Source of the DNA: Paracoccus albicereus
Lineage (GTDB): Bacteria > Pseudomonadota > Alphaproteobacteria > Rhodobacterales > Rhodobacteraceae
NCBI RefSeq assembly: GCF_024359525.1
Contig: NZ_JAKZEU010000006.1
Location: 1 to 64,000 of the forward strand
DNA: 64,000 nt
Reading direction: 5' to 3'
Shown here: positions 1-64,000 of the stretch, piece by piece
Numbering within the stretch: position 1 is the stretch's first letter
Layout of the letters: each line of letters begins with the position of its first letter
The notes under the pieces: generated by a model
What the model was told of the DNA's origin: nothing
What the model saw: only the letters and a program-made list of their open reading frames with translations
Database searches by the model: none
Made by a program: the position numbers and the translations under genes

Positions 1-237
1 GATGCGCTCCCGCAAGCGCGAATGGCCCCACGCGCCCATGACGATCATGTCCGCATCAAGATCGGTGGCGTGCCGGGCAAGAACCTTCTCGATCCGCTCT
101 CCCTCGCTTGGAAGTCGGTCGACGATGACCTTGACCCCATGTCGTGCGAGATAGGCAGCGAGGAAGCGTTCTGATCGAACGGTGCTCATCTTCATAGGGC
201 TGAGGTTGTCATCCGGTAAGATTTCCACCGAGGCCAC
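1..237 (-). pseudogene. Universal stress protein remnant, C-terminal half (runs off left edge)
   Basis: Read on the minus strand, this stretch ends at the window edge with a GAWGHSRLRE motif, the hallmark of the nucleotide-binding loop near the C-terminus of UspA-family proteins. It is preceded by a plausible beta-alpha stretch (YLARHGVKVIV) and a charged linker. Going upstream the frame meets TGA at 238-240. Beyond it the same frame gives a weakly Usp-like GGAQPSLAAA segment, so the gene may be broken by a stop codon. The C-terminus lies outside the window. The family call is firm from the motif; the pseudogene call is inference, and a GTG start at 237 giving a short protein cannot be excluded. 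Confidence 0.5.
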
Positions 238-390
238 TCACGCTGCTGCCAAAGACGGCTGAGCACCACCACAAGCGACCCACCGAAGGTCATCAGCTAT
301 TGCGGTCGAGCCTGCGCAGAAACCTGATTGACAGGTCGAACAAAGGGAACCGATGCCACATACGACGCTAGCTGGACCGCAAGCTACGGA

Positions 391-1173
391 TCAGCTCGCC
401 TGTGGGAGAACCCAGATGCCGTCAGCCGGCACGCAGTTCCTCACGATCTTGATATTATAGACATCTGAGAGATTACGGTCGGTCATGACGTCCTGGGGCG
501 TGCCGCTCGCCACGATCCTGCCAGCGCACATCAGCATGACGTGGTCGGCAAACATCGCTGTCAGGTTTAGGTCGTGCATGACGGCGATAACGCCGCCGCC
601 GTCGCGGGCATAGGCCTGAACGGTTTCCATGACATGCATCTGGTGCGCGATGTCGAGGCTGCTGACGGGTTCGTCCAGAAACAGCCAGCGCGGCCCGTCG
701 CGACCCGTCGGGGTCCAGACCTGCGCCAGCGCTCGGGCAAGTTGCACGCGCTGCTGCTCGCCCCCGGAAAGCTGCTGATACAGGCGACCGGAATAGCCCG
801 GCAGGCCCGCCTGTGACAGGGCGCTGCGGACGAGACCGGCCCGATCCGCCATCGGGGTCGGACTCGCCGTTAGCGCGATCGACACGACCTCGGCGACGGT
901 GAAGGGAAAGCTCAGCGTCGTCTGCTGCGGCAGCACCGCGCGAACCGAGGCAAGGTCCTCGGGGCGCATCAGGGCGGTGTCCCGTCCGTTGAGGAAAACC
1001 GTCCCGGACGTCGCGGCGATCTCGCCGGTCAGGCAGCGCAGCAACGTGGTTTTGCCCGAGCCGTTGGGTCCGATGATGGCCGTCAGCTGACCCGCCGGCG
1101 CGGTCAGGTCGATGCCGCGAAGAACGCGACGCTTGCCCAGGTCGACATCAAGACCGCGCGCGACAAGGCTCAT
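391..1173 (-). CDS. hmuV: Heme ABC transporter ATP-binding protein
   Basis: Cytoplasmic ATPase of the HmuTUV importer, which powers passage of heme from periplasmic HmuT through HmuU. The 260-residue protein has Walker A GPNGSGKTT at residues 35-43, the ABC signature LSGGEQQRV near residue 140, Walker B LFLDEP followed by VSSLD, and a switch histidine in AVMHDLNL. Length fits the family. The open frame extends upstream, but ATG at 1173 overlaps the hmuU stop as ATGA, which fixes the start by translational coupling. It is the last gene of hmuS-hmuT-hmuU-hmuV. I see no strong terminator in the 150 bases after it. Confidence 0.95.
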   Translation of the reverse strand: MSLVARGLDVDLGKRRVLRGIDLTAPAGQLTAIIGPNGSGKTTLLRCLTGEIAATSGTVFLNGRDTALMRPEDLASVRAVLPQQTTLSFPFTVAEVVSIALTASPTPMADRAGLVRSALSQAGLPGYSGRLYQQLSGGEQQRVQLARALAQVWTPTGRDGPRWLFLDEPVSSLDIAHQMHVMETVQAYARDGGGVIAVMHDLNLTAMFADHVMLMCAGRIVASGTPQDVMTDRNLSDVYNIKIVRNCVPADGIWVLPQAS

Positions 1174-2252
1174 GCGTCCAGTGTCCTTCGGTTCGACAGC
1201 AGCACCCACAGGAAGAACGGCCCGCCGATCATGGCGGTGATGATCCCGATGGGCAGTTCGGCAGGCGCTATGATCGTGCGGCTGATCATGTCGGCCCCGA
1301 CCAGCACGGTTGCGCCCAGCAAAGCGGAGTTGATCAGCAGCCAGCGATGCCGGGGACCGGCGACCAGCCTCAGCAGATGCGGAACGACGATGCCGACGAA
1401 GCCGATCCCACCGGAAATCGCCACGGCGGCTCCGGTCGCGCCAGCTGCGGTCAGGATCGCTGCGGCCTTCACGCGCTGCACGCGGATTCCCACATGCGCG
1501 GCCATCGCCTCGCCCAGGGCCAGACCGTCCAGTCCCCGCGCGATCAGCGGGCTGGCCGCAAGCGCAACCAGCATCAGCGGCGCGGCGGCAGCCAGCTTTG
1601 TCCAACTGGCCCCTGCAAGCGAGCCGAGGCCCCAGAAGGTCAGGTCGCGAAGCTGGTCATCGGTAGCCCGGTAGACGATCAGGCCTGATACCGCGCCGAC
1701 CATCGCGGCCAGCGCGATCCCAGCCAGCAGCATGGTCGCGATCGAGGTGCGTCCTTGCCGCGTCGAGATCGCGTAAAGCGTCAGCATAGCGATCCAGCCG
1801 CCAAAAAAGGCTGACAGGGACACCAGATGCCAGCCCGCCGCGGCAGCGACGGCCGGGGGCAGCAGGCCGCCCATAACGAGAGCTGCGATCGCCCCCAGTC
1901 CCGCGCCGGCGCTGACGCCCAGCAGGCCCGGATCGGCCAGCGGGTTGCGGAACAATCCCTGCATGATCGCGCCCGAGACAGCTAGGGACGCGCCGACCAG
2001 GATCCCCGTCGCCAGTCTCGGCAAGCGGATGTCGAACAGGACGACACGATCCGTCACATCGACCGTTTGCCCGGTCATCCAGTCAATCAGGACCGTCCAC
2101 GCCGAGACGCCCGACGCGCCATGACCAAGAGACAGGATCGCGACGCTTAAAAGCAGAACGGACAGCAGGATGGCGATGTTGCGACCCAGATGCGCGCGGT
2201 CTCCGTCGAGCCGTCCGGCATCGGCCTCAAGCGCCACCATGGCCTGATCCAT
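1170..2252 (-). CDS. hmuU: Heme ABC transporter permease (FecCD family)
   Basis: Inner-membrane permease of the heme importer, about 360 residues and strongly hydrophobic, with the multi-helix pattern of the FecCD/BtuC family. Recognisable family stretches are GLFRNPLADPGLLGVSAGAGLGA and GGIGFVGIVVPHLLR, the latter being the ATPase-contacting region. Two ATGs are possible, 2252 (MDQAMVALEAD) and 2240. Both overlap the end of hmuT, by 26 or 14 bases, so the gene is translationally coupled either way. The open frame upstream of 2252 is only antisense-like shadow in hmuT. It ends by ATGA overlap with hmuV. Confidence 0.94.
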   Translation of the reverse strand: MDQAMVALEADAGRLDGDRAHLGRNIAILLSVLLLSVAILSLGHGASGVSAWTVLIDWMTGQTVDVTDRVVLFDIRLPRLATGILVGASLAVSGAIMQGLFRNPLADPGLLGVSAGAGLGAIAALVMGGLLPPAVAAAAGWHLVSLSAFFGGWIAMLTLYAISTRQGRTSIATMLLAGIALAAMVGAVSGLIVYRATDDQLRDLTFWGLGSLAGASWTKLAAAAPLMLVALAASPLIARGLDGLALGEAMAAHVGIRVQRVKAAAILTAAGATGAAVAISGGIGFVGIVVPHLLRLVAGPRHRWLLINSALLGATVLVGADMISRTIIAPAELPIGIITAMIGGPFFLWVLLSNRRTLDA

Positions 2253-3093
2253 AGATGGCCCGGTGCAGGTCGCGCGCCGCTTGGCCCGTGCGGGGACCGA
2301 AGCCCAGCAGGTAAAGCCCGTCCATGCGGATGACCGCCCCCGCCTTTGCCGCAGGCGTCGTCGAGATTGCGGGCATCGCCAGCAGGTCCGCATAGGCGGC
2401 GTCATGGCTGCCGGTCGCTTCGCCACGGTCCATCATCACGATGACATCGGGCGCGGCAGCGGTGATCGCCTCGTCGGTCAGCGGCTTGTAACCCTCGAAG
2501 GCTGCAATGGCGTTGTCGGCTTTGGCCAGCCGGATCATCGCATCGGCTGCGGTCCCCGTGCCGGAGGCCATCACTCGCCCGCCCTGCAGCGACAGGATGA
2601 ACAGGACCCGCTTGCGATCCCCGTCGAGGGCCGATGCGTCCAGGGCCGCCAGATCGGCGCGCAGATCCGCGACCGGCGCCTTGGCTGCATCGGGGACACC
2701 CAACGCATTGGCGACGGCTTCGATCTTTGCCGCCAGACCGTCGGCGTTGGTCCCGGCCGGGATCGTCTCGAACGGAATGTCGGCCTGCCGCAGAACGGCG
2801 ATCGTCTCGGGCGGTCCGGCCCCGTCTTCCGACAGGATCAGATCCGGTCTGACCGACAGAACCCCTTCGGGAGACAGGGCGCGCATGTAGCCGACATCGG
2901 GAAGCGACTGCGCCTCGGCCGGAAAGCTGGACGTCGTGTCCCGCGCGATCAGCCGATCCTGCTGTCCCAGGGCATAGACAATCTCCGTGACCGAACCGCC
3001 GATCGACAGGATGCGCTGCGCTTCGGGATGCGGGTCGGCCGCTGCCGGCGTTGCGAGAGCAAGCAGCGCGGCGACGGTCAGGCGGATCGTCAT
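2227..3093 (-). CDS. hmuT: Periplasmic heme-binding protein of heme ABC transporter
   Basis: Substrate-binding protein that receives heme from the outer-membrane receptor and docks onto HmuU. The 288-residue product has a Sec signal peptide at about residues 1-19 (MTIRLTVAALLALATPAAA). The mature part is a two-lobed PeriBP/TroA-like fold: RILSIGGSVTEIVYALG at the start of lobe 1, SVRPDLILSEDGAGP, and DVIVMMDRGE in lobe 2. The start ATG at 3093 overlaps the hmuS stop as ATGA. Its position between hmuS and hmuU supports heme as ligand over siderophore; that specificity is inferred from context. Confidence 0.94.
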   Translation of the reverse strand: MTIRLTVAALLALATPAAADPHPEAQRILSIGGSVTEIVYALGQQDRLIARDTTSSFPAEAQSLPDVGYMRALSPEGVLSVRPDLILSEDGAGPPETIAVLRQADIPFETIPAGTNADGLAAKIEAVANALGVPDAAKAPVADLRADLAALDASALDGDRKRVLFILSLQGGRVMASGTGTAADAMIRLAKADNAIAAFEGYKPLTDEAITAAAPDVIVMMDRGEATGSHDAAYADLLAMPAISTTPAAKAGAVIRMDGLYLLGFGPRTGQAARDLHRAIYGSGHGGA

Positions 3094-4124
3094 GGCGCCA
3101 CCGGCGTCGGCAGGTCTTCGACCAGCCGCGCCCAGCCTTCGGCATCGCCGCCCTTTTCGGGGCGCATGCCGAAGCACTGGAAGATCAACGCGCCTTCCGC
3201 GTCGAACGCCTCGACCGAGATGGCCGCGCCCCGCTTGGTCGGCTTGTCGACCAGCCAGACCTCGGCCACATGGTCGGCGCGCAGATGAAGGTTGAAGCGG
3301 TCGTCCATCACGTTCAGCCAAGGACCCATCGGTTTCAATTCGCGGATCGGCCCGGAATGGATCTCGATGCACCCGGCGTTTCCGACGAACAGCATGACCT
3401 GCTGGTCACGGTCGCGCACGGCTTCCAGCATCGCGGGGACCGCATCGGTCACAAGCGGCTTCACGAACGGCTCGCCCACCGCTCGGTAGGCGCCGAGACG
3501 GTTCATCTTCAGGCGGCGCACGAGCGTGTTGAACTGGTGCGTGTCGGTCATCCGCGACCATTCCGCGCGCAGGATCCCGACCTTGTCGTCGGCCATCCGT
3601 GCACCTTCCGGCGCCGGACGCTCGGCAAAATCTGACATCGTCTTTTGATCCGGCAGTGCGAGATCGGTCAGCAGCGCGTCCCACATCGCCAAATCGGACT
3701 CAGTCCGAAGATGGACCTTGTGGATCGCATCGCCCGCCGCGTCGAAGACCTGGATCGAGCGTCTGGTGCCGCTGTCGTCCTTTGCCTCTACCGCATAAGC
3801 GTGGACCCATTGGCGGGGAAACATGCGAAGGTCGATCTCGGCGTCCACGGTCATCGCCGCATGATCGCCGTCATGGAACTCATTGTAGGTTCCCAGCTTC
3901 TCGATCACGCAGGACCGGTTGCGCGTCAACGCCATGACCTCGCCCAATCGCTGAACGGCCGGGATCAGCCGCCCGATGGTCGAGTCAAGCCGGACGGCTC
4001 CCAGACTCAGATCTGCCTCGACCAGAGCGGCCTCTGGGATGGAAAGCTGTTGGGCCAGATCGAAGGGACGAACGGTGGCGTCGCGCTTCAGCTCGCGAAG
4101 GCGGGAGGGCGTCAGGGCGTTCAT
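3090..4124 (-). CDS. hmuS: Heme utilisation / heme-degrading protein HmuS
   Basis: Cytoplasmic heme-handling protein of the HemS/ChuS/HmuS family, reported in relatives to store, traffic or oxidatively open heme. The 344-residue product is built from two similar halves. The first holds GTYNEFHDGDHAAMTVDAEIDLR near residue 100. The second holds MLFVGNAGCIEIHSGPIREL and WLNVMDDRFNLHLRADHVAEVW, the classic PWLNVLD..FNLHL signature of the family. Start ATG 4124 is preferred over upstream in-frame codons because it lies just inside the divergent promoter region and begins the conserved N-terminus. It is first in the hmuSTUV operon and divergent from the receptor gene. Confidence 0.93.
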   Translation of the reverse strand: MNALTPSRLRELKRDATVRPFDLAQQLSIPEAALVEADLSLGAVRLDSTIGRLIPAVQRLGEVMALTRNRSCVIEKLGTYNEFHDGDHAAMTVDAEIDLRMFPRQWVHAYAVEAKDDSGTRRSIQVFDAAGDAIHKVHLRTESDLAMWDALLTDLALPDQKTMSDFAERPAPEGARMADDKVGILRAEWSRMTDTHQFNTLVRRLKMNRLGAYRAVGEPFVKPLVTDAVPAMLEAVRDRDQQVMLFVGNAGCIEIHSGPIRELKPMGPWLNVMDDRFNLHLRADHVAEVWLVDKPTKRGAAISVEAFDAEGALIFQCFGMRPEKGGDAEGWARLVEDLPTPVAP

Positions 4125-4167
4125 GCAAAACCTCTGGTCAGGAAGCCCGAAAGTGGGGCAACAATAC

Positions 4168-4196
4168 TTGACAGTTTTAATCAGGCTGTTAATCGA
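4168..4196 (+). promoter_or_regulatory. Putative promoter of heme receptor gene
   Basis: TTGACA at 4168-4173 is a perfect -35 element. AATCGA at 4191-4196, 17 bases downstream, is a weak -10. They lie in the 134-bp gap between divergent hmuS and hmuR, where AT content rises locally. I could not find a convincing iron box (Irr or Fur type) by eye. An AACGGAG ribosome site follows at 4242-4248, before ATG 4259. Confidence 0.45.
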
Positions 4197-4258
4197 ACGC
4201 AAGATGCCAGCATCGGGCCAGCATGTTTTCCCATTCATGCTGAACGGAGTATCCGGCG

Positions 4259-6286
4259 ATGTCTTTGCGAATTAACGTTTTTGTTCTGTTGCTCGGCACG
4301 ACCGCGACCGCTTTGCCAAGCTTCGCGCAGGAGGGCGCTGACCCCTACATTCTCGACCCGCTGATCCTTCGGGCGGGCGTCGACAAGGTCGCGTCGCAGG
4401 TCCCGCAATCGACAAGCGTTGTAGACTCTGAAGAGTTGGAACAGATCCGGCCAGGCACCATCGGTGACGTGCTGGCGACGATCCCCGGGGTCTCAGGCGT
4501 CGGTTCCAGTAGCTTCTTCGGCCAAGGGTTCAATATCCGCGGCTTCGGCTCATCCGGCACCGCAGCGTCCGAAGCCGGGATTGTCCAGCTGATCGATGGT
4601 GAAAAGAAATACTACGAGTCGTATCGCCAAGGGTCTCTCTTCGTCGAACCCGACTTTCTCAAGCGCGTCGAAGTTCTGCGTGGACCGGGTGCATCAACGC
4701 TTTACGGCTCGGGTGCGTTGGGCGGGGTGATCGCGATGGAAACGATCGATCCGGGTGATCTGATCGCGCCGGGTCAGACCAGCGGCGGGCGGGTTAAGCT
4801 GGGCTATGCGTCGAATCCCGATGGGGCGCTGTCCAGCGTCGCGTGGGGCTGGCGGCCCCGCGAGGATTTCGAGGCGCTGGCCGCCTTCGCTTACCGCACA
4901 CTGGGCGACACGACCGACAGCGACGGCGACACCATCATCAGGGCCAATGCCGACACGGCGAACCTGCTTCTGAAGGCGCGCAAGACCTTCGGTGACCACC
5001 ATGTCGAGCTGTCCTATCAGCATTTGGAAGCCGAGGGTGACGATCAGGACTTCAACCAACTCGAGGGCGCACAGATCGGATTGTTTCCGGGCTTTACCGG
5101 CTGGGGTCTTGGCGACATCCTGACCCGCGATCAGGTCGCGCGCCTGGAATGGGGCTGGGATCCGCAGAACAACCGCTACATCGACGCGACAGTGACGCTG
5201 TCCTATACGAACACGATCAAGGATGTGCAGCAGGGCAGCGTTCCGGCGGAACCGATCATGGACAGCCTTCTCGGGCGACGCGACTATGCGTTGTGGCGGC
5301 TCAAGGCGCAGAACGTGGCCGATCTGTCCGGGTCAGGCTACAGCCACTACCTGACGGCGGGGGTCGAGACGTTCCGGCAGGATCGGTCCAGCACCACCCC
5401 ATCCTCGTCTCACCCGGAGGGGCTGACGCGCTCAGCAGCGGCCTTCGCTTGGTCGGAACTGGAATGGGGCCGTTTCACGGTCAACAGCGGCCTGCGCTAT
5501 GAACGACAGCGCACAGAGCCGAAGGACAGTGTTGCCATCACCTCTGACCGGGTCGACTCGGAGGCAATCGAGCCCCAGATCTCGGTCCTCTACCGGCTGA
5601 CAGACAATTGGTCGGCCTTCGGATCGCTGGCATTCGTGAACCGGATGCCGACGGTTGACGAGCTTTATGACGGGTTCGCGGGCGGCGCAGCCTCACCCGA
5701 CTTGAAGGACGAACAGGGCAAGAATGTCGAGATCGGCGTCAGCTATCGCGCACAGGACCTCGTGCGGCCGGGCGACGAGGCCGCGCTGAAGTTGACCCTC
5801 TTTCGCAACCATATCGACGATCTGATCGTGCGCACCAACGCCCCTGCCCCGACTCCGGCCTATGTCAACGTCGAGCGCGCCTACCTTCGCGGTGGCGAAT
5901 TGGAAGCAAGCTACCTGACGGGAGCTTGGCAGTTCGGGGGCGCAATCTCCGTCGTCGATGGCGAGGATCAGGACGGCACGGTTCTGGATACGCTTCCGAA
6001 TGATCGGGTGATCCTGTCTGCCGACTGGAACGCGAGCCCCGAATGGCGGATCGGCGGCCGAGGGATCATTGCAGATGGCCGCGACAAGCCTAGCGGGGAC
6101 CACAGGGGCGGTTACGGTGTCTACGACATCTACGCCATCTGGTCGCCGGAGAATGGTCCGCTGCGGGGTGTCGAGGTCAATATGGGTATCGATAACCTGA
6201 CCGACCGCGACTATGTGCCTGCGACCTATCTCACTGGCCCAGCACCGGGTCGCAACCTGAAGCTGTTCCTAACAAAGAGCTTCTGA
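4259..6286 (+). CDS. hmuR: TonB-dependent heme/hemoglobin outer-membrane receptor
   Basis: Outer-membrane 22-strand barrel that imports heme using TonB energy. The 675-residue protein has a signal peptide (residues 1 to about 23, cleaved after PSFA). A TonB-box-like DPLILRAG follows, then a plug domain with QSTSVVDSEEL, the NIRGFG motif, VEVLRGPGASTLYGSGALGGVI, and a barrel. The C-terminus NLKLFLTKSF ends in phenylalanine, as required for BamA-mediated insertion. A FRAP/NPNL-type signature typical of heme receptors is not clearly intact, so heme specificity rests largely on the divergent hmuSTUV operon. Start ATG 4259 has GGAG ten bases upstream. Confidence 0.92.
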   Translation: MSLRINVFVLLLGTTATALPSFAQEGADPYILDPLILRAGVDKVASQVPQSTSVVDSEELEQIRPGTIGDVLATIPGVSGVGSSSFFGQGFNIRGFGSSGTAASEAGIVQLIDGEKKYYESYRQGSLFVEPDFLKRVEVLRGPGASTLYGSGALGGVIAMETIDPGDLIAPGQTSGGRVKLGYASNPDGALSSVAWGWRPREDFEALAAFAYRTLGDTTDSDGDTIIRANADTANLLLKARKTFGDHHVELSYQHLEAEGDDQDFNQLEGAQIGLFPGFTGWGLGDILTRDQVARLEWGWDPQNNRYIDATVTLSYTNTIKDVQQGSVPAEPIMDSLLGRRDYALWRLKAQNVADLSGSGYSHYLTAGVETFRQDRSSTTPSSSHPEGLTRSAAAFAWSELEWGRFTVNSGLRYERQRTEPKDSVAITSDRVDSEAIEPQISVLYRLTDNWSAFGSLAFVNRMPTVDELYDGFAGGAASPDLKDEQGKNVEIGVSYRAQDLVRPGDEAALKLTLFRNHIDDLIVRTNAPAPTPAYVNVERAYLRGGELEASYLTGAWQFGGAISVVDGEDQDGTVLDTLPNDRVILSADWNASPEWRIGGRGIIADGRDKPSGDHRGGYGVYDIYAIWSPENGPLRGVEVNMGIDNLTDRDYVPATYLTGPAPGRNLKLFLTKSF

Positions 6287-6325
6287 GGCGACGGCGAGGA
6301 CTTAGTAGGGCCAGCTAAGTGACCG

Positions 6326-6526
6326 TTACGACACGAACTCGCTGGGAGCGGTGTCTTGCTCCCAGCCCTCAATGATCCTGACGAGGCCAGGGTAAACAGA
6401 CACGCCAAACAAATCCGTCGGCCTCGACTGCAGCCGTGTCCTCCAAAGCCGTCGGATCCGGACCTCCGTGTCACGCTGGACGCTAAAGTGCTCCAATTCG
6501 TCGGTGTGGCGACGGTTCACACTCAC
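6326..6526 (-). pseudogene. Degenerate paralogue of the neighbouring ribbon-helix-helix gene (tentative)
   Basis: The C-terminal residues of this 66-codon frame (VRIIEGWEQDTAPSEF) resemble the end of the intact protein encoded at 6599-6790 (IRRALVQWFENTTPSG). At DNA level 15 of 18 bases match between 6340-6357 and 6610-6627. The rest of the frame does not align cleanly. A short DTEVRIR stretch recalls DTEPVTLR of the intact copy. I read it as the decayed half of a tandem duplication, but the match is short and could be chance. Confidence 0.25.
6341..6366. terminator. Hairpin downstream of hmuR
   Basis: GCTGGGAGC (6341-6349) and GCTCCCAGC (6358-6366) form a perfect 9-bp stem with an 8-base loop. 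There is no U-tract, so if it ends hmuR transcripts it is not a classical intrinsic terminator. Its left arm overlaps the duplicated CGCTGGGAG motif. Confidence 0.35.
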
Positions 6527-6598
6527 CCGACGCGAACCGTCAGTATCGTGTCATCATTGCTGGGCCAGGGATCGACGCGCAGGTTCGTCACCAGACAC

Positions 6599-6790
6599 TT
6601 AATGATTACCGCTGGGAGTGGTGTTCTCGAACCATTGCACAAGGGCGCGACGGATCATCTCCGGTCGCGTCGGAAGGTCCTTTTCGAGCCGCCGCCTGTC
6701 GTCAATCATCTCGATAATTTCGCGAGGTAGGCGCAGAGTGACAGGCTCGGTATCGACCCGTGGGCGCCCAACCAAAGTTTTTTTTACCAT
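6599..6790 (-). CDS. Small ribbon-helix-helix (CopG/Arc-like) DNA-binding protein
   Basis: The 63-residue product starts with a basic arm (MVKKTLVGRPRVD), then an alternating beta strand (EPVTLRLP) and two helices (REIIEMIDDRRRLEKD, then RPEMIRRALVQWFEN). This is the ribbon-helix-helix layout of antitoxin and plasmid-copy regulators. The RPEMIRRAL segment matches the second helix that packs on the ribbon. Start ATG 6790 has a GTGAG ribosome site close upstream. It is divergent from the gene at 6904 across a 113-bp gap holding a hairpin, so it may repress that promoter. No toxin partner follows it. The fold call is good; the regulatory role is inference. Confidence 0.7.
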   Translation of the reverse strand: MVKKTLVGRPRVDTEPVTLRLPREIIEMIDDRRRLEKDLPTRPEMIRRALVQWFENTTPSGNH

Positions 6791-6840
6791 CTCACGATAT
6801 CATTATTGATTTTTCGAATTTACAACGTCATATTTAGGCG

Positions 6841-6873
6841 GTCCTAGGCAGAGATTGGGCTCTTGCCGAGGAC
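6841..6873. repeat. Imperfect inverted repeat in divergent intergenic region
   Basis: GTCCTAGGCA (6841-6850) and TGCCGAGGAC (6864-6873) are reverse complements with a single mismatch, separated by 13 bases. The repeat sits between the divergent ribbon-helix-helix gene and the gene at 6904, about 30 bases before the latter's start. It could be an operator or a 5'-leader hairpin. Confidence 0.5.
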
Positions 6874-6903
6874 CTACCATCGAAACTCGTCGAAGGAGCT
6901 CCC

Positions 6904-7419
6904 ATGGCTACCAAGTTCAATACCACTCCCCCTGCTGCAATTGAAGCGCCTCCCCTTTCCCCTCTCGCGACTGCGTTCGCGGCCCTTCTCACCGTCCTCG
7001 AAGAACACGTCACGGCTGAGCGCGACCTCGCGAAGGTCGATGCGGTTGACGCCGCATACCAGGACAAGCTCGACGCCGCCGACGACGCGCAGGACGCGCT
7101 TTACGCGGAACTGGCGGCGATCACCGCTCTCACCCCGACTTGCGCCGAGGATGTCCCACTTCGCCGGATGACGCTGATCCTCGCGACGCTCGTCCGTGAA
7201 GGCACCGCGTCGGCGTTCCGGCGCTATGCAGATTGCAAGCCGGAGTTCGCCACCTATCTGGCCGTCCCCGGCGAGGGCACCGCAGCGTTGCATGTCGCGC
7301 ATCTGCTGGCCGCGGCCGACCGGCGCATCTCGCAGATGGCTGGCCTCCCTCTCTACCTGCAAGATGGCGTCAGTCTCGAAGCCGAGACTGAACGCGACGC
7401 CGAGCTCCTGGCGGCCTGA
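6904..7419 (+). CDS. Hypothetical helical protein of accessory island
   Basis: I do not recognise this 171-residue protein. It is Ala-rich (LSPLATAFAALLTVLEEH) with a long charged amphipathic stretch (AERDLAKVDAVDAAYQDKLDAADDAQDALYAEL) that should form a coiled coil at about residues 38-75. A more compact helical C-terminal half follows, with GTAALHVAHLLAAADRRISQMAG. There is no signal peptide or membrane segment. AAGGAG at 6893-6898 lies five bases before ATG 6904, a strong ribosome site. It is the first of three same-strand island genes. Coiled-coil and helix calls are from residue pattern only; no function is proposed. Confidence 0.75.
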   Translation: MATKFNTTPPAAIEAPPLSPLATAFAALLTVLEEHVTAERDLAKVDAVDAAYQDKLDAADDAQDALYAELAAITALTPTCAEDVPLRRMTLILATLVREGTASAFRRYADCKPEFATYLAVPGEGTAALHVAHLLAAADRRISQMAGLPLYLQDGVSLEAETERDAELLAA

Positions 7420-7489
7420 CCTCCAACTTCCCCCCTGACAGCATCGGCTGAACTAGCCCGGTTTCTGACCGGGTCCGGCCTGTCCTCCA

Positions 7490-7522
7490 GCCTGCCTTCG
7501 CCGCAGGCGTCACGCGCCTGCG
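7490..7522 (+). promoter_or_regulatory. Two mutually exclusive hairpins in leader of GIY-YIG gene
   Basis: GCCTGC (7490-7495) can pair with GCAGGC (7503-7508). The overlapping CGCAGGCG (7502-7509) can instead pair with CGCCTGCG (7515-7522). Both cannot form at once. They lie about 50 bases before ATG 7572. A further CCCGGT/ACCGGG hairpin (7457-7473) precedes them. The layout resembles an attenuator or RNA switch, but GC-rich DNA makes such overlaps by chance. Confidence 0.3.
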
Positions 7523-7571
7523 CGGTCGCTGGATGCTGTCTTCCTCTCACCTGATCACAGGAGGGCTTCCC

Positions 7572-8648
7572 ATGCCCAACTTCACCCTGCGTCCCACCCT
7601 CACCGTCTGTGGCCATTCTTATCCGATCTTCGATCGCGACATCCCGGATCTGTGGCACGGCTTTGCTGACGAGAAAGGCTACGAGATCACGGCTCGTGTC
7701 CGTGACAAAAACCACCTTGTGCTGCGGCACGAGATCTGCGGCTTGGAGATGGTCACGAAGATCTTCGTGCTTCGCACCTGTGTGCCGATCTGCCCGCATT
7801 GTCTCGAGGTAGCTCGCCGCGAGCTATGCCGCGCAGCCGATGTCACCTATCTCGGCCGCGGAGATCGCTCGCAATATCTCCGCATCCGGCTCGCCTGCGG
7901 TCATGAGACGGAGCGCCAGACAGAGCTGCTGCAACGGGTTCGGCAGGAGCAGACCGCAATCCGCTGCGCCGTGTGCCTTGAGGAACGGCTCAAGCGGGAA
8001 GCAGCCGCACGCGATTGGGCGCTGATCGGCAGTGATCCTGACGGTAACCTGAACTACCGTCTCTACCGCCACGATTGTGGCCATGTGCAGCGTGTCGCCA
8101 TCGCGAACATGCGCACCGGCCGCTTCGCGTGCGGCGGCTGCAGCGATGGCTGGACGCGGGACCCAAGCTACATCTACGCGATGCGCTTTGTCCTGGCCGA
8201 CGGGACGGATGCGATCAAGGTCGGCTTCTCGCGCGATCCGCGTTCTCGGCTGCAGTTCCAGCTAACGACCGAACGGGATCAATATGCGATGCTGCTGCGC
8301 ACCATCGAGATCCCGACGGGTCGCGACGCGATCCGGATGGAAAAGGATCTGCACCTGACATTGCGCCGGCTTTACCCCGACGCCGTTCTCGATCGCACCG
8401 TCTTCGCGGGCCAGGTGAACTGCGTGAGCGAGCTCTACGACTCGGTCATCGAGGCGGAGATCATGAGCCTGCTCGATGCGCTCGAGATCCGGGTCAAGGG
8501 CGTGGTCGCACGGCGGGCGAAGGCTGCGAAGAGTGCGGCAGCTGCGATGGAGGCGGACAAGGAGACCGGGCCCGGTTCGCGCAGCAAGCGCAAGACGCGC
8601 AAGCAGCGTCGCGGACGCTTCCGGCAACGTAACAAGATGCGGCGCTGA
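7572..8648 (+). CDS. Three zinc-ribbon repeats fused to a GIY-YIG (T5orf172/Mug113-like) domain
   Basis: The 358-residue protein has three successive units of the form CGH...CxxC: CGHSY/CPHC, CGHETE/CAVC and CGHVQ/CGGC, spread over residues 1 to about 195. A domain starting YIYAMRF at residue 200 follows, with AIKVGFS (K216), an SRL arginine near 226, and MEKDLH with E257. That is the GIY-YIG superfamily pattern of the T5orf172/Mug113 branch. The tail is strongly basic (KRKTRKQRRGRFRQR), suited to nucleic acid. Start ATG 7572 is preferred because ACAGGAGG lies just upstream; an earlier ATG at 7533 lacks this. A DNA-binding nuclease is likely, its target unknown. Confidence 0.75.
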   Translation: MPNFTLRPTLTVCGHSYPIFDRDIPDLWHGFADEKGYEITARVRDKNHLVLRHEICGLEMVTKIFVLRTCVPICPHCLEVARRELCRAADVTYLGRGDRSQYLRIRLACGHETERQTELLQRVRQEQTAIRCAVCLEERLKREAAARDWALIGSDPDGNLNYRLYRHDCGHVQRVAIANMRTGRFACGGCSDGWTRDPSYIYAMRFVLADGTDAIKVGFSRDPRSRLQFQLTTERDQYAMLLRTIEIPTGRDAIRMEKDLHLTLRRLYPDAVLDRTVFAGQVNCVSELYDSVIEAEIMSLLDALEIRVKGVVARRAKAAKSAAAAMEADKETGPGSRSKRKTRKQRRGRFRQRNKMRR

Positions 8649-8656
8649 GCCTCCGG

Positions 8657-8687
8657 GAGCCGGGGTTGGGACGCCCGATCCCGGCTC
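8657..8687. repeat. GC-rich hairpin between GIY-YIG and FtsH-like genes
   Basis: GAGCCGGG (8657-8664) and CCCGGCTC (8680-8687) form a perfect 8-bp stem with a 15-base loop just after the GIY-YIG stop codon. There is no U-tract. It may stabilise the upstream message or pause transcription within the 160-bp gap, which otherwise holds only a CTCGCCCTC-rich stretch. Confidence 0.35.
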
Positions 8688-8808
8688 TCGCCCTGGTTCG
8701 GCCTTGGCCGTCTCGCCCTCGTCCTCGCCCTCACTGTGAGACGGAGTTGAGTGCGAGGAGCCGGCCAGGCTCGCTCCCTTTCCCTTCACTAACCTTCCGG
8801 AGGTCGCC

Positions 8809-11016
8809 ATGACCGAGACTCCAGCATCCACGTCCAACTGGCGCGCCTTCGCGGCGGAGATTCGCCAGAGCCTGCTCGCCAAGCCGACCGACACATCTGC
8901 AGCGGGCTTCTATGAACTCGGCGAGACTCTCGATCGTCGCGCCAGCGACGAGACAAGCACGTCATCGCGCGATCGTGGCAAGGCGCCTCAAGCGCCGGCG
9001 TCTCTGACCCATCGCCAGAACCTTCTGATCCTCGCGCTCGCCGCGACACTTGGCAGTCGCGCGACGCTCGAGGCGGCGCTGACGAAGAACGCGCTGATCG
9101 TGCTCGGCAATGTCGATGCAGCGTTCACGCACGAGATCACCATGCTGCTGAAGGCGGCGCTGCCCGCAGGGCTGACTCTTTGCGACGACCCGATGGGCCG
9201 ATACCGTCCCGGTGCTGTCATCCTCGTCAACGGCGCGCATCACGTCCGCGGCGAGAGCAAGCTTCTCGACTTGCTGGCGAAAGATCTCGCGGCGGCTTTG
9301 GCTTACGCCGCGCCGGTGATCCTGCTGCTGCCACCCGCGATCGCGCCTGAAGAGATCATTGGCGCCGCGCCGGCCACGGTTCTGACGATGCGCGGCTTCG
9401 ACCGCGAGATCGTCGCCGCGTTGCTCGCGGGCGCATACCCAGGAACGGACGCAGCTGCGGTGCGCGAGCTGCTGCCCTCCGATATGGAACTTGCACAGCT
9501 GCCGATGCTGCAGCTGATGCTGGCCCTGCGCTGCGACAGCGCCGAGGCGGCCGCGGCACACCTGCGCGAGCCTCTGGCCGCGGCAGGGCCAGCAGCTGAA
9601 GGAAAGATCCCCGGCAAACCGTCCTCCAGCGTTTCGACCGGGGATTGCGGCATTCGCCTCGCCGATCTCGCTGGCCTCGGTGAGGCACAGCGTATCGCAA
9701 CCGGCATCGTCACGGATCTGCGAGCGTGGCAGGCGAACGAGTTGCCTTGGCGCGACGTCCATCGCGGCCTGCTGATCGCCGGCCAGCCCGGCTGCGGCAA
9801 GACCGAGCTCGCCCGCGCGATGGCTCGCGAGCCGGGGATCCATCTCGAGGCCGGCAGCTACGGCGCGTGGCAAGCGAACGGGCACCTCGGCGACATGCTG
9901 CGCGCGATGCGCGAGAGTTTCGAGCGCGCTGTCGCACAGGCGCCCGCCATCCTCTTCATCGACGAGATCGACGCTTTCGGCAGCCGCACGTCGAGAAGAA
10001 GCTCGAGCAACCAGGCTTACGAAGAGAAAGTCATCGCCGGCCTCCTCGAAGAGCTCGATGGAGTCGAAGGCCGCGAGGGCGTCGTCGTCATCGGCGCCTG
10101 CAACAATCCTGACCGGATTGATCCGGCGATCCGTCGGGCGGGACGCTTCGATGACCTGGTCTACATTCCACTGCCGGACGTCGCGGCACTGGCCACGATC
10201 CTGCGCCAGCACCTTGCCACTGATCTGCCCGATGCTGACCTGGCCATGCTTGCCGAATTGGCGCTTGGCCGCACCGGTGCCGATTGCGCGGCGGCCGTCC
10301 GCAACGCGCGGGCCAGCGCGCGACGCGAAGCGCGTCTGCTGACCGAAGCGGATTTGCGTCGGGCGCTGGCTCCTGATGTCACCGATATGCCGCAAGCGAT
10401 GCGGCGCCGTGCCGCGATCCATGAAGCCGGCCACGCCGTGGTGATGACCGCGCTCGATCTTGCGGTGGTGAAGGCTCTGCGCATCGGTCGCGAGGGCGCG
10501 GAGACGCTGGCGCGCTGGCATCGCACGGACCTGACCGAAGCGGAAATCCACCGCCACTGCATCGGTCATCTTTCCGGCCGCGCCGCGGAGCGCCTCGTCC
10601 TCGGCGATATCTCTGGAGGCGCGGGAGGCGAGCCACGCAGTGACCTGGCGAAGGCGACGCAGCTTCTCATCGCCGGTGAACTCGCCTTCGGCCTCGGCGA
10701 TCATGGCCATCTCTCGGTCGATGACATGCCCGAGCGCCGGATGATCCTCGATCTGCCCGCGCATGTCCGCGCCCGATTGCAGCGCAAACTCGACCACGCC
10801 CTCGACGAAGCGACCGCGATCCTGCGCGAGCACCGCGCGCTGCTCGAGCGCCTGGCGCGTGATCTGGAGGCGCGCGGTGTGATCGGCGAGGTGGAGTTGG
10901 CGGAGCGGCTTGCCGGGGTGAGCCAAGACCATAGTCGCCACTCTCTCGTTATCACCCGCGAAGCTAGCCGAAGCGCCGAACGCAAGCTGCGGAGCAATGA
11001 CCGTCTCGACGGATAA
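8809..11016 (+). CDS. Soluble FtsH-like AAA+ ATPase / M41 zinc metalloprotease
   Basis: The 735-residue protein combines an AAA+ motor and a zinc peptidase in the FtsH order. Walker A GQPGCGKTE has K331, Walker B ILFIDEIDAFG has D385 and E386, and the second region of homology NPDRIDPAIRRAGRFD carries both arginines. HEAGH (H538, E539, H542) and GGEPRSDLAKAT (D612, 74 residues on) give the three zinc ligands of family M41. FtsH normally has two N-terminal membrane helices. Here the first 300 residues are a globular alpha/beta-like region (ALIVLGNVDAAF, AVILVNGAHHV, PVILLLPP) with no clear membrane segment. ATP-dependent proteolysis is predicted; the substrate is unknown. Confidence 0.85.
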   Translation: MTETPASTSNWRAFAAEIRQSLLAKPTDTSAAGFYELGETLDRRASDETSTSSRDRGKAPQAPASLTHRQNLLILALAATLGSRATLEAALTKNALIVLGNVDAAFTHEITMLLKAALPAGLTLCDDPMGRYRPGAVILVNGAHHVRGESKLLDLLAKDLAAALAYAAPVILLLPPAIAPEEIIGAAPATVLTMRGFDREIVAALLAGAYPGTDAAAVRELLPSDMELAQLPMLQLMLALRCDSAEAAAAHLREPLAAAGPAAEGKIPGKPSSSVSTGDCGIRLADLAGLGEAQRIATGIVTDLRAWQANELPWRDVHRGLLIAGQPGCGKTELARAMAREPGIHLEAGSYGAWQANGHLGDMLRAMRESFERAVAQAPAILFIDEIDAFGSRTSRRSSSNQAYEEKVIAGLLEELDGVEGREGVVVIGACNNPDRIDPAIRRAGRFDDLVYIPLPDVAALATILRQHLATDLPDADLAMLAELALGRTGADCAAAVRNARASARREARLLTEADLRRALAPDVTDMPQAMRRRAAIHEAGHAVVMTALDLAVVKALRIGREGAETLARWHRTDLTEAEIHRHCIGHLSGRAAERLVLGDISGGAGGEPRSDLAKATQLLIAGELAFGLGDHGHLSVDDMPERRMILDLPAHVRARLQRKLDHALDEATAILREHRALLERLARDLEARGVIGEVELAERLAGVSQDHSRHSLVITREASRSAERKLRSNDRLDG

Positions 11017-11225
11017 ATCGGGACGGCTGCGCATCCGCCGGCCCGCAACCCGCTTGGGCTTAGGGCGCGGGTTACTCCTGGCTCTGCGATAAAGGCTGCT
11101 GCACGTCATCTCTCAATCCCGCTCTCGTCGTCGGCAGAGCAAGCCTAATCGTTCGGAGCGAAAGCTCAAAGCGATGCACAGCTTGAAACTGTGGATATCG
11201 CTGAAAACGAGCGAAAAGAGCGACC

Positions 11226-11458
11226 GTTACGGCATGAGCTGACGAGCTGTTACACCGAAATCGTTTCAAAACAACGCTGTAACGGTGTTACGCCTGTTAC
11301 GCGGGGTGAATGTATCTATGTGCGGGTATGTGTGTGTACGTGTATATATATAATTCTGTATTTATCTGTAACAGTGTAACAGATATAAATATATACAATA
11401 CTTACATACACTTAGGGTGTTACATCGAGCGTTACAGAAGCGTTACAGGTGTAACGCT
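11226..11458. repeat. GTTAC/GTAAC repeat array (iteron-like)
   Basis: At least eleven copies of GTTAC or its complement GTAAC occur in about 230 bp: 11226, 11249, 11279, 11287, 11296, 11368, 11376, 11419, 11431, 11442 and 11451. Several extend to TGTTAC or CGTTACAG, and 11367-11382 is a tandem TGTAACAG pair. The array flanks and interrupts an AT-rich block. Such repeats next to an AT-rich region are typical of replication origins of plasmids and integrative elements, or of multi-site repressor regions. Function here is inference. Confidence 0.7.
11439..11458. repeat. Perfect 20-bp dyad AGCGTTACA-GG-TGTAACGCT
   Basis: The arms AGCGTTACA (11439-11447) and TGTAACGCT (11450-11458) are exact reverse complements around a 2-base centre. 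The dyad ends one base before a consensus -35 TTGACA at 11460-11465. A dimeric DNA-binding protein bound here would sit against a promoter, so it reads as an operator or initiator site at the right end of the repeat array. Confidence 0.65.
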
Positions 11459-12259
11459 CTTGACAATTTTGAGGCCTCGTGGGGCCGGGAGAGCCAATTG
11501 CAGACACCAGTCGGCAGCGCGCGTCCTGGTTCCTATGAAGGTAACGACTTCGCGGCGCGCTATCCCTCGGCTGACAAACAGATGATGGGCCGACATCACG
11601 CTGCCTTGACTTTGCTTCTCAGCCCGCGAGGCACCTTTCGCGCGGTCAGGCGCCCGGGTCGCGATTGTGTCAAGAGGGTGTATAGCACGCGTTGAGAACG
11701 ACGCTTCAACCATGTCGGCAACCGTCGGTAATCCGGAAACTGGAAGGTCTACCTCTTTTTTGCAGATGTGTCCTTAGGTCAAGTTAGCCCAGCATTGCGA
11801 GGACGCAGCGGCTTGCAGTTCACTCATGGACGATCACTATCCGAAAGAGAAACGGCGTTATCGGGGTAACCGCAATAGCGCAATTATGAGCCATGTCGGC
11901 ACCTACAGTGTCTCTGCGTAGCCAACACTGATCAGGCGAACATCACGTCGTTCCGAAGCACGTTTCATTTTAGAAACTTAGTTGCAATGGCTCCGACCAT
12001 TGCCAAAGGCGGAGTTTAGGATCAGCAGACGCTGGCTTAGGAATCGATATCCACAGGAACATCAGGACGTAATGGCAATTCGCGTTTCAGCCTTTAAGCC
12101 CTGATCGCTATAATGTCTGTGCTGTGCAGGAAAACTCCGGCGCAGCCGCCACTTCGGCAGCCGCACAAGTGAGAGTCTCGACATCTCTTTCTCTGCGTCC
12201 GGAGGGCGATTGAGTCAAACGATATTTGACCCACATTCGGTAGGGCGAAAGAGGATGGA

Positions 12260-12505
12260 ATGACGAAAGACACGCGCTTCGCGGGCGACGACCTGCGCCT
12301 CATCAACAAGAATGAACTCTGCAAGATCCTCTCTGCGAGCGAGGCGTCTGTCGACCGCTGGCTGCGTTCTGATCCGAGTTTCCCGCAGCCGCGCCGTCTT
12401 GGGCCTGGTTCTATCCGCTGGGTTCGCGGCGAAGTGACCGGTTTCATCAAGCAGCTTGCCAAGGTGGAATATGCCGATCACGCCTTCTCGTCGGATCTTG
12501 GCTGA
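12260..12505 (+). CDS. AlpA-like helix-turn-helix regulator of integrative element
   Basis: The 81-residue protein matches the AlpA/phage-excisionase-like pattern: LRLINKNELCKILSASEASVDRWLRSDPSFPQPRRLGPGSIRWVRGEVTGFI. That is a MerR-like winged helix with the xxSxxTxxRW recognition helix, the FPxPxRLGxxxxRW wing, and a closing EVxxFI helix. In P4-like islands AlpA activates integrase or excision functions. GAAAGAGG at 12247-12254 precedes ATG 12260. It lies about 330 bases from tRNA-Ser, where an integrase would be expected, but none is present. Family call good; role inferred. Confidence 0.8.
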   Translation: MTKDTRFAGDDLRLINKNELCKILSASEASVDRWLRSDPSFPQPRRLGPGSIRWVRGEVTGFIKQLAKVEYADHAFSSDLG

Positions 12506-12830
12506 ACACCGTCAAGTTCCAGGTGCGGCGCCACCCGAGTGACCCGGCGCGCGCTATGGAGAACGTGCGTAGCTGTGGGCTCGACAAGAGGGCGGAACAT
12601 TTGTGCCACTGCCTTCTCTCCGACTGCATCTGTCGATCGACCGCAATCGCGGTTGAGTCGTCCACGATCGGGATTGCTTAGGGCCCCCTACTACGGTCAG
12701 GTTCTCGACCCTATATAGTCGAGCAAGGCAGGACCAATCTGCCTCGTTGAGCCGAATGCTACCCAACTGCTACCGCAGAAAGCTTGGCGTTAGGAAATAC
12801 ATTAAATTTTAAACCGATAGGAAGGAAGAA
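12506..12830. other. Gap between AlpA-like gene and tRNA-Ser 3' end
   Basis: This 325-bp stretch has no gene I can support. A minus-strand open frame at 12554-12766 has no recognisable motif. A TTAAATTTTAAA stretch (about 12803-12814) lies just after the tRNA 3' end and could serve its termination. In tRNA-targeted islands this spot usually holds the attachment site and integrase. I see neither an integrase fragment nor a duplicate of the tRNA 3' end elsewhere in the window. Confidence 0.5.
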
Positions 12831-12920
12831 TGGCGGACGGTGAGGGATTCGAACCCTCGAGACGGTTCCCCGCCTACACACTTTCCAGGCGTGCGCCTTC
12901 GACCACTCGGCCAACCGTCC
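12831..12920 (-). tRNA. tRNA-Ser (anticodon GGA)
   Basis: On the minus strand the gene begins GGACGGT and ends ACCGTCC-G-CCA, a perfect 7-bp acceptor stem with encoded CCA. The anticodon stem CACGC/GTGTG encloses CTGGAAA, giving anticodon GGA. A long variable arm and the T-loop GGTTCGAATCC are present, as expected of a 90-nt class II serine tRNA. The accessory island abuts its 3' end. Confidence 0.96.
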
Positions 12921-12959
12921 GTGGCCGCGCGTGTAGCGCGGCGTGACCGGGCGTGCAAG

Positions 12960-13613
12960 TCAGAGCTTGGAGACGCGCTGCTGCAATTCGGTCAGCTGGC
13001 GACGGATTTCCGCCATGTCATCGCCGTCGCCTGTCGGCACGGCGTCGGACGCAGGCTGGGTGCGCGCGGCCGGCCTGCTTGGCGTGGCCCGGCTGCGATC
13101 CGCGTTGCCGCTTTCTCCCGATGGAGAGGTCGCCTCATCCATCTCATCCGGTTCGGGGCCGGAGCTACCGCTGCGCCATCCGCCCATCATCGTGCGAAGG
13201 AACATCTGCTGCTGACGCTGCAAGGCCTCAAAACCGGGCATGGCGGTCATGGGCGTCTTCATCGCCGCCATGTTCTCCATCACCTTCGACTGACCCTCAC
13301 GCAGCATTTCGAAACTCGCGGCGAGGAATTGCGGCACGACGGATTGCGCCTGCGTCGTATAGCTGCGCACCAGGTCGGTCAGCACGTCGATGGGAAGCAC
13401 GCTTTCGCCGCGGCTTTCATGCTCGGCGACGATCTGCAGCAGGTACTGACGGGTCAGGTCGTCACCGGATTTCAGGTCGACAATCTTCACCTCGCGTCCG
13501 GCGCGGATGAAGGCCGCGATATCCTCGAGCGTGACGTAGTCGCTGGTCTCGGTATTGTAGAGCCGCCGGCTGGCATATCGCTTGATCAGAAGCGGGCTCT
13601 GGCTGTCATTCAT
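12960..13613 (-). CDS. phaR: PHB granule regulator PhaR
   Basis: Transcriptional repressor that senses PHB: it releases DNA when it binds nascent granules. The 217-residue protein starts with the highly conserved accumulation-regulator DNA-binding domain (residues about 9-68: LIKRYASRRLYNTETSDYVTLEDIAAFI, then VKIVDLKSGDDLTRQ). A PHB-binding helical middle (LPIDVLTDLVRSYTTQAQSVVPQFL) and a C-terminal segment ending in a coiled-coil-like AEIRRQLTELQQRVSKL follow. Start ATG 13613 is the codon beginning the conserved domain; the longer open frame reads into the terminator upstream. It is downstream of phaP and has its own candidate PhaR box. Confidence 0.95.
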   Translation of the reverse strand: MNDSQSPLLIKRYASRRLYNTETSDYVTLEDIAAFIRAGREVKIVDLKSGDDLTRQYLLQIVAEHESRGESVLPIDVLTDLVRSYTTQAQSVVPQFLAASFEMLREGQSKVMENMAAMKTPMTAMPGFEALQRQQQMFLRTMMGGWRSGSSGPEPDEMDEATSPSGESGNADRSRATPSRPAARTQPASDAVPTGDGDDMAEIRRQLTELQQRVSKL

Positions 13614-13633
13614 GGATTGCGCCCCGGCATCTG

Positions 13634-13645
13634 TTGCACTTGCAG
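13634..13645. promoter_or_regulatory. Candidate PhaR box upstream of phaR
   Basis: TTGC-ACTT-GCAG matches the published PhaR consensus CTGC-N3-4-GCAG with one mismatch, within a near-palindromic TGTTGCA-CT-TGCAGCA. It ends about 21 bases before the phaR start, a fitting place for autorepression. Confidence 0.5.
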
Positions 13646-13730
13646 CATGATGGCGCCCGCTTGGGCGAAACGCAAAGAAAATTCGCAGAACATGAACGGA
13701 TCGACAGGCGCCGGTCTGGTTCAGGCAAGA

Positions 13731-13758
13731 AAAAAGGGACGGTCTCCCGTCCCTTTTT
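13731..13758 (-). terminator. Intrinsic terminator between phaP and phaR
   Basis: AAAAAGGGACGG and CCGTCCCTTTTT form a perfect 12-bp stem with a 4-base loop, followed on the minus strand by a run of T. It should end or attenuate phaP transcripts and leave phaR dependent on its own promoter. The T-rich arms make it work on either strand. Confidence 0.85.
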
Positions 13759-13784
13759 CTGTTCTCTGGCCTCAAAGGGTCAGA

Positions 13785-14237
13785 TCATTCCTTGGCGGCA
13801 GCAGTCGTCTTGCGGACGGCGGATTGCGTGTCGCGGGTCGCTTTTTCAGCCACCTTCTGCGCGTCCGACGCCATGTCCTTGCCGGCCGACAGCATCAGAT
13901 CGACGGTGTCCATTTGCAGCTTCTTCGCGACTTCGGCGAAAGCGGCCATGTGCTCGGCGGTCATCTCGGCCGAAGCAGAGGCGAAATCGCTCATCGCCTT
14001 GGCGTAGTCGGACGGGTCTTCCTTGGTCGAAGCCAGTTCGCCGACGCGCGCGATCGAGTCCTTGGCCCACTGGGCGGAGATCTCGGTCGAACGCTCGGCG
14101 GCCGACAGCGCGGCGCGGGTCATACGCTCGCCCAGCGCGGTCTGCGAACGGAACGCGTCCTGCATCGAGCTGGTGTCGATCGGGAAGTTCGACATCATGT
14201 CCTGGAAGTTCTTGGTGTAGTCGGGGGTCTTGGCCAT
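13785..14237 (-). CDS. phaP: Phasin (PHB granule-associated protein)
   Basis: Small amphipathic protein that coats PHB granules and limits their size. The 150-residue product is almost wholly helical (MQDAFRSQTALGERMTRAALSAAERSTEISAQWAKDSIARVGEL), with an Ala- and Lys-rich C-terminus (AVRKTTAAAKE), and matches the Phasin_2 pattern. AAAGGAG lies a few bases before ATG 14237. Its promoter carries two PhaR boxes and a strong terminator follows, so it is transcribed as its own abundant message. It lies between phaC and phaR, the usual order in this family. Confidence 0.93.
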   Translation of the reverse strand: MAKTPDYTKNFQDMMSNFPIDTSSMQDAFRSQTALGERMTRAALSAAERSTEISAQWAKDSIARVGELASTKEDPSDYAKAMSDFASASAEMTAEHMAAFAEVAKKLQMDTVDLMLSAGKDMASDAQKVAEKATRDTQSAVRKTTAAAKE

Positions 14238-14309
14238 GTCATTGCTCCTTTCGATGCTTGGGCCGCGTCACATTCGGCGGCCAGCGGAATTCATTGTTTC
14301 GATGACAGG

Positions 14310-14338
14310 AATATGGATGCTGCGGTGCAGCATTGCAA
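14310..14338 (-). promoter_or_regulatory. phaP promoter with PhaR box filling the spacer
   Basis: On the minus strand TTGCAA (14338-14333) and CATATT (14315-14310) are -35 and -10 candidates exactly 17 bases apart. The 17-bp dyad ATGCTGCGGTGCAGCAT (14317-14333), which contains CTGC-GGT-GCAG, fills the spacer. PhaR bound here would block RNA polymerase directly. Confidence 0.7.
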
Positions 14339-14347
14339 GGGTTTTGC

Positions 14348-14362
14348 TGCTGCACCGCAGCA
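14348..14362. promoter_or_regulatory. Second PhaR box upstream of phaP
   Basis: TGCTGCACCGCAGCA contains an exact CTGC-N3-GCAG. Its centre is 30 bases, about three helical turns, from the centre of the box in the promoter spacer. Two phased boxes suggest cooperative binding by PhaR. Confidence 0.75.
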
Positions 14363-14417
14363 AAAATCCGCCGAGCCAGCGAATTTTCAGCCTAGATAAT
14401 TGTTTTCGAAGAATTAA

Positions 14418-16724
14418 TCAGGTTGCGCGCTCATGCACGTATTCGCCGGGTGCGTCCCCCAGGTCATCTTCCGGCTGCCGCGCCGGGACCATGTCGCCCG
14501 AGCGCGCGGCCAGCCATTCGCCCCAAAGCGGCCACCAGCTGCCCTCTCGGAACGTGGCGGCATCCTTCCAGACTGCGTGATCCGCGCTAAACCCACCGTC
14601 GCCCGCATAATGGCCGTACTTCTTCTTGCTTGGCGGGTTCACGATCCCGGCGATGTGCCCTGATTCAGACAGCACGAAGGTCTTGTCGTCCGCCCCCATC
14701 TGCGCGACGCCCTTCCAGCAATCCTTCCAGGGCGCGATATGGTCCGTTTCGCAGGCGACCGAGCAGAGCGGGACCGTCACGTCCGCCAGCGTCACCGTAT
14801 GACCAAGCACCGTGAAGCCGTGCTTCGGAAGTCGGTTCTGCACGCAAAGCCCGTCGATATAGTCCAGTGTCATTCGGCCCGGCAGGTTGGTGCTGTCGCC
14901 GTTCCAGTAGAGCAGGTCGAAGGCGGGTGGCGTCTCGCCCATCATGTAGCTGCGGATCGCAGGGCCCCAGACCAGATCGTTCGCGCGCAGAAAGCTCATC
15001 GTGCGCGACATCAGCTGCGCCGGAAAGATCCCGCGCCGCGAGACTTCCTCGCGGATGCCCTCGACAAAATCGGGCTGCAGGAAGGTGAGAAACTCGCCCA
15101 GATCGGAAAAGTCGGTCAGCGTGGTGAGGAAGGTCGCACTGTTGACCCGATCGTCGCCGCGCTGCTTCAGCACGCCCAGTGTCGCGGCCAGCGTGGTACC
15201 GGCGATGCAGTATCCGGTGATGTTGAGCTTCTTCTGGCCGGTTCGCTCCATCACCCGCTCGGACGCGTCCAGGTAGGCCGCGACGTAGTCTTCCATCCCC
15301 GTCTCGGCGAAGGACGGATCGGGGTTCTTCCACGACACAACGAAGACCGTATGACCCTGATCGACAAGCCAGCGGATCAGGCTGTTTTGCGGCTTCAGGT
15401 CGAGGATGTAGAACTTGTTGATCCAGGGCGGAAAGATCACCAGCGGCAGCGCATGGACCTGTTCGGTGCGCGGCGCGTACTGGATCAGTTCGTAAAGCGG
15501 ACCTCGGTGGACCACTTTCCCTTCGGTGGTGCCGATGTTCCCGCCCACGGTGAAGGCGTCGCGATCGGCCAGCGATACGACCAGATCGCCCCGGTTCTGC
15601 TCCACATCGCGAACCAGATTTTCCAGCCCTCGGACAAGGCTCTCACCCTCGGTCTGGACCGCCTTTTCCAGCGCGTCTGGATTGGTAGCGAGAAAGTTCG
15701 TCGGCGCCATCATGTCGATGATCTGCCCGGTCAGCCAATCGAGCCGTTTCCGCGCAATCCGGTCCGGCATCTCGAGATCGGCGGCGGCTGATTGCATGGC
15801 CTTCGCGTTGATGCGGTATTGTTTCTTCACGTAGTTGAAGAACGGATGCGTGTTCCAGAGCGGATTGGAAAACCGCTTGTCAGGGCGCGCCTCGGCTTCG
15901 TCGGGATCGTCCTCGGGCGCGGTCATGCGGCCCTTGACCAGCGCGTCCTGTGCCTTGGCGTAATGCTTCAGCGTCTCGCCCCAGAAGTTCACCTGCTGCT
16001 CGATCACCCGCGCCGGCTGTTCGGTCAGCATCTTCATCCAGGCCGATGCGGCAGAGGCGTAGAGTTCGGGGCCCGGTCCATCGACGCCCGGATTGGGTGT
16101 CGGACGCTGCGCAAGCCCCGCGATCAGCCGCTGGCTCAGCGACTCGATCCGTTCCAGATTGGCGATCAGCCCCGCGCTTGCCTTGGCGCCCGCATCCGGC
16201 CCGTCATCGCCCGGTTTCTCCTGATGTGTCGCAGTCGGTGGGTTCGGTGCGCCCGCAGCATGTGCCGTCCGCGCCTCACTTGCTCGCGTCGAGGCATCCG
16301 ACGCGATCTGGTCCGGCGCCCTGCCCTCGTCCGCACCTGTGGAGAGACGTGCCCTCGATGGCGCCACGGCTTTTGCCTTGGTGGAAGCGCGTGTCCCGCG
16401 GGTCGGACTGGCCGACATCTCGGCCACAGCCTTGCGCGACGATCCGGCACGCGTCGTCGCAGTCTTGCTGCGGCTTTTCGGTCCCGCGCCATCCTTGCCT
16501 TTGGCGGACGAGGGCGATCTTTTCGATGGCTGCTTTACGGCTTTGCTGGACTGTGAGGCTCCCGTCGCCTTGTCGCCTTTTTCTGCACTGCGGCGCGGCG
16601 GTTTTTCTGCCTTGGCGGTCGAATTATCGGACTTAACCTGCGGTTTTTCGGCAGCTTCACCCGGCTTCGCGGCCTTGTCTGCGCGCCCGACGTTGCGACG
16701 TGAGACCCTTGTCGTGCTTGCCAT
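14418..16724 (-). CDS. phaC: Class I polyhydroxyalkanoate synthase with long basic N-terminal extension
   Basis: Polymerises (R)-3-hydroxybutyryl-CoA into PHB at the granule surface. The catalytic triad is visible: C506 in GYCIAGTT, D661 in CETDHIAPW and H690 in SGHIAGIV. The conserved blocks FNYVKKQYRINAK and PLVIFPPWINKFYILDL are present. Class I synthases are usually near 590-620 residues. This one is 768, because residues 1 to about 185 are a Lys/Ala/Ser/Pro-rich, histone-H1-like low-complexity segment. The lipase-like box reads G-x-C-x-A where G-x-C-x-G is usual. Start ATG 16724 gives the extension; no clearly better internal start was found. phaZ is divergent upstream. Confidence 0.95.
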   Translation of the reverse strand: MASTTRVSRRNVGRADKAAKPGEAAEKPQVKSDNSTAKAEKPPRRSAEKGDKATGASQSSKAVKQPSKRSPSSAKGKDGAGPKSRSKTATTRAGSSRKAVAEMSASPTRGTRASTKAKAVAPSRARLSTGADEGRAPDQIASDASTRASEARTAHAAGAPNPPTATHQEKPGDDGPDAGAKASAGLIANLERIESLSQRLIAGLAQRPTPNPGVDGPGPELYASAASAWMKMLTEQPARVIEQQVNFWGETLKHYAKAQDALVKGRMTAPEDDPDEAEARPDKRFSNPLWNTHPFFNYVKKQYRINAKAMQSAAADLEMPDRIARKRLDWLTGQIIDMMAPTNFLATNPDALEKAVQTEGESLVRGLENLVRDVEQNRGDLVVSLADRDAFTVGGNIGTTEGKVVHRGPLYELIQYAPRTEQVHALPLVIFPPWINKFYILDLKPQNSLIRWLVDQGHTVFVVSWKNPDPSFAETGMEDYVAAYLDASERVMERTGQKKLNITGYCIAGTTLAATLGVLKQRGDDRVNSATFLTTLTDFSDLGEFLTFLQPDFVEGIREEVSRRGIFPAQLMSRTMSFLRANDLVWGPAIRSYMMGETPPAFDLLYWNGDSTNLPGRMTLDYIDGLCVQNRLPKHGFTVLGHTVTLADVTVPLCSVACETDHIAPWKDCWKGVAQMGADDKTFVLSESGHIAGIVNPPSKKKYGHYAGDGGFSADHAVWKDAATFREGSWWPLWGEWLAARSGDMVPARQPEDDLGDAPGEYVHERAT

Positions 16725-16827
16725 GATGCGTCTTCCCCCTTACGCCTTGTGAATACTACGCGCACGGCCCCCTTTGGGTAAAGCCGACTCCCGACGCGAA
16801 ATGCGGCTGTCGACATCCCCACCCATT

Positions 16828-16841
16828 CTGCCGCGACGCAG
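16828..16841. promoter_or_regulatory. CTGC-N6-GCAG dyad between phaC and phaZ
   Basis: CTGC (16828-16831) and GCAG (16838-16841) are the PhaR half-sites with six instead of three or four bases between them. The dyad lies 17 bases before phaZ in the 134-bp divergent region. It is a weak PhaR candidate because of the spacing. Confidence 0.25.
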
Positions 16842-16858
16842 CAAGAAGGCTGGAAAAG

Positions 16859-18214
16859 ATGGCATACAGAGGCTTCAGCGGTATCGCGTCCTACGACACG
16901 ATGGAAACGATCCGGAACACCAACGAATGGCTAGGGGCCACGGCACGGGCCTTCGCGTCCTACCCGGCGTTCGCACTGACACCGAACCCGATGCTGAGGG
17001 TCTTGGGCGCTTGGGGCGAGGTGACCGAGCGCAGTTTTTCGCGGATGGTGATCAAGCCCGACTGGGAAATTCCCCCGATTTCCGGCGAGGCGGGGCAGGA
17101 TCACATCGTCTATGTCGAGAAAGAACTGCGGCGCCCCTTCGGCGATCTGGTCCATTTCCGCGTCGCGCGGCGGGACCCCAAGCCACGCAAGGTGTTGCTG
17201 GTCGCGCCGATGTCGGGCCATTACGCGACGCTGCTGCGCTCGACGGTCACTTCTCTTCTGCCGGATTGCGACGTCTACGTCACCGACTGGCACAATGCCC
17301 GCGATATCCCCGTGAGCGAGGGCAAGTTCGACATCGAGGATTACACGCTCTACCTCGTGGATTTCATGCGCCATCTTGGACCCGATACGAATGTCATCGC
17401 GGTCTGCCAGCCCGCGCCGCTGTCGCTGGCCGCCGTGGCGATGCTGGCCGCAGAGGAGCCTGCTGCCCAGCCCCGGACGCTGACGCTGATCGGCGGACCG
17501 GTCGATCCGGATGCCGCCGCGACCGAGGTGACCGATTTCGGCAACCGCCTGACGATGGGACAGTTGGAACATCTCGCCATCCAGTCGGTCGGCTTCAAGT
17601 ATCGCGGTGCGGGACGGATGGTCTATCCAGGGCTGGCGCAGCTTTCGAGCTTCATCGCCATGAATGTCGAGACACATACCAAGGCGTTCGTGGACAAGAT
17701 TTTCGCCGATGCCCGTGGCGAGGGCAGCGAGGGCGACCGCCACAATCGCTTCTACGACGAATATCTGGCGGTGATGGACATGACCGCCGAATTCTATCTC
17801 TCGACCGTCGAACGGATCTTCAAGAACCTCGAAATCGCGCAGAATCGCTTTACCGTGCAGGGCAAGCCCGTCGATATCAGCAGCATCCGCGACGTCGCGA
17901 TCATGACCGTCGAGGGGGCTGACGACGACATTTCAGCACCCGGCCAGTGCGTCGCGGCGCTGGACATGTGTTCGGGCGTCCCGGCCGAAAAGAAGACCCA
18001 GCACCTGGAACCCGGCGCGGGCCATTACGGCATCTTCGCCGGAAAAAGCTGGCGTCTGAACATCCGACCGCTGGTCCTCGACTTCATCGACGAGAACAGC
18101 AGCCTGCAGCCCGAGGTCGGGCGGAAACGCCGCCGCGCAAAGACCGAAGAGACGCCGAGTTCGGATTGCGGCATCTCGGATCCGCTGGCCGACAGCCGGA
18201 AGATCGCCATCTGA
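16859..18214 (+). CDS. phaZ: Intracellular PHB depolymerase
   Basis: Degrades native intracellular PHB granules to 3-hydroxybutyrate or oligomers during carbon starvation. The 451-residue protein is an alpha/beta hydrolase of the i-PhaZ family, whose nucleophile is cysteine, not serine. It is seen here as C183 in VIAVCQPAPLSL, the same residue number as reported for the Ralstonia enzyme. Other family blocks are VLLVAPMSGHYATLLR, DVYVTDWHNARDIP and EPGAGHYGIFAGKSWR, with the likely catalytic histidine. The C-terminal 40 residues are charged and non-conserved (GRKRRRAK). It is divergent from phaC, as in other Rhodobacteraceae. Confidence 0.95.
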   Translation: MAYRGFSGIASYDTMETIRNTNEWLGATARAFASYPAFALTPNPMLRVLGAWGEVTERSFSRMVIKPDWEIPPISGEAGQDHIVYVEKELRRPFGDLVHFRVARRDPKPRKVLLVAPMSGHYATLLRSTVTSLLPDCDVYVTDWHNARDIPVSEGKFDIEDYTLYLVDFMRHLGPDTNVIAVCQPAPLSLAAVAMLAAEEPAAQPRTLTLIGGPVDPDAAATEVTDFGNRLTMGQLEHLAIQSVGFKYRGAGRMVYPGLAQLSSFIAMNVETHTKAFVDKIFADARGEGSEGDRHNRFYDEYLAVMDMTAEFYLSTVERIFKNLEIAQNRFTVQGKPVDISSIRDVAIMTVEGADDDISAPGQCVAALDMCSGVPAEKKTQHLEPGAGHYGIFAGKSWRLNIRPLVLDFIDENSSLQPEVGRKRRRAKTEETPSSDCGISDPLADSRKIAI

Positions 18215-18303
18215 TCGACGAGCGCCCGGCGGCGGGGAACCGTCGCGCGCGCGCCACCGTTGATGATCGACGCCGCGAAGGTCGCGGCCGCGAAAGGATC
18301 ATC

Positions 18304-18777
18304 ATGGCCGATCATGACGAAAAGTTCTGGGACCGTCTCGACGACATCAACGCGGGCATGCTCGGGTTGAAATCCGACGCCCGCTTCATCCCGATGTCGC
18401 ACTATGCAGAGCGTGACGAGCGCGCATTGTGGTTCATCACCGCAAAGGGCACCGATCTGGTCGACGCCCTGCAAGGCGGTGCGCAGGAAGGCATCCATCT
18501 GGTCAGCGACGGCGGCGAGGGGCTTTACGCCCGCGTCTCGGGACGGCTGGCCCTGTCCGACGATCGCGCGAAGCTGGACGAATTGTGGAATGCGGTCGCC
18601 TCGAGCTGGTTCGAGGATGGCAAGCAGGACCCCGATGTCCAACTGGTTCGCATGGATCTGACCGATGCCGAGGTCTGGGCGACGGGTGGCAAGGTCTCGT
18701 TCCTCTACGAGATCGCCAAATCCAAGGTCACCGGATCAAAGCCCGACATGGGCGAACACTACACGCTGAGCTTCTAA
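18304..18777 (+). CDS. Pyridoxamine 5'-phosphate oxidase-fold general stress protein
   Basis: The 157-residue protein belongs to the split-barrel flavin-binding family of general stress protein 26. It starts DEKFWDRLDDINAGMLGL, then FIPMSHYAERDERALWFITAKGTDL (flavin-site strands), VSGRLALSDDRAKLDELWN and SSWFEDGKQDPDVQLVRMDL, which is typical of this family. Flavin or a related cofactor is expected, but the reaction is unknown. Start ATG 18304 is chosen over earlier in-frame codons inside the phaZ coding region, since AAAGGATC precedes it and the family motif begins here. It is convergent with the hydrolase gene at 18783. Confidence 0.87.
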   Translation: MADHDEKFWDRLDDINAGMLGLKSDARFIPMSHYAERDERALWFITAKGTDLVDALQGGAQEGIHLVSDGGEGLYARVSGRLALSDDRAKLDELWNAVASSWFEDGKQDPDVQLVRMDLTDAEVWATGGKVSFLYEIAKSKVTGSKPDMGEHYTLSF

Positions 18778-18782
18778 GCGGC

Positions 18783-19748
18783 TCAACGCAGCGCGGTCGT
18801 CACCCAATCGACGATCGCGCGCGTAACCTCTTCGTTCAAACTCGGCGACAGGATGTCCCCGGCAACGACATGAGCAAAGGGGTCGTCCTCGGGACCGGGA
18901 TAGACCGCATGCAGGGTCACAGCTCCCCCCCAACCCTCCAACTTCTGCAATGCTGCGTTCGGATCGACGACCTGGTCGCGATCCGACCAGATCGTCAGCA
19001 CAGGCTGGTCCGCTTCGGCGTAGTCGCCTTGCGACGCGTGCGCGACCAGTGCTGCCATGGGCAGCGCCGATACGGTCGGATAGCAGCTGGTCCAGGCCGC
19101 TCCATGCGCGTCGTTCAGCACCTGAAAGCAGCGCTCGCGCCCGGCGAGCAACGGCACCCAAAGTCGCGCGAAGGGCCAGGTCAGCATTCCGGCGGCAGGG
19201 TTTCGGACCCTAAAGTTTGGTGAAATCATCACCACCCCGGCGATCTGCTCTTTCTGATCAGGATCACGCGCTGCCTCGGCCGCGAGCGTCGCACCTGTGG
19301 ACGTGCCGATCAGCACCACCTGTCGCCCCAGCTTCCGCGCAACTGCTATCGCTTCGGCGGTATCGCGCCACCAGTCGGCGACGCTTGCAGTCGCCATCGC
19401 AGCGCCGTCCTGCCCCTGCCCGGTCAGCCGCGCAAGGTAAAGGTTCGCGCCAAGTGTCCGGGCCACATCCTGCGGCACGGGTGCGATTTCCTGTGCGCTG
19501 GCCGAAAAGCCGTGCAGATAGACAAGCGCGATATCGGTGGGCTGCCCCACCGTTTCGGCCCAGACGATCCGGCGTTCCGCGCCCGGGCGAACGTCCGTCT
19601 CCGTCGATGCGGCCCAGTCATCCAGCGCCTCGACCCCGGGAACATCGACGGCCACTGGCCCCAGCACGGCAGGCTCACGCGGGCCGAAGAACCAGACCAG
19701 AGCGACACCGATGACGATTGCGCCAAGGACCGCCAGCATGCGTTTCAT
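18783..19748 (-). CDS. Membrane-anchored alpha/beta hydrolase
   Basis: The 321-residue protein opens with one hydrophobic segment (MLAVLGAIVIGVALVWFFG, residues about 4-22), likely an anchor or uncleaved signal. An alpha/beta hydrolase follows: YLHGFSAS oxyanion strand, GTSTGA nucleophile elbow with its serine, an acid in IWSDRDQVVDP, and a late histidine in FAHVV. The substrate cannot be told from sequence; an ester or lysophospholipid is possible. The start ATG overlaps the stop of the upstream hydrolase gene (19745-20497) by ATGA, so the two hydrolases are translationally coupled. Confidence 0.85.
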   Translation of the reverse strand: MKRMLAVLGAIVIGVALVWFFGPREPAVLGPVAVDVPGVEALDDWAASTETDVRPGAERRIVWAETVGQPTDIALVYLHGFSASAQEIAPVPQDVARTLGANLYLARLTGQGQDGAAMATASVADWWRDTAEAIAVARKLGRQVVLIGTSTGATLAAEAARDPDQKEQIAGVVMISPNFRVRNPAAGMLTWPFARLWVPLLAGRERCFQVLNDAHGAAWTSCYPTVSALPMAALVAHASQGDYAEADQPVLTIWSDRDQVVDPNAALQKLEGWGGAVTLHAVYPGPEDDPFAHVVAGDILSPSLNEEVTRAIVDWVTTALR

Positions 19749-20497
19749 CGCCGCGCGCGGTGCAGGACATCCTCAATGCTGGCCTCGATCAAGCCAAGAC
19801 ATTCCGGGGTCGAAAACCGATGATCGGCGCCCTTGACCAATATCAGGCGCAGATCGTCGCCTTCGGCATGCTCCAGCAGTCGCATCGCCCAATCGACCGG
19901 CACGTCCGCATCCGCAGCCCCCTGCAGGAACCGGACCGGAAACGGCAGAGGCAGGGGATGGTTCAGCACCAGATGCTCGCGCCCATCCTCGATCAGCCGA
20001 CGGGTGATGACATACGGCTCATCGCCATAATCGCTGGGCAGTTCGATCCGCCCCCTATTCAGAATGGTCGCGCGATCGGCGTCGCTGAAGCCCTCCCAGA
20101 AGCCGTTTTCGGTAAAGTCCGGCGCCGCCGCGATGGTGACCAGACCCGCGACGCGTTCGGGAATCGCGCGCGCCAGCAGCAGCGCGATCCACCCGCCCAT
20201 GGATGAGCCCACCAGAACCTGCGGCCCCTCGGTCAGACCTTCAACAGCAGCGGCCGCGTCGGCGAGCCAATCGCCGATGCAACCGTCTTCGAACGCGCCC
20301 GAACTCTGGCCATGGCCGGAATAGTCGAACCGCAAAAAGGCGCGGCCTTGGGCCTTGGCCCAGGTCTCCAGATGCAGGGCCTTCGTCCCGTCCATGTCGG
20401 ACTTGAACCCGCCCAGAAACACGATCCCCGGCCCCGTGCCGTTACTCTTGTTGTAGGCGAGGTCGCGCCCTTGCGGCGTCATCAACCGGTCTGCCAT
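19745..20497 (-). CDS. Alpha/beta hydrolase (peptidase S9-like / BEM46-like)
   Basis: The 250-residue cytoplasmic protein has GIVFLGGFKSDMDGTKA (oxyanion region), FLRFDYSGHGQSSG, the nucleophile elbow GSSMGGW, a catalytic acid in QGAADADVPVDWA and histidine in KGADHRFS. This is a complete serine-hydrolase triad. The pattern fits a group of short alpha/beta hydrolases close to palmitoyl-protein thioesterase ABHD10. That assignment is tentative. It is the first of a two-gene operon with the anchored hydrolase downstream. Confidence 0.87.
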   Translation of the reverse strand: MADRLMTPQGRDLAYNKSNGTGPGIVFLGGFKSDMDGTKALHLETWAKAQGRAFLRFDYSGHGQSSGAFEDGCIGDWLADAAAAVEGLTEGPQVLVGSSMGGWIALLLARAIPERVAGLVTIAAAPDFTENGFWEGFSDADRATILNRGRIELPSDYGDEPYVITRRLIEDGREHLVLNHPLPLPFPVRFLQGAADADVPVDWAMRLLEHAEGDDLRLILVKGADHRFSTPECLGLIEASIEDVLHRARR

Positions 20498-20580
20498 GAT
20501 GAGCTTTCTTCCTGGATGTCACGAGAGCGTCGCACCTTCCGTGCATAGCGACGGCATCACATGTCTTCAACGAGGTCATC

Positions 20581-21249
20581 ATGGTCATCCCCCGTATCCG
20601 CCCGCTTGCCGCTGCCGCCTTCTGTGTCGCGATGTCCCTTGCCGGTACCGGTGCAAGCGCCGCGACAAGCCCCGCCGTCACCCTGAACAACACGCCGGCG
20701 ACCGTCGTCGAGACGCAGGATTTCAGCGTTGGCTACCGGTTCGAAGCGCTTGAAAACCTCAACGTCACGGCGCTTGGCGCCTATGATGCGGGGCTGGACG
20801 GCTTCGCGGGCCGCGCGGAACTGGGCCTGTTTTCGCTGTCGGGGACGCTGCTGGCCTCGGCCACGATCACCGGCGCGCAAGGGACGCTTGTCAGCCAGTT
20901 CCGCTATGCGAACCTGCTTTCGCCGGTGTCCATCAGCAAAGGCACCGAATACGTGCTCGGCGCCTGGTTCAGCGAACGCAACGGCATCTTCAATTCGAAC
21001 TACGGCGCGCAGGAGGGCGGGCGGGTCAGCCTGACCAGCGACGTCATCAGGCTGCTGCGCAACCGCGATCTGCCGAATACCGGACAGCTGGTCTTCCCGT
21101 CGCGCGAGCCGTCGAATTCGCATCTGGGGACGTTCGGGCCCAACATGCTGGCGGAAATCGCGCCCGTCCCGGTTCCAGCAGCGGGTCTGCTTCTGCTGGG
21201 CGGCATCGGGACACTGGCTGCGATGCGGCGCAGAACGCGCCGCACGTGA
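20581..21249 (+). CDS. Secreted surface protein with VPLPA-CTERM-like sorting signal
   Basis: The 222-residue protein has a signal peptide (residues 1 to about 28, ending GASA) and a beta-rich body resembling the DUF4082 pattern ([42 protein letters not shown]). Its C-terminal tail is [26 protein letters not shown]. The VPxPA motif, a single helix and an Arg cluster are the PEP-CTERM-like (VPLPA) signal processed by an exosortase in Rhodobacteraceae. No exosortase gene is in this window. ATG 20581 is preceded by a weak ribosome site (ACGAGG). It is followed by a strong terminator, so it is likely a single-gene unit. Confidence 0.83.
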
Positions 21250-21272
21250 TCCGCAAATTCTGGTCCTTACAG

Positions 21273-21303
21273 GCGGCCGCCCGTTGACACGGGCGGCCGC
21301 TTT
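21273..21303 (+). terminator. Intrinsic terminator after VPLPA-CTERM gene
   Basis: GCGGCCGCCCG (21273-21283) pairs with CGGGCGGCCGC (21290-21300), extended by a T-A pair, with a 4-base loop TGAC. Only three Ts follow. The very strong GC stem should still terminate and insulate thrS. Confidence 0.75.
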
Positions 21304-21370
21304 GCGCATGTCGCCAGTCACATACCCGCAACCGGGCGTTCCGTGGGCGCCGAACCGACGAGGAGCCGAT

Positions 21371-23320
21371 ATGGCCGACCAGATCTCCCTCACCTTTCCC
21401 GATGGCAATGCGCGCGACTATCCTGCCGGCGTGACGGCGGCGGAGGTCGCGGAAAGCATCGCGCCAAGCCTCGCCAAGCGTGCGATCTCGGCCAGCCTTG
21501 ACGGGCGGCACATTGACCTCGCCTGGCCGATCGAGACGGGCGGCGCGATCGCCATCAACACGATGAAGGACGACGGCCCCGCGCTGGAATTGATCCGCCA
21601 CGATTTCGCCCATGTGATGGCGCGGGCCGTGCAGGCGCTGTGGCCCGACACGAAGGTCACGATCGGCCCGGTCCGCGATCAGGGCTGGTTCTACGATTTC
21701 GACCGCACCGAACCGTTCACGCCCGAGGATCTCGGCTCGATCGAGGCCGAGATGAAGCGCATCATCGCGGCCCGCGACGACGTGCGCACCGAAGTCTGGG
21801 ATCGCGACCGCGCCGTTGCCTATTACGAACAGCGCGGCGAGCCGTTCAAGGTCGAGTTGATCGACCGGATTCCGGGTGACGAGCCGCTGCGTATGTACTG
21901 GCACGGCGACTGGCAGGACCTCTGCCGCGGCCCGCATCTGCAATCGACCGGGCAATTGCCGGCCGACGCCTTCAAGCTGACCCATGTCGCGGGCGCCTAC
22001 TGGCTGGGCGATGCCAGCCGCCCGATGCTGCAGCGCATCTACGGCGTCGCCTTCCGCAACCGCGACGACCTGAAGGCTCATCTGACGATGCTGGAAGAGG
22101 CCGCCAAGCGCGACCACCGCAAGCTGGGCCGCGAGATGGACCTGTTCCACATGCAGGAAGAGGCGCCGGGCCAGGTGTTCTGGCATCCGAACGGCTGGGC
22201 GATCTACACGACGCTGCAGGATTACATGCGCCGCCGCCAGCGCGCGGGCGGTTATGTCGAGGTCAACACGCCCCAGGTCGTGAACCGCAAATTGTGGGAA
22301 GAATCCGGCCACTGGGAGAATTACCAGCACCACATGTTCATCGTCGAGGTGGACGAGGAACACGCCAAGCAGAAGACGATCAACGCGCTGAAGCCGATGA
22401 ATTGCCCCTGCCACGTGCAGATCTTCAATGTCGGCCTGAAATCCTACCGCGACCTGCCGCTGCGCATGGCCGAATTCGGGTCGTGCAACCGCTACGAACC
22501 GTCGGGCGCCCTGCACGGGATCATGCGGGTGCGCGGTTTCACGCAGGACGATGCGCATATTTTCTGCACCGAGGACCAGATCGAGGCCGAGACGAAGCGC
22601 TTCATCGAGTTCCTGTCGGCCGTCTATCGCGATCTGGGATTCGAAAGCTTTCGCGTGAAATTCGCGACGCGGCCCGAAGAACGCGCCGGCAGCGACGAAG
22701 TTTGGGACAAAGCGGAATCGGCGCTGATGTCGGCCACGCGCGCCGCCGGGATCGAGCCCGAGGTGAATCCCGGTGAAGGCGCCTTCTACGGACCCAAGCT
22801 GGAATTCGTGCTGACGGATGCGATCGGGCGCGACTGGCAATGCGGCACGCATCAAGTCGACTTCGTCCTGCCGGAACGGCTGGACGCCAGCTATATCGGC
22901 GAAGATGGCGCCAAGCACCGCCCGGTCATGCTGCACCGCGCGACCCTGGGCAGCTTCGAGCGCTTCATCGGCATCCTGATCGAGAACTTTGCAGGCAAGT
23001 TGCCGCTGTGGCTGGCGCCGCGCCAGGTCGTCGTCGCCTCGATCGTCTCGGACGCCGATGATTATGTCCACAAGGTCGTCGCAGCGCTGCAACAAGCGGG
23101 CTTGCGCGCGGAAGCAGATACGCGCAATGAGAAGATCAACTACAAGGTGCGCGAACATTCGGTCGGAAAAGTGCCGGTGATCCTTGCAATCGGGATGAAA
23201 GAGGTCGAGAATCGATCTGTCTCGATGCGCCGGCTGGACCGGCAAGGAAGCGAGACCATCGACCTTGATACGGCGATCAGCCAGCTTTCGGCCGAGGCAT
23301 TGCCGCCCGACCTGCGCTGA
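21371..23320 (+). CDS. thrS: Threonyl-tRNA synthetase
   Basis: Charges tRNA-Thr with threonine in the cytoplasm. The 649-residue protein has an N-terminal TGS domain (residues about 1-62). An editing domain follows with [11 protein letters not shown] (HxxxH) and CRGPHLQST. The class II catalytic core has motif 2 in [17 protein letters not shown] and zinc ligands in MNCPCH. The C-terminal anticodon-binding domain runs [17 protein letters not shown] to the end. AGGAG at 21360-21364 precedes ATG 21371, which decides this start over earlier in-frame codons in the terminator region. Length fits the family. Confidence 0.97.
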
Positions 23321-23518
23321 AAGTCGCCTATGGGCGCCCTGAAGTGGTGCGCGAACTCGCCGTCGGCGGGATTCCTCTTGCGTTTCTTAACGAATCGTTC
23401 ATCTTTTCGTGCGTGAGCCCTTTCTACCGCCTCCCTCTATCGGGGCAGCCGGACGACCAAGACAAAGGCTGCACGGCCCGCGGCAATCCAGCCCGGGAGA
23501 CTGATAAGGAGAATGGTC

Positions 23519-23725
23519 ATGGCGACCGGAACGGTGAAATGGTTCAATTCCACCAAGGGCTACGGGTTCATCGCACCCGATGACGGGGGCAAGGACGTGT
23601 TCGTCCACATCTCCGCCGTCGAGCGTGCCGGCCTGACCGGCCTGCAGGACAATCAGAAGGTCAGCTACGAGCTGCAGGCGGGCCGCGACGGCCGCTCCTC
23701 GGCCAGCGACCTGCAGCTGCTCTGA
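23519..23725 (+). CDS. Cold-shock protein
   Basis: A 68-residue single cold-shock domain that binds single-stranded RNA and DNA and melts RNA structure. The RNP1 motif (KGYGFIAP) and RNP2 (DVFVHI) are intact. AAGGAG at 23506-23511 lies seven bases before ATG 23519, so this start is preferred to the in-frame ATG at 23513. The leader between thrS and this gene is nearly 200 bases, as is common for csp mRNAs. An intrinsic terminator follows. Confidence 0.95.
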
Positions 23726-23782
23726 AGGCAACCGCCTCGGAACACTGGAATTGACGCGCGCATCCGCGCGAGCAAACCATCG

Positions 23783-23808
23783 ACGGCCCGTTTGCGCGGG
23801 CCGTTTTT
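23783..23808 (+). terminator. Intrinsic terminator after cold-shock gene
   Basis: ACGGCCCG (23783-23790) and CGGGCCGT (23797-23804) form an 8-bp stem with loop TTTGCG, followed by TTTTC. It ends just before the acyl-CoA synthetase start at 23827. Confidence 0.88.
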
Positions 23809-23826
23809 CTTTGCGATGAAGCCTGC

Positions 23827-25290
23827 ATGAATCTAGCCGAACATGTGCTGCGCGCAGGCGCTAAGACACCGGACAAGACGGCGCTTGCAGTCATCGGTCC
23901 GGCCCGGGCGGAGCGCTGGTCCTACGGACGCTTGCAAGCTGCGATCCTCGGCGCCGCAACAGGGCTGACCCGCGCGGGACTGCAACCCGGTGACCGCATT
24001 CTGCTGCGGCTGGGCAACCGTCCGTCGTTTCCGATTGCCTATCTTGGCGCGATCGCGGCCGGGATCGTCCCGGTCCCGACCTCGGCAATGCTGACAGAGC
24101 GCGAGACGACCAAGATCGCGGCCGAAATCCAGCCTGCGATGATCGTGGCCGGCCCGGGCATACCTCTTCCCGACGATCCGGCCCCGGTGCTCGACGAAGC
24201 CGCACTGGCGGGTTTCGCCGACCTTCCGCCGGCAGAATACGATCAGGGTGACCCCGAGCGTCTGGCCTATATCGTCTACACCTCGGGCTCATCGGGTCAG
24301 CCACGTGCGGTGATGCATGCGCATCGCGCGATTCGCGCTCGGCGGCTGATGTTCGACGGCTGGTACGACCTGCGACCCGACGACCGGCTGTTGCATGCGG
24401 GCGCGTTCAACTGGACGTTCACGCTGGGCACCGGACTGATGGATCCGTGGACCATCGGCGCGACGGCCCTGATCCCCGAGGAAGGCACGGCGATCGAGCA
24501 GATCCCGCTTCTGGCCGCGCGCCACGGTGCGACGATGCTGGCAGGCGCGCCCGGCGTGTTCCGCCGGATGCTGCGGGCCGGCTGGTCACCCATCAAGACG
24601 CTGCGCCATGGACTGACCGCCGGTGAAAGGCTTGACCCCGGCCTGCGCCAAGCCTGGCGTGAGCGGACCGGCACCGACCTCCACGAAGCGATGGGGATGT
24701 CGGAATGCTCGACTTTCCTGTCCGGCTCACCCGCACATCCGGCGCCGGACGGTAGCGCCGGCTTTGCGCAGACCGGGAGGCACGTCGCGGTCCTGGGTGA
24801 CGACGGCCCCTTGCCTGCAGGCCAGACCGGTGCGCTGGCGATCCGACGCGACGATCCCGGCCTGTTTCTAGGCTATCTGGGCCAACCCGATGAAACGGCC
24901 GCGCGATTTCGTGGTGACTGGTTTCTGACCGGCGATCAGGCCGTGGCGGATGGCGACGGCGCGGTCACCCTGCTCGGCCGCGCGGACGACATCATGAATG
25001 CCGGTGGCTTCCGCGTCGCCCCGCCCGAGATCGAAGAGCTGCTGGCCACCGCCCCGGACGCCGGTGATGTTGCCGTGGCCGAGATCGCTGTCGGTCCGGG
25101 CAGCAGCATCATCGCCGCCTTCTGGACCGGCTCGGCCGAGGCAGGCTCGTTGCGCGCGCTGGCAGAACGCGGTCTTGCCCGCTACAAGCAGCCGCGCGAC
25201 TACATCCGCGTGGACAGCCTGCCGCGCACGCCGACCGGCAAGATCAATCGCCGCGCCCTGCGCGAGGCGCACAGCAAGGACCGGATATGA
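23827..25290 (+). CDS. Acyl-CoA/benzoate-type synthetase (AMP-binding, ANL superfamily)
   Basis: Predicted to activate a carboxylic acid to its adenylate and then a CoA thioester. The 487-residue protein has the P-loop-like A3 motif YTSGSSGQPRAVMHAH, the A5 motif MGMSE, GDWFLTGDQ (A7) and GRADDIMNAGGFRV (A8 hinge). The C-terminal catalytic lysine lies in PRTPTGKINR (A10). It is rather short for the class. Substrate cannot be told; medium-chain or aromatic acid is possible. Start ATG 23827 lies directly after the csp terminator with no clear ribosome site. The stop overlaps the next gene by ATGA. Confidence 0.87.
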   Translation: MNLAEHVLRAGAKTPDKTALAVIGPARAERWSYGRLQAAILGAATGLTRAGLQPGDRILLRLGNRPSFPIAYLGAIAAGIVPVPTSAMLTERETTKIAAEIQPAMIVAGPGIPLPDDPAPVLDEAALAGFADLPPAEYDQGDPERLAYIVYTSGSSGQPRAVMHAHRAIRARRLMFDGWYDLRPDDRLLHAGAFNWTFTLGTGLMDPWTIGATALIPEEGTAIEQIPLLAARHGATMLAGAPGVFRRMLRAGWSPIKTLRHGLTAGERLDPGLRQAWRERTGTDLHEAMGMSECSTFLSGSPAHPAPDGSAGFAQTGRHVAVLGDDGPLPAGQTGALAIRRDDPGLFLGYLGQPDETAARFRGDWFLTGDQAVADGDGAVTLLGRADDIMNAGGFRVAPPEIEELLATAPDAGDVAVAEIAVGPGSSIIAAFWTGSAEAGSLRALAERGLARYKQPRDYIRVDSLPRTPTGKINRRALREAHSKDRI

Positions 25291-25931
25291 CCCAGCAACC
25301 CGTCACGCTCGACATCGTCTCGGACCCCGTCTGCCCGTGGTGTCTGATCGGCAAGGCCGAACTCGAGGCAGCGCTAGCCGCCCGTCCGGACCATCCATTC
25401 ACGATCGCATGGCATCCGTTTCAGCTGAACCCGGACATGCCGGCCGAGGGGATGGATCGCGGTGACTACCTGCGCGCTAAGTTCGGGGACGGTGCCAGCG
25501 GCATGGATCAGCAGATCGCCGAGCGTGCGGCAGCGCTTGGGCTGACCCTGGCCCCGGTCGTGCGCCAGCCGAACACGTTCGATGCGCACCGGGTCATTCA
25601 CTGGGCCGGCGTCGAGCATCGGCAGGGACCGGTGGTCGATGCCATCATGCGCGCCCACTGGCAGGAAAGCCGCGACATCGGCGACGCCTCGACGCTGGCG
25701 GACATCGCCGGCGAGGCGGCGATGGACCGCGAGATGATCGCGCGACTTCTGGCCTCGGACGCGGATCGCGACACGATCGCCGCACGCGAGACGCATTCGC
25801 GCGAACGCGGCATCAGTGCGGTGCCAACCTTCATCATCGGCAACCGCCACGCCGTCCCGGGCGCGCAGCCCGCAACGCTGTGGGCGCAGGTCATCAAGGA
25901 CCTGACGGGTGAGGCGCCTGGCCGGGCTTGA
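25287..25931 (+). CDS. DsbA-family oxidoreductase (FrnE-like)
   Basis: The 214-residue thioredoxin-fold protein has active site CPWC at residues 16-19 (DIVSDPVCPWCLIGK). The helical insertion is FrnE-like, and the cis-proline loop is seen as GISAVPTFIIG. There is no signal peptide, so it acts in the cytoplasm as a disulfide isomerase or 2-hydroxychromene isomerase-like protein. ATG 25287 overlaps the stop of the synthetase gene (ATGA), so the two are cotranslated; a functional link is not obvious. Confidence 0.9.
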   Translation: MTQQPVTLDIVSDPVCPWCLIGKAELEAALAARPDHPFTIAWHPFQLNPDMPAEGMDRGDYLRAKFGDGASGMDQQIAERAAALGLTLAPVVRQPNTFDAHRVIHWAGVEHRQGPVVDAIMRAHWQESRDIGDASTLADIAGEAAMDREMIARLLASDADRDTIAARETHSRERGISAVPTFIIGNRHAVPGAQPATLWAQVIKDLTGEAPGRA

Positions 25932-25984
25932 ACATCCCGCGCGGCGGGTCTAGGGGCCGGGGGTAATCGAAAGGCTCTGCCGCG

Positions 25985-27196
25985 ATGTCCCCCATCGACC
26001 ATTCCCCTGTCCGGCGCCTGCCGCTGCCGGAATTCATCGGCATGCTGGCGTTCCTTTTCGCCACCCTCGCCTTCTCCATCGACGCGATGCTTCCGGCCCT
26101 GCCCGAAATCGCTCAGGCGCTGACCCCCGACAACGTGAATCGCGCCCAGCTGATCCTGACCAGCTTTGTTGGCGGCATGGGCGTCGGCACGCTGATTGCG
26201 GGACCGTTGTCGGACGCGATGGGACGAAAGCGGACGATCACGCTGGGTTTCGCAATCTACATCGCAGCGGCCATCGCCGCGATGTTCGCCAACTCACTGG
26301 AATTCCTTCTGATCGCCCGCTTCGTACAGGGGCTGGGCGCCGCCGGGCCACGGATCGTGGGACTGGCCCTGGTTCGCGATCTCTACGCGGGGCGAGAGAT
26401 GGCGCGGATCACCAGCTTCGTGATGATGATCTTCATCCTCGTTCCGGCGATGGCACCGTCGGTGGGCGCGGTCATCATCGACGCGTTCGGCTGGCACGGG
26501 GTCTTCGCCGCATTTGTCCTTTTCGCGCTTGGCGGTGCGACATGGCTGAACCTGCGCCAGGCCGAGACGCTTCCGCCAGAACGGCGTCGTCCGTTGCGCA
26601 TCGCGACCCTGCGCGCCGCCGCGATCGAGGTGCTGAGCGACCGGCAGGTCATGCTGGCGACAATCGTGATGACGCTGGGCTACGCGCAGATGTTCGGCCT
26701 GCTGAGTTCCGCTCAGCAACTTTTCGGGGAAGCCTACGGCAGGGGCGACGAGTTTCCGTTGTGGTTCGCGGCGATGGCGTTGCTGTCGGGCATCGGCACG
26801 ATCTTCAACGCGACCTTCGTGATCCGCTTCGGCATGCGTCGAATCGCCAAGGCGGCCTATATCATGCAGACCTGCGTCTCGGCGGTGATGCTGATCCTGC
26901 TGCTGACCGATGCGGTGCCAGCGCCGCTGCGTTTTCCGGTGTTCTTCTTCTGGGTCACCAGCGTGTTCTTCATGGCGGGCGTCACCTTCGGCAACCTGAA
27001 CGCGCTGGCGCTGCAGACCATGGGACATATCGCCGGGATGGCAGCCTCGATCGTGTCGGCGGTCGCGACTATTCTGTCGGTGCTGATCGCGGCACCGATC
27101 GGGCTGTTCTATAACGGCACCGCCATCCCTGCGGCGACGGCGACCCTGATCTGTTCAGCCTTGGCTTGGCGCCTGATGCGACGGCTCAGCGACTAG
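25985..27196 (+). CDS. Bcr/CflA-family MFS efflux transporter
   Basis: Twelve-helix drug:proton antiporter of the inner membrane, 403 residues. Motif A is seen as GPLSDAMGRKRTI between helices 2 and 3. Helix 1 carries the Bcr hallmark FSIDAMLPALPEI, and FVQGLGAAGPRIVGLALVRDLYAG is the typical helix 4-5 region. Related proteins export bicyclomycin, chloramphenicol or cysteine; the substrate here is unknown. Its TAG stop shares a CTAG palindrome with the stop of the convergent frcK gene. Confidence 0.9.
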   Translation: MSPIDHSPVRRLPLPEFIGMLAFLFATLAFSIDAMLPALPEIAQALTPDNVNRAQLILTSFVGGMGVGTLIAGPLSDAMGRKRTITLGFAIYIAAAIAAMFANSLEFLLIARFVQGLGAAGPRIVGLALVRDLYAGREMARITSFVMMIFILVPAMAPSVGAVIIDAFGWHGVFAAFVLFALGGATWLNLRQAETLPPERRRPLRIATLRAAAIEVLSDRQVMLATIVMTLGYAQMFGLLSSAQQLFGEAYGRGDEFPLWFAAMALLSGIGTIFNATFVIRFGMRRIAKAAYIMQTCVSAVMLILLLTDAVPAPLRFPVFFFWVTSVFFMAGVTFGNLNALALQTMGHIAGMAASIVSAVATILSVLIAAPIGLFYNGTAIPAATATLICSALAWRLMRRLSD

Positions 27197-27849
27197 CCCC
27201 GCAACACGATGTCGGCCGGTCGCGACCCGCCCGCGACCAGCGCCGCGTTCGCAAGGTCGTTCTTCAGATGGCTCGCAATCGCCTCCGCTTCCTTGCCATA
27301 GCTTTGCCAACGCGCCGTGAGCCTTGCGGCCAGAACCGGTTGAGGCCGGTCCAGAAACAGCGTCAGGTTGTATCGGGCAGCGGTCCACGGTGCCCGGTTC
27401 AGCAGCAGGTAATTGCCCTCCACGACCACGAGCGGCGTGTCGCGGGCAATCACACCGGCACCTGCAACCGCCAGATCACGGGCGCGGTCGAAAATCGGAA
27501 AGACGACCTCGCCACCCTGTGCCAAGCGCTGCACCAAGGTCACGAACCCCTCGGCGTCGAAGGTCTCTGGGGCACCCTTCCGCGCGCGCAGACCGCGCGC
27601 ATCAAGGATCGCATTATCCAGGTGGAAGCCGTCCATCGGCAGCAGCACCGCCCCAGGAATTCGCGCGACCAGCGCCTCGGCCAAGGTCGATTTGCCCGAT
27701 CCAGGCGCGCCTGCCAGCGCGACAACCGCGCGCGAGGGCAATGCGGAAAGGTGCGACAGAAGCCGCGCCCCTTCATCCGTCTTGAAATATTCTGCGGGGA
27801 GTCCGGAGGAGGGGGGGCGGTGCCCCCCTACCCCGTTATCCTGGTTCAC
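27193..27849 (-). CDS. frcK: Uridine kinase/PRK-like sugar kinase of frc operon
   Basis: The 218-residue P-loop kinase has Walker A GAPGSGKST, PMDGFHLDNAIL, RKGAPETFDAEGF and VVVEGNYLLL, which together mark the FrcK/YggC branch of the uridine-kinase/phosphoribulokinase family. In Sinorhizobium frcBCAK the kinase is linked to fructose uptake, but its exact substrate is unclear. The start is GTG at 27849, overlapping the frcA stop as GTGA; it would be missed by an ATG-only caller. It is the last gene of frcB-frcC-frcA-frcK. Confidence 0.85.
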   Translation of the reverse strand: MNQDNGVGGHRPPSSGLPAEYFKTDEGARLLSHLSALPSRAVVALAGAPGSGKSTLAEALVARIPGAVLLPMDGFHLDNAILDARGLRARKGAPETFDAEGFVTLVQRLAQGGEVVFPIFDRARDLAVAGAGVIARDTPLVVVEGNYLLLNRAPWTAARYNLTLFLDRPQPVLAARLTARWQSYGKEAEAIASHLKNDLANAALVAGGSRPADIVLRG

Positions 27850-28619
27850 GCCATTGCCTCTTCCGGGACCTTGGCGCCGGTCATGAAGGCGACCGCGTCC
27901 GACATCGAGTAATCCGAAGGCCGGATCACCGAGAGCCGCCGGCCCAGCCGGTGGATATGGATGCGGTCGGCGATCTCGAACACATGCGGCATGTTGTGGC
28001 TGATCAGGATGATCGGAATGCCACGCGACTTCACGTCCCGGATCAGGTCCAGCACGCGACGGCTTTCCTTGACACCCAGCGCCGCCGTCGGCTCGTCGAG
28101 GATCACGACCTTCGACCCGAAGGCCGCCGCCCGCGCCACCGCGACGCCCTGACGCTGGCCGCCCGACAGCGTTTCCACCGCCTGATTGATGTTCTGGATC
28201 GTCATCAGCCCCAGTTCGTTCAGCTTCGCGCGGGCAAACTTTTCCATCGCCGGACGGTCGAGCTGGCGCAGATACTTGCCCATGAAGCCCGGTTTGCGCA
28301 GCTCTCGTCCCATGAACATGTTGTCCGCGATCGACAGGGCGGGCGACATCGCCAGCGTCTGGTAGACGCATTCGATACCATGCGCTCGCGCGTCCAGCGG
28401 CGTGTCGAACTGGACCTTCCTGCCTTCCAGCGTGATCTCGCCCTCATCGGGCTGGACCGCGCCGGACAACGCCTTGATCAGGCTCGACTTGCCGGCACCA
28501 TTGTCCCCGATAACGGCCAGGATTTCGCCCGGCATTAGGTCGAAGTCGCAATGGTCGAGCGCGGTGACCTTGCCGTAGCGCTTGACGAGATTGCGGGCGT
28601 AAAGGATGGGTTCGCTCAT
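27846..28619 (-). CDS. frcA: Fructose/monosaccharide ABC transporter ATP-binding protein
   Basis: Single-domain ATPase (257 residues) of a CUT2-type sugar importer. Walker A is GDNGAGKSS, signature LSGGQRQGVAVARA, Walker B VVILDEPTAALG, and the switch histidine lies in LISHNMPHVFEIADRIHIHRLGRR. Most CUT2 ATPases are fused dimers of about 500 residues. The half-size form is characteristic of the Frc system. It overlaps frcC upstream and frcK downstream by four bases each. Confidence 0.9.
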   Translation of the reverse strand: MSEPILYARNLVKRYGKVTALDHCDFDLMPGEILAVIGDNGAGKSSLIKALSGAVQPDEGEITLEGRKVQFDTPLDARAHGIECVYQTLAMSPALSIADNMFMGRELRKPGFMGKYLRQLDRPAMEKFARAKLNELGLMTIQNINQAVETLSGGQRQGVAVARAAAFGSKVVILDEPTAALGVKESRRVLDLIRDVKSRGIPIILISHNMPHVFEIADRIHIHRLGRRLSVIRPSDYSMSDAVAFMTGAKVPEEAMA

Positions 28620-29692
28620 GACGACACCTTTCTGATCCACTGGTCCACGGCGACGGCGAAGATGATCAGCACGCCGATGAGGAAGAACGTCCATTGCGGG
28701 TCGGTCCCGACCAGGCGCAGGCCCATCTCGAACACGCCGACGATCAACGCGCCGAAGAACATGCCGATGATCGAACCGCGTCCGCCGAAAAGCGAGATGC
28801 CCCCGATGACGACGGCGGTGATCGACTGGATATTGCCCAGCTGCCCGGTCGACGCGGTGGGCGAGACGGAACCGAAGCGCCCGATCATCACCCATCCGGC
28901 AATGGCGCAGAACAACCCGGCCAGCGTATAGACCTGCAGCACCATGCGCTTTGTCTGGACGCCGGCCAGCTGGGCCGCCTCGGCATCATCGCCAACCGCG
29001 TAGACGTGGCGGCCCCACGCGGTCTGGCGAAGGACATAGGACATGACCGCGACCAGCGCGATCATCAGGAACACGGCGTAAAGCACCTTGACCCCACCGG
29101 GCTCGATCGAGAGGCCCCAGAACTGCAGGGCGGGCGCCTGCTCGCCGATCTCGCGCGAGCGGATCGTCTCGTTCTGCGAAAAGATGAAGTTGGCGGCCAG
29201 ATAGATCTGCCAGGTGCCCAGCGTGACAATGAAGGGCGGCAGCTTGAGGCGCGAGATCAGCAACCCGTTGATCGCACCCATCGCGGCCCCGGCCGCAAGG
29301 CCAAGCGCGATCGCGGCCGGTGCCGGAATGCCAAATCGGAAGGTCAGCTGGCCCATCAGCACCGATGAAAACACAGCGATCGCACCGACCGACAGGTCGA
29401 TGCCTGCGGTCAGGATCACCAGTGTCTGCGCACAGCCGATGATGCCCACGATGGCGATCTGCTGCAGGATCGTCGACATGGTCGTGGCGCGGAAGAAATT
29501 GTCGGACAGCAGAGCGAAGACGATCACCGATGCGATCAGGACGATCATCGGGACCGCCGACGGCGTCTGGTGCAGCCAGTGCTGAAGTTTCTTCAGCGGC
29601 CCTTCGGTCGCATGGAATTCGGCGACGTTCTCGGCCGCGCCCTGGAGCCCGTCCTCGAAATTCGTGCCGACAGGCTGCTTCTCGTTCGCCAT
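28616..29692 (-). CDS. frcC: Fructose/monosaccharide ABC transporter permease
   Basis: Inner-membrane permease, 358 residues, of the BPD_transp_2 (RbsC/AraH) family. Visible features are ILQQIAIVGIIGCAQTLVILTAGIDLSVGAI, the typical RbsC core helix pair, and GGISLFGGRGSIIGMFFGALIVG near the end. The first 45 residues are a hydrophilic cytoplasmic leader before the first helix (AVPMIVLIASVIVFALL). It is separated from frcB by 119 bp containing a hairpin and coupled to frcA by ATGA. Confidence 0.92.
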   Translation of the reverse strand: MANEKQPVGTNFEDGLQGAAENVAEFHATEGPLKKLQHWLHQTPSAVPMIVLIASVIVFALLSDNFFRATTMSTILQQIAIVGIIGCAQTLVILTAGIDLSVGAIAVFSSVLMGQLTFRFGIPAPAAIALGLAAGAAMGAINGLLISRLKLPPFIVTLGTWQIYLAANFIFSQNETIRSREIGEQAPALQFWGLSIEPGGVKVLYAVFLMIALVAVMSYVLRQTAWGRHVYAVGDDAEAAQLAGVQTKRMVLQVYTLAGLFCAIAGWVMIGRFGSVSPTASTGQLGNIQSITAVVIGGISLFGGRGSIIGMFFGALIVGVFEMGLRLVGTDPQWTFFLIGVLIIFAVAVDQWIRKVSS

Positions 29693-29751
29693 CTCGGCGC
29701 CTCCCTTTTTAGGAATGCGGCGGGCCGACCGCGCTTGGGCCCTTGGCGAAA

Positions 29752-29773
29752 CGGGCGGCGCGATGGCCGCCCG
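29752..29773 (-). terminator. Attenuating hairpin between frcB and frcC
   Basis: CGGGCGGC (29752-29759) and GCCGCCCG (29766-29773) form a perfect 8-bp stem with a 6-base loop, followed on the minus strand by TTTCGC. Such partial terminators after a binding-protein gene let it be made in excess over the permease. Confidence 0.55.
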
Positions 29774-29811
29774 ATCCGATATCCGCGCTCAGCGCGCGGC
29801 GTCTTGCGGGA

Positions 29812-30846
29812 TCAGCCCCAGCAGAGTTCCAGCCCCTCGGCGGACGAGATCGACTCGACGCCGTCGACGGGCTCGTCGGTGATCAACCGCACACCGGTGT
29901 CGAAGAAGTCCTTGCCTTCGGTCGGCGCCGGCTTGGTGCCGTCAGCGGCAAAGGTCGCGATCGCCTCGATCCCCAGCGAGGCCATGTCCAGCGGGTATTG
30001 CTGGCTGGTCGCGCCGATGATGCCGTCCGCAACGTTCTGAACGCCGGGACAGCCGCCGTCGACCGACACGATGGTCACGTCATTCTCGCGGCCAACGGCC
30101 TTCAGCGCCTCATAGGCACCGGCGGCAGCGGGTTCGTTGATCGTGTAGACCAGATTGACGTCGGGGTCCTGCGCCAGCAGAGCCTCCATTGCGGTCAGGC
30201 CGCCTTCCTCGTTGCCGGCGGTGACCTCGTTGCCGACGATCCGGGGGTCTTCCTCGTCGCCCCACTTGTTCTCGTCGCCAAGCTCGATCCCGAAGCCCGA
30301 CAGGAAGCCCTGGTCGCGCAGAACGTCGACCGAAGGCTGCGAGATGGCCAGATCCAGCATCGCGATCTTGGCGTTGGCGGCTTCGTCACCCATCTTGGCG
30401 GCGGCCCACTGGCCGATCAGCTCGCCGGCCTTGAAGTTGTCGGTGGCGAAGGTGGCGTCGGCCGCATCAATCGGGTCAAGCGGCGTGTCAAGCGCGATGA
30501 CAAGGATGCCCGCATCGCGTGCTTCCTGCACCGAATCGACGATTGCCGCGGTGTCGGACGCAGTGATCAGGATGCCCTGAGCGCCGTCGGCGATGCAGGC
30601 TTCGATTGCCGCGACCTGCGCCTCGTTGTCGCCATCGACCTGACCCGCATACGATTTCAGCTCGACGCCCAGTTCTTCGGCTTTGGCCTGCGCACCTTCC
30701 TTCATCTTCACGAAGAAGGGGTTGGTGTCGGTCTTGGTGATCAGACAGGCCTTCACAGGCTCCTGCGCCTGCGCGGCACCCGCCGCCAGCGCCAGAACAG
30801 ATGCGGCGATCGACAAGCGGAAAGCCGACTTCACGGTGTTCTTCAT
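29812..30846 (-). CDS. frcB: Periplasmic sugar-binding protein
   Basis: The 344-residue substrate-binding protein of a CUT2-type importer has a signal peptide (residues 1-27, ending AAQA). A type I periplasmic binding fold follows: [61 protein letters not shown]. Fructose is the ligand in characterised Frc systems; ribose or mannose are possible here. Start ATG 30846 has GAGGAA just upstream and begins the signal peptide, so it is preferred to an in-frame ATG at 30861. It is first in the operon. Confidence 0.92.
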
Positions 30847-30888
30847 GGGTGATTCCTCCACAGCAAGGGCCCCCGCCCTTCATGCGCC

Positions 30889-30941
30889 TAAAATGCACCA
30901 GCTTTGCCACTTGTCAATAAGTCAGTTTGGTGGATTAATAT
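30889..30941. promoter_or_regulatory. Divergent frcB / ROK promoters sharing one -35 site
   Basis: For the plus-strand regulator: TTGTCA (30911-30916) and ATTAAT (30934-30939), 17 bases apart, with TAATAT at 30936-30941 as alternative. For the minus-strand frc operon: TTGACA (30917-30912) and ATTTTA (30894-30889), also 17 bases apart. The two -35 boxes overlap in the seven bases TTGTCAA, so polymerases would compete and one repressor site could control both. Confidence 0.65.
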
Positions 30942-30966
30942 AGGCAGAAGGAAGGAGGCCGTCGCG

Positions 30967-32052
30967 ATGATCCTGCCGGAGCTTAGCCATAACGAGCGGC
31001 TGCTGCTGTCGATGATCCGTAAGGAACCGCTGCCGCGCATGGCGCTGGCACGGTTGATGGGGCTTTCCGCCCAAGCCTTGACCAATATATCAAGACGCTT
31101 GATCGATCTTGGGTTGCTGACCGAAGGTGAGGCGGTGAGGGGCAAGGTCGGTCAGCCGCGCACCCCGCTGGCACCGGCACCCGACGGGGCACTTTTCCTG
31201 GGACTCAAACTAGGCCGACGATTGATGGAGCTTGCGCTGATCGATTTCGCTGGCCGGATCCGGGTTCATCGCCAAGAGGTGCAGCCCCACCCCGAGCCCG
31301 ACCGCATCATCGCCTTTGCCCGCCACGGCTTCGAATCGATCACCGCCGGTCTTCCCGACGGATTGCGTGACCGCATCGCCGGGCTGGGCATCGCAGCGCC
31401 GTTTCGCTTGTGGGACTGGGGTCGCGAATTCGCCGGATGGCGCGACCGCGACATCTGCGCCGAACTGGCGGCGGAGCTTCCGTTTCCGGTCTTACTGGAA
31501 AACGATGCCTCCTCGGCCTGCGCAGGCGAACTGGTATTTGGCCGATCCGATCTGCCCGCAGACTTTCTTTACCTTTATGTCGCGCATTACGCGGGCGGCG
31601 GCCTGGTTCTGGACGACCGATTGCGGCTTGGGCCCAAGCGCAACGCGGGTGCCGCAGGCTCTATGCCGTTGCCGGGTGGCGGGCAACTTCTGGACGTGGC
31701 GTCGGTGGACACGCTCGAATCGACGCTGGGCCGTGCGCTACCGCCTGATGATTCCGGCTGGGACGTCCCGTCCACGCTTCTCGACGCGTGGATCTCGGAT
31801 GCCGGCAAGGCGCTGGCCTTCGCGGGCTTTGCGGCGACGACGATCTGCGATCTGGATGCGGTGGTGATCGACGGTGCCGTCCCGACCGCGATCCGAAGCC
31901 GGATCGTCGCCGCGACGCAGAATGCGATGGCCGACCTGCCGCAAGCCGGTGTCGATCCGCCGGCCATCGTCGAAGGCAGTCTGGGCCGCAGCGCGCGCAT
32001 CCTCGGCGCGGCGGCCTTGCCGCTTGCGCAGGGGTTTTTGCCGGAAGGTTGA
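30967..32052 (+). CDS. ROK-family transcriptional regulator of frc operon
   Basis: The 361-residue protein has an N-terminal winged helix (RLLLSMIRKEPLPRMALARLMGLSAQALTNISRRLIDLGLL). A ROK sugar-binding domain follows: GLGIAAPFRLWDWG, LENDASSACAGELVFG, YLYVAHYAGGGLVLDDRL. The usual ROK zinc-binding CxCGxxGC segment is absent; GPKRNAGAAGSMPLPGGG stands there instead. AAGGAGG just before ATG 30967 fixes the start over an upstream in-frame TTG. It is divergent from frcBCAK, so it probably represses that operon in response to its sugar; that is inference from layout. Confidence 0.88.
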   Translation: MILPELSHNERLLLSMIRKEPLPRMALARLMGLSAQALTNISRRLIDLGLLTEGEAVRGKVGQPRTPLAPAPDGALFLGLKLGRRLMELALIDFAGRIRVHRQEVQPHPEPDRIIAFARHGFESITAGLPDGLRDRIAGLGIAAPFRLWDWGREFAGWRDRDICAELAAELPFPVLLENDASSACAGELVFGRSDLPADFLYLYVAHYAGGGLVLDDRLRLGPKRNAGAAGSMPLPGGGQLLDVASVDTLESTLGRALPPDDSGWDVPSTLLDAWISDAGKALAFAGFAATTICDLDAVVIDGAVPTAIRSRIVAATQNAMADLPQAGVDPPAIVEGSLGRSARILGAAALPLAQGFLPEG

Positions 32053-32076
32053 CAGCGCCGGAATCACGTCTATAAG
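32049..32076 (+). promoter_or_regulatory. rpsD promoter overlapping the ROK stop codon
   Basis: TTGACA (32049-32054) and TATAAG (32071-32076) are 16 bases apart, a strong sigma-70 promoter. The -35 contains the TGA stop (32050-32052) of the upstream regulator. In the roughly 110-base leader, CCCC-GCAA-GGGG (32102-32113) forms a hairpin with a GNRA tetraloop. Confidence 0.7.
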
Positions 32077-32187
32077 CGCAGCCTTCATTGGTGTTGGCGG
32101 CCCCCGCAAGGGGATGCCTGTCGGGTCGACCGAATGATCGGGAACCAAAGGACAACGCCCTTTTGACATGACAAAAGGAGATCAGCC

Positions 32188-32808
32188 GTGACCAAACGCA
32201 CGTCTGCCAAGTACAAGATCGACCGCCGGATGGGCGAAAACATCTGGGGTCGCGCGAAATCCCCGGTCAACCGCCGCGAATACGGCCCCGGCCAGCACGG
32301 CCAGCGCCGCAAGCAGAAGCTGTCGGACTTCGGCACTCAGCTGCGCGCGAAGCAGAAGCTGAAAGGCTATTACGGCGACCTGACCGAAAAGCAGTTCCGC
32401 CGCATCTACGCCGAAGCCGAGCGTGTGAAGGGTGACACCAGCGAGAACCTGATCGGCCTGCTGGAGCGCCGCCTCGATGCGGTCGTCTACCGCGCCAAGT
32501 TCGTGCCGACGATCTTTGCCGCACGCCAGTTCGTGAACCACGGCCATATCGAGGTGAACGGCAAGAAGGTGAACATTGCCTCCTACCGCGTGAAGGAAGG
32601 CGACGTCGTCTCGATCCGCGAGCGTTCGCGTCAACTGGCGATCGTGCTGGAAGCCGTCGGCCTGCCGGAACGTGACGTGCCCGACTATCTGGACGTCGAC
32701 CACAACAAAATGACGGCAAGCTTCGTCCGCACACCCGCTTTGGGCGACGTGCCCTACGCGGTGCAGATGGAACCGAACCTGGTCGTCGAATTCTACGCCA
32801 AGAACTGA
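32188..32808 (+). CDS. rpsD: 30S ribosomal protein S4
   Basis: Primary 16S rRNA-binding protein that nucleates the 30S body and acts in decoding fidelity. The 206-residue product has the conserved N-terminus ([28 protein letters not shown]), the [20 protein letters not shown] helix and the S4 RNA-binding domain ([37 protein letters not shown]). The start is GTG at 32188, supported by AAAAGGAG at 32173-32180. It is monocistronic, with its own promoter and a strong terminator. Confidence 0.97.
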
Positions 32809-32834
32809 TCAGACAGACCGCTTGGAAGACTGTC

Positions 32835-32866
32835 GAAGGCCGCCTGCAGGGCGGCCTTCTTTCGTT
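32835..32866 (+). terminator. Intrinsic terminator of rpsD
   Basis: GAAGGCCGCC (32835-32844) pairs perfectly with GGCGGCCTTC (32850-32859), loop TGCAG, followed by TTTCGTTT. Confidence 0.9.
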
Positions 32867-32917
32867 TGAACCTGGAAATTCTTAAAGCCTGTCATTGGGT
32901 TGCGCCCGTAATCCATA

Positions 32918-32929
32918 TTTAACGTTAAA
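32918..32929. promoter_or_regulatory. Palindrome TTTAACGTTAAA
   Basis: A perfect 12-bp palindrome centred on CG lies about 100 bases before the small gene at 33026. A second palindrome GGTTAACC follows at 32951-32958. CG-centred TTAACGTTAA-type sites are typical LacI-family operators, and a one-mismatch relative lies upstream of zwf (45451-45462). Confidence 0.4.
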
Positions 32930-33025
32930 AAGCTGCAAAGACTAATGGCGGGTTAACCAGGCTATTTCTCTCAAGACGACGTTGTCGTGGCATGATCGCG
33001 GAAAGATCAGTGAGGAGCAGCGAAC

Positions 33026-33187
33026 GTGGCCATGTTCGAGCAGTTGGAAACCGTTTCTGACGTCCGCGTCAGACAGTCAGAACCCGCGCAGATTGACGCT
33101 GCGCTGGTGGAAGGCGGCACACTGGCCAAGGAAACAAGGTATGATTCTATCGACCTTGATGCAGTCGACGATTTCATCTTTCTCTGA
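33026..33187 (+). CDS. Small acidic protein of 53 residues, unknown
   Basis: GAGGAG (33012-33017) lies eight bases before GTG 33026 and opens a 53-codon frame beginning VAMFEQLETVSDVRVRQSEPAQ and ending DLDAVDDFIFL. The C-terminus is strongly acidic with an aromatic end. The stop at 33185-33187 is followed within 14 bases by a perfect terminator hairpin, and a regulatory-looking palindrome lies upstream. Ribosome site, frame and terminator together argue for a real gene. I do not recognise a family. An in-frame ATG at 33032 is an alternative start. Confidence 0.55.
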   Translation: MAMFEQLETVSDVRVRQSEPAQIDAALVEGGTLAKETRYDSIDLDAVDDFIFL

Positions 33188-33200
33188 CGATGGAAAAAAA

Positions 33201-33226
33201 ACGGCAGCGCCCTAAGGCGCTGCCGT
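33201..33226. terminator. Bidirectional intrinsic terminator
   Basis: ACGGCAGCGCC (33201-33211) and GGCGCTGCCGT (33216-33226) form a perfect 11-bp stem with loop CTAA. On the plus strand CTTTGTTT follows. On the minus strand the stem is followed by a run of eight Ts (complement of 33193-33200). It serves both the small gene and the convergent SIMPL gene. Confidence 0.9.
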
Positions 33227-33270
33227 CTTTGTTTGGGCCGACTATGACCATGAAGGCCATGCCCGTCAGA

Positions 33271-34449
33271 TCAATTCGCCGGCGCTGTCGCGGCGTCCGT
33301 GCTTCCTTCAGTCGTCCCTTCTGCGGGATCGGTTGAAGGGGCATCCGCGGGCATCTCTGCGGCTGGCTCAGCTGCCTCGCCAGCAGCGTCCGGAGTGCCA
33401 GACTCCGGCGCTGCAGTTTCCGGGGCGGCCGCAGGATCGGTCTCCGGCGTCGGCGTCGGTGCAGGTGCCGACGCGTCGGGCGCAGTCGGCGCGTCGGGGG
33501 CAACTGGTGCATCACCCGGCGCTGCCGGCGCAGGCTCTATTCCGGGAACAGGCGGGTGGCCCGGCGGCAAATCGGGCGCGCCCTCAGGTCCCGAGCCCTC
33601 ACCCGGCGCACCGCCCGGACCGTCGCCATTTCCGCGACGCATCTCTTCAGCGCATTCCGCGCTGATGAGCGCGTAGGATACTTCTACCGAGGCGTTGATC
33701 GTCAGTTCACCGGCCTGAATTGGAACCGCCTGCGCATCGGCCGCTTCGCGCGCCATCATCATCGGACGCGGCGGGCCGCTCATCTGCGGCGTATCGCGAA
33801 TTTCCATCAGCGGTCCCAGGACCATCCCGGATGCCGCGGCCAGAACCTCGGCACTGTGGCGCGCAGCCTCGACGGCTTCGGTCCTCGCCTCGTCTTCGGC
33901 AGGGCTTGAATCCTCTCGCATGAAGCTGATGCCGTTCATCTCGTTGGCCCCTGCACCGACCAGCGTGTCGAGCGTTCCGCCAAGCGCCGCCAAGTCACGC
34001 ACCCGGACGGTCACCATGTTCTGCGCCTGATAGCCGGTCACGCGGGGGGGCTGACCTTCTGGATATTCCATCAGTGGCGACAGGTTCAGCCCCGATGTCT
34101 GGATGTCGCGCGCCTCGATCCCCTCGGCGGCAAGGGCGTCGATCACCTGCGTCTGCTGCGCCGTGTTCGCGTCCATCGCCTCGGCGGCGCTGGCGGCCTG
34201 CGTCGTGACGCCCAGGTTGATCATCGCCAGATCGGGCGCGATCGTCGCGTCGCCCGCACCCGTCACGCTGATCCTCGCGGGGCGACGCATCTGCATGTGG
34301 CAGGCACCGCCACCCTCGCCGTGACGCATCTCATGACCCTTGCCGCCATGCCCGTGCGGCGCTGCAGCGGCGCCGTGGGACAGGGAGAGGACCAGCCCGA
34401 CGGCAGTGGCCATGGCGGTGGGGAAAACCCGGAATTGTCGGTTGCGCAT
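33271..34449 (-). CDS. Periplasmic SIMPL-domain (DUF541) protein with Pro/Ala-rich tail
   Basis: The 392-residue exported protein has a signal peptide (residues 1 to about 30, ending AAAA). A His/Gly-rich stretch (PHGHGGKGHEMRHGEGGGACHM) could bind metal. A SIMPL domain then runs from ISVTGAGDATIAPDLAMINLGV through VSYALISAEC. The last 120 residues are low-complexity Pro/Ala/Glu/Thr (GHPPVPGIEPAPAAPG onward), likely disordered or wall-spanning. SIMPL proteins are beta-rich periplasmic or outer-membrane proteins of poorly known function. It is divergent from the fusion gene at 34612 and ends at a shared terminator. Confidence 0.85.
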   Translation of the reverse strand: MRNRQFRVFPTAMATAVGLVLSLSHGAAAAPHGHGGKGHEMRHGEGGGACHMQMRRPARISVTGAGDATIAPDLAMINLGVTTQAASAAEAMDANTAQQTQVIDALAAEGIEARDIQTSGLNLSPLMEYPEGQPPRVTGYQAQNMVTVRVRDLAALGGTLDTLVGAGANEMNGISFMREDSSPAEDEARTEAVEAARHSAEVLAAASGMVLGPLMEIRDTPQMSGPPRPMMMAREAADAQAVPIQAGELTINASVEVSYALISAECAEEMRRGNGDGPGGAPGEGSGPEGAPDLPPGHPPVPGIEPAPAAPGDAPVAPDAPTAPDASAPAPTPTPETDPAAAPETAAPESGTPDAAGEAAEPAAEMPADAPSTDPAEGTTEGSTDAATAPAN

Positions 34450-34611
34450 CGAGGACGTCCTTCTGGCTGAAACGATGGTGCGGTGAGAACGCTGGGGCGG
34501 GCGTTTCGTTCACTGAAAAGCGTTCACGGATTCGGCAGTTTTTCTTTTCTCATACATCATTTTGCGGTACTTGATGGAAAACTCCACCACATCGGGCAAC
34601 GGGTGGTGATA

Positions 34612-37494
34612 ATGGCGAGACAGGCACAGATGACACGACCGGCGGCACCGCGCTTCGCGATGAGCTTCACCCAGAATGCCGTGATCCTGGAGGGTCACGG
34701 ACCGCAGGGCTGGCGACGGCTCGGTCGCGCGGTGTTCGACGATGGCGATGTCGCCGGGCGCCTTGGTGCGCTACGCGATGCAGCGCTTGACGCGGATCAC
34801 GACGGGGTCGAGTCCGGCGGTCCGGACACTCTGGTCGTAATCCCGGACGATCAGGTTCTTTATACGACGCTGACCGTCGCGCCGGGTCTGGAGCCGCCTG
34901 TCGCCGTCGCCCGCGCGCTGGATGGCCTGACCCCCTACCGGGTCGAGGATCTGGCCTTCGCCTGGGCGCAATCCGGCGAGGCGCGCGAAGACACGATGCG
35001 GATCGCCGCCGTCGCGCGTCAGACCTTGCTGGAGGCCGAGGATTTCGCAGTTCGCCAGGGCTTCCGCCCCTCGCGCTTCGTCGCGCGCCCTTCGCCAGAA
35101 CGCTTCCCGGGCGAGGTCGATTTCGGCATCAGCAAGCTTGCACGCGATGATGAGGAAGCGAGTGCATCGCCATCGACGGTTGTCGATCTGGCGCAGGCAG
35201 GGATCACGGCGGCGGGCATCGCCGAGCCGGCCGCCCAACCCGGGCCGGATGCGGTGCGCGTCGACCCGGTGATGTCGCGGATCGTGCCGCATCATGTGTC
35301 TGCCCCCGAACCATCACCGGCACCTGCAGCGGACGTCGCGGCGTCGACCCCGGTCACAGCACCTGTCGGACCTGTGGTTCGTCACGATACACCCAGCCCC
35401 ACGGCGTCCCGACGACTGCCGCCGCGTGCCGAGGCCGTGCACGCCCGCGCGGCCGAAGCGCGTGCCCGTCGCGACGCCATCGCGGCAGAAGCAACGCCCG
35501 TCGCGGGCTGGCGGGCCCTTCTGAACCGGAAGGCGCGTCGCCGGGCGCCGATTGGCGAGGCGCGCACATCGCTGATACCGCAACTCGGCACCTTGCCGGT
35601 GATGCTGTCTTTGCTGGCGCTTGGGCTGATCGCGGCGTGGCTGATGCTGGGATCGCCCGCATCGGACACAGCGCCTGTCGAAACGGCGACGATCGACACG
35701 ACGACCGAGGCTCCTGCAGCGACGGTCACGACGACGGAGCCAGAAGCAGAGGTGGCCACGTCGCCGGCCGAGCCTGCCCCGCTCGCGGTTCCTGCGACCG
35801 ATCTGGCCGTCGCGCCGACCGAAGAGCCAGTCGTGCCGAGCGAGGACACGACAGCGAATGCTGACGAGCTTGCTGCCTCGACACCGGATCCGCAGGACAC
35901 CCCGGCGGACGTCCCTGCAGAACCGGCCGAGATTCCGGCGGAAACGGCGACCGCTCCTGAAGCTGACCTCCCTTCGACGACAGCAGCGACGGAGGTTCCT
36001 CAGGATGCGCTGATGGCAGCGCTGACCGAGGCGATGGGCACAGACACTGCCCCGAATGCGGATGCCGCGCCGACCACCGCTCAAGGCACGTCCGGGGTCC
36101 CTGCGACAGAGACCGCCCGTCCGGCGGCCACGCCCGCCGACACCGCGCCGCGCCTGCCTTCGCCGCCCGGCACGGCCACGGAAACAGCAACGGTCAGCGT
36201 TCCCGGAACGCGTCCGCCGGTACGCCCAGCACGGGTCACGGCGCCTGTCGCCGCGACCGCGCCGGCCCCGGCCCCTTCCGCTGTCAGTGCGCCCGCTGCT
36301 ACGGGAGCGCCGACTCCTGCCCCGGCGGCGGTCCAGACGACACCGCCGCCGAACACGCCGACCGTTGCCGGAGGCTTGTCGCAGCGTCCGCCGTCACGAC
36401 CCGCGACCCTCGATCAGGGCAGCGCGTCCGAGCCGGCGGAAGAGGCTGCGCTGACCCCTTCGGAAATCGAGTCGCTGAAACAACTTCAGCGCGACCTGCG
36501 CACGGCCAGCCTTTCGACCGGCCTCGATCCGGCGCCGCTCACCGCGACGGAGCGTGAATTCCTGCACCGCTATGCTCAGGCCCGACCGGAGCGGCGACCA
36601 GGCGGCACGCGGTCGGACGCTGCGGTGAACGGCGCCTTGCAGGCGGCGATGGCCCCTGAATCGCGCCCGGCAGCGACCGCGACGCCGGTTGCGGCGACCG
36701 CTTCGCCGCGCGGCGGCAGCCTTGCCCAGTCCAATCGTCCCCGCTCGCGCCCCGGCTCCGGCTCGGCCAGCACCAGCAGTGCCGCGGTCGAAGCGGCGAT
36801 TGCCGCTGCGGTCGATGCCAGCACTGCCCGGCCCGGTGCGGTTCCGCTGACGGCGCTGACATCGTCGTCGATCCCGCCCCGCCGCAGCGGTGGCACTTCG
36901 GCACCCTCCGCGCCTGCGATCGACAACTCTGCCGGTTCGGCCGCAATCGCAGCGGCTGCGGCGGCCGCCGCGCAGACGTCGAGCCTGGCTGCACAACAAC
37001 AGCGCGACGCCGCGATCGCGGCGCAGCGCGCGCAGGACGCCGAATTGCAGGCGCAGGCCGAAGCCCGCGCCCGTGCCCGCGCTTCGGCCGATGCCGCGGC
37101 AGAGGCCAAGGCACGCGCCGCCGCGGAAGCCCGCGCCCGCGCGCAGGCCGAAGCCGAGGCACGTGCGGCCGCCGCGCGCAACCAGCGGTATCAGCCCCCG
37201 GAAGCCGAGGACGAACCAGAGGTCGCGGCGATCCCCAACACCTCCAGCAGTGGGACTGTCGCGGCGACCGCCACGGTCAAGGACGGCATCACGCTGAATC
37301 GGACCCAGATCATCGGGACGATCGGCGCCGGCAAAGGCAGCCGTGCCCTTGTCCGGTTGTCGAACGGACGCGTCATCACCCTTCGACTTGGTGACCGGAT
37401 CAACGGCGGTACCATCACGGAGATCGGGTCCAGCAAGATCACCTTCAACAAAGGAGGCCGTGTCCAGGAACTGCCGATGCTCGACGGGCGGTAA
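34612..37494 (+). CDS. Single-pass protein: GspL-like N-domain, long disordered linker, PilP/GspC-like C-domain
   Basis: I do not recognise a named family for the 960-residue whole. Residues about 1-180 (NAVILEGHGPQGWRRLG, LVVIPDDQVLYTTLTVAP, VARALDGLTPYRVEDLAFAW) resemble the cytoplasmic actin-like domain of GspL/PilM proteins. One membrane helix follows at about 328-347 (MLSLLALGLIAAWLMLG). Then come some 500 residues of Ala/Pro/Thr-rich linker with an Ala/Arg coiled stretch near 780-860. The last 75 residues (TLNRTQIIGTIGAGKGSRALVRLSNGRVITLRLGD) resemble PilP/GspC homology domains. Start 34612 is the best-placed ATG; ribosome site is weak. The stop overlaps the antiporter start (TAATG). 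Confidence 0.7.
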   Translation: MARQAQMTRPAAPRFAMSFTQNAVILEGHGPQGWRRLGRAVFDDGDVAGRLGALRDAALDADHDGVESGGPDTLVVIPDDQVLYTTLTVAPGLEPPVAVARALDGLTPYRVEDLAFAWAQSGEAREDTMRIAAVARQTLLEAEDFAVRQGFRPSRFVARPSPERFPGEVDFGISKLARDDEEASASPSTVVDLAQAGITAAGIAEPAAQPGPDAVRVDPVMSRIVPHHVSAPEPSPAPAADVAASTPVTAPVGPVVRHDTPSPTASRRLPPRAEAVHARAAEARARRDAIAAEATPVAGWRALLNRKARRRAPIGEARTSLIPQLGTLPVMLSLLALGLIAAWLMLGSPASDTAPVETATIDTTTEAPAATVTTTEPEAEVATSPAEPAPLAVPATDLAVAPTEEPVVPSEDTTANADELAASTPDPQDTPADVPAEPAEIPAETATAPEADLPSTTAATEVPQDALMAALTEAMGTDTAPNADAAPTTAQGTSGVPATETARPAATPADTAPRLPSPPGTATETATVSVPGTRPPVRPARVTAPVAATAPAPAPSAVSAPAATGAPTPAPAAVQTTPPPNTPTVAGGLSQRPPSRPATLDQGSASEPAEEAALTPSEIESLKQLQRDLRTASLSTGLDPAPLTATEREFLHRYAQARPERRPGGTRSDAAVNGALQAAMAPESRPAATATPVAATASPRGGSLAQSNRPRSRPGSGSASTSSAAVEAAIAAAVDASTARPGAVPLTALTSSSIPPRRSGGTSAPSAPAIDNSAGSAAIAAAAAAAAQTSSLAAQQQRDAAIAAQRAQDAELQAQAEARARARASADAAAEAKARAAAEARARAQAEAEARAAAARNQRYQPPEAEDEPEVAAIPNTSSSGTVAATATVKDGITLNRTQIIGTIGAGKGSRALVRLSNGRVITLRLGDRINGGTITEIGSSKITFNKGGRVQELPMLDGR

Positions 37495-39437
37495 TGGACA
37501 ACTTCCTTCTGCTGGCGACCGTCTATCTGATCACCATGGTGATCGCCGTGCCGCTGTCGGCGCGGTTCGGGTTGGGGTCGGTCCTGGGATATCTGGGCGC
37601 CGGCATCCTGATCGGTCCGGTGCTGGGCCTGACCGGCGGCGCGGTCACCGAATTGCAACATGTGGCCGAGTTCGGCGTCGTGATGATGCTGTTCCTGATC
37701 GGTCTGGAACTTGAACCCCGCGCCTTGTGGAACATGCGCAAGAAGCTTGTCGGCCTGGGCGGCGCGCAGATCCTTCTGACCCTGACGCTGATCACCGGCA
37801 TCGCGATGCTGCTGGGCCAGCCCTTCCCGATCGCGCTGACGCTGGGGATGATCCTGTCGCTGTCCTCGACGGCGATCGTCCTGCAGACGCTGACCGAAAA
37901 GAACCTGATGCCGACGCCCGGCGGGCGCAACGCCTTCTCGGTCCTGCTGACGCAGGACATCGCCGTGATCCCGATGCTGGCGCTGATGCCGCTACTGGCG
38001 GGCGCTGGCGCGCATCAGCCGGCGACGGGCGCCGATCACGGCGAGCATATCGGCGATGTAGCGATGGCGACGCTGCCGGGCTGGGCGGCGGCACTGGCCA
38101 CGCTGGCGGCCGTGGTGCTGGTCATCGTCGTGGGCCAATATCTTGTCCGGCCGGTCTTCCGCTATGTCCATGCGGCCCGCCTGCGCGAGATGGATACCGC
38201 CGTCGCGCTGCTTCTTGTCGTCGGCATCGCCTCGCTGATGATCCTTGTCGGTCTGTCGCCCGCGCTCGGGACCTTTCTGGCCGGTGTGATGCTGGCGGGT
38301 TCCGAATTCCGCCACGAACTCGAGGCGCAGATCCAGCCGTTCAAGGGACTGCTGCTGGGTCTTTTCTTCATCACTGTCGGCGCGGGGATGGATTTCGTAA
38401 TGCTGTTCGACCAGCCCGTGCGCATCCTCGCGATCACCGCAGCCCTGATCGCGATCAAGGCCGGAGTGCTCAACCTGATCGCACGACGCATGGATATTGC
38501 CGACCGCGACCGCAGCCTGTTCACGCTGTCCTTGGCGCAGGCCGGAGAGTTCGGTTTCGTGCTGATATCCTACGCAGTGACACTCGCGATCCTGCCCACG
38601 GGGATCGCGCAAGGGTTTCTTCTGGTCGTTGCGCTGTCGATGCTGGCCACGCCGCTTCTGTTCATCGCCAATGACCTGATCGCCAAACGGATGGGCGATG
38701 GAGCGTCTGAAACGCAGCACCCCGACGATATCGAGGATCAAGCACCGATCATCATCGCCGGGATCGGACGTTTCGGTCAGGTGGTGAACCGGCTGGTGAC
38801 CCTGTCGGGTTTCAAGACCACGGTGCTGGACCATGATCTGAAGCTGATCCAGCTGATGCGTCGCTTCGGTTTCAAGGGCTATTTCGGCGATCCGACCCGG
38901 CCCGAGATCCTCGACGCCGCGGGGCTTGCCAAGGCGCAGATCCTGGTGGCGGCGATGGACGATCCCGCGGCCAACCTCAAGCTGGTGCGATACGCGCGCG
39001 AACAGCGGCCCGACCTGCGCATCATCTCGCGCGCCCGCGACAGGGTCACGGTCTATCAGCTTTACGCGGCGGGGGCCGACCACATCGTGCGCGAGATGTT
39101 CGATTCCAGCCTGCGCGTCGGCCGCTACGTGCTGGAGAATGCGGGCCTGTCGGAATACGAGGCGGCCGAGCTGGAGCGAATCTTTTACAGGTTGGACCGC
39201 GCGAGCCTGCGCGAACTGGCAGAGGTGTGGGAGCCGGAAGTGCCGCTGGACCAGAACGCGGCCTATGTCGAACGCTCGCGCGATCTGAACAAGGTGCTGG
39301 AAAACGCCCTGATGGAGCGGTTCTCGCACGGGCCCTCGGCCGGTCCCATTGACCCCGACGACGGCGAAGAGCCCGAGCACGGTCTGACCGATCCCGACCC
39401 GAAACCCAAACGCGAAGGTCGGCCGGGCGGACGCTGA
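37494..39437 (+). CDS. Kef/CPA2-type monovalent cation:proton antiporter with TrkA-N domain
   Basis: The 647-residue membrane protein has about 12 helices of the Na/H exchanger fold (VAEFGVVMMLFLIGLELEPRALW, ILSLSSTAIVLQTL, FLAGVMLAGSEFRHELEAQIQPFKGLLLGLFFITVGAGMDF). A cytoplasmic TrkA-N Rossmann domain begins near residue 417 (IIIAGIGRFGQVVNRL, then DPTRPEILDAAG). The C-terminal 60 residues are charged. This matches the KefB/KefC/YbaL group, which exports potassium under electrophile stress in gated members. The start ATG overlaps the stop of the preceding fusion gene by one base, so translation is coupled. Confidence 0.92.
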   Translation: MDNFLLLATVYLITMVIAVPLSARFGLGSVLGYLGAGILIGPVLGLTGGAVTELQHVAEFGVVMMLFLIGLELEPRALWNMRKKLVGLGGAQILLTLTLITGIAMLLGQPFPIALTLGMILSLSSTAIVLQTLTEKNLMPTPGGRNAFSVLLTQDIAVIPMLALMPLLAGAGAHQPATGADHGEHIGDVAMATLPGWAAALATLAAVVLVIVVGQYLVRPVFRYVHAARLREMDTAVALLLVVGIASLMILVGLSPALGTFLAGVMLAGSEFRHELEAQIQPFKGLLLGLFFITVGAGMDFVMLFDQPVRILAITAALIAIKAGVLNLIARRMDIADRDRSLFTLSLAQAGEFGFVLISYAVTLAILPTGIAQGFLLVVALSMLATPLLFIANDLIAKRMGDGASETQHPDDIEDQAPIIIAGIGRFGQVVNRLVTLSGFKTTVLDHDLKLIQLMRRFGFKGYFGDPTRPEILDAAGLAKAQILVAAMDDPAANLKLVRYAREQRPDLRIISRARDRVTVYQLYAAGADHIVREMFDSSLRVGRYVLENAGLSEYEAAELERIFYRLDRASLRELAEVWEPEVPLDQNAAYVERSRDLNKVLENALMERFSHGPSAGPIDPDDGEEPEHGLTDPDPKPKREGRPGGR

Positions 39438-39444
39438 AGGCTGG

Positions 39445-40470
39445 TCAGCCGTCCAGTCTTTCGACCGTCCAGCCGTCCTTTTCCAGCAACCGCAGAACGC
39501 CGCTTTCACCGGGCAGGTGCAGTGCGCCGAAACCCGCGAGGACGCCCTTCCCGGATTGCGCGGCCTTGTCAGCGGCATCGGTCAGGGGCGCGATCCAGGC
39601 GCGGTTGCGTTTGTCCATCAGCTGGGTCTGCGCCAGATCAAGCTGGGCATCGACCTCGGCGTTGGTCATGCCCGACTTGTCGTAGGCGTCGAAGCGGCCG
39701 AATTCCCAGATCGTCCAGACGTCGCCCCTGAAATACGCGTCGGTCAGGGTGATCGCGTAATCGTCGGCGTAATCGGCGGCGGGCAAGGCCGCGCGGATCA
39801 TGTCCTCTTCCTCGTCAGGCGTCAGGTCGGCGAAAAGCGTGAAGACCGTGTCCCATGGCTCCAGCGCTCGAACCGGGATCGACAGTGCCTCGGCCCGCGC
39901 GACAAGGATCGAGTCGAGCCCGCCATCATCGCCTGCGGCCGTCATCGTCTCGATCATGCAGGGCGAAATCCCCAGCATCATCGCGACATACCAGGGCCGC
40001 ATCTTGGCGGTGACGACGGCGGGGCTGCCGCGTTCGGCCATGGCCGTCGACAGGGTCTGCCATTCATCGTCGTCCAGCCGTTCGGGCAGCGTCGGCCCGT
40101 CGGGGTCGATCATCAGCGATGGGTCCTCGGTCAGGGCCTGCGTCAATCGGGCCTCTTCCTCTGGGCCGGCCTCGACGAACAGCACCTCGGCATCGGTCAG
40201 GTCGTCTTCCAGCGTGGCAACCGTCTCAAGATGGCGCGGATCGCTGAAATGGTAGGTTCCGACCATCGTGATCGTCGCCTGTCCGCGCGTGGCGCGCCAC
40301 AGGATGCCCTCGTGATAGGGAACGTCGGCGACCGCCGCCTCGATCTGCGTGCGCTTCGCATCGGGCAGCGCGTCGATGAGATTGCGTCCTTCGCAGGTCG
40401 ATGCGCCGGCGGTCGCAGCCAGAAGCGACATAGCGGTCGAGATCAGCGCAATGGTCGGACGACGCACCAT
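39445..40470 (-). CDS. TraB/GumN-family protein
   Basis: The 341-residue protein has a signal peptide (residues 1 to about 25, MVRRPTIALISTAMSLLAATAGA). The TraB/GumN domain follows, marked by ATITMVGTYHFSDPRH (GTxH), AEVLFVEAGPEEEA and GVLAGFGALHLPGESGVLRLLEKDGWTVERL at the end. The two GxxH motifs and the glutamates resemble the Tiki-type metalloprotease site, so a periplasmic peptidase-like role is possible but unproven. Start ATG 40470 is one base beyond the ftsY stop, so it is cotranscribed with ftsY. Confidence 0.87.
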   Translation of the reverse strand: MVRRPTIALISTAMSLLAATAGASTCEGRNLIDALPDAKRTQIEAAVADVPYHEGILWRATRGQATITMVGTYHFSDPRHLETVATLEDDLTDAEVLFVEAGPEEEARLTQALTEDPSLMIDPDGPTLPERLDDDEWQTLSTAMAERGSPAVVTAKMRPWYVAMMLGISPCMIETMTAAGDDGGLDSILVARAEALSIPVRALEPWDTVFTLFADLTPDEEEDMIRAALPAADYADDYAITLTDAYFRGDVWTIWEFGRFDAYDKSGMTNAEVDAQLDLAQTQLMDKRNRAWIAPLTDAADKAAQSGKGVLAGFGALHLPGESGVLRLLEKDGWTVERLDG

Positions 40471-40471
40471 G

Positions 40472-41578
40472 TCAGGCCCCCACAAGGGCGCGGGCGAAAT
40501 CGCCCGGCTCGAACGCGTCAAGGTCATCGATCTGCTCGCCCACACCGATCGCGTGAATCGGCAGGCCGAACTTGTCCGCCAGCGCGACCAGAACGCCACC
40601 CCGCGCGGTGCCGTCCAGCTTGGTCATCACAAGACCGGAAACATCGGCAAGCTTGCGGAACGTCTCGACTTGGGACAGCGCGTTCTGCCCCGTGGTCGCG
40701 TCCAGGACCAACAGCGTGTTGTGCGGCGCCGAAGGGTCCTTCTTGCGGATCACGCGGACGATCTTGGCCAATTCCTCCATCAGGTCGGCACGGTTCTGCA
40801 ACCGCCCGGCGGTGTCGATCATCAGCAGGTCCGCGCTCTCGGCCTCGGCCCGGGTCATCGCGTCATAGGCGAGGCTGGCGGGATCGCTTCCCTCGGCCGC
40901 CTTCATCACCGGCACGCCCGCGCGGTCGCCCCAGACCTGCAATTGCTCGACCGCCGCGGCACGGAACGTGTCGCCTGCCGCGATCACCACTGACTTGCCC
41001 GCCGCGCGGAACTGGCTTGCGAGCTTGCCGATCGTCGTGGTCTTGCCAGAGCCGTTCACCCCCACGACCAGCACCACCTGCGGCTTCTTCGGATAAAGCG
41101 GCAGGGGCCGTGCGACTGGCGCCATGATCCGCTCGATTTCCGCCGCCAGCCAGCCCTTGAGTTCCGAAGACGAGACTTTGCGTCCAAGCCGTCCCTCGGC
41201 GATGTTCGACACGACGCGCAGAGCGGTATCGACGCCCAGATCGGCGGCGATCAGCATGTCCTCCAGTTCTTCCAGCATTGCGTCGTCCAATTCGCGGCGC
41301 GGCTCGGCCGGGGCATTGTCGCGACCGAACAGGCGGCCGACGAGGCCCGTGCGCTCGGGTTGCGGCTGCTGGGCTGGCGTCGGCGCAGGCTGCAGCTTTT
41401 CATCAGGCGCGGGTTGCGGAACGGATGTGGGGGCAGGCGGTTCCGGCGCAGGTTCGGCTCGCTCCGTCCCGGTCCGGGGCGCGACCTCGGGCGCCTCTCC
41501 CACGATATCGTCAAGCCCCTGCCCGATCTTGCTGGACGAGCGGGTCAGACGATCCTTCAGTTTGGAAAAAAACGACAT
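40472..41578 (-). CDS. ftsY: Signal recognition particle receptor FtsY
   Basis: GTPase that receives SRP-ribosome complexes at the inner membrane for cotranslational insertion. The 368-residue protein has a charged and Pro-rich acidic A region (residues about 20-90), a four-helix N domain and the G domain. G1 is GVNGSGKTT, followed by DTFRAAAVEQLQ, DTAGR, TKLDGTARGG and GVGEQIDDLDAFEP. Start ATG 41578 is chosen because AAAGG lies nine bases upstream and it encodes the usual MSFFSKLKDRL. An in-frame ATG at 41587 is less likely. Confidence 0.95.
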   Translation of the reverse strand: MSFFSKLKDRLTRSSSKIGQGLDDIVGEAPEVAPRTGTERAEPAPEPPAPTSVPQPAPDEKLQPAPTPAQQPQPERTGLVGRLFGRDNAPAEPRRELDDAMLEELEDMLIAADLGVDTALRVVSNIAEGRLGRKVSSSELKGWLAAEIERIMAPVARPLPLYPKKPQVVLVVGVNGSGKTTTIGKLASQFRAAGKSVVIAAGDTFRAAAVEQLQVWGDRAGVPVMKAAEGSDPASLAYDAMTRAEAESADLLMIDTAGRLQNRADLMEELAKIVRVIRKKDPSAPHNTLLVLDATTGQNALSQVETFRKLADVSGLVMTKLDGTARGGVLVALADKFGLPIHAIGVGEQIDDLDAFEPGDFARALVGA

Positions 41579-41650
41579 GGCCCGCATCCTTTCACTGCAC
41601 CGCGACCCTAGAGGGCTGCGGAGCCGAGGAAAAGCCCAAGCGCGCCCGCT

Positions 41651-43261
41651 CTAGTCCCGCATCTGCCGGAAAAGCTGCGCCAGATGGCGGGTCGACGCGT
41701 CATGGCCCGGCGCGTCCTGCCCCTTCAGCAGCGGCTCGACCTTCAGCGCCAGTTCCTTGCCCAGTTCGACGCCCCATTGATCGAAGCTGTTGATGCCCAG
41801 GATTACGCCTTCGACGAAGACCCGGTGTTCGTAAAGGGCGACGATTTGGCCCAACGTATAGGGCGTCAGTTGCGAAATCAGCAGCGTGGTCGACGGGCGG
41901 TTTCCTGGAAAAACCCGGTGGCGAGCCTGCTTTTCCAGTTCGTCACCGGTCAGACCCTTGGCCTTCATCAGCGCTCGTGCCTCGTCCAGCGTGCGACCGC
42001 GCATCAAGGCTTCGGATTGCGCAAGGCAGTTCGCGGCCAGAAGGATGTGTTGGTGCGCGAGGTCAGGCTCATGCCCCTTGGCGGCGAGGATGAACTCGCA
42101 GGGCACCACCTGCGTGCCCTGATGGATGAGCTGGTAGAAGGCGTGCTGGCCGTTGGTCCCCGGCTCTCCCCAGACGACCGGGCCGGAGGCGCGGCCAAGA
42201 TCGCTGCCATCCAGCCGCACGCCCTTGCCGTTCGATTCCATTTCCAGTTGCTGCAGATAGGCAGGCAGCCTCGCGAGGCGATTGTCATAGGGCAGGACCG
42301 CGCGCGTCGGATAGCCGCAGACCTGATTGTGCCAGATGCCGACCAACGCCAGCAGGACCGGCATATTTTCGGCCAGTGGCGCAGCGCGGAAATGCGCGTC
42401 CATCGCGGCACCGCCTGCAAGGAACTGGTCGAAATCGTCCGGTCCGATTGCCAGCATCAGCGACAGGCCGATCGGACCCCAGACCGAATAGCGCCCGCCG
42501 ACCCAATCCTCGAACCCGAAGACGCGGCTTTCCTCGATGCCGAAGGCGGCGGTCTTGTCCATCGCGGTGGACACTGCGGCGAACTGGCTGCCGGGGTCGC
42601 TGACGCCCGTGCCCATCCACGCTTTCGCGGTCTCGGCATTGGTCATCGTCTCGATCGTGGTGAAGGTCTTGGAGGCCACGATCACCAGCGTCCGCGCGGG
42701 ATCCAGATCTTTCAGCGTGTCGGCGATATCGGCGCCGTCCACGTTGCTGACGAAATGCACCCGTGGTCCGTCGGCGTAAGGAGCCAGCGCCAGTGTCGCC
42801 ATCGCGGGACCAAGATCCGATCCACCGATGCCGATATTGACGACGTCGGTGAAGGCCCCACCCTGCCCCGCGATCTCGCCCGACCGCACTGCATCGGCGA
42901 AAGCCCGCATCCGCGCCAGACCGTCGCGCACTCCGATCGACACATCCTTGCCGTCGACCGTCACCGCGCGGCCGGGATTGCGCAGCGCAGTGTGCAGGAC
43001 GGCGCGATCCTCTGTCTCGTTGATGCGCTGGCCTGCGAACATCGCCTCGCGCCGCGCTTCCACCTCAGCTTTGCCCGCAAGGGCCAACAACAGCGCGCGC
43101 GCGTCGTCATCGATGGCGGTCTTGGACCAGTCGAAGGCAAGGCCATCCGCGCGCAGGCAATGGCTTTCCGCACGGCCGGGATCTGCGTCCAGCAGGTCCG
43201 CGATCCTTGTCCCCATGCTTGCCTTGCGGTGATCGTCGAGCCTGCGCCAGATGTCGCCCAT
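41651..43261 (-). CDS. pgi: Glucose-6-phosphate isomerase
   Basis: Interconverts glucose-6-phosphate and fructose-6-phosphate. The 536-residue protein carries both family signatures: [21 protein letters not shown] (PGI signature 1 region with catalytic Glu and His) and [32 protein letters not shown] (signature 2 with the lysine). The phosphate-binding [14 protein letters not shown] and [12 protein letters not shown] are intact. AAGGGGG lies five bases before ATG 43261, hence this start. An in-frame ATG at 43276 overlaps the pgl stop as ATGA and is the alternative. It is third in zwf-pgl-pgi. Confidence 0.95.
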
Positions 43262-43272
43262 GTCCGCCCCCT

Positions 43273-43944
43273 TCATTCCGCCCAGTGAACCGTCGCATCG
43301 TCCAGGAAGGCGCGGATCGGCGCATCAACCGGGTCCGCCTTGCGTGCTCGTTCCAGCGCTTCGCGCTTTTCCGGTCCCATGATCAGCACATGGGTGTGGA
43401 TCGCGTTTCTCAGCAACCGCGCGGTCAGCGTCACGCGCGGCTCGTCGGCGCCTTCCGCCCGTATCGCCATCAGCGGAGGCGCGTCAGGCGCCAGTGCCTG
43501 TTCCAGCCCCGGCGCGCCCGGAAACAGGCTCGCCGTATGCATGTCGGTGCCCATCCCCAGAACCACGACGGTAATCGGCAGATGCGGCTCGATCCGCTGA
43601 CCCAGCACCTCGATCGCGTCCTCGGGTGTGGGATCGCCTGTGTAGAGATCGACATAATCGGCCGCGGCAGCCTTGTCCTTCAGCAGATGACGACGCAGCA
43701 GGCGGCTGTTGGAACGCTTGTGGTCCCCGTTCACCCAGCGTTCGTCGCCCAGAAAGACCGTGACCCGGCCCCAATCGAGGTCGTTGCCCGACAGGTTGTC
43801 GAAGACCGGCGAGGGGGTGGTGCCACCCGGGACGCACAGGCTTGAACGGTCGTTCGTGCGCAGGTGCTGGCCCAGTTGTCCGGTCAGCTTGTCGGCCAGC
43901 ATCAGCGCCAGCATCTCGCGGTCGGGATATTCGACGAATTCCAT
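43273..43944 (-). CDS. pgl: 6-phosphogluconolactonase
   Basis: Hydrolyses 6-phosphogluconolactone made by Zwf to 6-phosphogluconate. The 223-residue protein is of the DevB/SOL type: [18 protein letters not shown] near residue 38, [23 protein letters not shown] and [17 protein letters not shown], the last holding the family's active-site His region. It lies 16 bases downstream of zwf, with its stop at the pgi start, so the three enzymes are made from one message. Confidence 0.95.
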
Positions 43945-43960
43945 GGCAGGCTTCCTTGGC

Positions 43961-45412
43961 TCAGGCCCGTATTTCTCTCCAGCGACGATTGTCGCGGTGC
44001 ATCAGGCGCAACGCCTCCTCAGGGCCGGAGGATCCAGCATCGTAAGGTTCGGGTCGGATCTTCGAGCCTTCCCAGGCCTCGATGATCGGGTCGGTCCACG
44101 CCCAGGCCGCCTCGACCTCGTCGCCACGCATGAACAGCGTCTGGTTGCCACGGATCACGTCCATGATCAGCCGTTCGTAGGCGTCGGGCATGTCGGTGCC
44201 ATCGTCGCCGAGCGCGTCGGCGAAGGACATGTCCAGCGGGACCTGGGTCAGGCGCATCCCGCCCGGACCCGGCTCCTTGATCATCACTTTCAGGTTCATG
44301 CCTTCGTTCGGTTGCAGGCGGATCACCAGCTCGTTCGCCTTCGGCCCGCCCTCATCGTCGAAGATCGAGTGCGGCGGCTCCTTGAAGGTGATGGCGATCT
44401 CGGACGTGCGCGCCCGAAGCTTCTTGCCCGTGCGCAGGTAGAAGGGCGTTCCCTGCCAGCGCCAGTTCGAGATGCGGACCTTCAGCGCGACATAGCTTTC
44501 CGTGCGAGAAGCCGGATTCTCGGCATCGTCGGTATAGCCCGGCGCGTCCTCTGTCGCCTGATACTGACCGCGCACGATGTCGCCGGGCTCCAACGGCTCA
44601 AGCGCGCGGATCACCTTCAGCTTCTCGTCACGCACGGCGTCGGGGTCGAAATGATAGGGCGGCTCCATCGCGATCAGGCACAGAAGCTGCATCATGTGGT
44701 TCTGGACCATGTCCCGGATCGCGCCGGACTTGTCGTAATAGCTGCCGCGCCCGGCCACGCCCACCGTCTCGGCGACGGTGATCTGGACGTGATCGACATA
44801 TTCGGACTTCCACAGCGGCTCGAACAGGATGTTGGCGAAGCGCACGGCCATCAGGTTCTGGACCGTCTCCTTCCCAAGATAATGGTCGATCCGGTAGATC
44901 TGCTCTTCCTTGAAGTGCTCGCGCAGGACGGCGTTCAATGCATGGGCGCTGGCCAGATCGCGGCCGAAGGGTTTCTCGACGACGATGCGGGTGTGGTCGT
45001 CCGCGATCCCGAAGCGGGCGAGATGTTCGGCCAGATCGCCGAAAAGCGAGGGCGCGACCGAGAAGTAGAAGGCATGGATCGCGCCCGCGCGCATCCGCGA
45101 CTTCAACTCGTCCCAACCCCCGTCGCCCTTGGCGTCGATCGAGACGTAACCCAGATGACGCAGGAAATCGGCGAGCGTATCCGAACCTTCATCGACCTTG
45201 CCGAACTCGACGATTGCGGCCTTGGCCTCGGCGCGGAAGGCGTCGTCGTCCTGTTCGGTTCGTGCCGCGCCGATGATCTGCGCCGTCTTCGGAATCTGGC
45301 CGGCGACAAAGCGGCGATAAAGACCGGGCAGGATCTTGCGATGGGCCAGATCCCCCGTGGCGCCGAAGATCACTAGGTCGAAATCATCGACCGGAATGAC
45401 GCGCGAAACCAT
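43961..45412 (-). CDS. zwf: Glucose-6-phosphate 1-dehydrogenase
   Basis: Oxidises glucose-6-phosphate to the lactone with reduction of NAD(P), the entry to the Entner-Doudoroff and pentose phosphate routes. The 483-residue protein has the Rossmann motif VIFGATGDLAHRK near the N-terminus and the substrate signature RIDHYLGKE with catalytic lysine and histidine. EKPFGRDLASA is the coenzyme-loop region. AAGGAG at about 45423-45418 fixes ATG 45412; an adjacent TTG is unlikely. A LacI-type near-palindrome lies about 40 bases upstream. It is first in zwf-pgl-pgi. Confidence 0.95.
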   Translation of the reverse strand: MVSRVIPVDDFDLVIFGATGDLAHRKILPGLYRRFVAGQIPKTAQIIGAARTEQDDDAFRAEAKAAIVEFGKVDEGSDTLADFLRHLGYVSIDAKGDGGWDELKSRMRAGAIHAFYFSVAPSLFGDLAEHLARFGIADDHTRIVVEKPFGRDLASAHALNAVLREHFKEEQIYRIDHYLGKETVQNLMAVRFANILFEPLWKSEYVDHVQITVAETVGVAGRGSYYDKSGAIRDMVQNHMMQLLCLIAMEPPYHFDPDAVRDEKLKVIRALEPLEPGDIVRGQYQATEDAPGYTDDAENPASRTESYVALKVRISNWRWQGTPFYLRTGKKLRARTSEIAITFKEPPHSIFDDEGGPKANELVIRLQPNEGMNLKVMIKEPGPGGMRLTQVPLDMSFADALGDDGTDMPDAYERLIMDVIRGNQTLFMRGDEVEAAWAWTDPIIEAWEGSKIRPEPYDAGSSGPEEALRLMHRDNRRWREIRA

Positions 45413-45450
45413 CAAACTCTCCTTCGCTGTCCGGCTTTGCTCTAGCCTAT

Positions 45451-45462
45451 GTTAGCGTTAAC
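45451..45462. promoter_or_regulatory. LacI-type operator candidate upstream of zwf
   Basis: GTTAGCGTTAAC is a 12-bp palindrome with one mismatch and a central CG, the form of operators bound by LacI-family carbon regulators. It lies between zwf and the PIN-domain gene. It resembles the TTTAACGTTAAA palindrome at 32918-32929. The cognate regulator is not in the window. Confidence 0.5.
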
Positions 45463-45473
45463 GACAACCCGGA

Positions 45474-46013
45474 TCAGCGCCGCAGCGCCCGACCCAGACG
45501 GGGCAGCCGCGCGCGTTTCATCAGGTTGGACAAGGGCATTGCCCCGCCCAGTCGTTCGGCTTTGGCGTGCGCGGCAACAACGGCCGCAGTGACCGCATCG
45601 GGATGCGCGGCCCAAAGATCGGTCAGGAACGGGTCGGGATGGATGGCACGCAGCCCCAGGGGCGCGATCACCCGACGCGGAAAGTCCTGCAGATTGGCAG
45701 TCACGATCAGATCGGCATCCGCGTTCAGCGCCGCCTCGATCACATGCGCGTCGGCGGGGTCAGGCAGGTCGAAGCCGGCGGTGCGGACACCTGCGTCGGA
45801 AACCTTCGCTTCGGGAAACGCGTCGACCATCAGGGCGATCTCGGCGCCCGCCACCGTCTCGCCCTCCGGGCCGAGCCGCGCGGCGACGTGGCGCCATTCG
45901 TCCAGAATCCGCTGTGACCAGGACGGTGTGTACAGACCGGCCGCCGCGACCCCGATCAGGATCTCGCGCAGCACGGTCGGGTAAAGCACGTTGGCGTCGA
46001 GAAGCGCCTTCAT
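45474..46013 (-). CDS. PIN-domain protein
   Basis: The 179-residue protein begins KALLDANVLYPTVLREILI, the PIN nuclease start with the first metal-binding Asp. It continues with SQRILDEWRHV (Glu), DLPDPADAHVIEAALNADADLIVTANLQDFP, where the paired Asp residues and the TxNxxDF motif complete a PIN active site. Many PIN proteins are VapC-type RNase toxins. Here no antitoxin precedes it. Instead it overlaps the rRNA methyltransferase gene by ATGA. An RNase role is likely; toxin status is unsupported. Confidence 0.82.
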   Translation of the reverse strand: MKALLDANVLYPTVLREILIGVAAAGLYTPSWSQRILDEWRHVAARLGPEGETVAGAEIALMVDAFPEAKVSDAGVRTAGFDLPDPADAHVIEAALNADADLIVTANLQDFPRRVIAPLGLRAIHPDPFLTDLWAAHPDAVTAAVVAAHAKAERLGGAMPLSNLMKRARLPRLGRALRR

Positions 46014-47221
46014 CCGTCCAGCCGGAAGAACAGTGCCTTGAGATAGCCGGTCTCTGCCAGTTGCGGCAGGACCGGGTGGTCGGGTCCGGCCTGCCCGGTC
46101 TGGATCAGTTGCGCCCGACGTCCGCCGCGACCGATCCCGCGGGCCGAAGCATTGCGGAACGCGGTCAGGTCGGCCGCGTGGCTGCAGGAACAAAGGACGA
46201 GATAACCGCCCGGCGCGACCAGCGGCGCGGACAGACGCGCAACGCGTTCATAGGCGCGCAAGCCTGCCTCCAGTGCCTGCTTGCTGGGCGCGAAAGCGGG
46301 CGGGTCGCAGATCACCAAGTCGAAGCGCTCGCCATCGGTGGCCATGCCCTCCAGCGCCTTGAACGCGTCCGACTGCCGCGCTTCCAGCCGCTCGGCCATG
46401 CCCATCGCCTGTGCCCCCCCGCGGGCGAGGTCAAGCGCCGCGGCGCTGCCGTCGACGCAGACGGCGCCCGCCGCGCCCGAGGCGAGTGCCGCCAGCCCGA
46501 ACCCGCCTACATGGCTGAAGACATCCAGCACCCGGCCGCCGCCATGCAGGCGCTGTGCGAAGGCGTGGTTGGGGCGCTGATCGAAAAACAGGCCGGTCTT
46601 CTGCCCACCCATCAGGTCGGCCAGATAGATCGCGCCATTCATCGGCACCGGGATCGGCGCATCGGGCGTGGCCCCAATCAGCACCTCCATCCGCTCGTCC
46701 AACCCTTCAAGACTGCGCGCCCGCCCCTGCCCGTTCAGGATCACGGTCGAGACGCCCGTCACCGCTACCAGCGCGGCTGCCAGATCGCCGGCCATGCGAT
46801 CCGCCCATGCGGCGTTCGGCTGGATCACCGCATGATCGCCGAAACGGTCGATGATCACGCCGGGCAGCCCATCCGCCTCGGCATGGACCAACCGGTAGAA
46901 GGGCCGATCGAACAGCCGTTCGCGCAGCGCCAACGCGCGGGACAGGCACGTGGTCAGCCAATCAGGATCGATCCGCGCATTCGGATCGGCGTCCATGACC
47001 CGGCCGGTGATCTTGCTGTCGGGATTCACCGTGACCAGCGCAAGCGGCCGCCGCTCGGCATCCTCCAGCACCGCGAAGCTGCCGGGCGTAATGCTGCGGC
47101 TGCGGCGATCCAGCACGACCTCATCGGCATAGACCCAGGGGAAACCGTGGCGGATTGCCAGCGGCTTGGATTTCGGACGCAGGCGGATGACGGGCAGTTC
47201 GGCGGTCGTGTCGCTGGACAT
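46010..47221 (-). CDS. RlmI-type class I rRNA methyltransferase
   Basis: S-adenosylmethionine-dependent methyltransferase of the RlmI family, which in E. coli makes m5C1962 of 23S rRNA. The 403-residue protein starts with a PUA domain (LRPKSKPLAIRHGFPWVYADEV). A central linker domain follows (GLPGVIIDRFGDHAVIQ), then the Rossmann methyltransferase with VLDVFSHVGGFGLAALASGA (SAM loop) and LVICDPPAFAPSK. CSCSHA carries a conserved cysteine. GGAG six bases before ATG 47221 fixes the start; a longer in-frame reading has none. It is translationally coupled to the PIN gene. Confidence 0.88.
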   Translation of the reverse strand: MSSDTTAELPVIRLRPKSKPLAIRHGFPWVYADEVVLDRRSRSITPGSFAVLEDAERRPLALVTVNPDSKITGRVMDADPNARIDPDWLTTCLSRALALRERLFDRPFYRLVHAEADGLPGVIIDRFGDHAVIQPNAAWADRMAGDLAAALVAVTGVSTVILNGQGRARSLEGLDERMEVLIGATPDAPIPVPMNGAIYLADLMGGQKTGLFFDQRPNHAFAQRLHGGGRVLDVFSHVGGFGLAALASGAAGAVCVDGSAAALDLARGGAQAMGMAERLEARQSDAFKALEGMATDGERFDLVICDPPAFAPSKQALEAGLRAYERVARLSAPLVAPGGYLVLCSCSHAADLTAFRNASARGIGRGGRRAQLIQTGQAGPDHPVLPQLAETGYLKALFFRLDG

Positions 47222-47271
47222 GGCGGGCTCCTTCACCGCGACCTGTGGCACGGGCGCGCGCGTGCGTCCAG

Positions 47272-47738
47272 CTACAGCCAGCGCCGCACGCGGGCGGTGT
47301 AGTCGCGGAACTCCTGTCCGAAGATCGTCTGCAGATAGCGTTCCTCACGACGGACGACGCCCACATGAAGGACAGAAGCCGCGACCAGCCACATCAGCGC
47401 GATGCCGGGACTGCCAAACCACAGCCCGAAACCCGCAAGCAGCAGCAGAAGCCCGACGTAGATGGGATTGCGGGTCCGCCCGAAGATCCCGGTCGTGACA
47501 AGATTGGTGGACGGCTTCCACGGCTCGATCGCGGTCTTCGCGCGGTGCATCGTCCACGCGGCAAGCCCGGCGAGCGCGAACGCCGCGAGTCCCGTGATGA
47601 CGCCGAGGGCGCGCATCCAGCGGGTGCAGCGCCGCCCCATCCAATGGCGGAATCAAGCCCGAGGCCGAGGAACAGTGCCGCAAGAACGATCAGCGGCGGC
47701 GGTGCGATGACGCCCGCGTTCCGCGGCACCTCGCTCAC
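47272..47738 (-). pseudogene. Isoprenylcysteine methyltransferase-like membrane protein, frameshifted
   Basis: The N-terminal part (MSEVPRNAGVIAPPPLIVLAALFLGLGLDS) reads from a GTG at 47738 that overlaps the pyc stop as GTGA. The rest is in a different frame from about 47620 on: ALGVITGLAAFALAGLAAW, then EPWKPSTNLVTTGIFGRTRNPIYVG and ERYLQTIFGQEFRDYTARVRRWL. The second part is the conserved core of the ICMT/PEMT-like membrane methyltransferase family. Together they make one complete protein of about 155 residues if a single-base shift is allowed near 47590-47645. Either a genuine frameshift or a sequencing error explains this. Confidence 0.75.
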
Positions 47739-50700
47739 TCGTCCTCCATCTCGATCAACAGGTCCTTGGCGTCGATCTGCTGGCCGGCCTTGACGTGAAC
47801 CGCCTTGACCGTGCCGTTGCGCTCGGCGTGAAGTCCGCTCTCCATCTTCATCGCCTCGATGGTCAGAAGCAGGTCGCCCTGTGCGACCTTGGCGCCCGCA
47901 CTGGCCGCGACCGAGGCGATGACACCCGGCATCGGCGCGCCGATATGGGCGGGGTTCGCGGGATCTGCCTTGGGCATCACGCTCGCTTCGGACTTCACCT
48001 TGCGGTCGGGCACACGGACGACGCGGGGCTGGCCGTTCAATTCGAAGAAAATCTTGGCGTCACCCGATTCATCGGTCTCGCCCACGGCCTGCAGCCGGAT
48101 TTCCAGCGTCTTGCCGGGGTCGATCTCGGCCGTGATCTCTTCACCCGGCTCCATCCCGTAAAAGAAGGTGCGCGTCGGCAGTGAACGGACCGGGCCATAG
48201 ATGCGGCGCCGCCCCATGTAGTCGAGATAGACCTTCGGATACATCAGGTAGGAATTCAGGTCCTCGTCATCGACGGCCAGACCCTCCAGCTCGTCGCTGA
48301 CCTCCTGCCGGGTCGCTTCCAGATCGACCGGCTTCAGCTGAGCACCCGGCCGCCCCTCGATCGGTTTCTCGCCCTTCAGGATACGTTTCTGGATCGCTTC
48401 GGGCCAACCGCCGGGGGGCTGGCCCAGCTTGCCGCGCATCATGTCGATCACGCTGTCGGGGAAGCTGACGTCGCGCTTGGGGTCCAGCACGTCCCTGGTG
48501 GTCAGGCCCTGGCTGACCATCATCAGCGCCATGTCGCCCACCACCTTCGAGGACGGCGTGACCTTCACGATATCGCCGAACATCGCGTTCACGTCGGCAT
48601 AGGTCTGGGCGACCTCGTGCCAGCGATCGTCCAGCCCCATCGACTTGGCCTGAGCCTTGAGGTTGGTGAACTGCCCGCCCGGCATCTCGTGCAGATAGAC
48701 CTCGGAGGCGGGCGATTGCTGGCCGCTCTCGAACGCCGCGTAATTCTCGCGAACACGCTCCCAGTAATTGCTGATCTCGCGGATCGCACCGATGTCGAGG
48801 CCGGTGTCGCGATCGGTGCGCGCCAGCGCCTCGACCACCGAACCCAGCGTCGGCTGGCTGGTGTTGCCCGACAGCGCGTCCATCGCGCAATCGACCGCAT
48901 CGACACCCGCTGCGGCGGCAGCAAGGATCGAGGCGCCGCCCATCCCGCTGGTGTCGTGGGTGTGGAAGTGGATCGGCAGGCCAACCTCTTCCTTCAGCGC
49001 GCGGACCAGCATCCCGGCGGCGGTCGGTTTCAGCAAGCCTGCCATGTCCTTCAGGCCCAGGATATGCGCGCCGGCGTCGCGCAACTGCTTGCCCATGTCG
49101 ACATAGTATTTCAGATCGTATTTGGACCGGGCCGGATCGGTCACGTCACCGGTGTAGCAGATCGACGCCTCGCAGATCTTGCCGCTTTCGACCACGCTGT
49201 CGATCGCCACGCGCATCTGCTCGGTCCAGTTGAGCGCGTCGAACACCCGGAACACGTCGATTCCGGTTTCCGCCGCCTGCTTGATGAAGGCGCGAACGAC
49301 ATTGTCGGGATAGACCGTGTAGCCGACACCGTTGCTGGACCGGAACAGCATCTGGGTCATCAGGTTCGGCATGCGCTCGCGGATGTCGCGCAACCGCTGC
49401 CACGGACATTCCTGAAGGAAGCGATAGGCCACGTCGAAGGTCGCACCGCCCCAGCATTCGACGCTGAAGAGTTGCGGAAGATTCGCGGCATAGGCGGGCG
49501 CCACGCGGACCATGTCGATGGATCGCATCCTCGTTGCCAGCAGCGACTGGTGCGCATCACGCATCGTGGTGTCGGTGATCAGCAACTGCTTCTGCGCGGC
49601 CATCCAGTCGGCCACGGCCTGCGCACCCTTTTCCTCCAGCATCTGGCGCGTGCCCGGCGCCGGATCGGCGCGCAGGGCGGGCGGCTCGGGCAGGGTTACC
49701 TCGGCGGCCGGTTTCGGTGTCCCCGCTGTTTCGGGATGTCCGTTCACCGTCACGTCGCCGATATAGGTCAGGATCTTCGTGGCCCGGTCGCGGCGCTTGC
49801 GGAACTGGAATAGGTCCGGCGTCGTGTCGATGAACTTGGTCGTATAGGTATCGTTCAGAAAGGTCGGATGCTTCAGCAGGTTGATGACGAAATCGATGTT
49901 CGTGCTGACGCCGCGCACGCGGAATTCGCGCAAGGCGCGGTCCATCCGCTTGATCGCCTGGTCCGGCGTCTGCGCCCAGGCCGTGACCTTCACCAGCAGT
50001 GAATCGTAGAAGCGGGTGATGACGCCGCCCGCATAGGCGGTGCCGCCGTCCAGGCGGATGCCCATGCCGGTCGCGCTGCGATAGGCGGTGATGCGGCCGT
50101 AGTCGGGGATGAAGTTGTTCTGCGGATCCTCGGTCGTCACACGGCACTGGACCGCATGACCGGACAGCGTAATGTCGGCCTGGTTGGCGACACCGGTGGC
50201 TTCGGCCAGTGTCGCGCCTTCGGCGATCTTGATCTGGGATTGGACGATGTCGATCCCGGTGACCTCCTCGGTTACGGTATGCTCGACCTGAACCCGCGGG
50301 TTCACCTCGATGAAGTAAAACTGGTCGTTTTCCATATCCATCAGGAACTCGACCGTGCCGGCGCATTCATAGCCGACCGCCTGCCCGATCTTCAGCGCCA
50401 ACCCGCAGACCTCTTGCCGTTGCGCTTCCGTCAGATAGGGCGCGGGCGCGCGCTCGACGACCTTCTGGTTTCGGCGCTGCACGGTGCAGTCGCGTTCGTA
50501 AAGGTGATAGAGTCCGCCATGCGTGTCGCCAAGCAACTGCACCTCGACGTGCCGGGCGCGCAGGATCATCTTTTCCAGATAGCCCTCGCCGTTGCCGAAC
50601 GCGGCCTCGGCCTCGCGCCTTCCCTCGCGGACCTTGTCGATCAGCTCTTCGGGCCCGTTGATCGGACGCATCCCGCGCCCGCCGCCGCCCCAGGACGCCT

Positions 50701-51175
50701 TCAGCATCAGCGGATAACCGATCTCGGCGGCCTCCGCCTTGATCGCTTCGAAGTCCTCACCCAGCACCTCGGTCGCGGGGATCACGGGGACGCCGGCCTC
50801 GATCGCGACCTTGCGCGCGCTGGCCTTGTCGCCCAAGGCGCGCATGGTTTCGGCCCGCGGGCCGATGAAGGTGATGCCCGCCTTGTCGCAAGCGTCCACG
50901 AATTCGGGATTTTCCGACAGCAGGCCGTAGCCGGGATGGATCGCGTCGGCGTGGCATTCCTTGGCCACGCGGATGATTTCCGGGATCGACAGATAGGCCG
51001 CGACCGGCCCCAGTCCTTCGCCGATCCGATATGCCTCGTCCGCCTTGAAGCGGTGCAGGCCCAGCTTGTCCTCTTCCGCGTAGACAGCGACGGTTCGCTT
51101 GCCCAGCTCGTTTGCGGCACGCATTACCCGGATCGCGATCTCTCCGCGGTTTGCCACGAGGATCTTCTTGAACAT
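47735..51175 (-). CDS. pyc: Pyruvate carboxylase
   Basis: Biotin enzyme that carboxylates pyruvate to oxaloacetate, the anaplerotic feed of the TCA cycle. The 1146-residue protein has all domains of the single-chain form. Biotin carboxylase is residues 1 to about 450 (KILVANRGEIAIRV, MLKASWGGGGRGMR, FIEVNPRVQVEHTVTE). Carboxyltransferase is about 530-810 (TTMRDAHQSLLATR, ECWGGATFDVAYRFL, FHTHDTSG). The carboxyl-terminal biotinyl domain has EAMKMES, with K1110 as biotin site. CAGGAGT precedes ATG 51175. It overlaps the frameshifted methyltransferase downstream by GTGA. Confidence 0.97.
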   Translation of the reverse strand: MFKKILVANRGEIAIRVMRAANELGKRTVAVYAEEDKLGLHRFKADEAYRIGEGLGPVAAYLSIPEIIRVAKECHADAIHPGYGLLSENPEFVDACDKAGITFIGPRAETMRALGDKASARKVAIEAGVPVIPATEVLGEDFEAIKAEAAEIGYPLMLKASWGGGGRGMRPINGPEELIDKVREGRREAEAAFGNGEGYLEKMILRARHVEVQLLGDTHGGLYHLYERDCTVQRRNQKVVERAPAPYLTEAQRQEVCGLALKIGQAVGYECAGTVEFLMDMENDQFYFIEVNPRVQVEHTVTEEVTGIDIVQSQIKIAEGATLAEATGVANQADITLSGHAVQCRVTTEDPQNNFIPDYGRITAYRSATGMGIRLDGGTAYAGGVITRFYDSLLVKVTAWAQTPDQAIKRMDRALREFRVRGVSTNIDFVINLLKHPTFLNDTYTTKFIDTTPDLFQFRKRRDRATKILTYIGDVTVNGHPETAGTPKPAAEVTLPEPPALRADPAPGTRQMLEEKGAQAVADWMAAQKQLLITDTTMRDAHQSLLATRMRSIDMVRVAPAYAANLPQLFSVECWGGATFDVAYRFLQECPWQRLRDIRERMPNLMTQMLFRSSNGVGYTVYPDNVVRAFIKQAAETGIDVFRVFDALNWTEQMRVAIDSVVESGKICEASICYTGDVTDPARSKYDLKYYVDMGKQLRDAGAHILGLKDMAGLLKPTAAGMLVRALKEEVGLPIHFHTHDTSGMGGASILAAAAAGVDAVDCAMDALSGNTSQPTLGSVVEALARTDRDTGLDIGAIREISNYWERVRENYAAFESGQQSPASEVYLHEMPGGQFTNLKAQAKSMGLDDRWHEVAQTYADVNAMFGDIVKVTPSSKVVGDMALMMVSQGLTTRDVLDPKRDVSFPDSVIDMMRGKLGQPPGGWPEAIQKRILKGEKPIEGRPGAQLKPVDLEATRQEVSDELEGLAVDDEDLNSYLMYPKVYLDYMGRRRIYGPVRSLPTRTFFYGMEPGEEITAEIDPGKTLEIRLQAVGETDESGDAKIFFELNGQPRVVRVPDRKVKSEASVMPKADPANPAHIGAPMPGVIASVAASAGAKVAQGDLLLTIEAMKMESGLHAERNGTVKAVHVKAGQQIDAKDLLIEMEDE

Positions 51176-51327
51176 GCGCCACTCCTGAAGCTGGTTCGTC
51201 GCATCCTAGCAATGCCGCAATGCAGCGCAAGCGTCAGCGCGAACGGCTCGTCTGAAGGGCTGAGCCGCGCGGCAAGCTGCCGCCAGGACGATCAGGCGGC
51301 ACTTTCCGATAGAAACCTTGTTCGGAT

Positions 51328-51342
51328 GTTCTAGATATGTTC
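51328..51342 (+). promoter_or_regulatory. LexA (SOS) box upstream of uvrA
   Basis: GTTC-TAGATAT-GTTC is an exact match to the direct-repeat LexA box of Alphaproteobacteria (GTTC-N7-GTTC). A third GTTC lies at 51320-51323, four bases before the first. The site is about 68 bases before the uvrA start, in the gap between divergent pyc and uvrA. Confidence 0.85.
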
Positions 51343-51409
51343 CCATGCGCCGGTTGCGTTTTCGACCTGCGTGACTATCTGATGCGCTTGACCTGAAGGG
51401 GCGCGGTCC

Positions 51410-54274
51410 ATGGAACAGAAGTTCATCGAAATTCGCGGCGCGCGCGAACACAATCTGAAAAGCGTCGATATGGACATTCCGCGCGACCAGCTGGTGGTGA
51501 TCACCGGCCTGTCTGGCAGCGGCAAGTCCAGTCTCGCCTTCGACACGATCTACGCTGAAGGTCAGCGCCGTTACGTCGAAAGCCTGTCTGCCTATGCGCG
51601 GCAGTTCCTCGACATGATGGGCAAGCCGGATGTGGATCACATCAGCGGCCTGTCTCCCGCCATCAGCATCGAACAGAAGACGACCAGCAAGAACCCCCGC
51701 TCGACCGTCGGCACCGTCACCGAGATCTACGATTACCTGCGCCTGCTGTTCGCCCGCGCGGGCACGCCCTTCTCGCCCGCGACCGGCCTGCCGATCGAGG
51801 CGCAGCAGGTCCAGGACATGGTCGACCGCGTGATGGCGATGGAGGAAGGGACCCGCGCCTACCTGCTGGCGCCGATTGTCCGGGACCGCAAAGGCGAATA
51901 CCGCAAGGAATTCATCGAGCTTCGCAAGCAGGGTTTCCAGCGCGTCAAGGTGAACGGCGCCTTCCACGATCTGGACGAGCCGCCGACGCTGGACAAGAAG
52001 TTCCGCCACAACATCGATGTCGTGGTCGACCGGATCGTCGTGCGCGAGGGGCTGGAAACCCGTCTGGCCGATTCGTTCCGAACCGCGCTGGACCTGGCCG
52101 ACGGCATCGCGGTGCTGGAAACCGCACCGACCGAGGAGGGCGCCGAGCCCGAACGGATCACCTTCAGCGAAAACTTCGCCTGTCCGGTGTCGGGCTTCAC
52201 GATCCCCGAAATCGAACCGCGCTTGTTTTCGTTCAACGCCCCATTCGGCGCCTGCCCGGTCTGCGATGGCCTGGGCGTCGAGCTGTTCTTTGACGAACGG
52301 CTGGTCGTGCCCGACGCGGCGCTGTCGGTGGAAAAAGGCGCGCTCGCGCCCTGGTCCAAATCGAAATCGGCCTATCTGACGCAGACCGTCAACGCGCTGG
52401 CCAAGCATTACGGTTTCGACAAGAAGACGCCTTGGAAGGACCTGTCCGAAGACGTCCAGCAGATGTTCCTGCGCGGGTCGGGGAAGGATCAGATCAAGTT
52501 CCGCTTCGATGATGCCGGCCGCGTCTATGAGGTCAGCCGCGTGTTCGAGGGCGTGATCCCGAACATGGAGCGCCGTTTGCGCGAAACCGACAGCGCCTGG
52601 GTGCGCGAGGAGTTCGAGCGCTATCAGAACAACCGCCCCTGCGGTGCCTGCAACGGTTACCGCCTGAAGCCCGAGGCGCTGGCGGTCAAGATCGCCGGCA
52701 ACCATATCGGCGAGGTCGTGGAATTGTCGATCCGCGACGCGCTGGCCTGGATCGAGGAAGCGCCGGCCGCGCTGTCCAAGCAGAAGAACGAGATTGCGCA
52801 GGCGATCCTGAAGGAAATCCGCGAACGGCTGGGTTTCCTGGTCAATGTCGGTCTCGATTACCTGACGCTCAGCCGGGCGGCCGGGACGCTGTCAGGCGGC
52901 GAAAGCCAGCGCATCCGGCTGGCCAGCCAGATCGGCTCGGGCCTGACAGGCGTGCTTTACGTCCTCGACGAACCCTCGATCGGTCTGCACCAGCGCGACA
53001 ACGACCGGCTTTTGCGCACCCTGATGAACCTGCGCGATCAGGGCAATTCGGTGCTTGTGGTCGAACATGACGAGGATGCGATCCGCCACGCTGACTATGT
53101 CTTCGATATGGGTCCGGGCGCAGGCGTTCATGGCGGCACCGTCGTCGCGAAAGGCACGCCGGACGAAATCGCGGCCGATCCCGACAGCCTGACCGGCCAG
53201 TATCTGTCCGGCGCGCGCGAGATCGCGGTGCCTGCCGAGCGTCGCAAGGGCAACGGCAAGAAGGTCACCGTGGTCAAGGCCACCGGCAACAACCTCAAGG
53301 ACGTGACGGCAGAGTTTCCGCTGGGCAAGTTCGTCTGTGTTGCCGGCGTCTCGGGCGGTGGCAAGTCGACGCTGACCATCGAGACGCTGTTCAAGACGGC
53401 GAGCCTGCGGCTGAACGGCGCCCGACAGACCCCCGCCCCCTGCGAGACGATCAAAGGGCTTGAGCATCTGGACAAGGTCATCGACATCGACCAGCGTCCG
53501 ATCGGCCGCACGCCGCGCTCGAACCCGGCGACCTATACCGGCGCGTTCACCCCAATCCGCGACTGGTTCGCTGGTCTGCCCGAGGCGAAGGCACGAGGCT
53601 ACAAACCCGGCCGCTTCAGCTTCAACGTCAAGGGCGGCCGCTGCGAGGCTTGCCAGGGTGACGGCGTCATCAAGATCGAGATGCATTTCCTGCCTGACGT
53701 CTATGTCGAATGCGAGACCTGCAAGGGCAAGCGCTACAACCGCGAGACGCTGGAGATCCAGTTCAAGGGCAAGAGCATAGCCGACGTTCTTGATATGACG
53801 GTCGAAGACGCGCAGTCCTTTTTCGCCGCGGTACCGTCGATCCGTGAAAAGATGGATGCGCTGATGCAGGTGGGCCTTGGCTATATCAAGGTCGGCCAGC
53901 AGGCGACGACGCTGTCGGGCGGCGAAGCGCAGCGCGTGAAGCTGTCGAAAGAGTTGTCGCGCAGGTCCACGGGCCGCACGCTCTACATCCTCGACGAGCC
54001 GACGACCGGCCTGCATTTCGAGGATGTGCGCAAGCTGCTGGAGGTGCTGCACGAGCTGGTCGATCAGGGCAACACGGTGATCGTGATCGAACACAATCTG
54101 GACGTCATCAAGACCGCTGATTGGATCATCGACATCGGCCCCGAGGGCGGCGATGGCGGCGGCAGGATCGTGGCCACCGGCACGCCCGAGGATGTGGCCG
54201 GCGTCGAGGCCAGCCATACCGGGCACTACCTCGCCCCGATGCTGAACCACGCGCGGGTGAAGGCGGCCGAGTGA
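51410..54274 (+). CDS. uvrA: Excinuclease ABC subunit A
   Basis: DNA-damage sensor of nucleotide excision repair; a UvrA dimer loads UvrB at lesions. The 954-residue protein has two ABC ATPase modules. The first has Walker [11 protein letters not shown] and signature [16 protein letters not shown]. The second has [10 protein letters not shown] and [16 protein letters not shown], with Walker [11 protein letters not shown]. Zinc modules are seen as CPVCDGLG...CGACNGYR and CEACQGDG...[10 protein letters not shown]. Start ATG 51410 gives the usual [18 protein letters not shown] LexA box upstream predicts SOS induction. Confidence 0.97.
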
Positions 54275-54310
54275 TCGCTGACAGCAGTGCGCCGTGGCAG
54301 ATGCTGGCCG

Positions 54311-54730
54311 TCAGCCGCCGTCGCGGTACATGGCCTCGGGGATGTTGACGACGCGGCATCCCTGATCGTCGAATTCGCGATTGAACGGACCCCTAGCCCG
54401 ATCAGGCGCAGTTTCGAACGTCGCGCAAAGCCGCAGGTTCTCGTCGTCAATCGGCTCGATCCGGTAGGCTTCGCCGGTCTGGCGATCGGCCCGTTGCGGG
54501 ATGTCCGGACAGGATTCGGTCGCGGTCGGATCGGTGACGAAGGCGCGTGCTTCCATCGACAGGCAGCGAAGCTGGTTCTCGATCTCGCTCAGATCGACGC
54601 GCCGCTGGTCGTCACGCCGCTCAGCGCGGCCCTGTGCCGGACCGCCTGCAATCATGATGCCGCCTGCGATGGCAACCACCGCAAGGGCGGAGATCGCCGC
54701 AGTCGCCCATCCCTGCGCGGCCCTAGCCAT
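54311..54730 (-). CDS. Hypothetical single-pass periplasmic protein
   Basis: The 139-residue protein has one hydrophobic N-terminal helix (TAAISALAVVAIAGGIMIAGG, about residues 10-30). A hydrophilic periplasmic part with four cysteines follows (QLRCLSME, ESCPDI, LRLCATF, DQGCRVV), perhaps forming two disulfides. No family is recognised. GGAGGAGTTGG just upstream is a strong ribosome site for ATG 54730. It overlaps the preceding gene by eight bases, so the two are coupled. Rhodobacteraceae often carry such a pair, but I cannot name a function. Confidence 0.75.
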   Translation of the reverse strand: MARAAQGWATAAISALAVVAIAGGIMIAGGPAQGRAERRDDQRRVDLSEIENQLRCLSMEARAFVTDPTATESCPDIPQRADRQTGEAYRIEPIDDENLRLCATFETAPDRARGPFNREFDDQGCRVVNIPEAMYRDGG

Positions 54731-55340
54731 CCAACTCCTCCCGGCAATAGGCCAGCACCAGCGCTCCCTCTATCGCGACCAGCGCGACCTTGGCGATGAA
54801 GCGCGACGACAGGTCACCGTTCAGGAACACATAGAGCACGGTCACCAGATCGCAGACCAGCGCGAGAATCGCGATCAGCGTCACCAGCGAGGCGATCCAG
54901 CGCCGCACCAAGGAACGCTGCCGCGCGGCCTGATCGTCACCACGCCGGTTGGCCCGGTGGTTCAGGTACAAAAACAGCGGCAGGAACGCGATCAGCGCCG
55001 CGATGGGCCAGCGCAGGACCCCCTGCCCCGAATAATAGATCTCTGTCGGGTCGGGCAGAAGCCGATTGATGATCCCGAAACCCAGCATCACGGTGTAGAT
55101 GACGACGTTGGCCAGCGCGATGAACAGAAGCCCGTAAAGCAACGCTTCCCGTGCCGATACATAGGCCGACGGCCGTGGCACCGGCGGCAGGCCCGGAGAG
55201 ACGGCCCAGCGGTCCAGCGCCCCCTCGATCTCGCGCGCCGACCAGCCGGCATCCGTCAGCGCGGCGGTGACATCGGCCCGGTCGCGCCCCTCCGCCAGTG
55301 CCTGCCGCACGAATTCGCCAAGCACGTCGCCGCTTTTCAT
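54723..55340 (-). CDS. DUF5671-like four-helix membrane protein
   Basis: The 205-residue protein has an N-terminal helical cytoplasmic part (DVLGEFVRQALAEGRDRADVTAALTDAGWSAREIEGAL, a UBA/SHOCT-like helical hairpin). Four membrane helices follow (LLYGLLFIALANVVIYTVML, WPIAALIAFLPLFLYL, IASLVTLIAILALVCDLVTVLYVF, IAKVALVAIEGALVLAY). That is the DUF5671 layout. GGAGGCGGA directly before ATG 55340 fixes the start; the longer open frame upstream lacks one. Function unknown. Confidence 0.78.
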   Translation of the reverse strand: MKSGDVLGEFVRQALAEGRDRADVTAALTDAGWSAREIEGALDRWAVSPGLPPVPRPSAYVSAREALLYGLLFIALANVVIYTVMLGFGIINRLLPDPTEIYYSGQGVLRWPIAALIAFLPLFLYLNHRANRRGDDQAARQRSLVRRWIASLVTLIAILALVCDLVTVLYVFLNGDLSSRFIAKVALVAIEGALVLAYCREELDG

Positions 55341-55479
55341 TCCGCCTCCATCCGTCTCGCGATCATGCGTCAGCGACCCGACGCTCGCCAGTCGGAAAAT
55401 TTCCGACTTTTCGCTTGCGCCTTCCGCCGGACTTTCATACATCACCCTCCACCGGCGGCTGAGGCCATCGGGACGGAGT

Positions 55480-55554
55480 GCGGGCGTAGCTCAGGGGTAG
55501 AGCATAACCTTGCCAAGGTTAGGGTCGTGAGTTCGAATCTCATCGCCCGCTCCA
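55480..55554 (+). tRNA. tRNA-Gly (anticodon GCC)
   Basis: GCGGGCG pairs with CGCCCGC in the acceptor stem, followed by T and encoded CCA. The anticodon arm AACCT-TGCCA-AGGTT gives GCC, and GTTCGAATC is the T-loop. Length 75 with CCA. Confidence 0.97.
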
Positions 55555-55596
55555 AAACAAAAAGGCCGGACCTTCACGGGTCCGGCCTTTTTGTTT
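55555..55596. terminator. Bidirectional 18-bp terminator after tRNA-Gly
   Basis: Positions 55555-55572 and 55579-55596 are exact reverse complements (A/T-rich outer ends, GGCCGGACC core) around a six-base loop TTCACG. T-runs end both strands. It ends the tRNA transcript and, on the minus strand, the dehydrogenase gene that stops at 55623. Confidence 0.95.
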
Positions 55597-55622
55597 GGCA
55601 TCAGCTCCTGCAATGGACGGCG

Positions 55623-58112
55623 TCAGCCGTCCACCCGGATACGCGCATTGGTGGGATCATAGGGCGAATCCTCGGCCACTTCGGCATCGTAAAGGTTGCC
55701 CAGCATCCGAACCTTCAGCTTCGTGCCCGGTGTCGCCAGATCGGGGCGGACATAGCCCATGCCGATCTGCTTGCCGAATCCCACCGAATATCCGCCCGAA
55801 GTCAGGCGCCCGACCCGCTCGCCATTGGCGAAAAGCCCTTCACGACCCCAGGGATCGGCATCGTCGGGCCCGTCGATCAGCAGCGTCACGCAAAGGCTGC
55901 GGATACCCTTGTCCTGCATCGCCGCCTTGCCGTTGAAATCCTTGTCCAGATCGACGAAGCGGTCCAGCCCGGCCTCCAGCGGTGTCGCGTCGCGGCCCAG
56001 CTCGGTTCCGAAGGCACGATAGCTTTTCTCCTGCCGCAGCCAGTTCTGCGCCCGCGCACCGACCAGCTTCAGCCCGTGCTTCTCGCCCGCCTTGATCAGC
56101 AGATCCCACAGGTAGCGCCCGAATTCGATCGGATGATGCAGTTCCCAGCCGAGTTCGCCCGTGTAAGCCACGCGAATCGCACGGACCGGCGCCATCATCA
56201 GTTCGATCTCGCGCATCGAAAGCCACGGAAACCGCTTGTTCGACAACGCCGTCTCGGGCTCGGCATCGCGGATCAGGTCGGCGAGGATCGCGCGGCTGTT
56301 CGGACCGGCCAAGGCGAAGACACCCCACTGGTTGGTCACATCGTGGATGTCGACCGCGCCGAATTCACCGCCCATCTCTTCGGCCATCTTGCGCAGGTAG
56401 TCGCTGTCATAGTCCGCCCAGGCACCGGCGGAGATCAGGTAGTAGCGGTCTTCGGCCAGCCGCACGATCGTGTATTCCGTCCGCGTCGTGCCGGTTTCGG
56501 TCAGCGCGTAGGTCAGGTTGATGCGACCGACCTTGGGAAGCTTGTTGGTGGTGAACCAGTCGAGGAATTGCGTCGCGCCGGGTCCCGAAACCTCGTGCTT
56601 GGCAAAGGCCGAAGCGTCGATCAGGCCCGCCGTCTCTCGCAGCGCCTGCGCCTCGTCACGCGCGTATTGCCACCAGCCGCCGCGGCGGAAGCTGCGGGAA
56701 TCGTGATCGCTGAAACCCTGCGGCGCGTAATAGTTCGGCCGTTCCCATCCGTTCACCTGACCCATCTGCGCGCCCGCCGCAATCTGGCGGTCATAGGCGG
56801 GTGCGGTGCGCAGCGGACGGCAGGCCTCTCGTTCCTCGTCGGGGTGATGCAGCACGAAGACGTTGGCGTAGGCTTCCTCGTTCTTGCGCGCGGCATATTC
56901 CGTGGTCATCCAGCGCCCGAACCGCTTGGGGTCGAGGCTCGCCATGTCGATCTCGGCCTCGCCCTCGGTCATCATCTGGGTCAGGTAGTGGCCAATGCCG
57001 CCCGCCGCGGTGATCCCGAAGCTGAACCCTTCCGCCAGCCACATGTTGCGCAGGCCGGGCGCCGGGCCGACCAACGGGTTGCCATCGGGGGTGTAGCAGA
57101 TCGGGCCGTTGAAATCGTCCTTGAGGCCGACTTCCTCGGACGAGGGGATGCGGTGGATGAAGGACATGTATTCCTCCTCGATCCGCTCCAGGTCCAGGGG
57201 GAACAGGTCGGCGCGGAAGCCTGCCGGCACCTCATAGGGGAAGCGCGCGGGGGCGCCGTCCTCATAGGGGCCGAGAATCCAGCCGCCGCGTTCCTCGCGC
57301 ACATACCATTTCGCATCGGCGTCGCGCAGGACCGGATGTTCGGGGTGGCCTTCAGCGCGAAAGGCGGCCAGGGCCGGGTCGCGATCCGTCACGATGTATT
57401 GGTGCTCGACCGGGATCGCGGGGATCTTGATGCCCAGAAGCCGCGCGGTCCGCTGCGCGTGGTTGCCGGTCGCGGTGACGACATGCTCGGCATGGATCTC
57501 GAACGTCTCGCCCGCGCCGACCAGGTTGCCGCCGCGATCGACCATCCGCTCGCAGGTGACGATCCATTCCTCTCCGGTCCAACGATAGCCGTTGACCTGG
57601 ATCTTGCGCTCCAGCGTGGCGCCCGCCATCCGCGCGCCCTTGGCCATGGCCTGCGTTACGTCGGCGGGGTTGATGTAGCCGTCGGTCGGGTGGAACAGCG
57701 CGCCCTTCAGATCCTCGGTCCGGACCAGCGGCCAGCGGTCCTTGATCTGCTGCGGCGTCAGGAATTCGTGCTCGATCCCGATCGTCTCGGCGGTCGAGGA
57801 ATACAGCTTGTATTCGTCCATCCGCGCATCGGTCTGGGCCATGCGCAGGTTGCCACAGCGGGTAAAGCCGGCGTTCAGGCCGGTTTCTTCTTCCAGCCGG
57901 GCATACAGTTTGACCGAGTAATCGTGGATGTGCCCGGTCGCGTAACCCATGTTGAACAGGGGCAGCAGCCCCGCCGCGTGCCAGGTCGAGCCCGCGGTCA
58001 ACTCGTCGCGTTCAACCAGCATCGTGTCCCAGCCTGCCTTGGCAAGATGGTAGGCGATGCCGCATCCCACCGCGCCGCCGCCGACAACCAAGGCCTTTAC
58101 ATGGGTTTTCAT
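55623..58112 (-). CDS. Dimethylglycine/sarcosine dehydrogenase-like FAD and folate enzyme
   Basis: Oxidative demethylase of N-methylated glycine derivatives, with the one-carbon unit passed to tetrahydrofolate. The 829-residue protein has an N-terminal FAD-binding DAO domain (ALVVGGGAVGCGIAYHLAKAG; AGSTWHAAGL is the flavin-linking His motif region of dimethylglycine dehydrogenase). The aminomethyltransferase (GcvT) half follows from about residue 430 (RGGWWQYARDEAQALRETAGLIDASAFAKHEVSGPGA). Near 780, SGGYSVGFGKQIGMGYVRP closes it. Several paralogues act on glycine betaine products, sarcosine or DMSP, so the exact substrate is open. Confidence 0.88.
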   Translation of the reverse strand: MKTHVKALVVGGGAVGCGIAYHLAKAGWDTMLVERDELTAGSTWHAAGLLPLFNMGYATGHIHDYSVKLYARLEEETGLNAGFTRCGNLRMAQTDARMDEYKLYSSTAETIGIEHEFLTPQQIKDRWPLVRTEDLKGALFHPTDGYINPADVTQAMAKGARMAGATLERKIQVNGYRWTGEEWIVTCERMVDRGGNLVGAGETFEIHAEHVVTATGNHAQRTARLLGIKIPAIPVEHQYIVTDRDPALAAFRAEGHPEHPVLRDADAKWYVREERGGWILGPYEDGAPARFPYEVPAGFRADLFPLDLERIEEEYMSFIHRIPSSEEVGLKDDFNGPICYTPDGNPLVGPAPGLRNMWLAEGFSFGITAAGGIGHYLTQMMTEGEAEIDMASLDPKRFGRWMTTEYAARKNEEAYANVFVLHHPDEEREACRPLRTAPAYDRQIAAGAQMGQVNGWERPNYYAPQGFSDHDSRSFRRGGWWQYARDEAQALRETAGLIDASAFAKHEVSGPGATQFLDWFTTNKLPKVGRINLTYALTETGTTRTEYTIVRLAEDRYYLISAGAWADYDSDYLRKMAEEMGGEFGAVDIHDVTNQWGVFALAGPNSRAILADLIRDAEPETALSNKRFPWLSMREIELMMAPVRAIRVAYTGELGWELHHPIEFGRYLWDLLIKAGEKHGLKLVGARAQNWLRQEKSYRAFGTELGRDATPLEAGLDRFVDLDKDFNGKAAMQDKGIRSLCVTLLIDGPDDADPWGREGLFANGERVGRLTSGGYSVGFGKQIGMGYVRPDLATPGTKLKVRMLGNLYDAEVAEDSPYDPTNARIRVDG

Positions 58113-58229
58113 GGCGCATGCCCCTCATATTTCACGCAACTCTCTTGCCAGAGCGCGCCTGATCGCGAAAGTTCGGCGCGACGGTTTGCGACCGAAAGCG
58201 ACCTCTGACGACAAATGGAAGGACAGCCC

Positions 58230-59549
58230 ATGCAACTGACCATCGACGAAGCGCTGACGCGCGGCGGTGCGGGGGCGTTCCAGAAGCGTCTGCTGGGCAT
58301 CTTCGGGCTCGTCTGGGCGGCGGACGCGATGCAGGTCATCGCCGTGGGCTTCGCCGCCGCATCGCTCGCCTCGACCTTCGGGCTGTCCATTCCCGAAGCA
58401 TTGCAGACCGGCACGATCTTCTTTCTGGGCATGTTCGCGGGCGCCTGGCTTTTCGGTCGACTGGCCGACCGGATCGGGCGTCGCAACGTGCTGATGCTGA
58501 CGGTGGCCTGCGACGCCATATTCGGCATCGCCTCGGCCTTCGCCGGCAATTTCGAACTGCTGCTGATCCTGCGGTTCCTGACCGGCGCGGCGGTGGGCGG
58601 CACCCTGCCCGTCGATTACGCGATGATGGCCGAATTCCTGCCGCCGAAAAACCGTGGCCGCTGGCTGGTCTTCCTGGAAGGCTTCTGGGCCGTTGGCACC
58701 ATCGTCATCGCCCTGACCGCCTGGATCGCATCCAGCATGGGCATCAAGGAAGCGTGGCGCGTGATCTATTTCGTCGCGGCCGTGCCCGCGGTCATCGGAA
58801 TCTTCCTGCGCCTCTGGGTGCCGGAATCGCCGATGTACCTGCTGCGCCGCCGCCGCGAGCCCGACGCGCGCGAGGTGATGAACGCGGTTCTGGCAGAAAA
58901 CGGGGCCGAGCGCCTGCCTGACGACGCGCGTCTGATCCTGCCCGCCCCGGACAAGGGCGTCGAAAAGGGCGGTATCTTCGCCCCGATCCTTCGTTCGCGC
59001 ACGATCGCCATTCTGCTGGTCTGGCTGCTGGTGTCAGTTTCCTACTATGGCATCTTCATCTGGATGCCGCTGCGGCTGGCCAGCGAGGGCTTCGGCTTCG
59101 TGCGCGGCTACGGCTTCCTTGTCCTCGTCGCACTGGCCCAGATCCCGGGCTACGCGCTGGCCGCCTGGGGGGTCGAGCGGTACGGTCGCAAGCCGACGCT
59201 GCAGGCCTTCCTGATCCTGTCGGCGGCCGGATGTTTCCTGTTCACGCTGACCTATTCGCCGATCCTGATCGCGACCTCGATGCTGCTGATGAGCTTCGCG
59301 CTGCTGGGTACCTGGGGCGCGCTCTATGCCTTCACCCCAGAGCTTTATCCCACCCGCCTGCGCGGCACCGGCATGGGCACCGCAAGCGCAATGGCCCGCC
59401 TGGGCGGCCTGGCCGCACCGACCATCGTGGCGCGCGTCGTCGAACAGGGCTTTGGTCTCGCCATCGGCATGTTCGCCGCCTGCCTCGTCGCGGGCGCGGT
59501 GGCGTTGATGCTGGTGAAGACCGAAACGAAGGGCCGCGTGCTGGGCTAG
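58230..59549 (+). CDS. MFS carrier, sugar/aromatic-acid:proton symporter type
   Basis: Twelve-helix inner-membrane transporter of 439 residues. Motif A is GRLADRIGRRNVLM between helices 2 and 3. RFLTGAAVGGTLPVDYAMMAEFLPPKNRGRWL (helix 4-5) and ELYPTRLRGTGMG (helix 10-11 loop) are typical of the SP/AAHS symporter group related to SV2. AAGGA at 58219-58223 fits ATG 58230; an upstream in-frame ATG at 58215 lacks a ribosome site. It is divergent from the dimethylglycine-dehydrogenase-like gene, so it may import a related substrate; this is inference. Confidence 0.88.
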   Translation: MQLTIDEALTRGGAGAFQKRLLGIFGLVWAADAMQVIAVGFAAASLASTFGLSIPEALQTGTIFFLGMFAGAWLFGRLADRIGRRNVLMLTVACDAIFGIASAFAGNFELLLILRFLTGAAVGGTLPVDYAMMAEFLPPKNRGRWLVFLEGFWAVGTIVIALTAWIASSMGIKEAWRVIYFVAAVPAVIGIFLRLWVPESPMYLLRRRREPDAREVMNAVLAENGAERLPDDARLILPAPDKGVEKGGIFAPILRSRTIAILLVWLLVSVSYYGIFIWMPLRLASEGFGFVRGYGFLVLVALAQIPGYALAAWGVERYGRKPTLQAFLILSAAGCFLFTLTYSPILIATSMLLMSFALLGTWGALYAFTPELYPTRLRGTGMGTASAMARLGGLAAPTIVARVVEQGFGLAIGMFAACLVAGAVALMLVKTETKGRVLG

Positions 59550-60547
59550 AGCATCGACGGAAGAACCAGATCCGGGGGGCGGTGGCCGTCGGCGAAGGTC
59601 TTGATGTTGATGATGACCTTCTCGCCCATCTCGGCGCGGCCCTCGATCGTGGCGCTGCCCATATGCGGCAGAAGGACCACGTTCGGCAGTTCGCGCAGGC
59701 GGGGATTGATCTCGTGTCCGTGCTCGAAGACGTCGAGGCCGGCGCCCGCGATTTCGCCCGCGCGCAGCATCCGGGTCAGGGCGTTCTCGTCGATCACCTC
59801 TCCACGTGAGGTGTTCACGACGACGGCCGAGGGTTTCATCAGCTTCAGCCGCCGGGCGTTCAGCAGATGGAATGTCGACGGCGTATGCGGCGCGTTGACG
59901 CTGATGATATCCATCCGCGCCAGCATCTGGTCCAGGCTTTCCCAGTAGGTCGCGGACAGGTCCGTCTCGATCTCGGGGCGGAGGCGCTTGCGGTTGTGGT
60001 AATGGACCTGCATGCCGAACACGTTGGCCCGCCGCGCGACCGCCTGCCCGATCCGGCCCATCCCAAGGATACCCAGACGCCGCCCGCCGACGCGTCCGCC
60101 CAGATGCGCGGTCGGTGACCAGCCGCCCCAGCGGCCTGCCTGCATCTCAGCCAGACCCTCGGGAATGCGGCGGGTCACGGCGAGGATCAGCGCCATCGTC
60201 ATGTCGGCCGTGTCCTCGGTGACCACGCCCGGTGTATTGCTGACCAGGACGCCACGCTGGCGGGCGGATTGAACGTCGATATGGTCCACGCCCGCGCCGT
60301 AATTCGCGATCAGTTTCAGACGGTCGCCCGCCTGCGCCAGCATGTTCGCGTCGATCTGGTCGGTCACGGTCGGCACAAGAATGTCGGCGCCGCGCATGGC
60401 CGCCACGATTTCATCGCGCGACATCTTCGCGTCGGTTTCGTTCAAGGCGACGTCAAACAGCTCCTTCATTCGCGTCTCGACCGTCTCGGGCAGGCGGCGT
60501 GTCACCGCGACACGCAGCCGCGAAGAGGGCGAGGCGGATGGGGGCAT
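59546..60547 (-). CDS. D-2-hydroxyacid dehydrogenase (glyoxylate/hydroxypyruvate reductase type)
   Basis: NAD(P)-dependent reductase of 2-oxo acids, 333 residues. The Rossmann motif is GRRLGILGMGRIGQAVARRA. The substrate arginine is in VVNTSRGEVIDENAL, the acid in GLDVFEHGHEINPRL, and the catalytic histidine in VVLLPHMGSATIEGR. NYGAGVDHIDV is the GAGVDHID hallmark of glyoxylate reductases. Its TAG stop shares the CTAG palindrome with the stop of the convergent MFS gene. Confidence 0.9.
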   Translation of the reverse strand: MPPSASPSSRLRVAVTRRLPETVETRMKELFDVALNETDAKMSRDEIVAAMRGADILVPTVTDQIDANMLAQAGDRLKLIANYGAGVDHIDVQSARQRGVLVSNTPGVVTEDTADMTMALILAVTRRIPEGLAEMQAGRWGGWSPTAHLGGRVGGRRLGILGMGRIGQAVARRANVFGMQVHYHNRKRLRPEIETDLSATYWESLDQMLARMDIISVNAPHTPSTFHLLNARRLKLMKPSAVVVNTSRGEVIDENALTRMLRAGEIAGAGLDVFEHGHEINPRLRELPNVVLLPHMGSATIEGRAEMGEKVIINIKTFADGHRPPDLVLPSML

Positions 60548-60706
60548 GAACGAACCTCTTCTAGCTGTCGGCCGTGCGGTGGCACGCTTTCATTGGCAAA
60601 GCGCTTATGGCAAACTGCCCGTGATGTGCGACCGGCACAAGTCCCCGACAGACGGGACGGCACCAAGGTCGCGATCGCCAAGAAAAAGACGACGAGCGGG
60701 CAGGAC

Positions 60707-61312
60707 ATGAACAAACTCAACGGGCTGGCGCCGTGCGCCACTGCGTTCGCATGGGCTGTGATGGCGGTGCTTTGGTCGGGTCCTGCCGCGGCGCAGGATC
60801 CCGGCATGACCCCCGAAGCGCAGGCAGCACAGCTGATCCAGGCGCAAAGCGCCGATGCGCAGATCACACGACGCACCGATCCCAACCGTGGCGCGATCAC
60901 CAATCTGCCCCTGCCCCGCTATGTCAGCCTGAAGGGCGGCGAAGGCAACGCGCGGCGTGGCCCCAGCCTGTCGCACCGGATCGATTGGGTGTTCCGGCAC
61001 GCCGGGATGCCGCTGCGGGTGGTCGCCGAATTCGGTCACTGGCGCCGGGTCGAGGATCGCGACGGCGCCGGGGGCTGGGTGCACTATTCACTGCTGTCCG
61101 GTGTGCGCACGGTGATCGTGGAACAGGACATGACCGAGTTGCTTGCGCGCCCCGCCACCGGTTCCGATGTCGTGGCCCGTGCCGAGGCGGGTGCGATCCT
61201 TCGCCTGGGCGAATGCGAGCCAGATTGGTGCCGGGTCTCGGGTGGTGGACAGCGCGGGTGGGTCCCGAAGACGACGATCTGGGGCGTCGATCCCGACGAG
61301 ACCCGCGAATAG
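60707..61312 (+). CDS. Exported SH3-domain protein
   Basis: The 201-residue protein has a signal peptide (residues 1 to about 28, ending AAAQ). A disordered linker rich in Gln and Ala follows, then two bacterial SH3-like repeats: LPRYVSLKGGEGNARRGPSLSHRIDWVF and VVARAEAGAILRLGECEPDWCRVSGGGQRGWVPKTTIWG. The SH3_4 pattern is often found in envelope proteins binding peptidoglycan or partner proteins. Start ATG 60707 is chosen because it begins the signal peptide. The much longer open frame upstream is shadow of the antisense dehydrogenase gene. Confidence 0.85.
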   Translation: MNKLNGLAPCATAFAWAVMAVLWSGPAAAQDPGMTPEAQAAQLIQAQSADAQITRRTDPNRGAITNLPLPRYVSLKGGEGNARRGPSLSHRIDWVFRHAGMPLRVVAEFGHWRRVEDRDGAGGWVHYSLLSGVRTVIVEQDMTELLARPATGSDVVARAEAGAILRLGECEPDWCRVSGGGQRGWVPKTTIWGVDPDETRE

Positions 61313-61324
61313 TCCGGAGGAGCG

Positions 61325-61762
61325 CTACATCACGGAAGCGGTGATCGCGGCCGACCGTGCGGCGGCGCCTGCCGCATCGATCGTCCGTTGTGCATCGGGT
61401 GCGGCACAACTGAGATAGGTCAACGTCACACCGTCATCCGTCATGTGAAGTTCACCCGGCGCGCTTTCCAGCCGGACGTTCCGGGTGAAGTTGCTCCCCT
61501 CGCCGGTACAGGCCAGGACCGCATCGCCCGTCGTCTGATCGTAAGACGAGACCGTGCAACTGGATTCGTAGAAGCGGAAGTTGCCGCCCGTGACCGACAG
61601 GCTGGTCAGCGAGTTGGGCTGGCCGCATTCGGTTCGCGCAAGGTTGTAGTCGCCCGCCAGCGCGGCGATCCCGGCGGGAGGCGTGCCCTTTCCGTCGGAC
61701 GGCGCGACGGCACATCCCGCCAGACCCAGGGTCGCGGCAGCAACGAGATAGGTGATCTTCAT
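61325..61762 (-). CDS. Small lipoprotein, function unknown
   Basis: The 145-residue protein begins MKITYLVAAATLGLAGCAVAP. LAGC is a lipobox, so C18 should be lipid-modified. The mature part is beta-rich with repeated Gly/Ser/Thr and Cys residues (ARTECGQPNS, YESSCTVSS, VLACTGEG, LSCAAP) and faintly resembles META/heat-shock-type lipoproteins. AGGGA lies about ten bases upstream. An ATG two codons earlier (61768) is possible. It lies 27 bases downstream of the peptidase gene on the same strand, so it may be cotranscribed. Confidence 0.75.
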   Translation of the reverse strand: MKITYLVAAATLGLAGCAVAPSDGKGTPPAGIAALAGDYNLARTECGQPNSLTSLSVTGGNFRFYESSCTVSSYDQTTGDAVLACTGEGSNFTRNVRLESAPGELHMTDDGVTLTYLSCAAPDAQRTIDAAGAAARSAAITASVM

Positions 61763-61789
61763 GGTCATCGTTCCCTGTCTGGGCGGCGC

Positions 61790-63844
61790 TCAGTTCAGGC
61801 CGCGTCCTTTCAACAAGGCATCGACCCCCGGCATCCGTTCCCTGAACCGCGTCCAAAGTTCGTCCGCTGGTGCCGATCCGCCACGCGACAGGATCGTGTC
61901 TTCCAGCCGTTTCGCGGTCTTGGGATCGAAGATGTCTCCCGCCTCCTCGAACGCGGCGAAGGCATCGGCGTCCATCACCTCGGACCAGAGATAGGAATAA
62001 TATCCACTGGAATAGCCGTCGCCCGAGAAGACGTGGCTGAAATGCGGCGTGCCATGACGCATCGGGATCGCGGCGGGCGCGCCAAGCCTGTCCTGCAATG
62101 CACGCTGACGCGCCAGCGGGTCGGCAGGCGGCTCGCCCGAGTGGAAGTCCAGATCGACCAGCGCGGATTGCAGATACTCTGTTGTCGCGAAACCCTGCTG
62201 GGCACGGTCGGCCGCGACGATGCGCTTGCGAAGATCCTCGGGCAGCGCTTCGCCCGTCTCGTAGTGTCGGGCATGCGCATCGAGCACCTGCGGCTGCTCC
62301 AGCCAGTGTTCGTAAAGCTGGCTCGGCAACTCGACGAAATCGCGGGCGACTGATGTCCCCGAGATCGAGGGCCAGGTCACGTCCGACAGGATGTGGTGCA
62401 GCGCGTGGCCGAACTCGTGGAACAGGGTGTGGGCGTCGTTCCAGGACAGGAAGGCTGGCTCGCCCGGTTCGTCCGGGGGCGTGAAGTTGCAGACATTCAC
62501 GACGATCGCGCGCTGTCCCCCGCCCGGCGCAGGCCGGGCATCGTCAGGACCACCCAGCTTGTGCTGAACCTGCAGGCTGGAACACCACGCGCCCGACCGC
62601 TTCCCCGGACGCGCGAAGAAATCACCGATGAACGTCGCCATCGGCTTGCCGTCCCGCGTGATCGTCCAAGCCCGCACATCCGGGCGCCACAGGGCGGCGT
62701 TGATCGGATCGAATTCCAGCCCGAACAACCGGTGCGCGGTATCGAAGACCGCGCCGATCATCGCGTCGAGCGTCAGATACGGCTTGACCGCGCTGTCATC
62801 CAGATCGTGCTCCGCCTTGCGCCGCCGCTCTGCGTAATAGCGCCAGTCCCACGCTTCCAGCGCGCCGTTGATGCCGTCACCGTGCAGCATCTCGGTCAGC
62901 TTCGCCTCGTCGTCGGACGCGCGGCGCATCGCCGCCTCCCAGACCTCGGTCAGAAGCGCGCGGACCTTTTCCGCGTCGCCGGCCATTTCGGGTTCCAGCT
63001 TGTAGGACGCGAAATCGGCATAGCCCAGCAATTGCGCGCGTTCGTGGCGCAGGGCCAGGATCTCGGTCAGGATCGGCAGGTTGTTCGTTTCCTCGCCGCC
63101 CGCGCCCTCTCCGCTGCCGCGCCGGGTCCAGGCGGTGAAGGCCGTTTCACGCAGGGCACGGTCGCTGGCATGTTCCAGGAACGGCACAATCAGCGAGCGG
63201 TTCAGGGTGATCACCTGCCCCGTCAGCCCGCGCTCGCGCGCCGCCGCCCGCATCGACGCCACAAGCCACGCAGGCAAACCCGACAGACCGCTATCGGGCA
63301 CAGGCAGGACGTAATCGCGCTCATCCGTCAGCACGTTCTGCGAGAATTGCGTGGTTAGGACCGCCAGCCGGCCACGGATCTCGGCCATACGCTTGCGCGC
63401 ATCGGTCCCCAGCCCCGCGCCCGACCGTTTCAGATCGCGCAGCGCCAGTTCGGTTACGCGGCGATCCTCGGGCTCCAGCCGCTCCAGATGCTCGGCCACC
63501 TGCGCCACCCGGTCATAAAGCCGCGGGTCCATCCCTACCTTGCTGCCGTAAGCGGCAAGCTTGGGGGCGAAATCCCGTTCCAGTTCCTGCCGTGCGGGGT
63601 TCGAGTCGGTGCCGGCCAGCGTGTAGAAAACCGCAAGGACACGGTTCAGACCTTCTTCCGCCATCTCCATCGCTGCGATCGTATTCTCGAATGTCGGCGA
63701 GGTGGGGCTGGACGCGATCGCCTCGACCGCCGCTTCGGCGCGGGCCAGTTCGGTCTCGAAGGCGGGGGCGAAATCCGCATCCTCGATCAGATCGAAACGC
63801 GGCAACCCGTGCGGGCCGCTCCATTGCGTGAGTTCGGGGTTCAT
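61790..63844 (-). CDS. M3-family oligopeptidase (Dcp/PrlC type)
   Basis: Zinc endo- or dipeptidyl-peptidase of the M3 (thimet) family that breaks down short peptides. The 684-residue protein has HEFGHALHHILSD, the HExxH zinc site, followed by the glutamate ligand further on. YYSYLWSEVMDADAFAAFEEAGDIFD and GRYFDNTILSRG-like FEDTILSRGGSAPADELW at the end match family blocks. No signal peptide is visible, so it is cytoplasmic. AGGAGA lies eight bases before ATG 63844. Dcp and oligopeptidase A cannot be told apart with confidence here. Confidence 0.9.
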   Translation of the reverse strand: MNPELTQWSGPHGLPRFDLIEDADFAPAFETELARAEAAVEAIASSPTSPTFENTIAAMEMAEEGLNRVLAVFYTLAGTDSNPARQELERDFAPKLAAYGSKVGMDPRLYDRVAQVAEHLERLEPEDRRVTELALRDLKRSGAGLGTDARKRMAEIRGRLAVLTTQFSQNVLTDERDYVLPVPDSGLSGLPAWLVASMRAAARERGLTGQVITLNRSLIVPFLEHASDRALRETAFTAWTRRGSGEGAGGEETNNLPILTEILALRHERAQLLGYADFASYKLEPEMAGDAEKVRALLTEVWEAAMRRASDDEAKLTEMLHGDGINGALEAWDWRYYAERRRKAEHDLDDSAVKPYLTLDAMIGAVFDTAHRLFGLEFDPINAALWRPDVRAWTITRDGKPMATFIGDFFARPGKRSGAWCSSLQVQHKLGGPDDARPAPGGGQRAIVVNVCNFTPPDEPGEPAFLSWNDAHTLFHEFGHALHHILSDVTWPSISGTSVARDFVELPSQLYEHWLEQPQVLDAHARHYETGEALPEDLRKRIVAADRAQQGFATTEYLQSALVDLDFHSGEPPADPLARQRALQDRLGAPAAIPMRHGTPHFSHVFSGDGYSSGYYSYLWSEVMDADAFAAFEEAGDIFDPKTAKRLEDTILSRGGSAPADELWTRFRERMPGVDALLKGRGLN

Positions 63845-63915
63845 CGCTTGTCTCCTGCCGTTCGGAGCGCGACCCTAGGCCCTATGCGCGGCAGAGGAAA
63901 GCCGACCCGGCAGCA

Positions 63916-64000
63916 TCATTTCGCAGCCGGGCATAACGACCCCCGTAAGGGATCGTCCGCTGCCAGCGGCTGCCATTCGGCGACATCGCCATTCGCCGCG
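63916..64000 (-). CDS. Partial CDS, C-terminal end only (runs off right edge)
   Basis: On the minus strand an open frame enters from beyond the window and ends at TGA 63918-63916. The visible residues are AANGDVAEWQPLAADDPLRG followed by SLCPAAK. No family can be named from this. It may encode the protein upstream of the peptidase gene, 72 bases away and on the same strand. Confidence 0.35.
   Translation of the reverse strand, partial: AANGDVAEWQPLAADDPLRGSLCPAAK

Follow-up and report, generated by a model that had tools for sequence, protein, structure and literature searches.

The DNA analysed here (the window) is a 64,000-nucleotide stretch of Paracoccus albicereus contig NZ_JAKZEU010000006.1. 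Gene C, which encodes an FtsH-like protein, is the last gene of a conserved cassette made up of a divergent ribbon-helix-helix (RHH) gene, a structured leader, gene A, the nuclease gene B and the protease gene C (Table 1). For gene B, the mechanically called open reading frame (ORF) begins at 7533, and the ATG at 7572, which is preceded by a purine-rich site, was taken as the start. Related loci are referred to by L numbers where they need to be told apart.

Table 1. Features of the cassette and its surroundings, in window coordinates
Feature	Position	Strand	Basis
3' end of haem-receptor gene (4259-6286), also beside the cassette on contig C18	6208..6286	+	26 codons, 96% identical
Ribbon-helix-helix (CopG-like) regulator gene, divergent from cassette	6599..6790	-	ORF read
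Promoter-like stretch and 5' leader that contains a conserved stem-loop and runs to the A start codon	6810..6906	+	R1 model, 46.5 bits; this sequence was itself part of the model
Gene A, 171-aa protein, no assigned fold	6904..7419	+	Conserved upstream of B
Gene B, zinc ribbon and C-terminal GIY-YIG (T5orf172-like) nuclease domain	7572..8648	+	phrog_681, alignment
Gene C, FtsH-like AAA+/M41 protease without predicted membrane domain	8809..11016	+	735 aa, ATG start
Probable degenerate AAA+ module without P-loop, C residues 60-265	8986..9603	+	Model and structural matches
AAA+ ATPase module with intact motifs, C residues 275-525	9631..10383	+	Pfam, alignment
M41 zinc peptidase domain, C residues 526-700	10384..10908	+	HEAGH 538-542, D612
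AlpA-like small regulator	12260..12505	+	Phage_AlpA, E 3.2e-6, 27.3 bits (cut-off 21)
tRNA-Ser(GGA), possible integration site	12831..12920	-	tRNA gene scan of window

Pfam placed an AAA domain at residues 321–455 of C (E 2.7e-30) and Peptidase_M41 (PF01434) at residues 529–695 (E 2.3e-12; 47.6 bits against a cut-off of 29.9). Conservation was assessed in an alignment of 49 family members that score above 550 bits and carry HExGH and WQxxGxL; since they were picked on these motifs, the invariance of the HExGH and WQ columns follows from the selection. Walker A (G325, P327, G328, G330 and K331), Walker B (D385 and E386), the SRH arginines R443 and R446, and D612 are also invariant, and 74 residues separate H538 from D612. 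An earlier note, made from the sequence alone, had described Walker A and B, an SRH arginine, HEAGH and an aspartate 74 residues further on as intact; the domain matches and the alignment bear this out. The predicted architecture of C is a dead AAA+ module, an active AAA+ module and an M41 peptidase.

The same note had claimed that the N-terminal region seems to have a globular alpha/beta domain in place of the two membrane helices of FtsH. N-terminal regions were screened by Kyte-Doolittle hydropathy with a 19-residue window, using 51 family members picked by WQxxGxL and HExGH and 71 FtsH-type proteins, which include one relative (L069) and one fragment (L135). At a threshold of 2.0 or more, 68 of the 71 FtsH-type regions scored, compared with 1 of the 51 family regions; that one is C of the window itself, with a single stretch (2.04, residues 160–178). 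A laxer threshold of 1.6 was reached by 69/71 and 24/51, respectively, and because so many family regions attain it, crude hydropathy alone does not give a clean separation. Structure models were made for full-length C (pLDDT 73.5; 10 sequences) and for residues 60–265 alone (pLDDT 86.5, pTM 0.78; 9 sequences). In both, the N-terminal region folds into a globular alpha/beta core with a helical lid after it, the arrangement seen in AAA+ proteins, and residues 160–178 make up a helix end and a strand within the globular domain. The pair of membrane helices that the note had named as the contrary outcome did not appear in the models; the hydropathy is less clean.

Structural comparisons point to the identity of this domain. 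All eight Foldseek matches in the PDB at E ≤0.001 were titled AAA+, among them a TRIP13 complex, RFC, an origin-opening system, RuvB and p97, with modest scores (TM-scores below 0.5, rmsd 6–11 Å). Among the matches listed by the VIA structural comparison, 50 of 50 were AAA+ proteins or 26S proteasome chains, the latter judged by the aligned ranges to be its ATPases; Z was 6.6–8.1 over nearly the whole domain. A full P-loop was found in none of the 49 family members, and GK[ST] occurs anywhere in the domain in four. Profile comparison of the N-domain with C's own AAA domain gave no sequence-homology signal, so it is the predicted fold that carries the AAA+ assignment. The N-terminal region of C is thus globular in the models, as had been claimed, but it is probably a degenerate AAA+ module lacking a P-loop.

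C shares with the FtsH, i-AAA and m-AAA proteases (peptidase M41) an AAA+ motor followed by an M41 domain with HEXXH and a distal aspartate, but unlike them it has no predicted membrane domain and carries the probable degenerate AAA+ module in front. The FtsH model of NCBIfam (TIGR01241) aligns over residues 279–692 at 180.7 bits, against a cut-off of 600, and the ordinary FtsH of the host, on contig C14, is 33% identical to C. Where C and its relatives have S..WQaaGHLGdML, the host's own FtsH reads EMFVGVGASRVRDMF. A quick tree of 80 AAA-M41 core rows was split into 37 rows (33 FtsH, 3 viral FtsH and L067, a long-branched relative) and 43 rows that include C (23 cassette proteins, 19 further relatives and 1 viral row). 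This split had SH-aLRT support of 98, and the FtsH side without L067 grouped at 100; finer details are unsure because of long branches and uneven composition. The host's own FtsH clustered with Rhodobacterales FtsH. Both comparisons had been proposed in the earlier note, and neither places C inside ordinary FtsH. An ordinary or truncated FtsH is ruled out by the tree, the TIGR01241 score and the N-domain model.

A phage origin of C was also considered and rejected: 29 phage records matched, none over 80% of the query. No C was found in a single-protein scan of viral contigs. Alignment scans of viral contigs found one (L144) that carries A, B and C; its BLAST numbers are identical to those of L051, a locus from the same genus, and it is likely to be the same bacterial element. 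A viral-contig scan with the AAA part kept 80 of 114 matches; of the 22 looked at (L151–L172), five had the family WQ motif, one of them being the L144 contig again.

The cassette, which the earlier note had overlooked, was recognized from two sets of loci. A first comparison of 27 regions around C relatives revealed two conserved genes upstream. A second test used 40 further loci picked by gene B, comprising 30 of the 36 remaining matches in the genus (six weak or partial ones were left out) and the 10 highest-scoring of 24 family matches outside the window's genome. C lay downstream of B on the same strand in 36 of the 40, at a gap of 84–1090 bases (median 157); of the other four, two were cut by contig ends and two lacked C (L282 and L289). 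Seven of the 36 C genes were incomplete, four near contig ends (L259, L265, L273 and L275) and three internally (L274, L286 and L287). A preceded B on the same strand in 38/40 loci and was not found in L274 and L296. Of 63 loci, 42 had an RHH match close to A, on the opposite strand in at least 41; the gene is about 130 bases from A in the three loci listed and is annotated "ribbon-helix-helix protein, CopG family" in five plasmid records. A itself had no Pfam match up to E 1, and a search of PDB sequences for its fold gave a best match at E 0.57.

Between the RHH gene and A lie a promoter-like stretch and a stem-loop. An alignment of 31 of the 39 leaders found (L260, L289, L296, L057, L280, L285, L288 and L291 were left out) showed changes on both sides in seven of the eight stem pairs. 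The covariation score was 0.485, compared with a shuffled mean of 0.241 (0 of 500 shuffles as high) and at most 0.209 when the structure was slid, and no Rfam family matched the leader up to E 0.1. In the host genome, the leader model found two places, which are the two cassettes, both part of the model. Across 61 genomes of the host genus it found 33, of which 22 are at B cassettes and 11 elsewhere. A is the next gene at two of these 11, one of them truncated by a contig end; at the other nine the next ORF codes for 62 to 271 amino acids. An RHH match is present at nine of the 11; no B or C match was found in the sequence stretches searched around them. These places rule out a leader specific to the cassette and indicate instead that the RHH-leader unit is a wider regulatory module. 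A structured leader common to other genes is a second, separate lead.

B matched the endonuclease family phrog_681 (E 4.8e-11). Its T5orf172 domain (PF10544) scored 16.6 bits, below the gathering score of 20, and was detected at E 0.01 in 4 of 21 B members; product names were "GIY-YIG nuclease family protein" in four records and "hypothetical protein" in three. Y215, K229, G231, R239, E270, H274 and cysteine pairs are invariant over the 21 members. The cysteine pairs are N-terminal and typical of zinc ribbons, and PDB sequences gave weak matches only, the best to a LIM protein at E 0.024. We take Y215, G231, R239 and E270 to be the Tyr, Gly, Arg and Glu of the GIY-YIG motif. A conserved Arg and Glu in the motif of T5orf172/GIY-YIG nucleases are described in PMC8263062, which reports them for the phage ICP1 protein Gp88/Odn; B resembles the account of Gp88/Odn given there in having a GIY-YIG-superfamily domain with these residues but differs in its N-terminal zinc-ribbon-like cysteine pairs and its place in a gene set with a protease.

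The nuclease can be exchanged. Plasmids of Sulfitobacter dubius and S. faviae carry, in order, a divergent RHH gene, the leader (E 4e-12 and 1e-10, respectively), a gene at the position of A, a PD-(D/E)XK nuclease (PF11645; E 2e-6 and 5e-7, above cut-off) and C, with a relaxase gene upstream in both. The A model gave 21 bits against the A-position gene of S. dubius and no match for that of S. faviae. Among 12 plasmid records with C but without B, a metallophosphoesterase was located near C in five, one of which also has a 3'-5' exonuclease; two have PD-(D/E)XK, two an integrase-family gene upstream and three none of these. With the rest of the gene set constant, this swap suggests that the nuclease occupies an effector slot.

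Of 125 genomes of the host genus, 40 carry B, as do 20 of 295 sampled from the family and 1 of 385 sampled from the class. A C-type protein at E 1e-85 was present in 12 of 376 genomes of the class. All four counts include the window's own genome. The host genome has a second copy of C on contig C18 (locus L033), 88% identical, and the last 26 codons of the haem-receptor gene recur beside it (L033:6256-6333), with no other receptor match in the 19.9-kb stretch around the copy. Because the second copy carries this receptor end, the unit seems to have been duplicated together with flanking DNA.

Genes linked to DNA movement lie near some of the relatives. In L033, C is followed by an integrase-like gene, with DUF6538 above and Phage_integrase below cut-off. 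The cassette of L034 is followed by a serine recombinase gene and tRNA-Met, those of L267 and L270 by relaxase genes, about 1 kb past C, and tRNA-Ser, and that of L283 by tRNA-Met. The tRNA in L267 is tRNA-Ser(GGA), as in the window, with the relaxase gene in between. In L298 and L303 a relaxase gene directly precedes A; in L145 one lies some 3 kb before it. Of 41 loci scanned for tRNA genes, 4 have one no more than about 3.2 kb past C; a further hit, L036:9402-9487, was taken as false since it sits inside C. We also scanned 148 of 306 flank ORFs and, as a control, 147 of 176 ORFs, leaving out proteins longer than 700 amino acids; resolvase, phage-integrase and relaxase Pfam domains, tallied for the flank set alone, were each found in 3 of the 148. 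The accessory distribution, the relaxase and recombinase genes near some relatives and the second copy support the earlier suggestion that C is carried on a mobile element. For the window's copy, the AlpA-like gene and tRNA-Ser nearby are consistent with this; no integrase was seen in the window's own stretch, nor a direct repeat of the tRNA end with up to three mismatches.

Between the two in-genome copies, dN/dS was 0.14 for B, 0.21 for C and 0.31 for A. The conserved order and orientation of the gene in relatives, together with the dN/dS of C against its in-genome paralogue, indicate that its ORF is more than chance. Distances between the two copies were 0.50 for A, compared with 0.11 for B and 0.12 for C, but the medians over 62 close pairs were 0.213, 0.214 and 0.217 for A, B and C, respectively, and a generally faster-evolving A is therefore unsupported among these pairs. 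Distances of B and C correlate (Spearman 0.53 over 44 loci; 0 of 999 permutations as high).

We favor an explanation to which we give a little less than an even chance: C would be a soluble ATP-dependent protease and the proteolytic arm of a mobile nuclease-protease conflict cassette, in which its activity would control the nuclease. The computation supports the conserved residues, predicted architecture, linkage, nuclease swap, purifying selection and in-genome duplication; from these we infer a C hexamer, its solubility, a conflict role, the identity of the substrate and the direction of control, and the cytosolic location and processivity proposed in the earlier note are predictions. The degenerate AAA+ module would probably be the part that holds the ring together in place of the FtsH membrane domain. 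The RHH protein and leader may hold expression of the cassette low, and upon induction, in a conflict between genetic elements (with phage or competing plasmids), the nuclease would cut DNA. C would unfold and degrade one particular protein, for which A or a complex of A with the nuclease is the likeliest candidate, and would in this way either turn the nuclease on or clear it.

A conflict role fits because the protease is constant, the nuclease exchangeable, the spread accessory and some neighbours GajA- or HamB-like or of CBASS type. Among the matches listed for the 148 flank proteins, single proteins match GajA, HamB and MzaC models; SAVED and nucleotidyltransferase genes lie beside one C relative, and a SIR2 gene lies upstream of one cassette. 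At E 1e-10, 122 PADLOC models were matched by the 148 flank proteins, compared with 56 by the 147 control proteins, a comparison that leans toward defence but counts models rather than genes, so that one protein can match many, and whose control also holds methyltransferases. When B and C themselves were scanned against PADLOC-DB 2.0.0, B matched none and C matched only the IetA, TRIP13 and mad8 AAA models, partially. Of the 38 uncut loci, 2 have B but no C, and in L274, L286 and L287 the C that accompanies B is broken. Keeping B harmless therefore does not require C, and the persistence of B in some loci that lack C speaks against C as its restraint.

The relaxase genes by L298, L303, L267, L270 and L145, the serine recombinase after C in L034, the integrase-like gene after C in L033 and the integrase-family gene that takes the place of B upstream of C in two plasmids would also suit a transfer or mobility module, in which a homing- or transfer-type endonuclease works with C to serve the element's movement and C dismantles stable nuclease-DNA or relaxase-DNA complexes. 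ClpX, which dismantles the Mu transpososome, is an analogue. T5orf172 domains are described in putative homing endonucleases (PMC8263062). We nevertheless consider this explanation unlikely: the resolvase, integrase and relaxase domains are each as rare in the flanks as given above, and so are tRNA genes past C.

Less probable still is an addiction module, with B a DNA-damaging toxin, A an unstable antitoxin that C turns over, and death upon loss of the element. Divergent RHH genes are common in toxin-antitoxin-like modules, and the cassette has one, along with a small protein, A, encoded upstream of the nuclease and far more divergent than B and C between the in-genome copies. Against this, B persists without detected A (L274 and L296) or without C (L282 and L289), and the medians of the close pairs show no faster change in A than in B or C. 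It is very improbable that C is an additional quality-control protease that the element carries for stress tolerance, in the manner of FtsH copies on other islands, since its gene is tied to a nuclease here. An ftsH xenologue on a Pseudomonas aeruginosa genomic island and a transmissible stress-tolerance locus are reported (PMC6629908, PMC8290217) and lend the idea support, but the P. aeruginosa protein is described as membrane-spanning.

The conflict cassette that we favor can be set beside systems already described. In the account by Kaur et al. (2020; PMC7159879), MoxR-vWA-FtsH ternary conflict systems include a tandem FtsH-type AAA protein in which P-loop and Walker B are missing from the first domain. 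C is like it, by description only, in having two AAA+ domains, the first lacking these motifs and the second active, but the partners there are MoxR and vWA, whereas those of C are A and a nuclease, and the word M41 is absent from the main text on these systems. No MoxR or vWA gene was found by Pfam among the window's neighbouring ORFs or among product names in the plasmid records compared. NucA-trypsin conflict systems, as presented in the same article, also encode a peptidase with a nuclease, mostly in alphaproteobacteria, and proteolysis is proposed there to release the effector, but the HNH-type NucA and the trypsin-like peptidase belong to families other than those of B and C. For the architecture of C, one parallel is engineered: PMC5095350 describes mitochondrial M41 proteases that, without their membrane span, form no active hexamers until a hexamer-forming part is added, and hexYME1L, an M41 AAA+ protease made soluble by such a swap. 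The part used in hexYME1L is a designed coiled coil, whereas C has a natural AAA+-like module, and the engineered enzyme, as described, suggests that the membrane anchor serves mainly for assembly.

The paper listings and passages covered by our literature search, which took in few subscription journals and no preprints, contained no description of this cassette. These data suggest that the cassette is an undescribed combined nuclease and protease system on mobile DNA. It may, tentatively and at somewhat less than even likelihood, represent an undescribed class of conflict system, in which a double-ring soluble M41 protease with a dead first ring would be coupled by A to exchangeable nucleases, with an RHH repressor and a structured leader in control. 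The nuclease slot would then hold GIY-YIG, PD-(D/E)XK and possibly calcineurin-type enzymes, and the RHH-leader unit would govern other mobile-element genes too.

M41 AAA proteases are known as membrane enzymes. If our reading of C is correct, the natural exchange of the anchor for a dead AAA+ module would show how such a ring stays assembled with no membrane, and the C family would be a source of soluble M41 enzymes to study. With the nuclease swap, what a dedicated protease does in a mobile conflict system can be tested directly.

The 78-bp end of the haem-receptor gene recurs in isolation at L033, the stretch of the Paracoccus albicereus genome that carries the second cassette copy, where it adjoins that copy; this lone gene end reads as a footprint of duplication. 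In the window, the haem uptake locus encodes an ABC transporter ATPase and permease, a binding protein, a HemS-like protein, and a TonB receptor.

The cassette is also present in L144, an IMG/VR contig listed as viral, but this label is doubtful because its BLAST numbers are identical to those of the bacterial locus L051. In the Sulfitobacter plasmid loci L298 and L303, which carry the PD-(D/E)XK variant of the cassette, a relaxase gene lies immediately upstream. On Thioclava plasmid p5 (L299), SAVED-domain and nucleotidyltransferase genes (CBASS-type) adjoin a relative of protease C.

Features and their positions
Feature	Position	Remarks
Haem uptake locus	window 391-6286	
Haem-receptor gene end, 78 bp	window 6208-6286; L033:6256-6333	isolated in L033
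AT-rich stretch	window 11306-11400	downstream of C and ahead of the AlpA-like gene; contains an inverted repeat and runs of TGTG and TATA
Leader-preceded ORFs, 271, 79, and 106 aa	L344:2459-3271; L339; L343; L349	N-terminal motif in common

The motif shared by these ORFs resembles MA..CHNTPG, with the form ISHNTPG in L344. In the same-genus loci L341, L345, L346, L347, and L348, a ribbon-helix-helix (RHH) match and a cassette-type structured leader are followed by a similar 62-aa protein, and no match to nuclease B or protease C was found in these stretches. The RHH gene and leader, placed before a 62-aa protein without B or C, are a wider regulatory unit.
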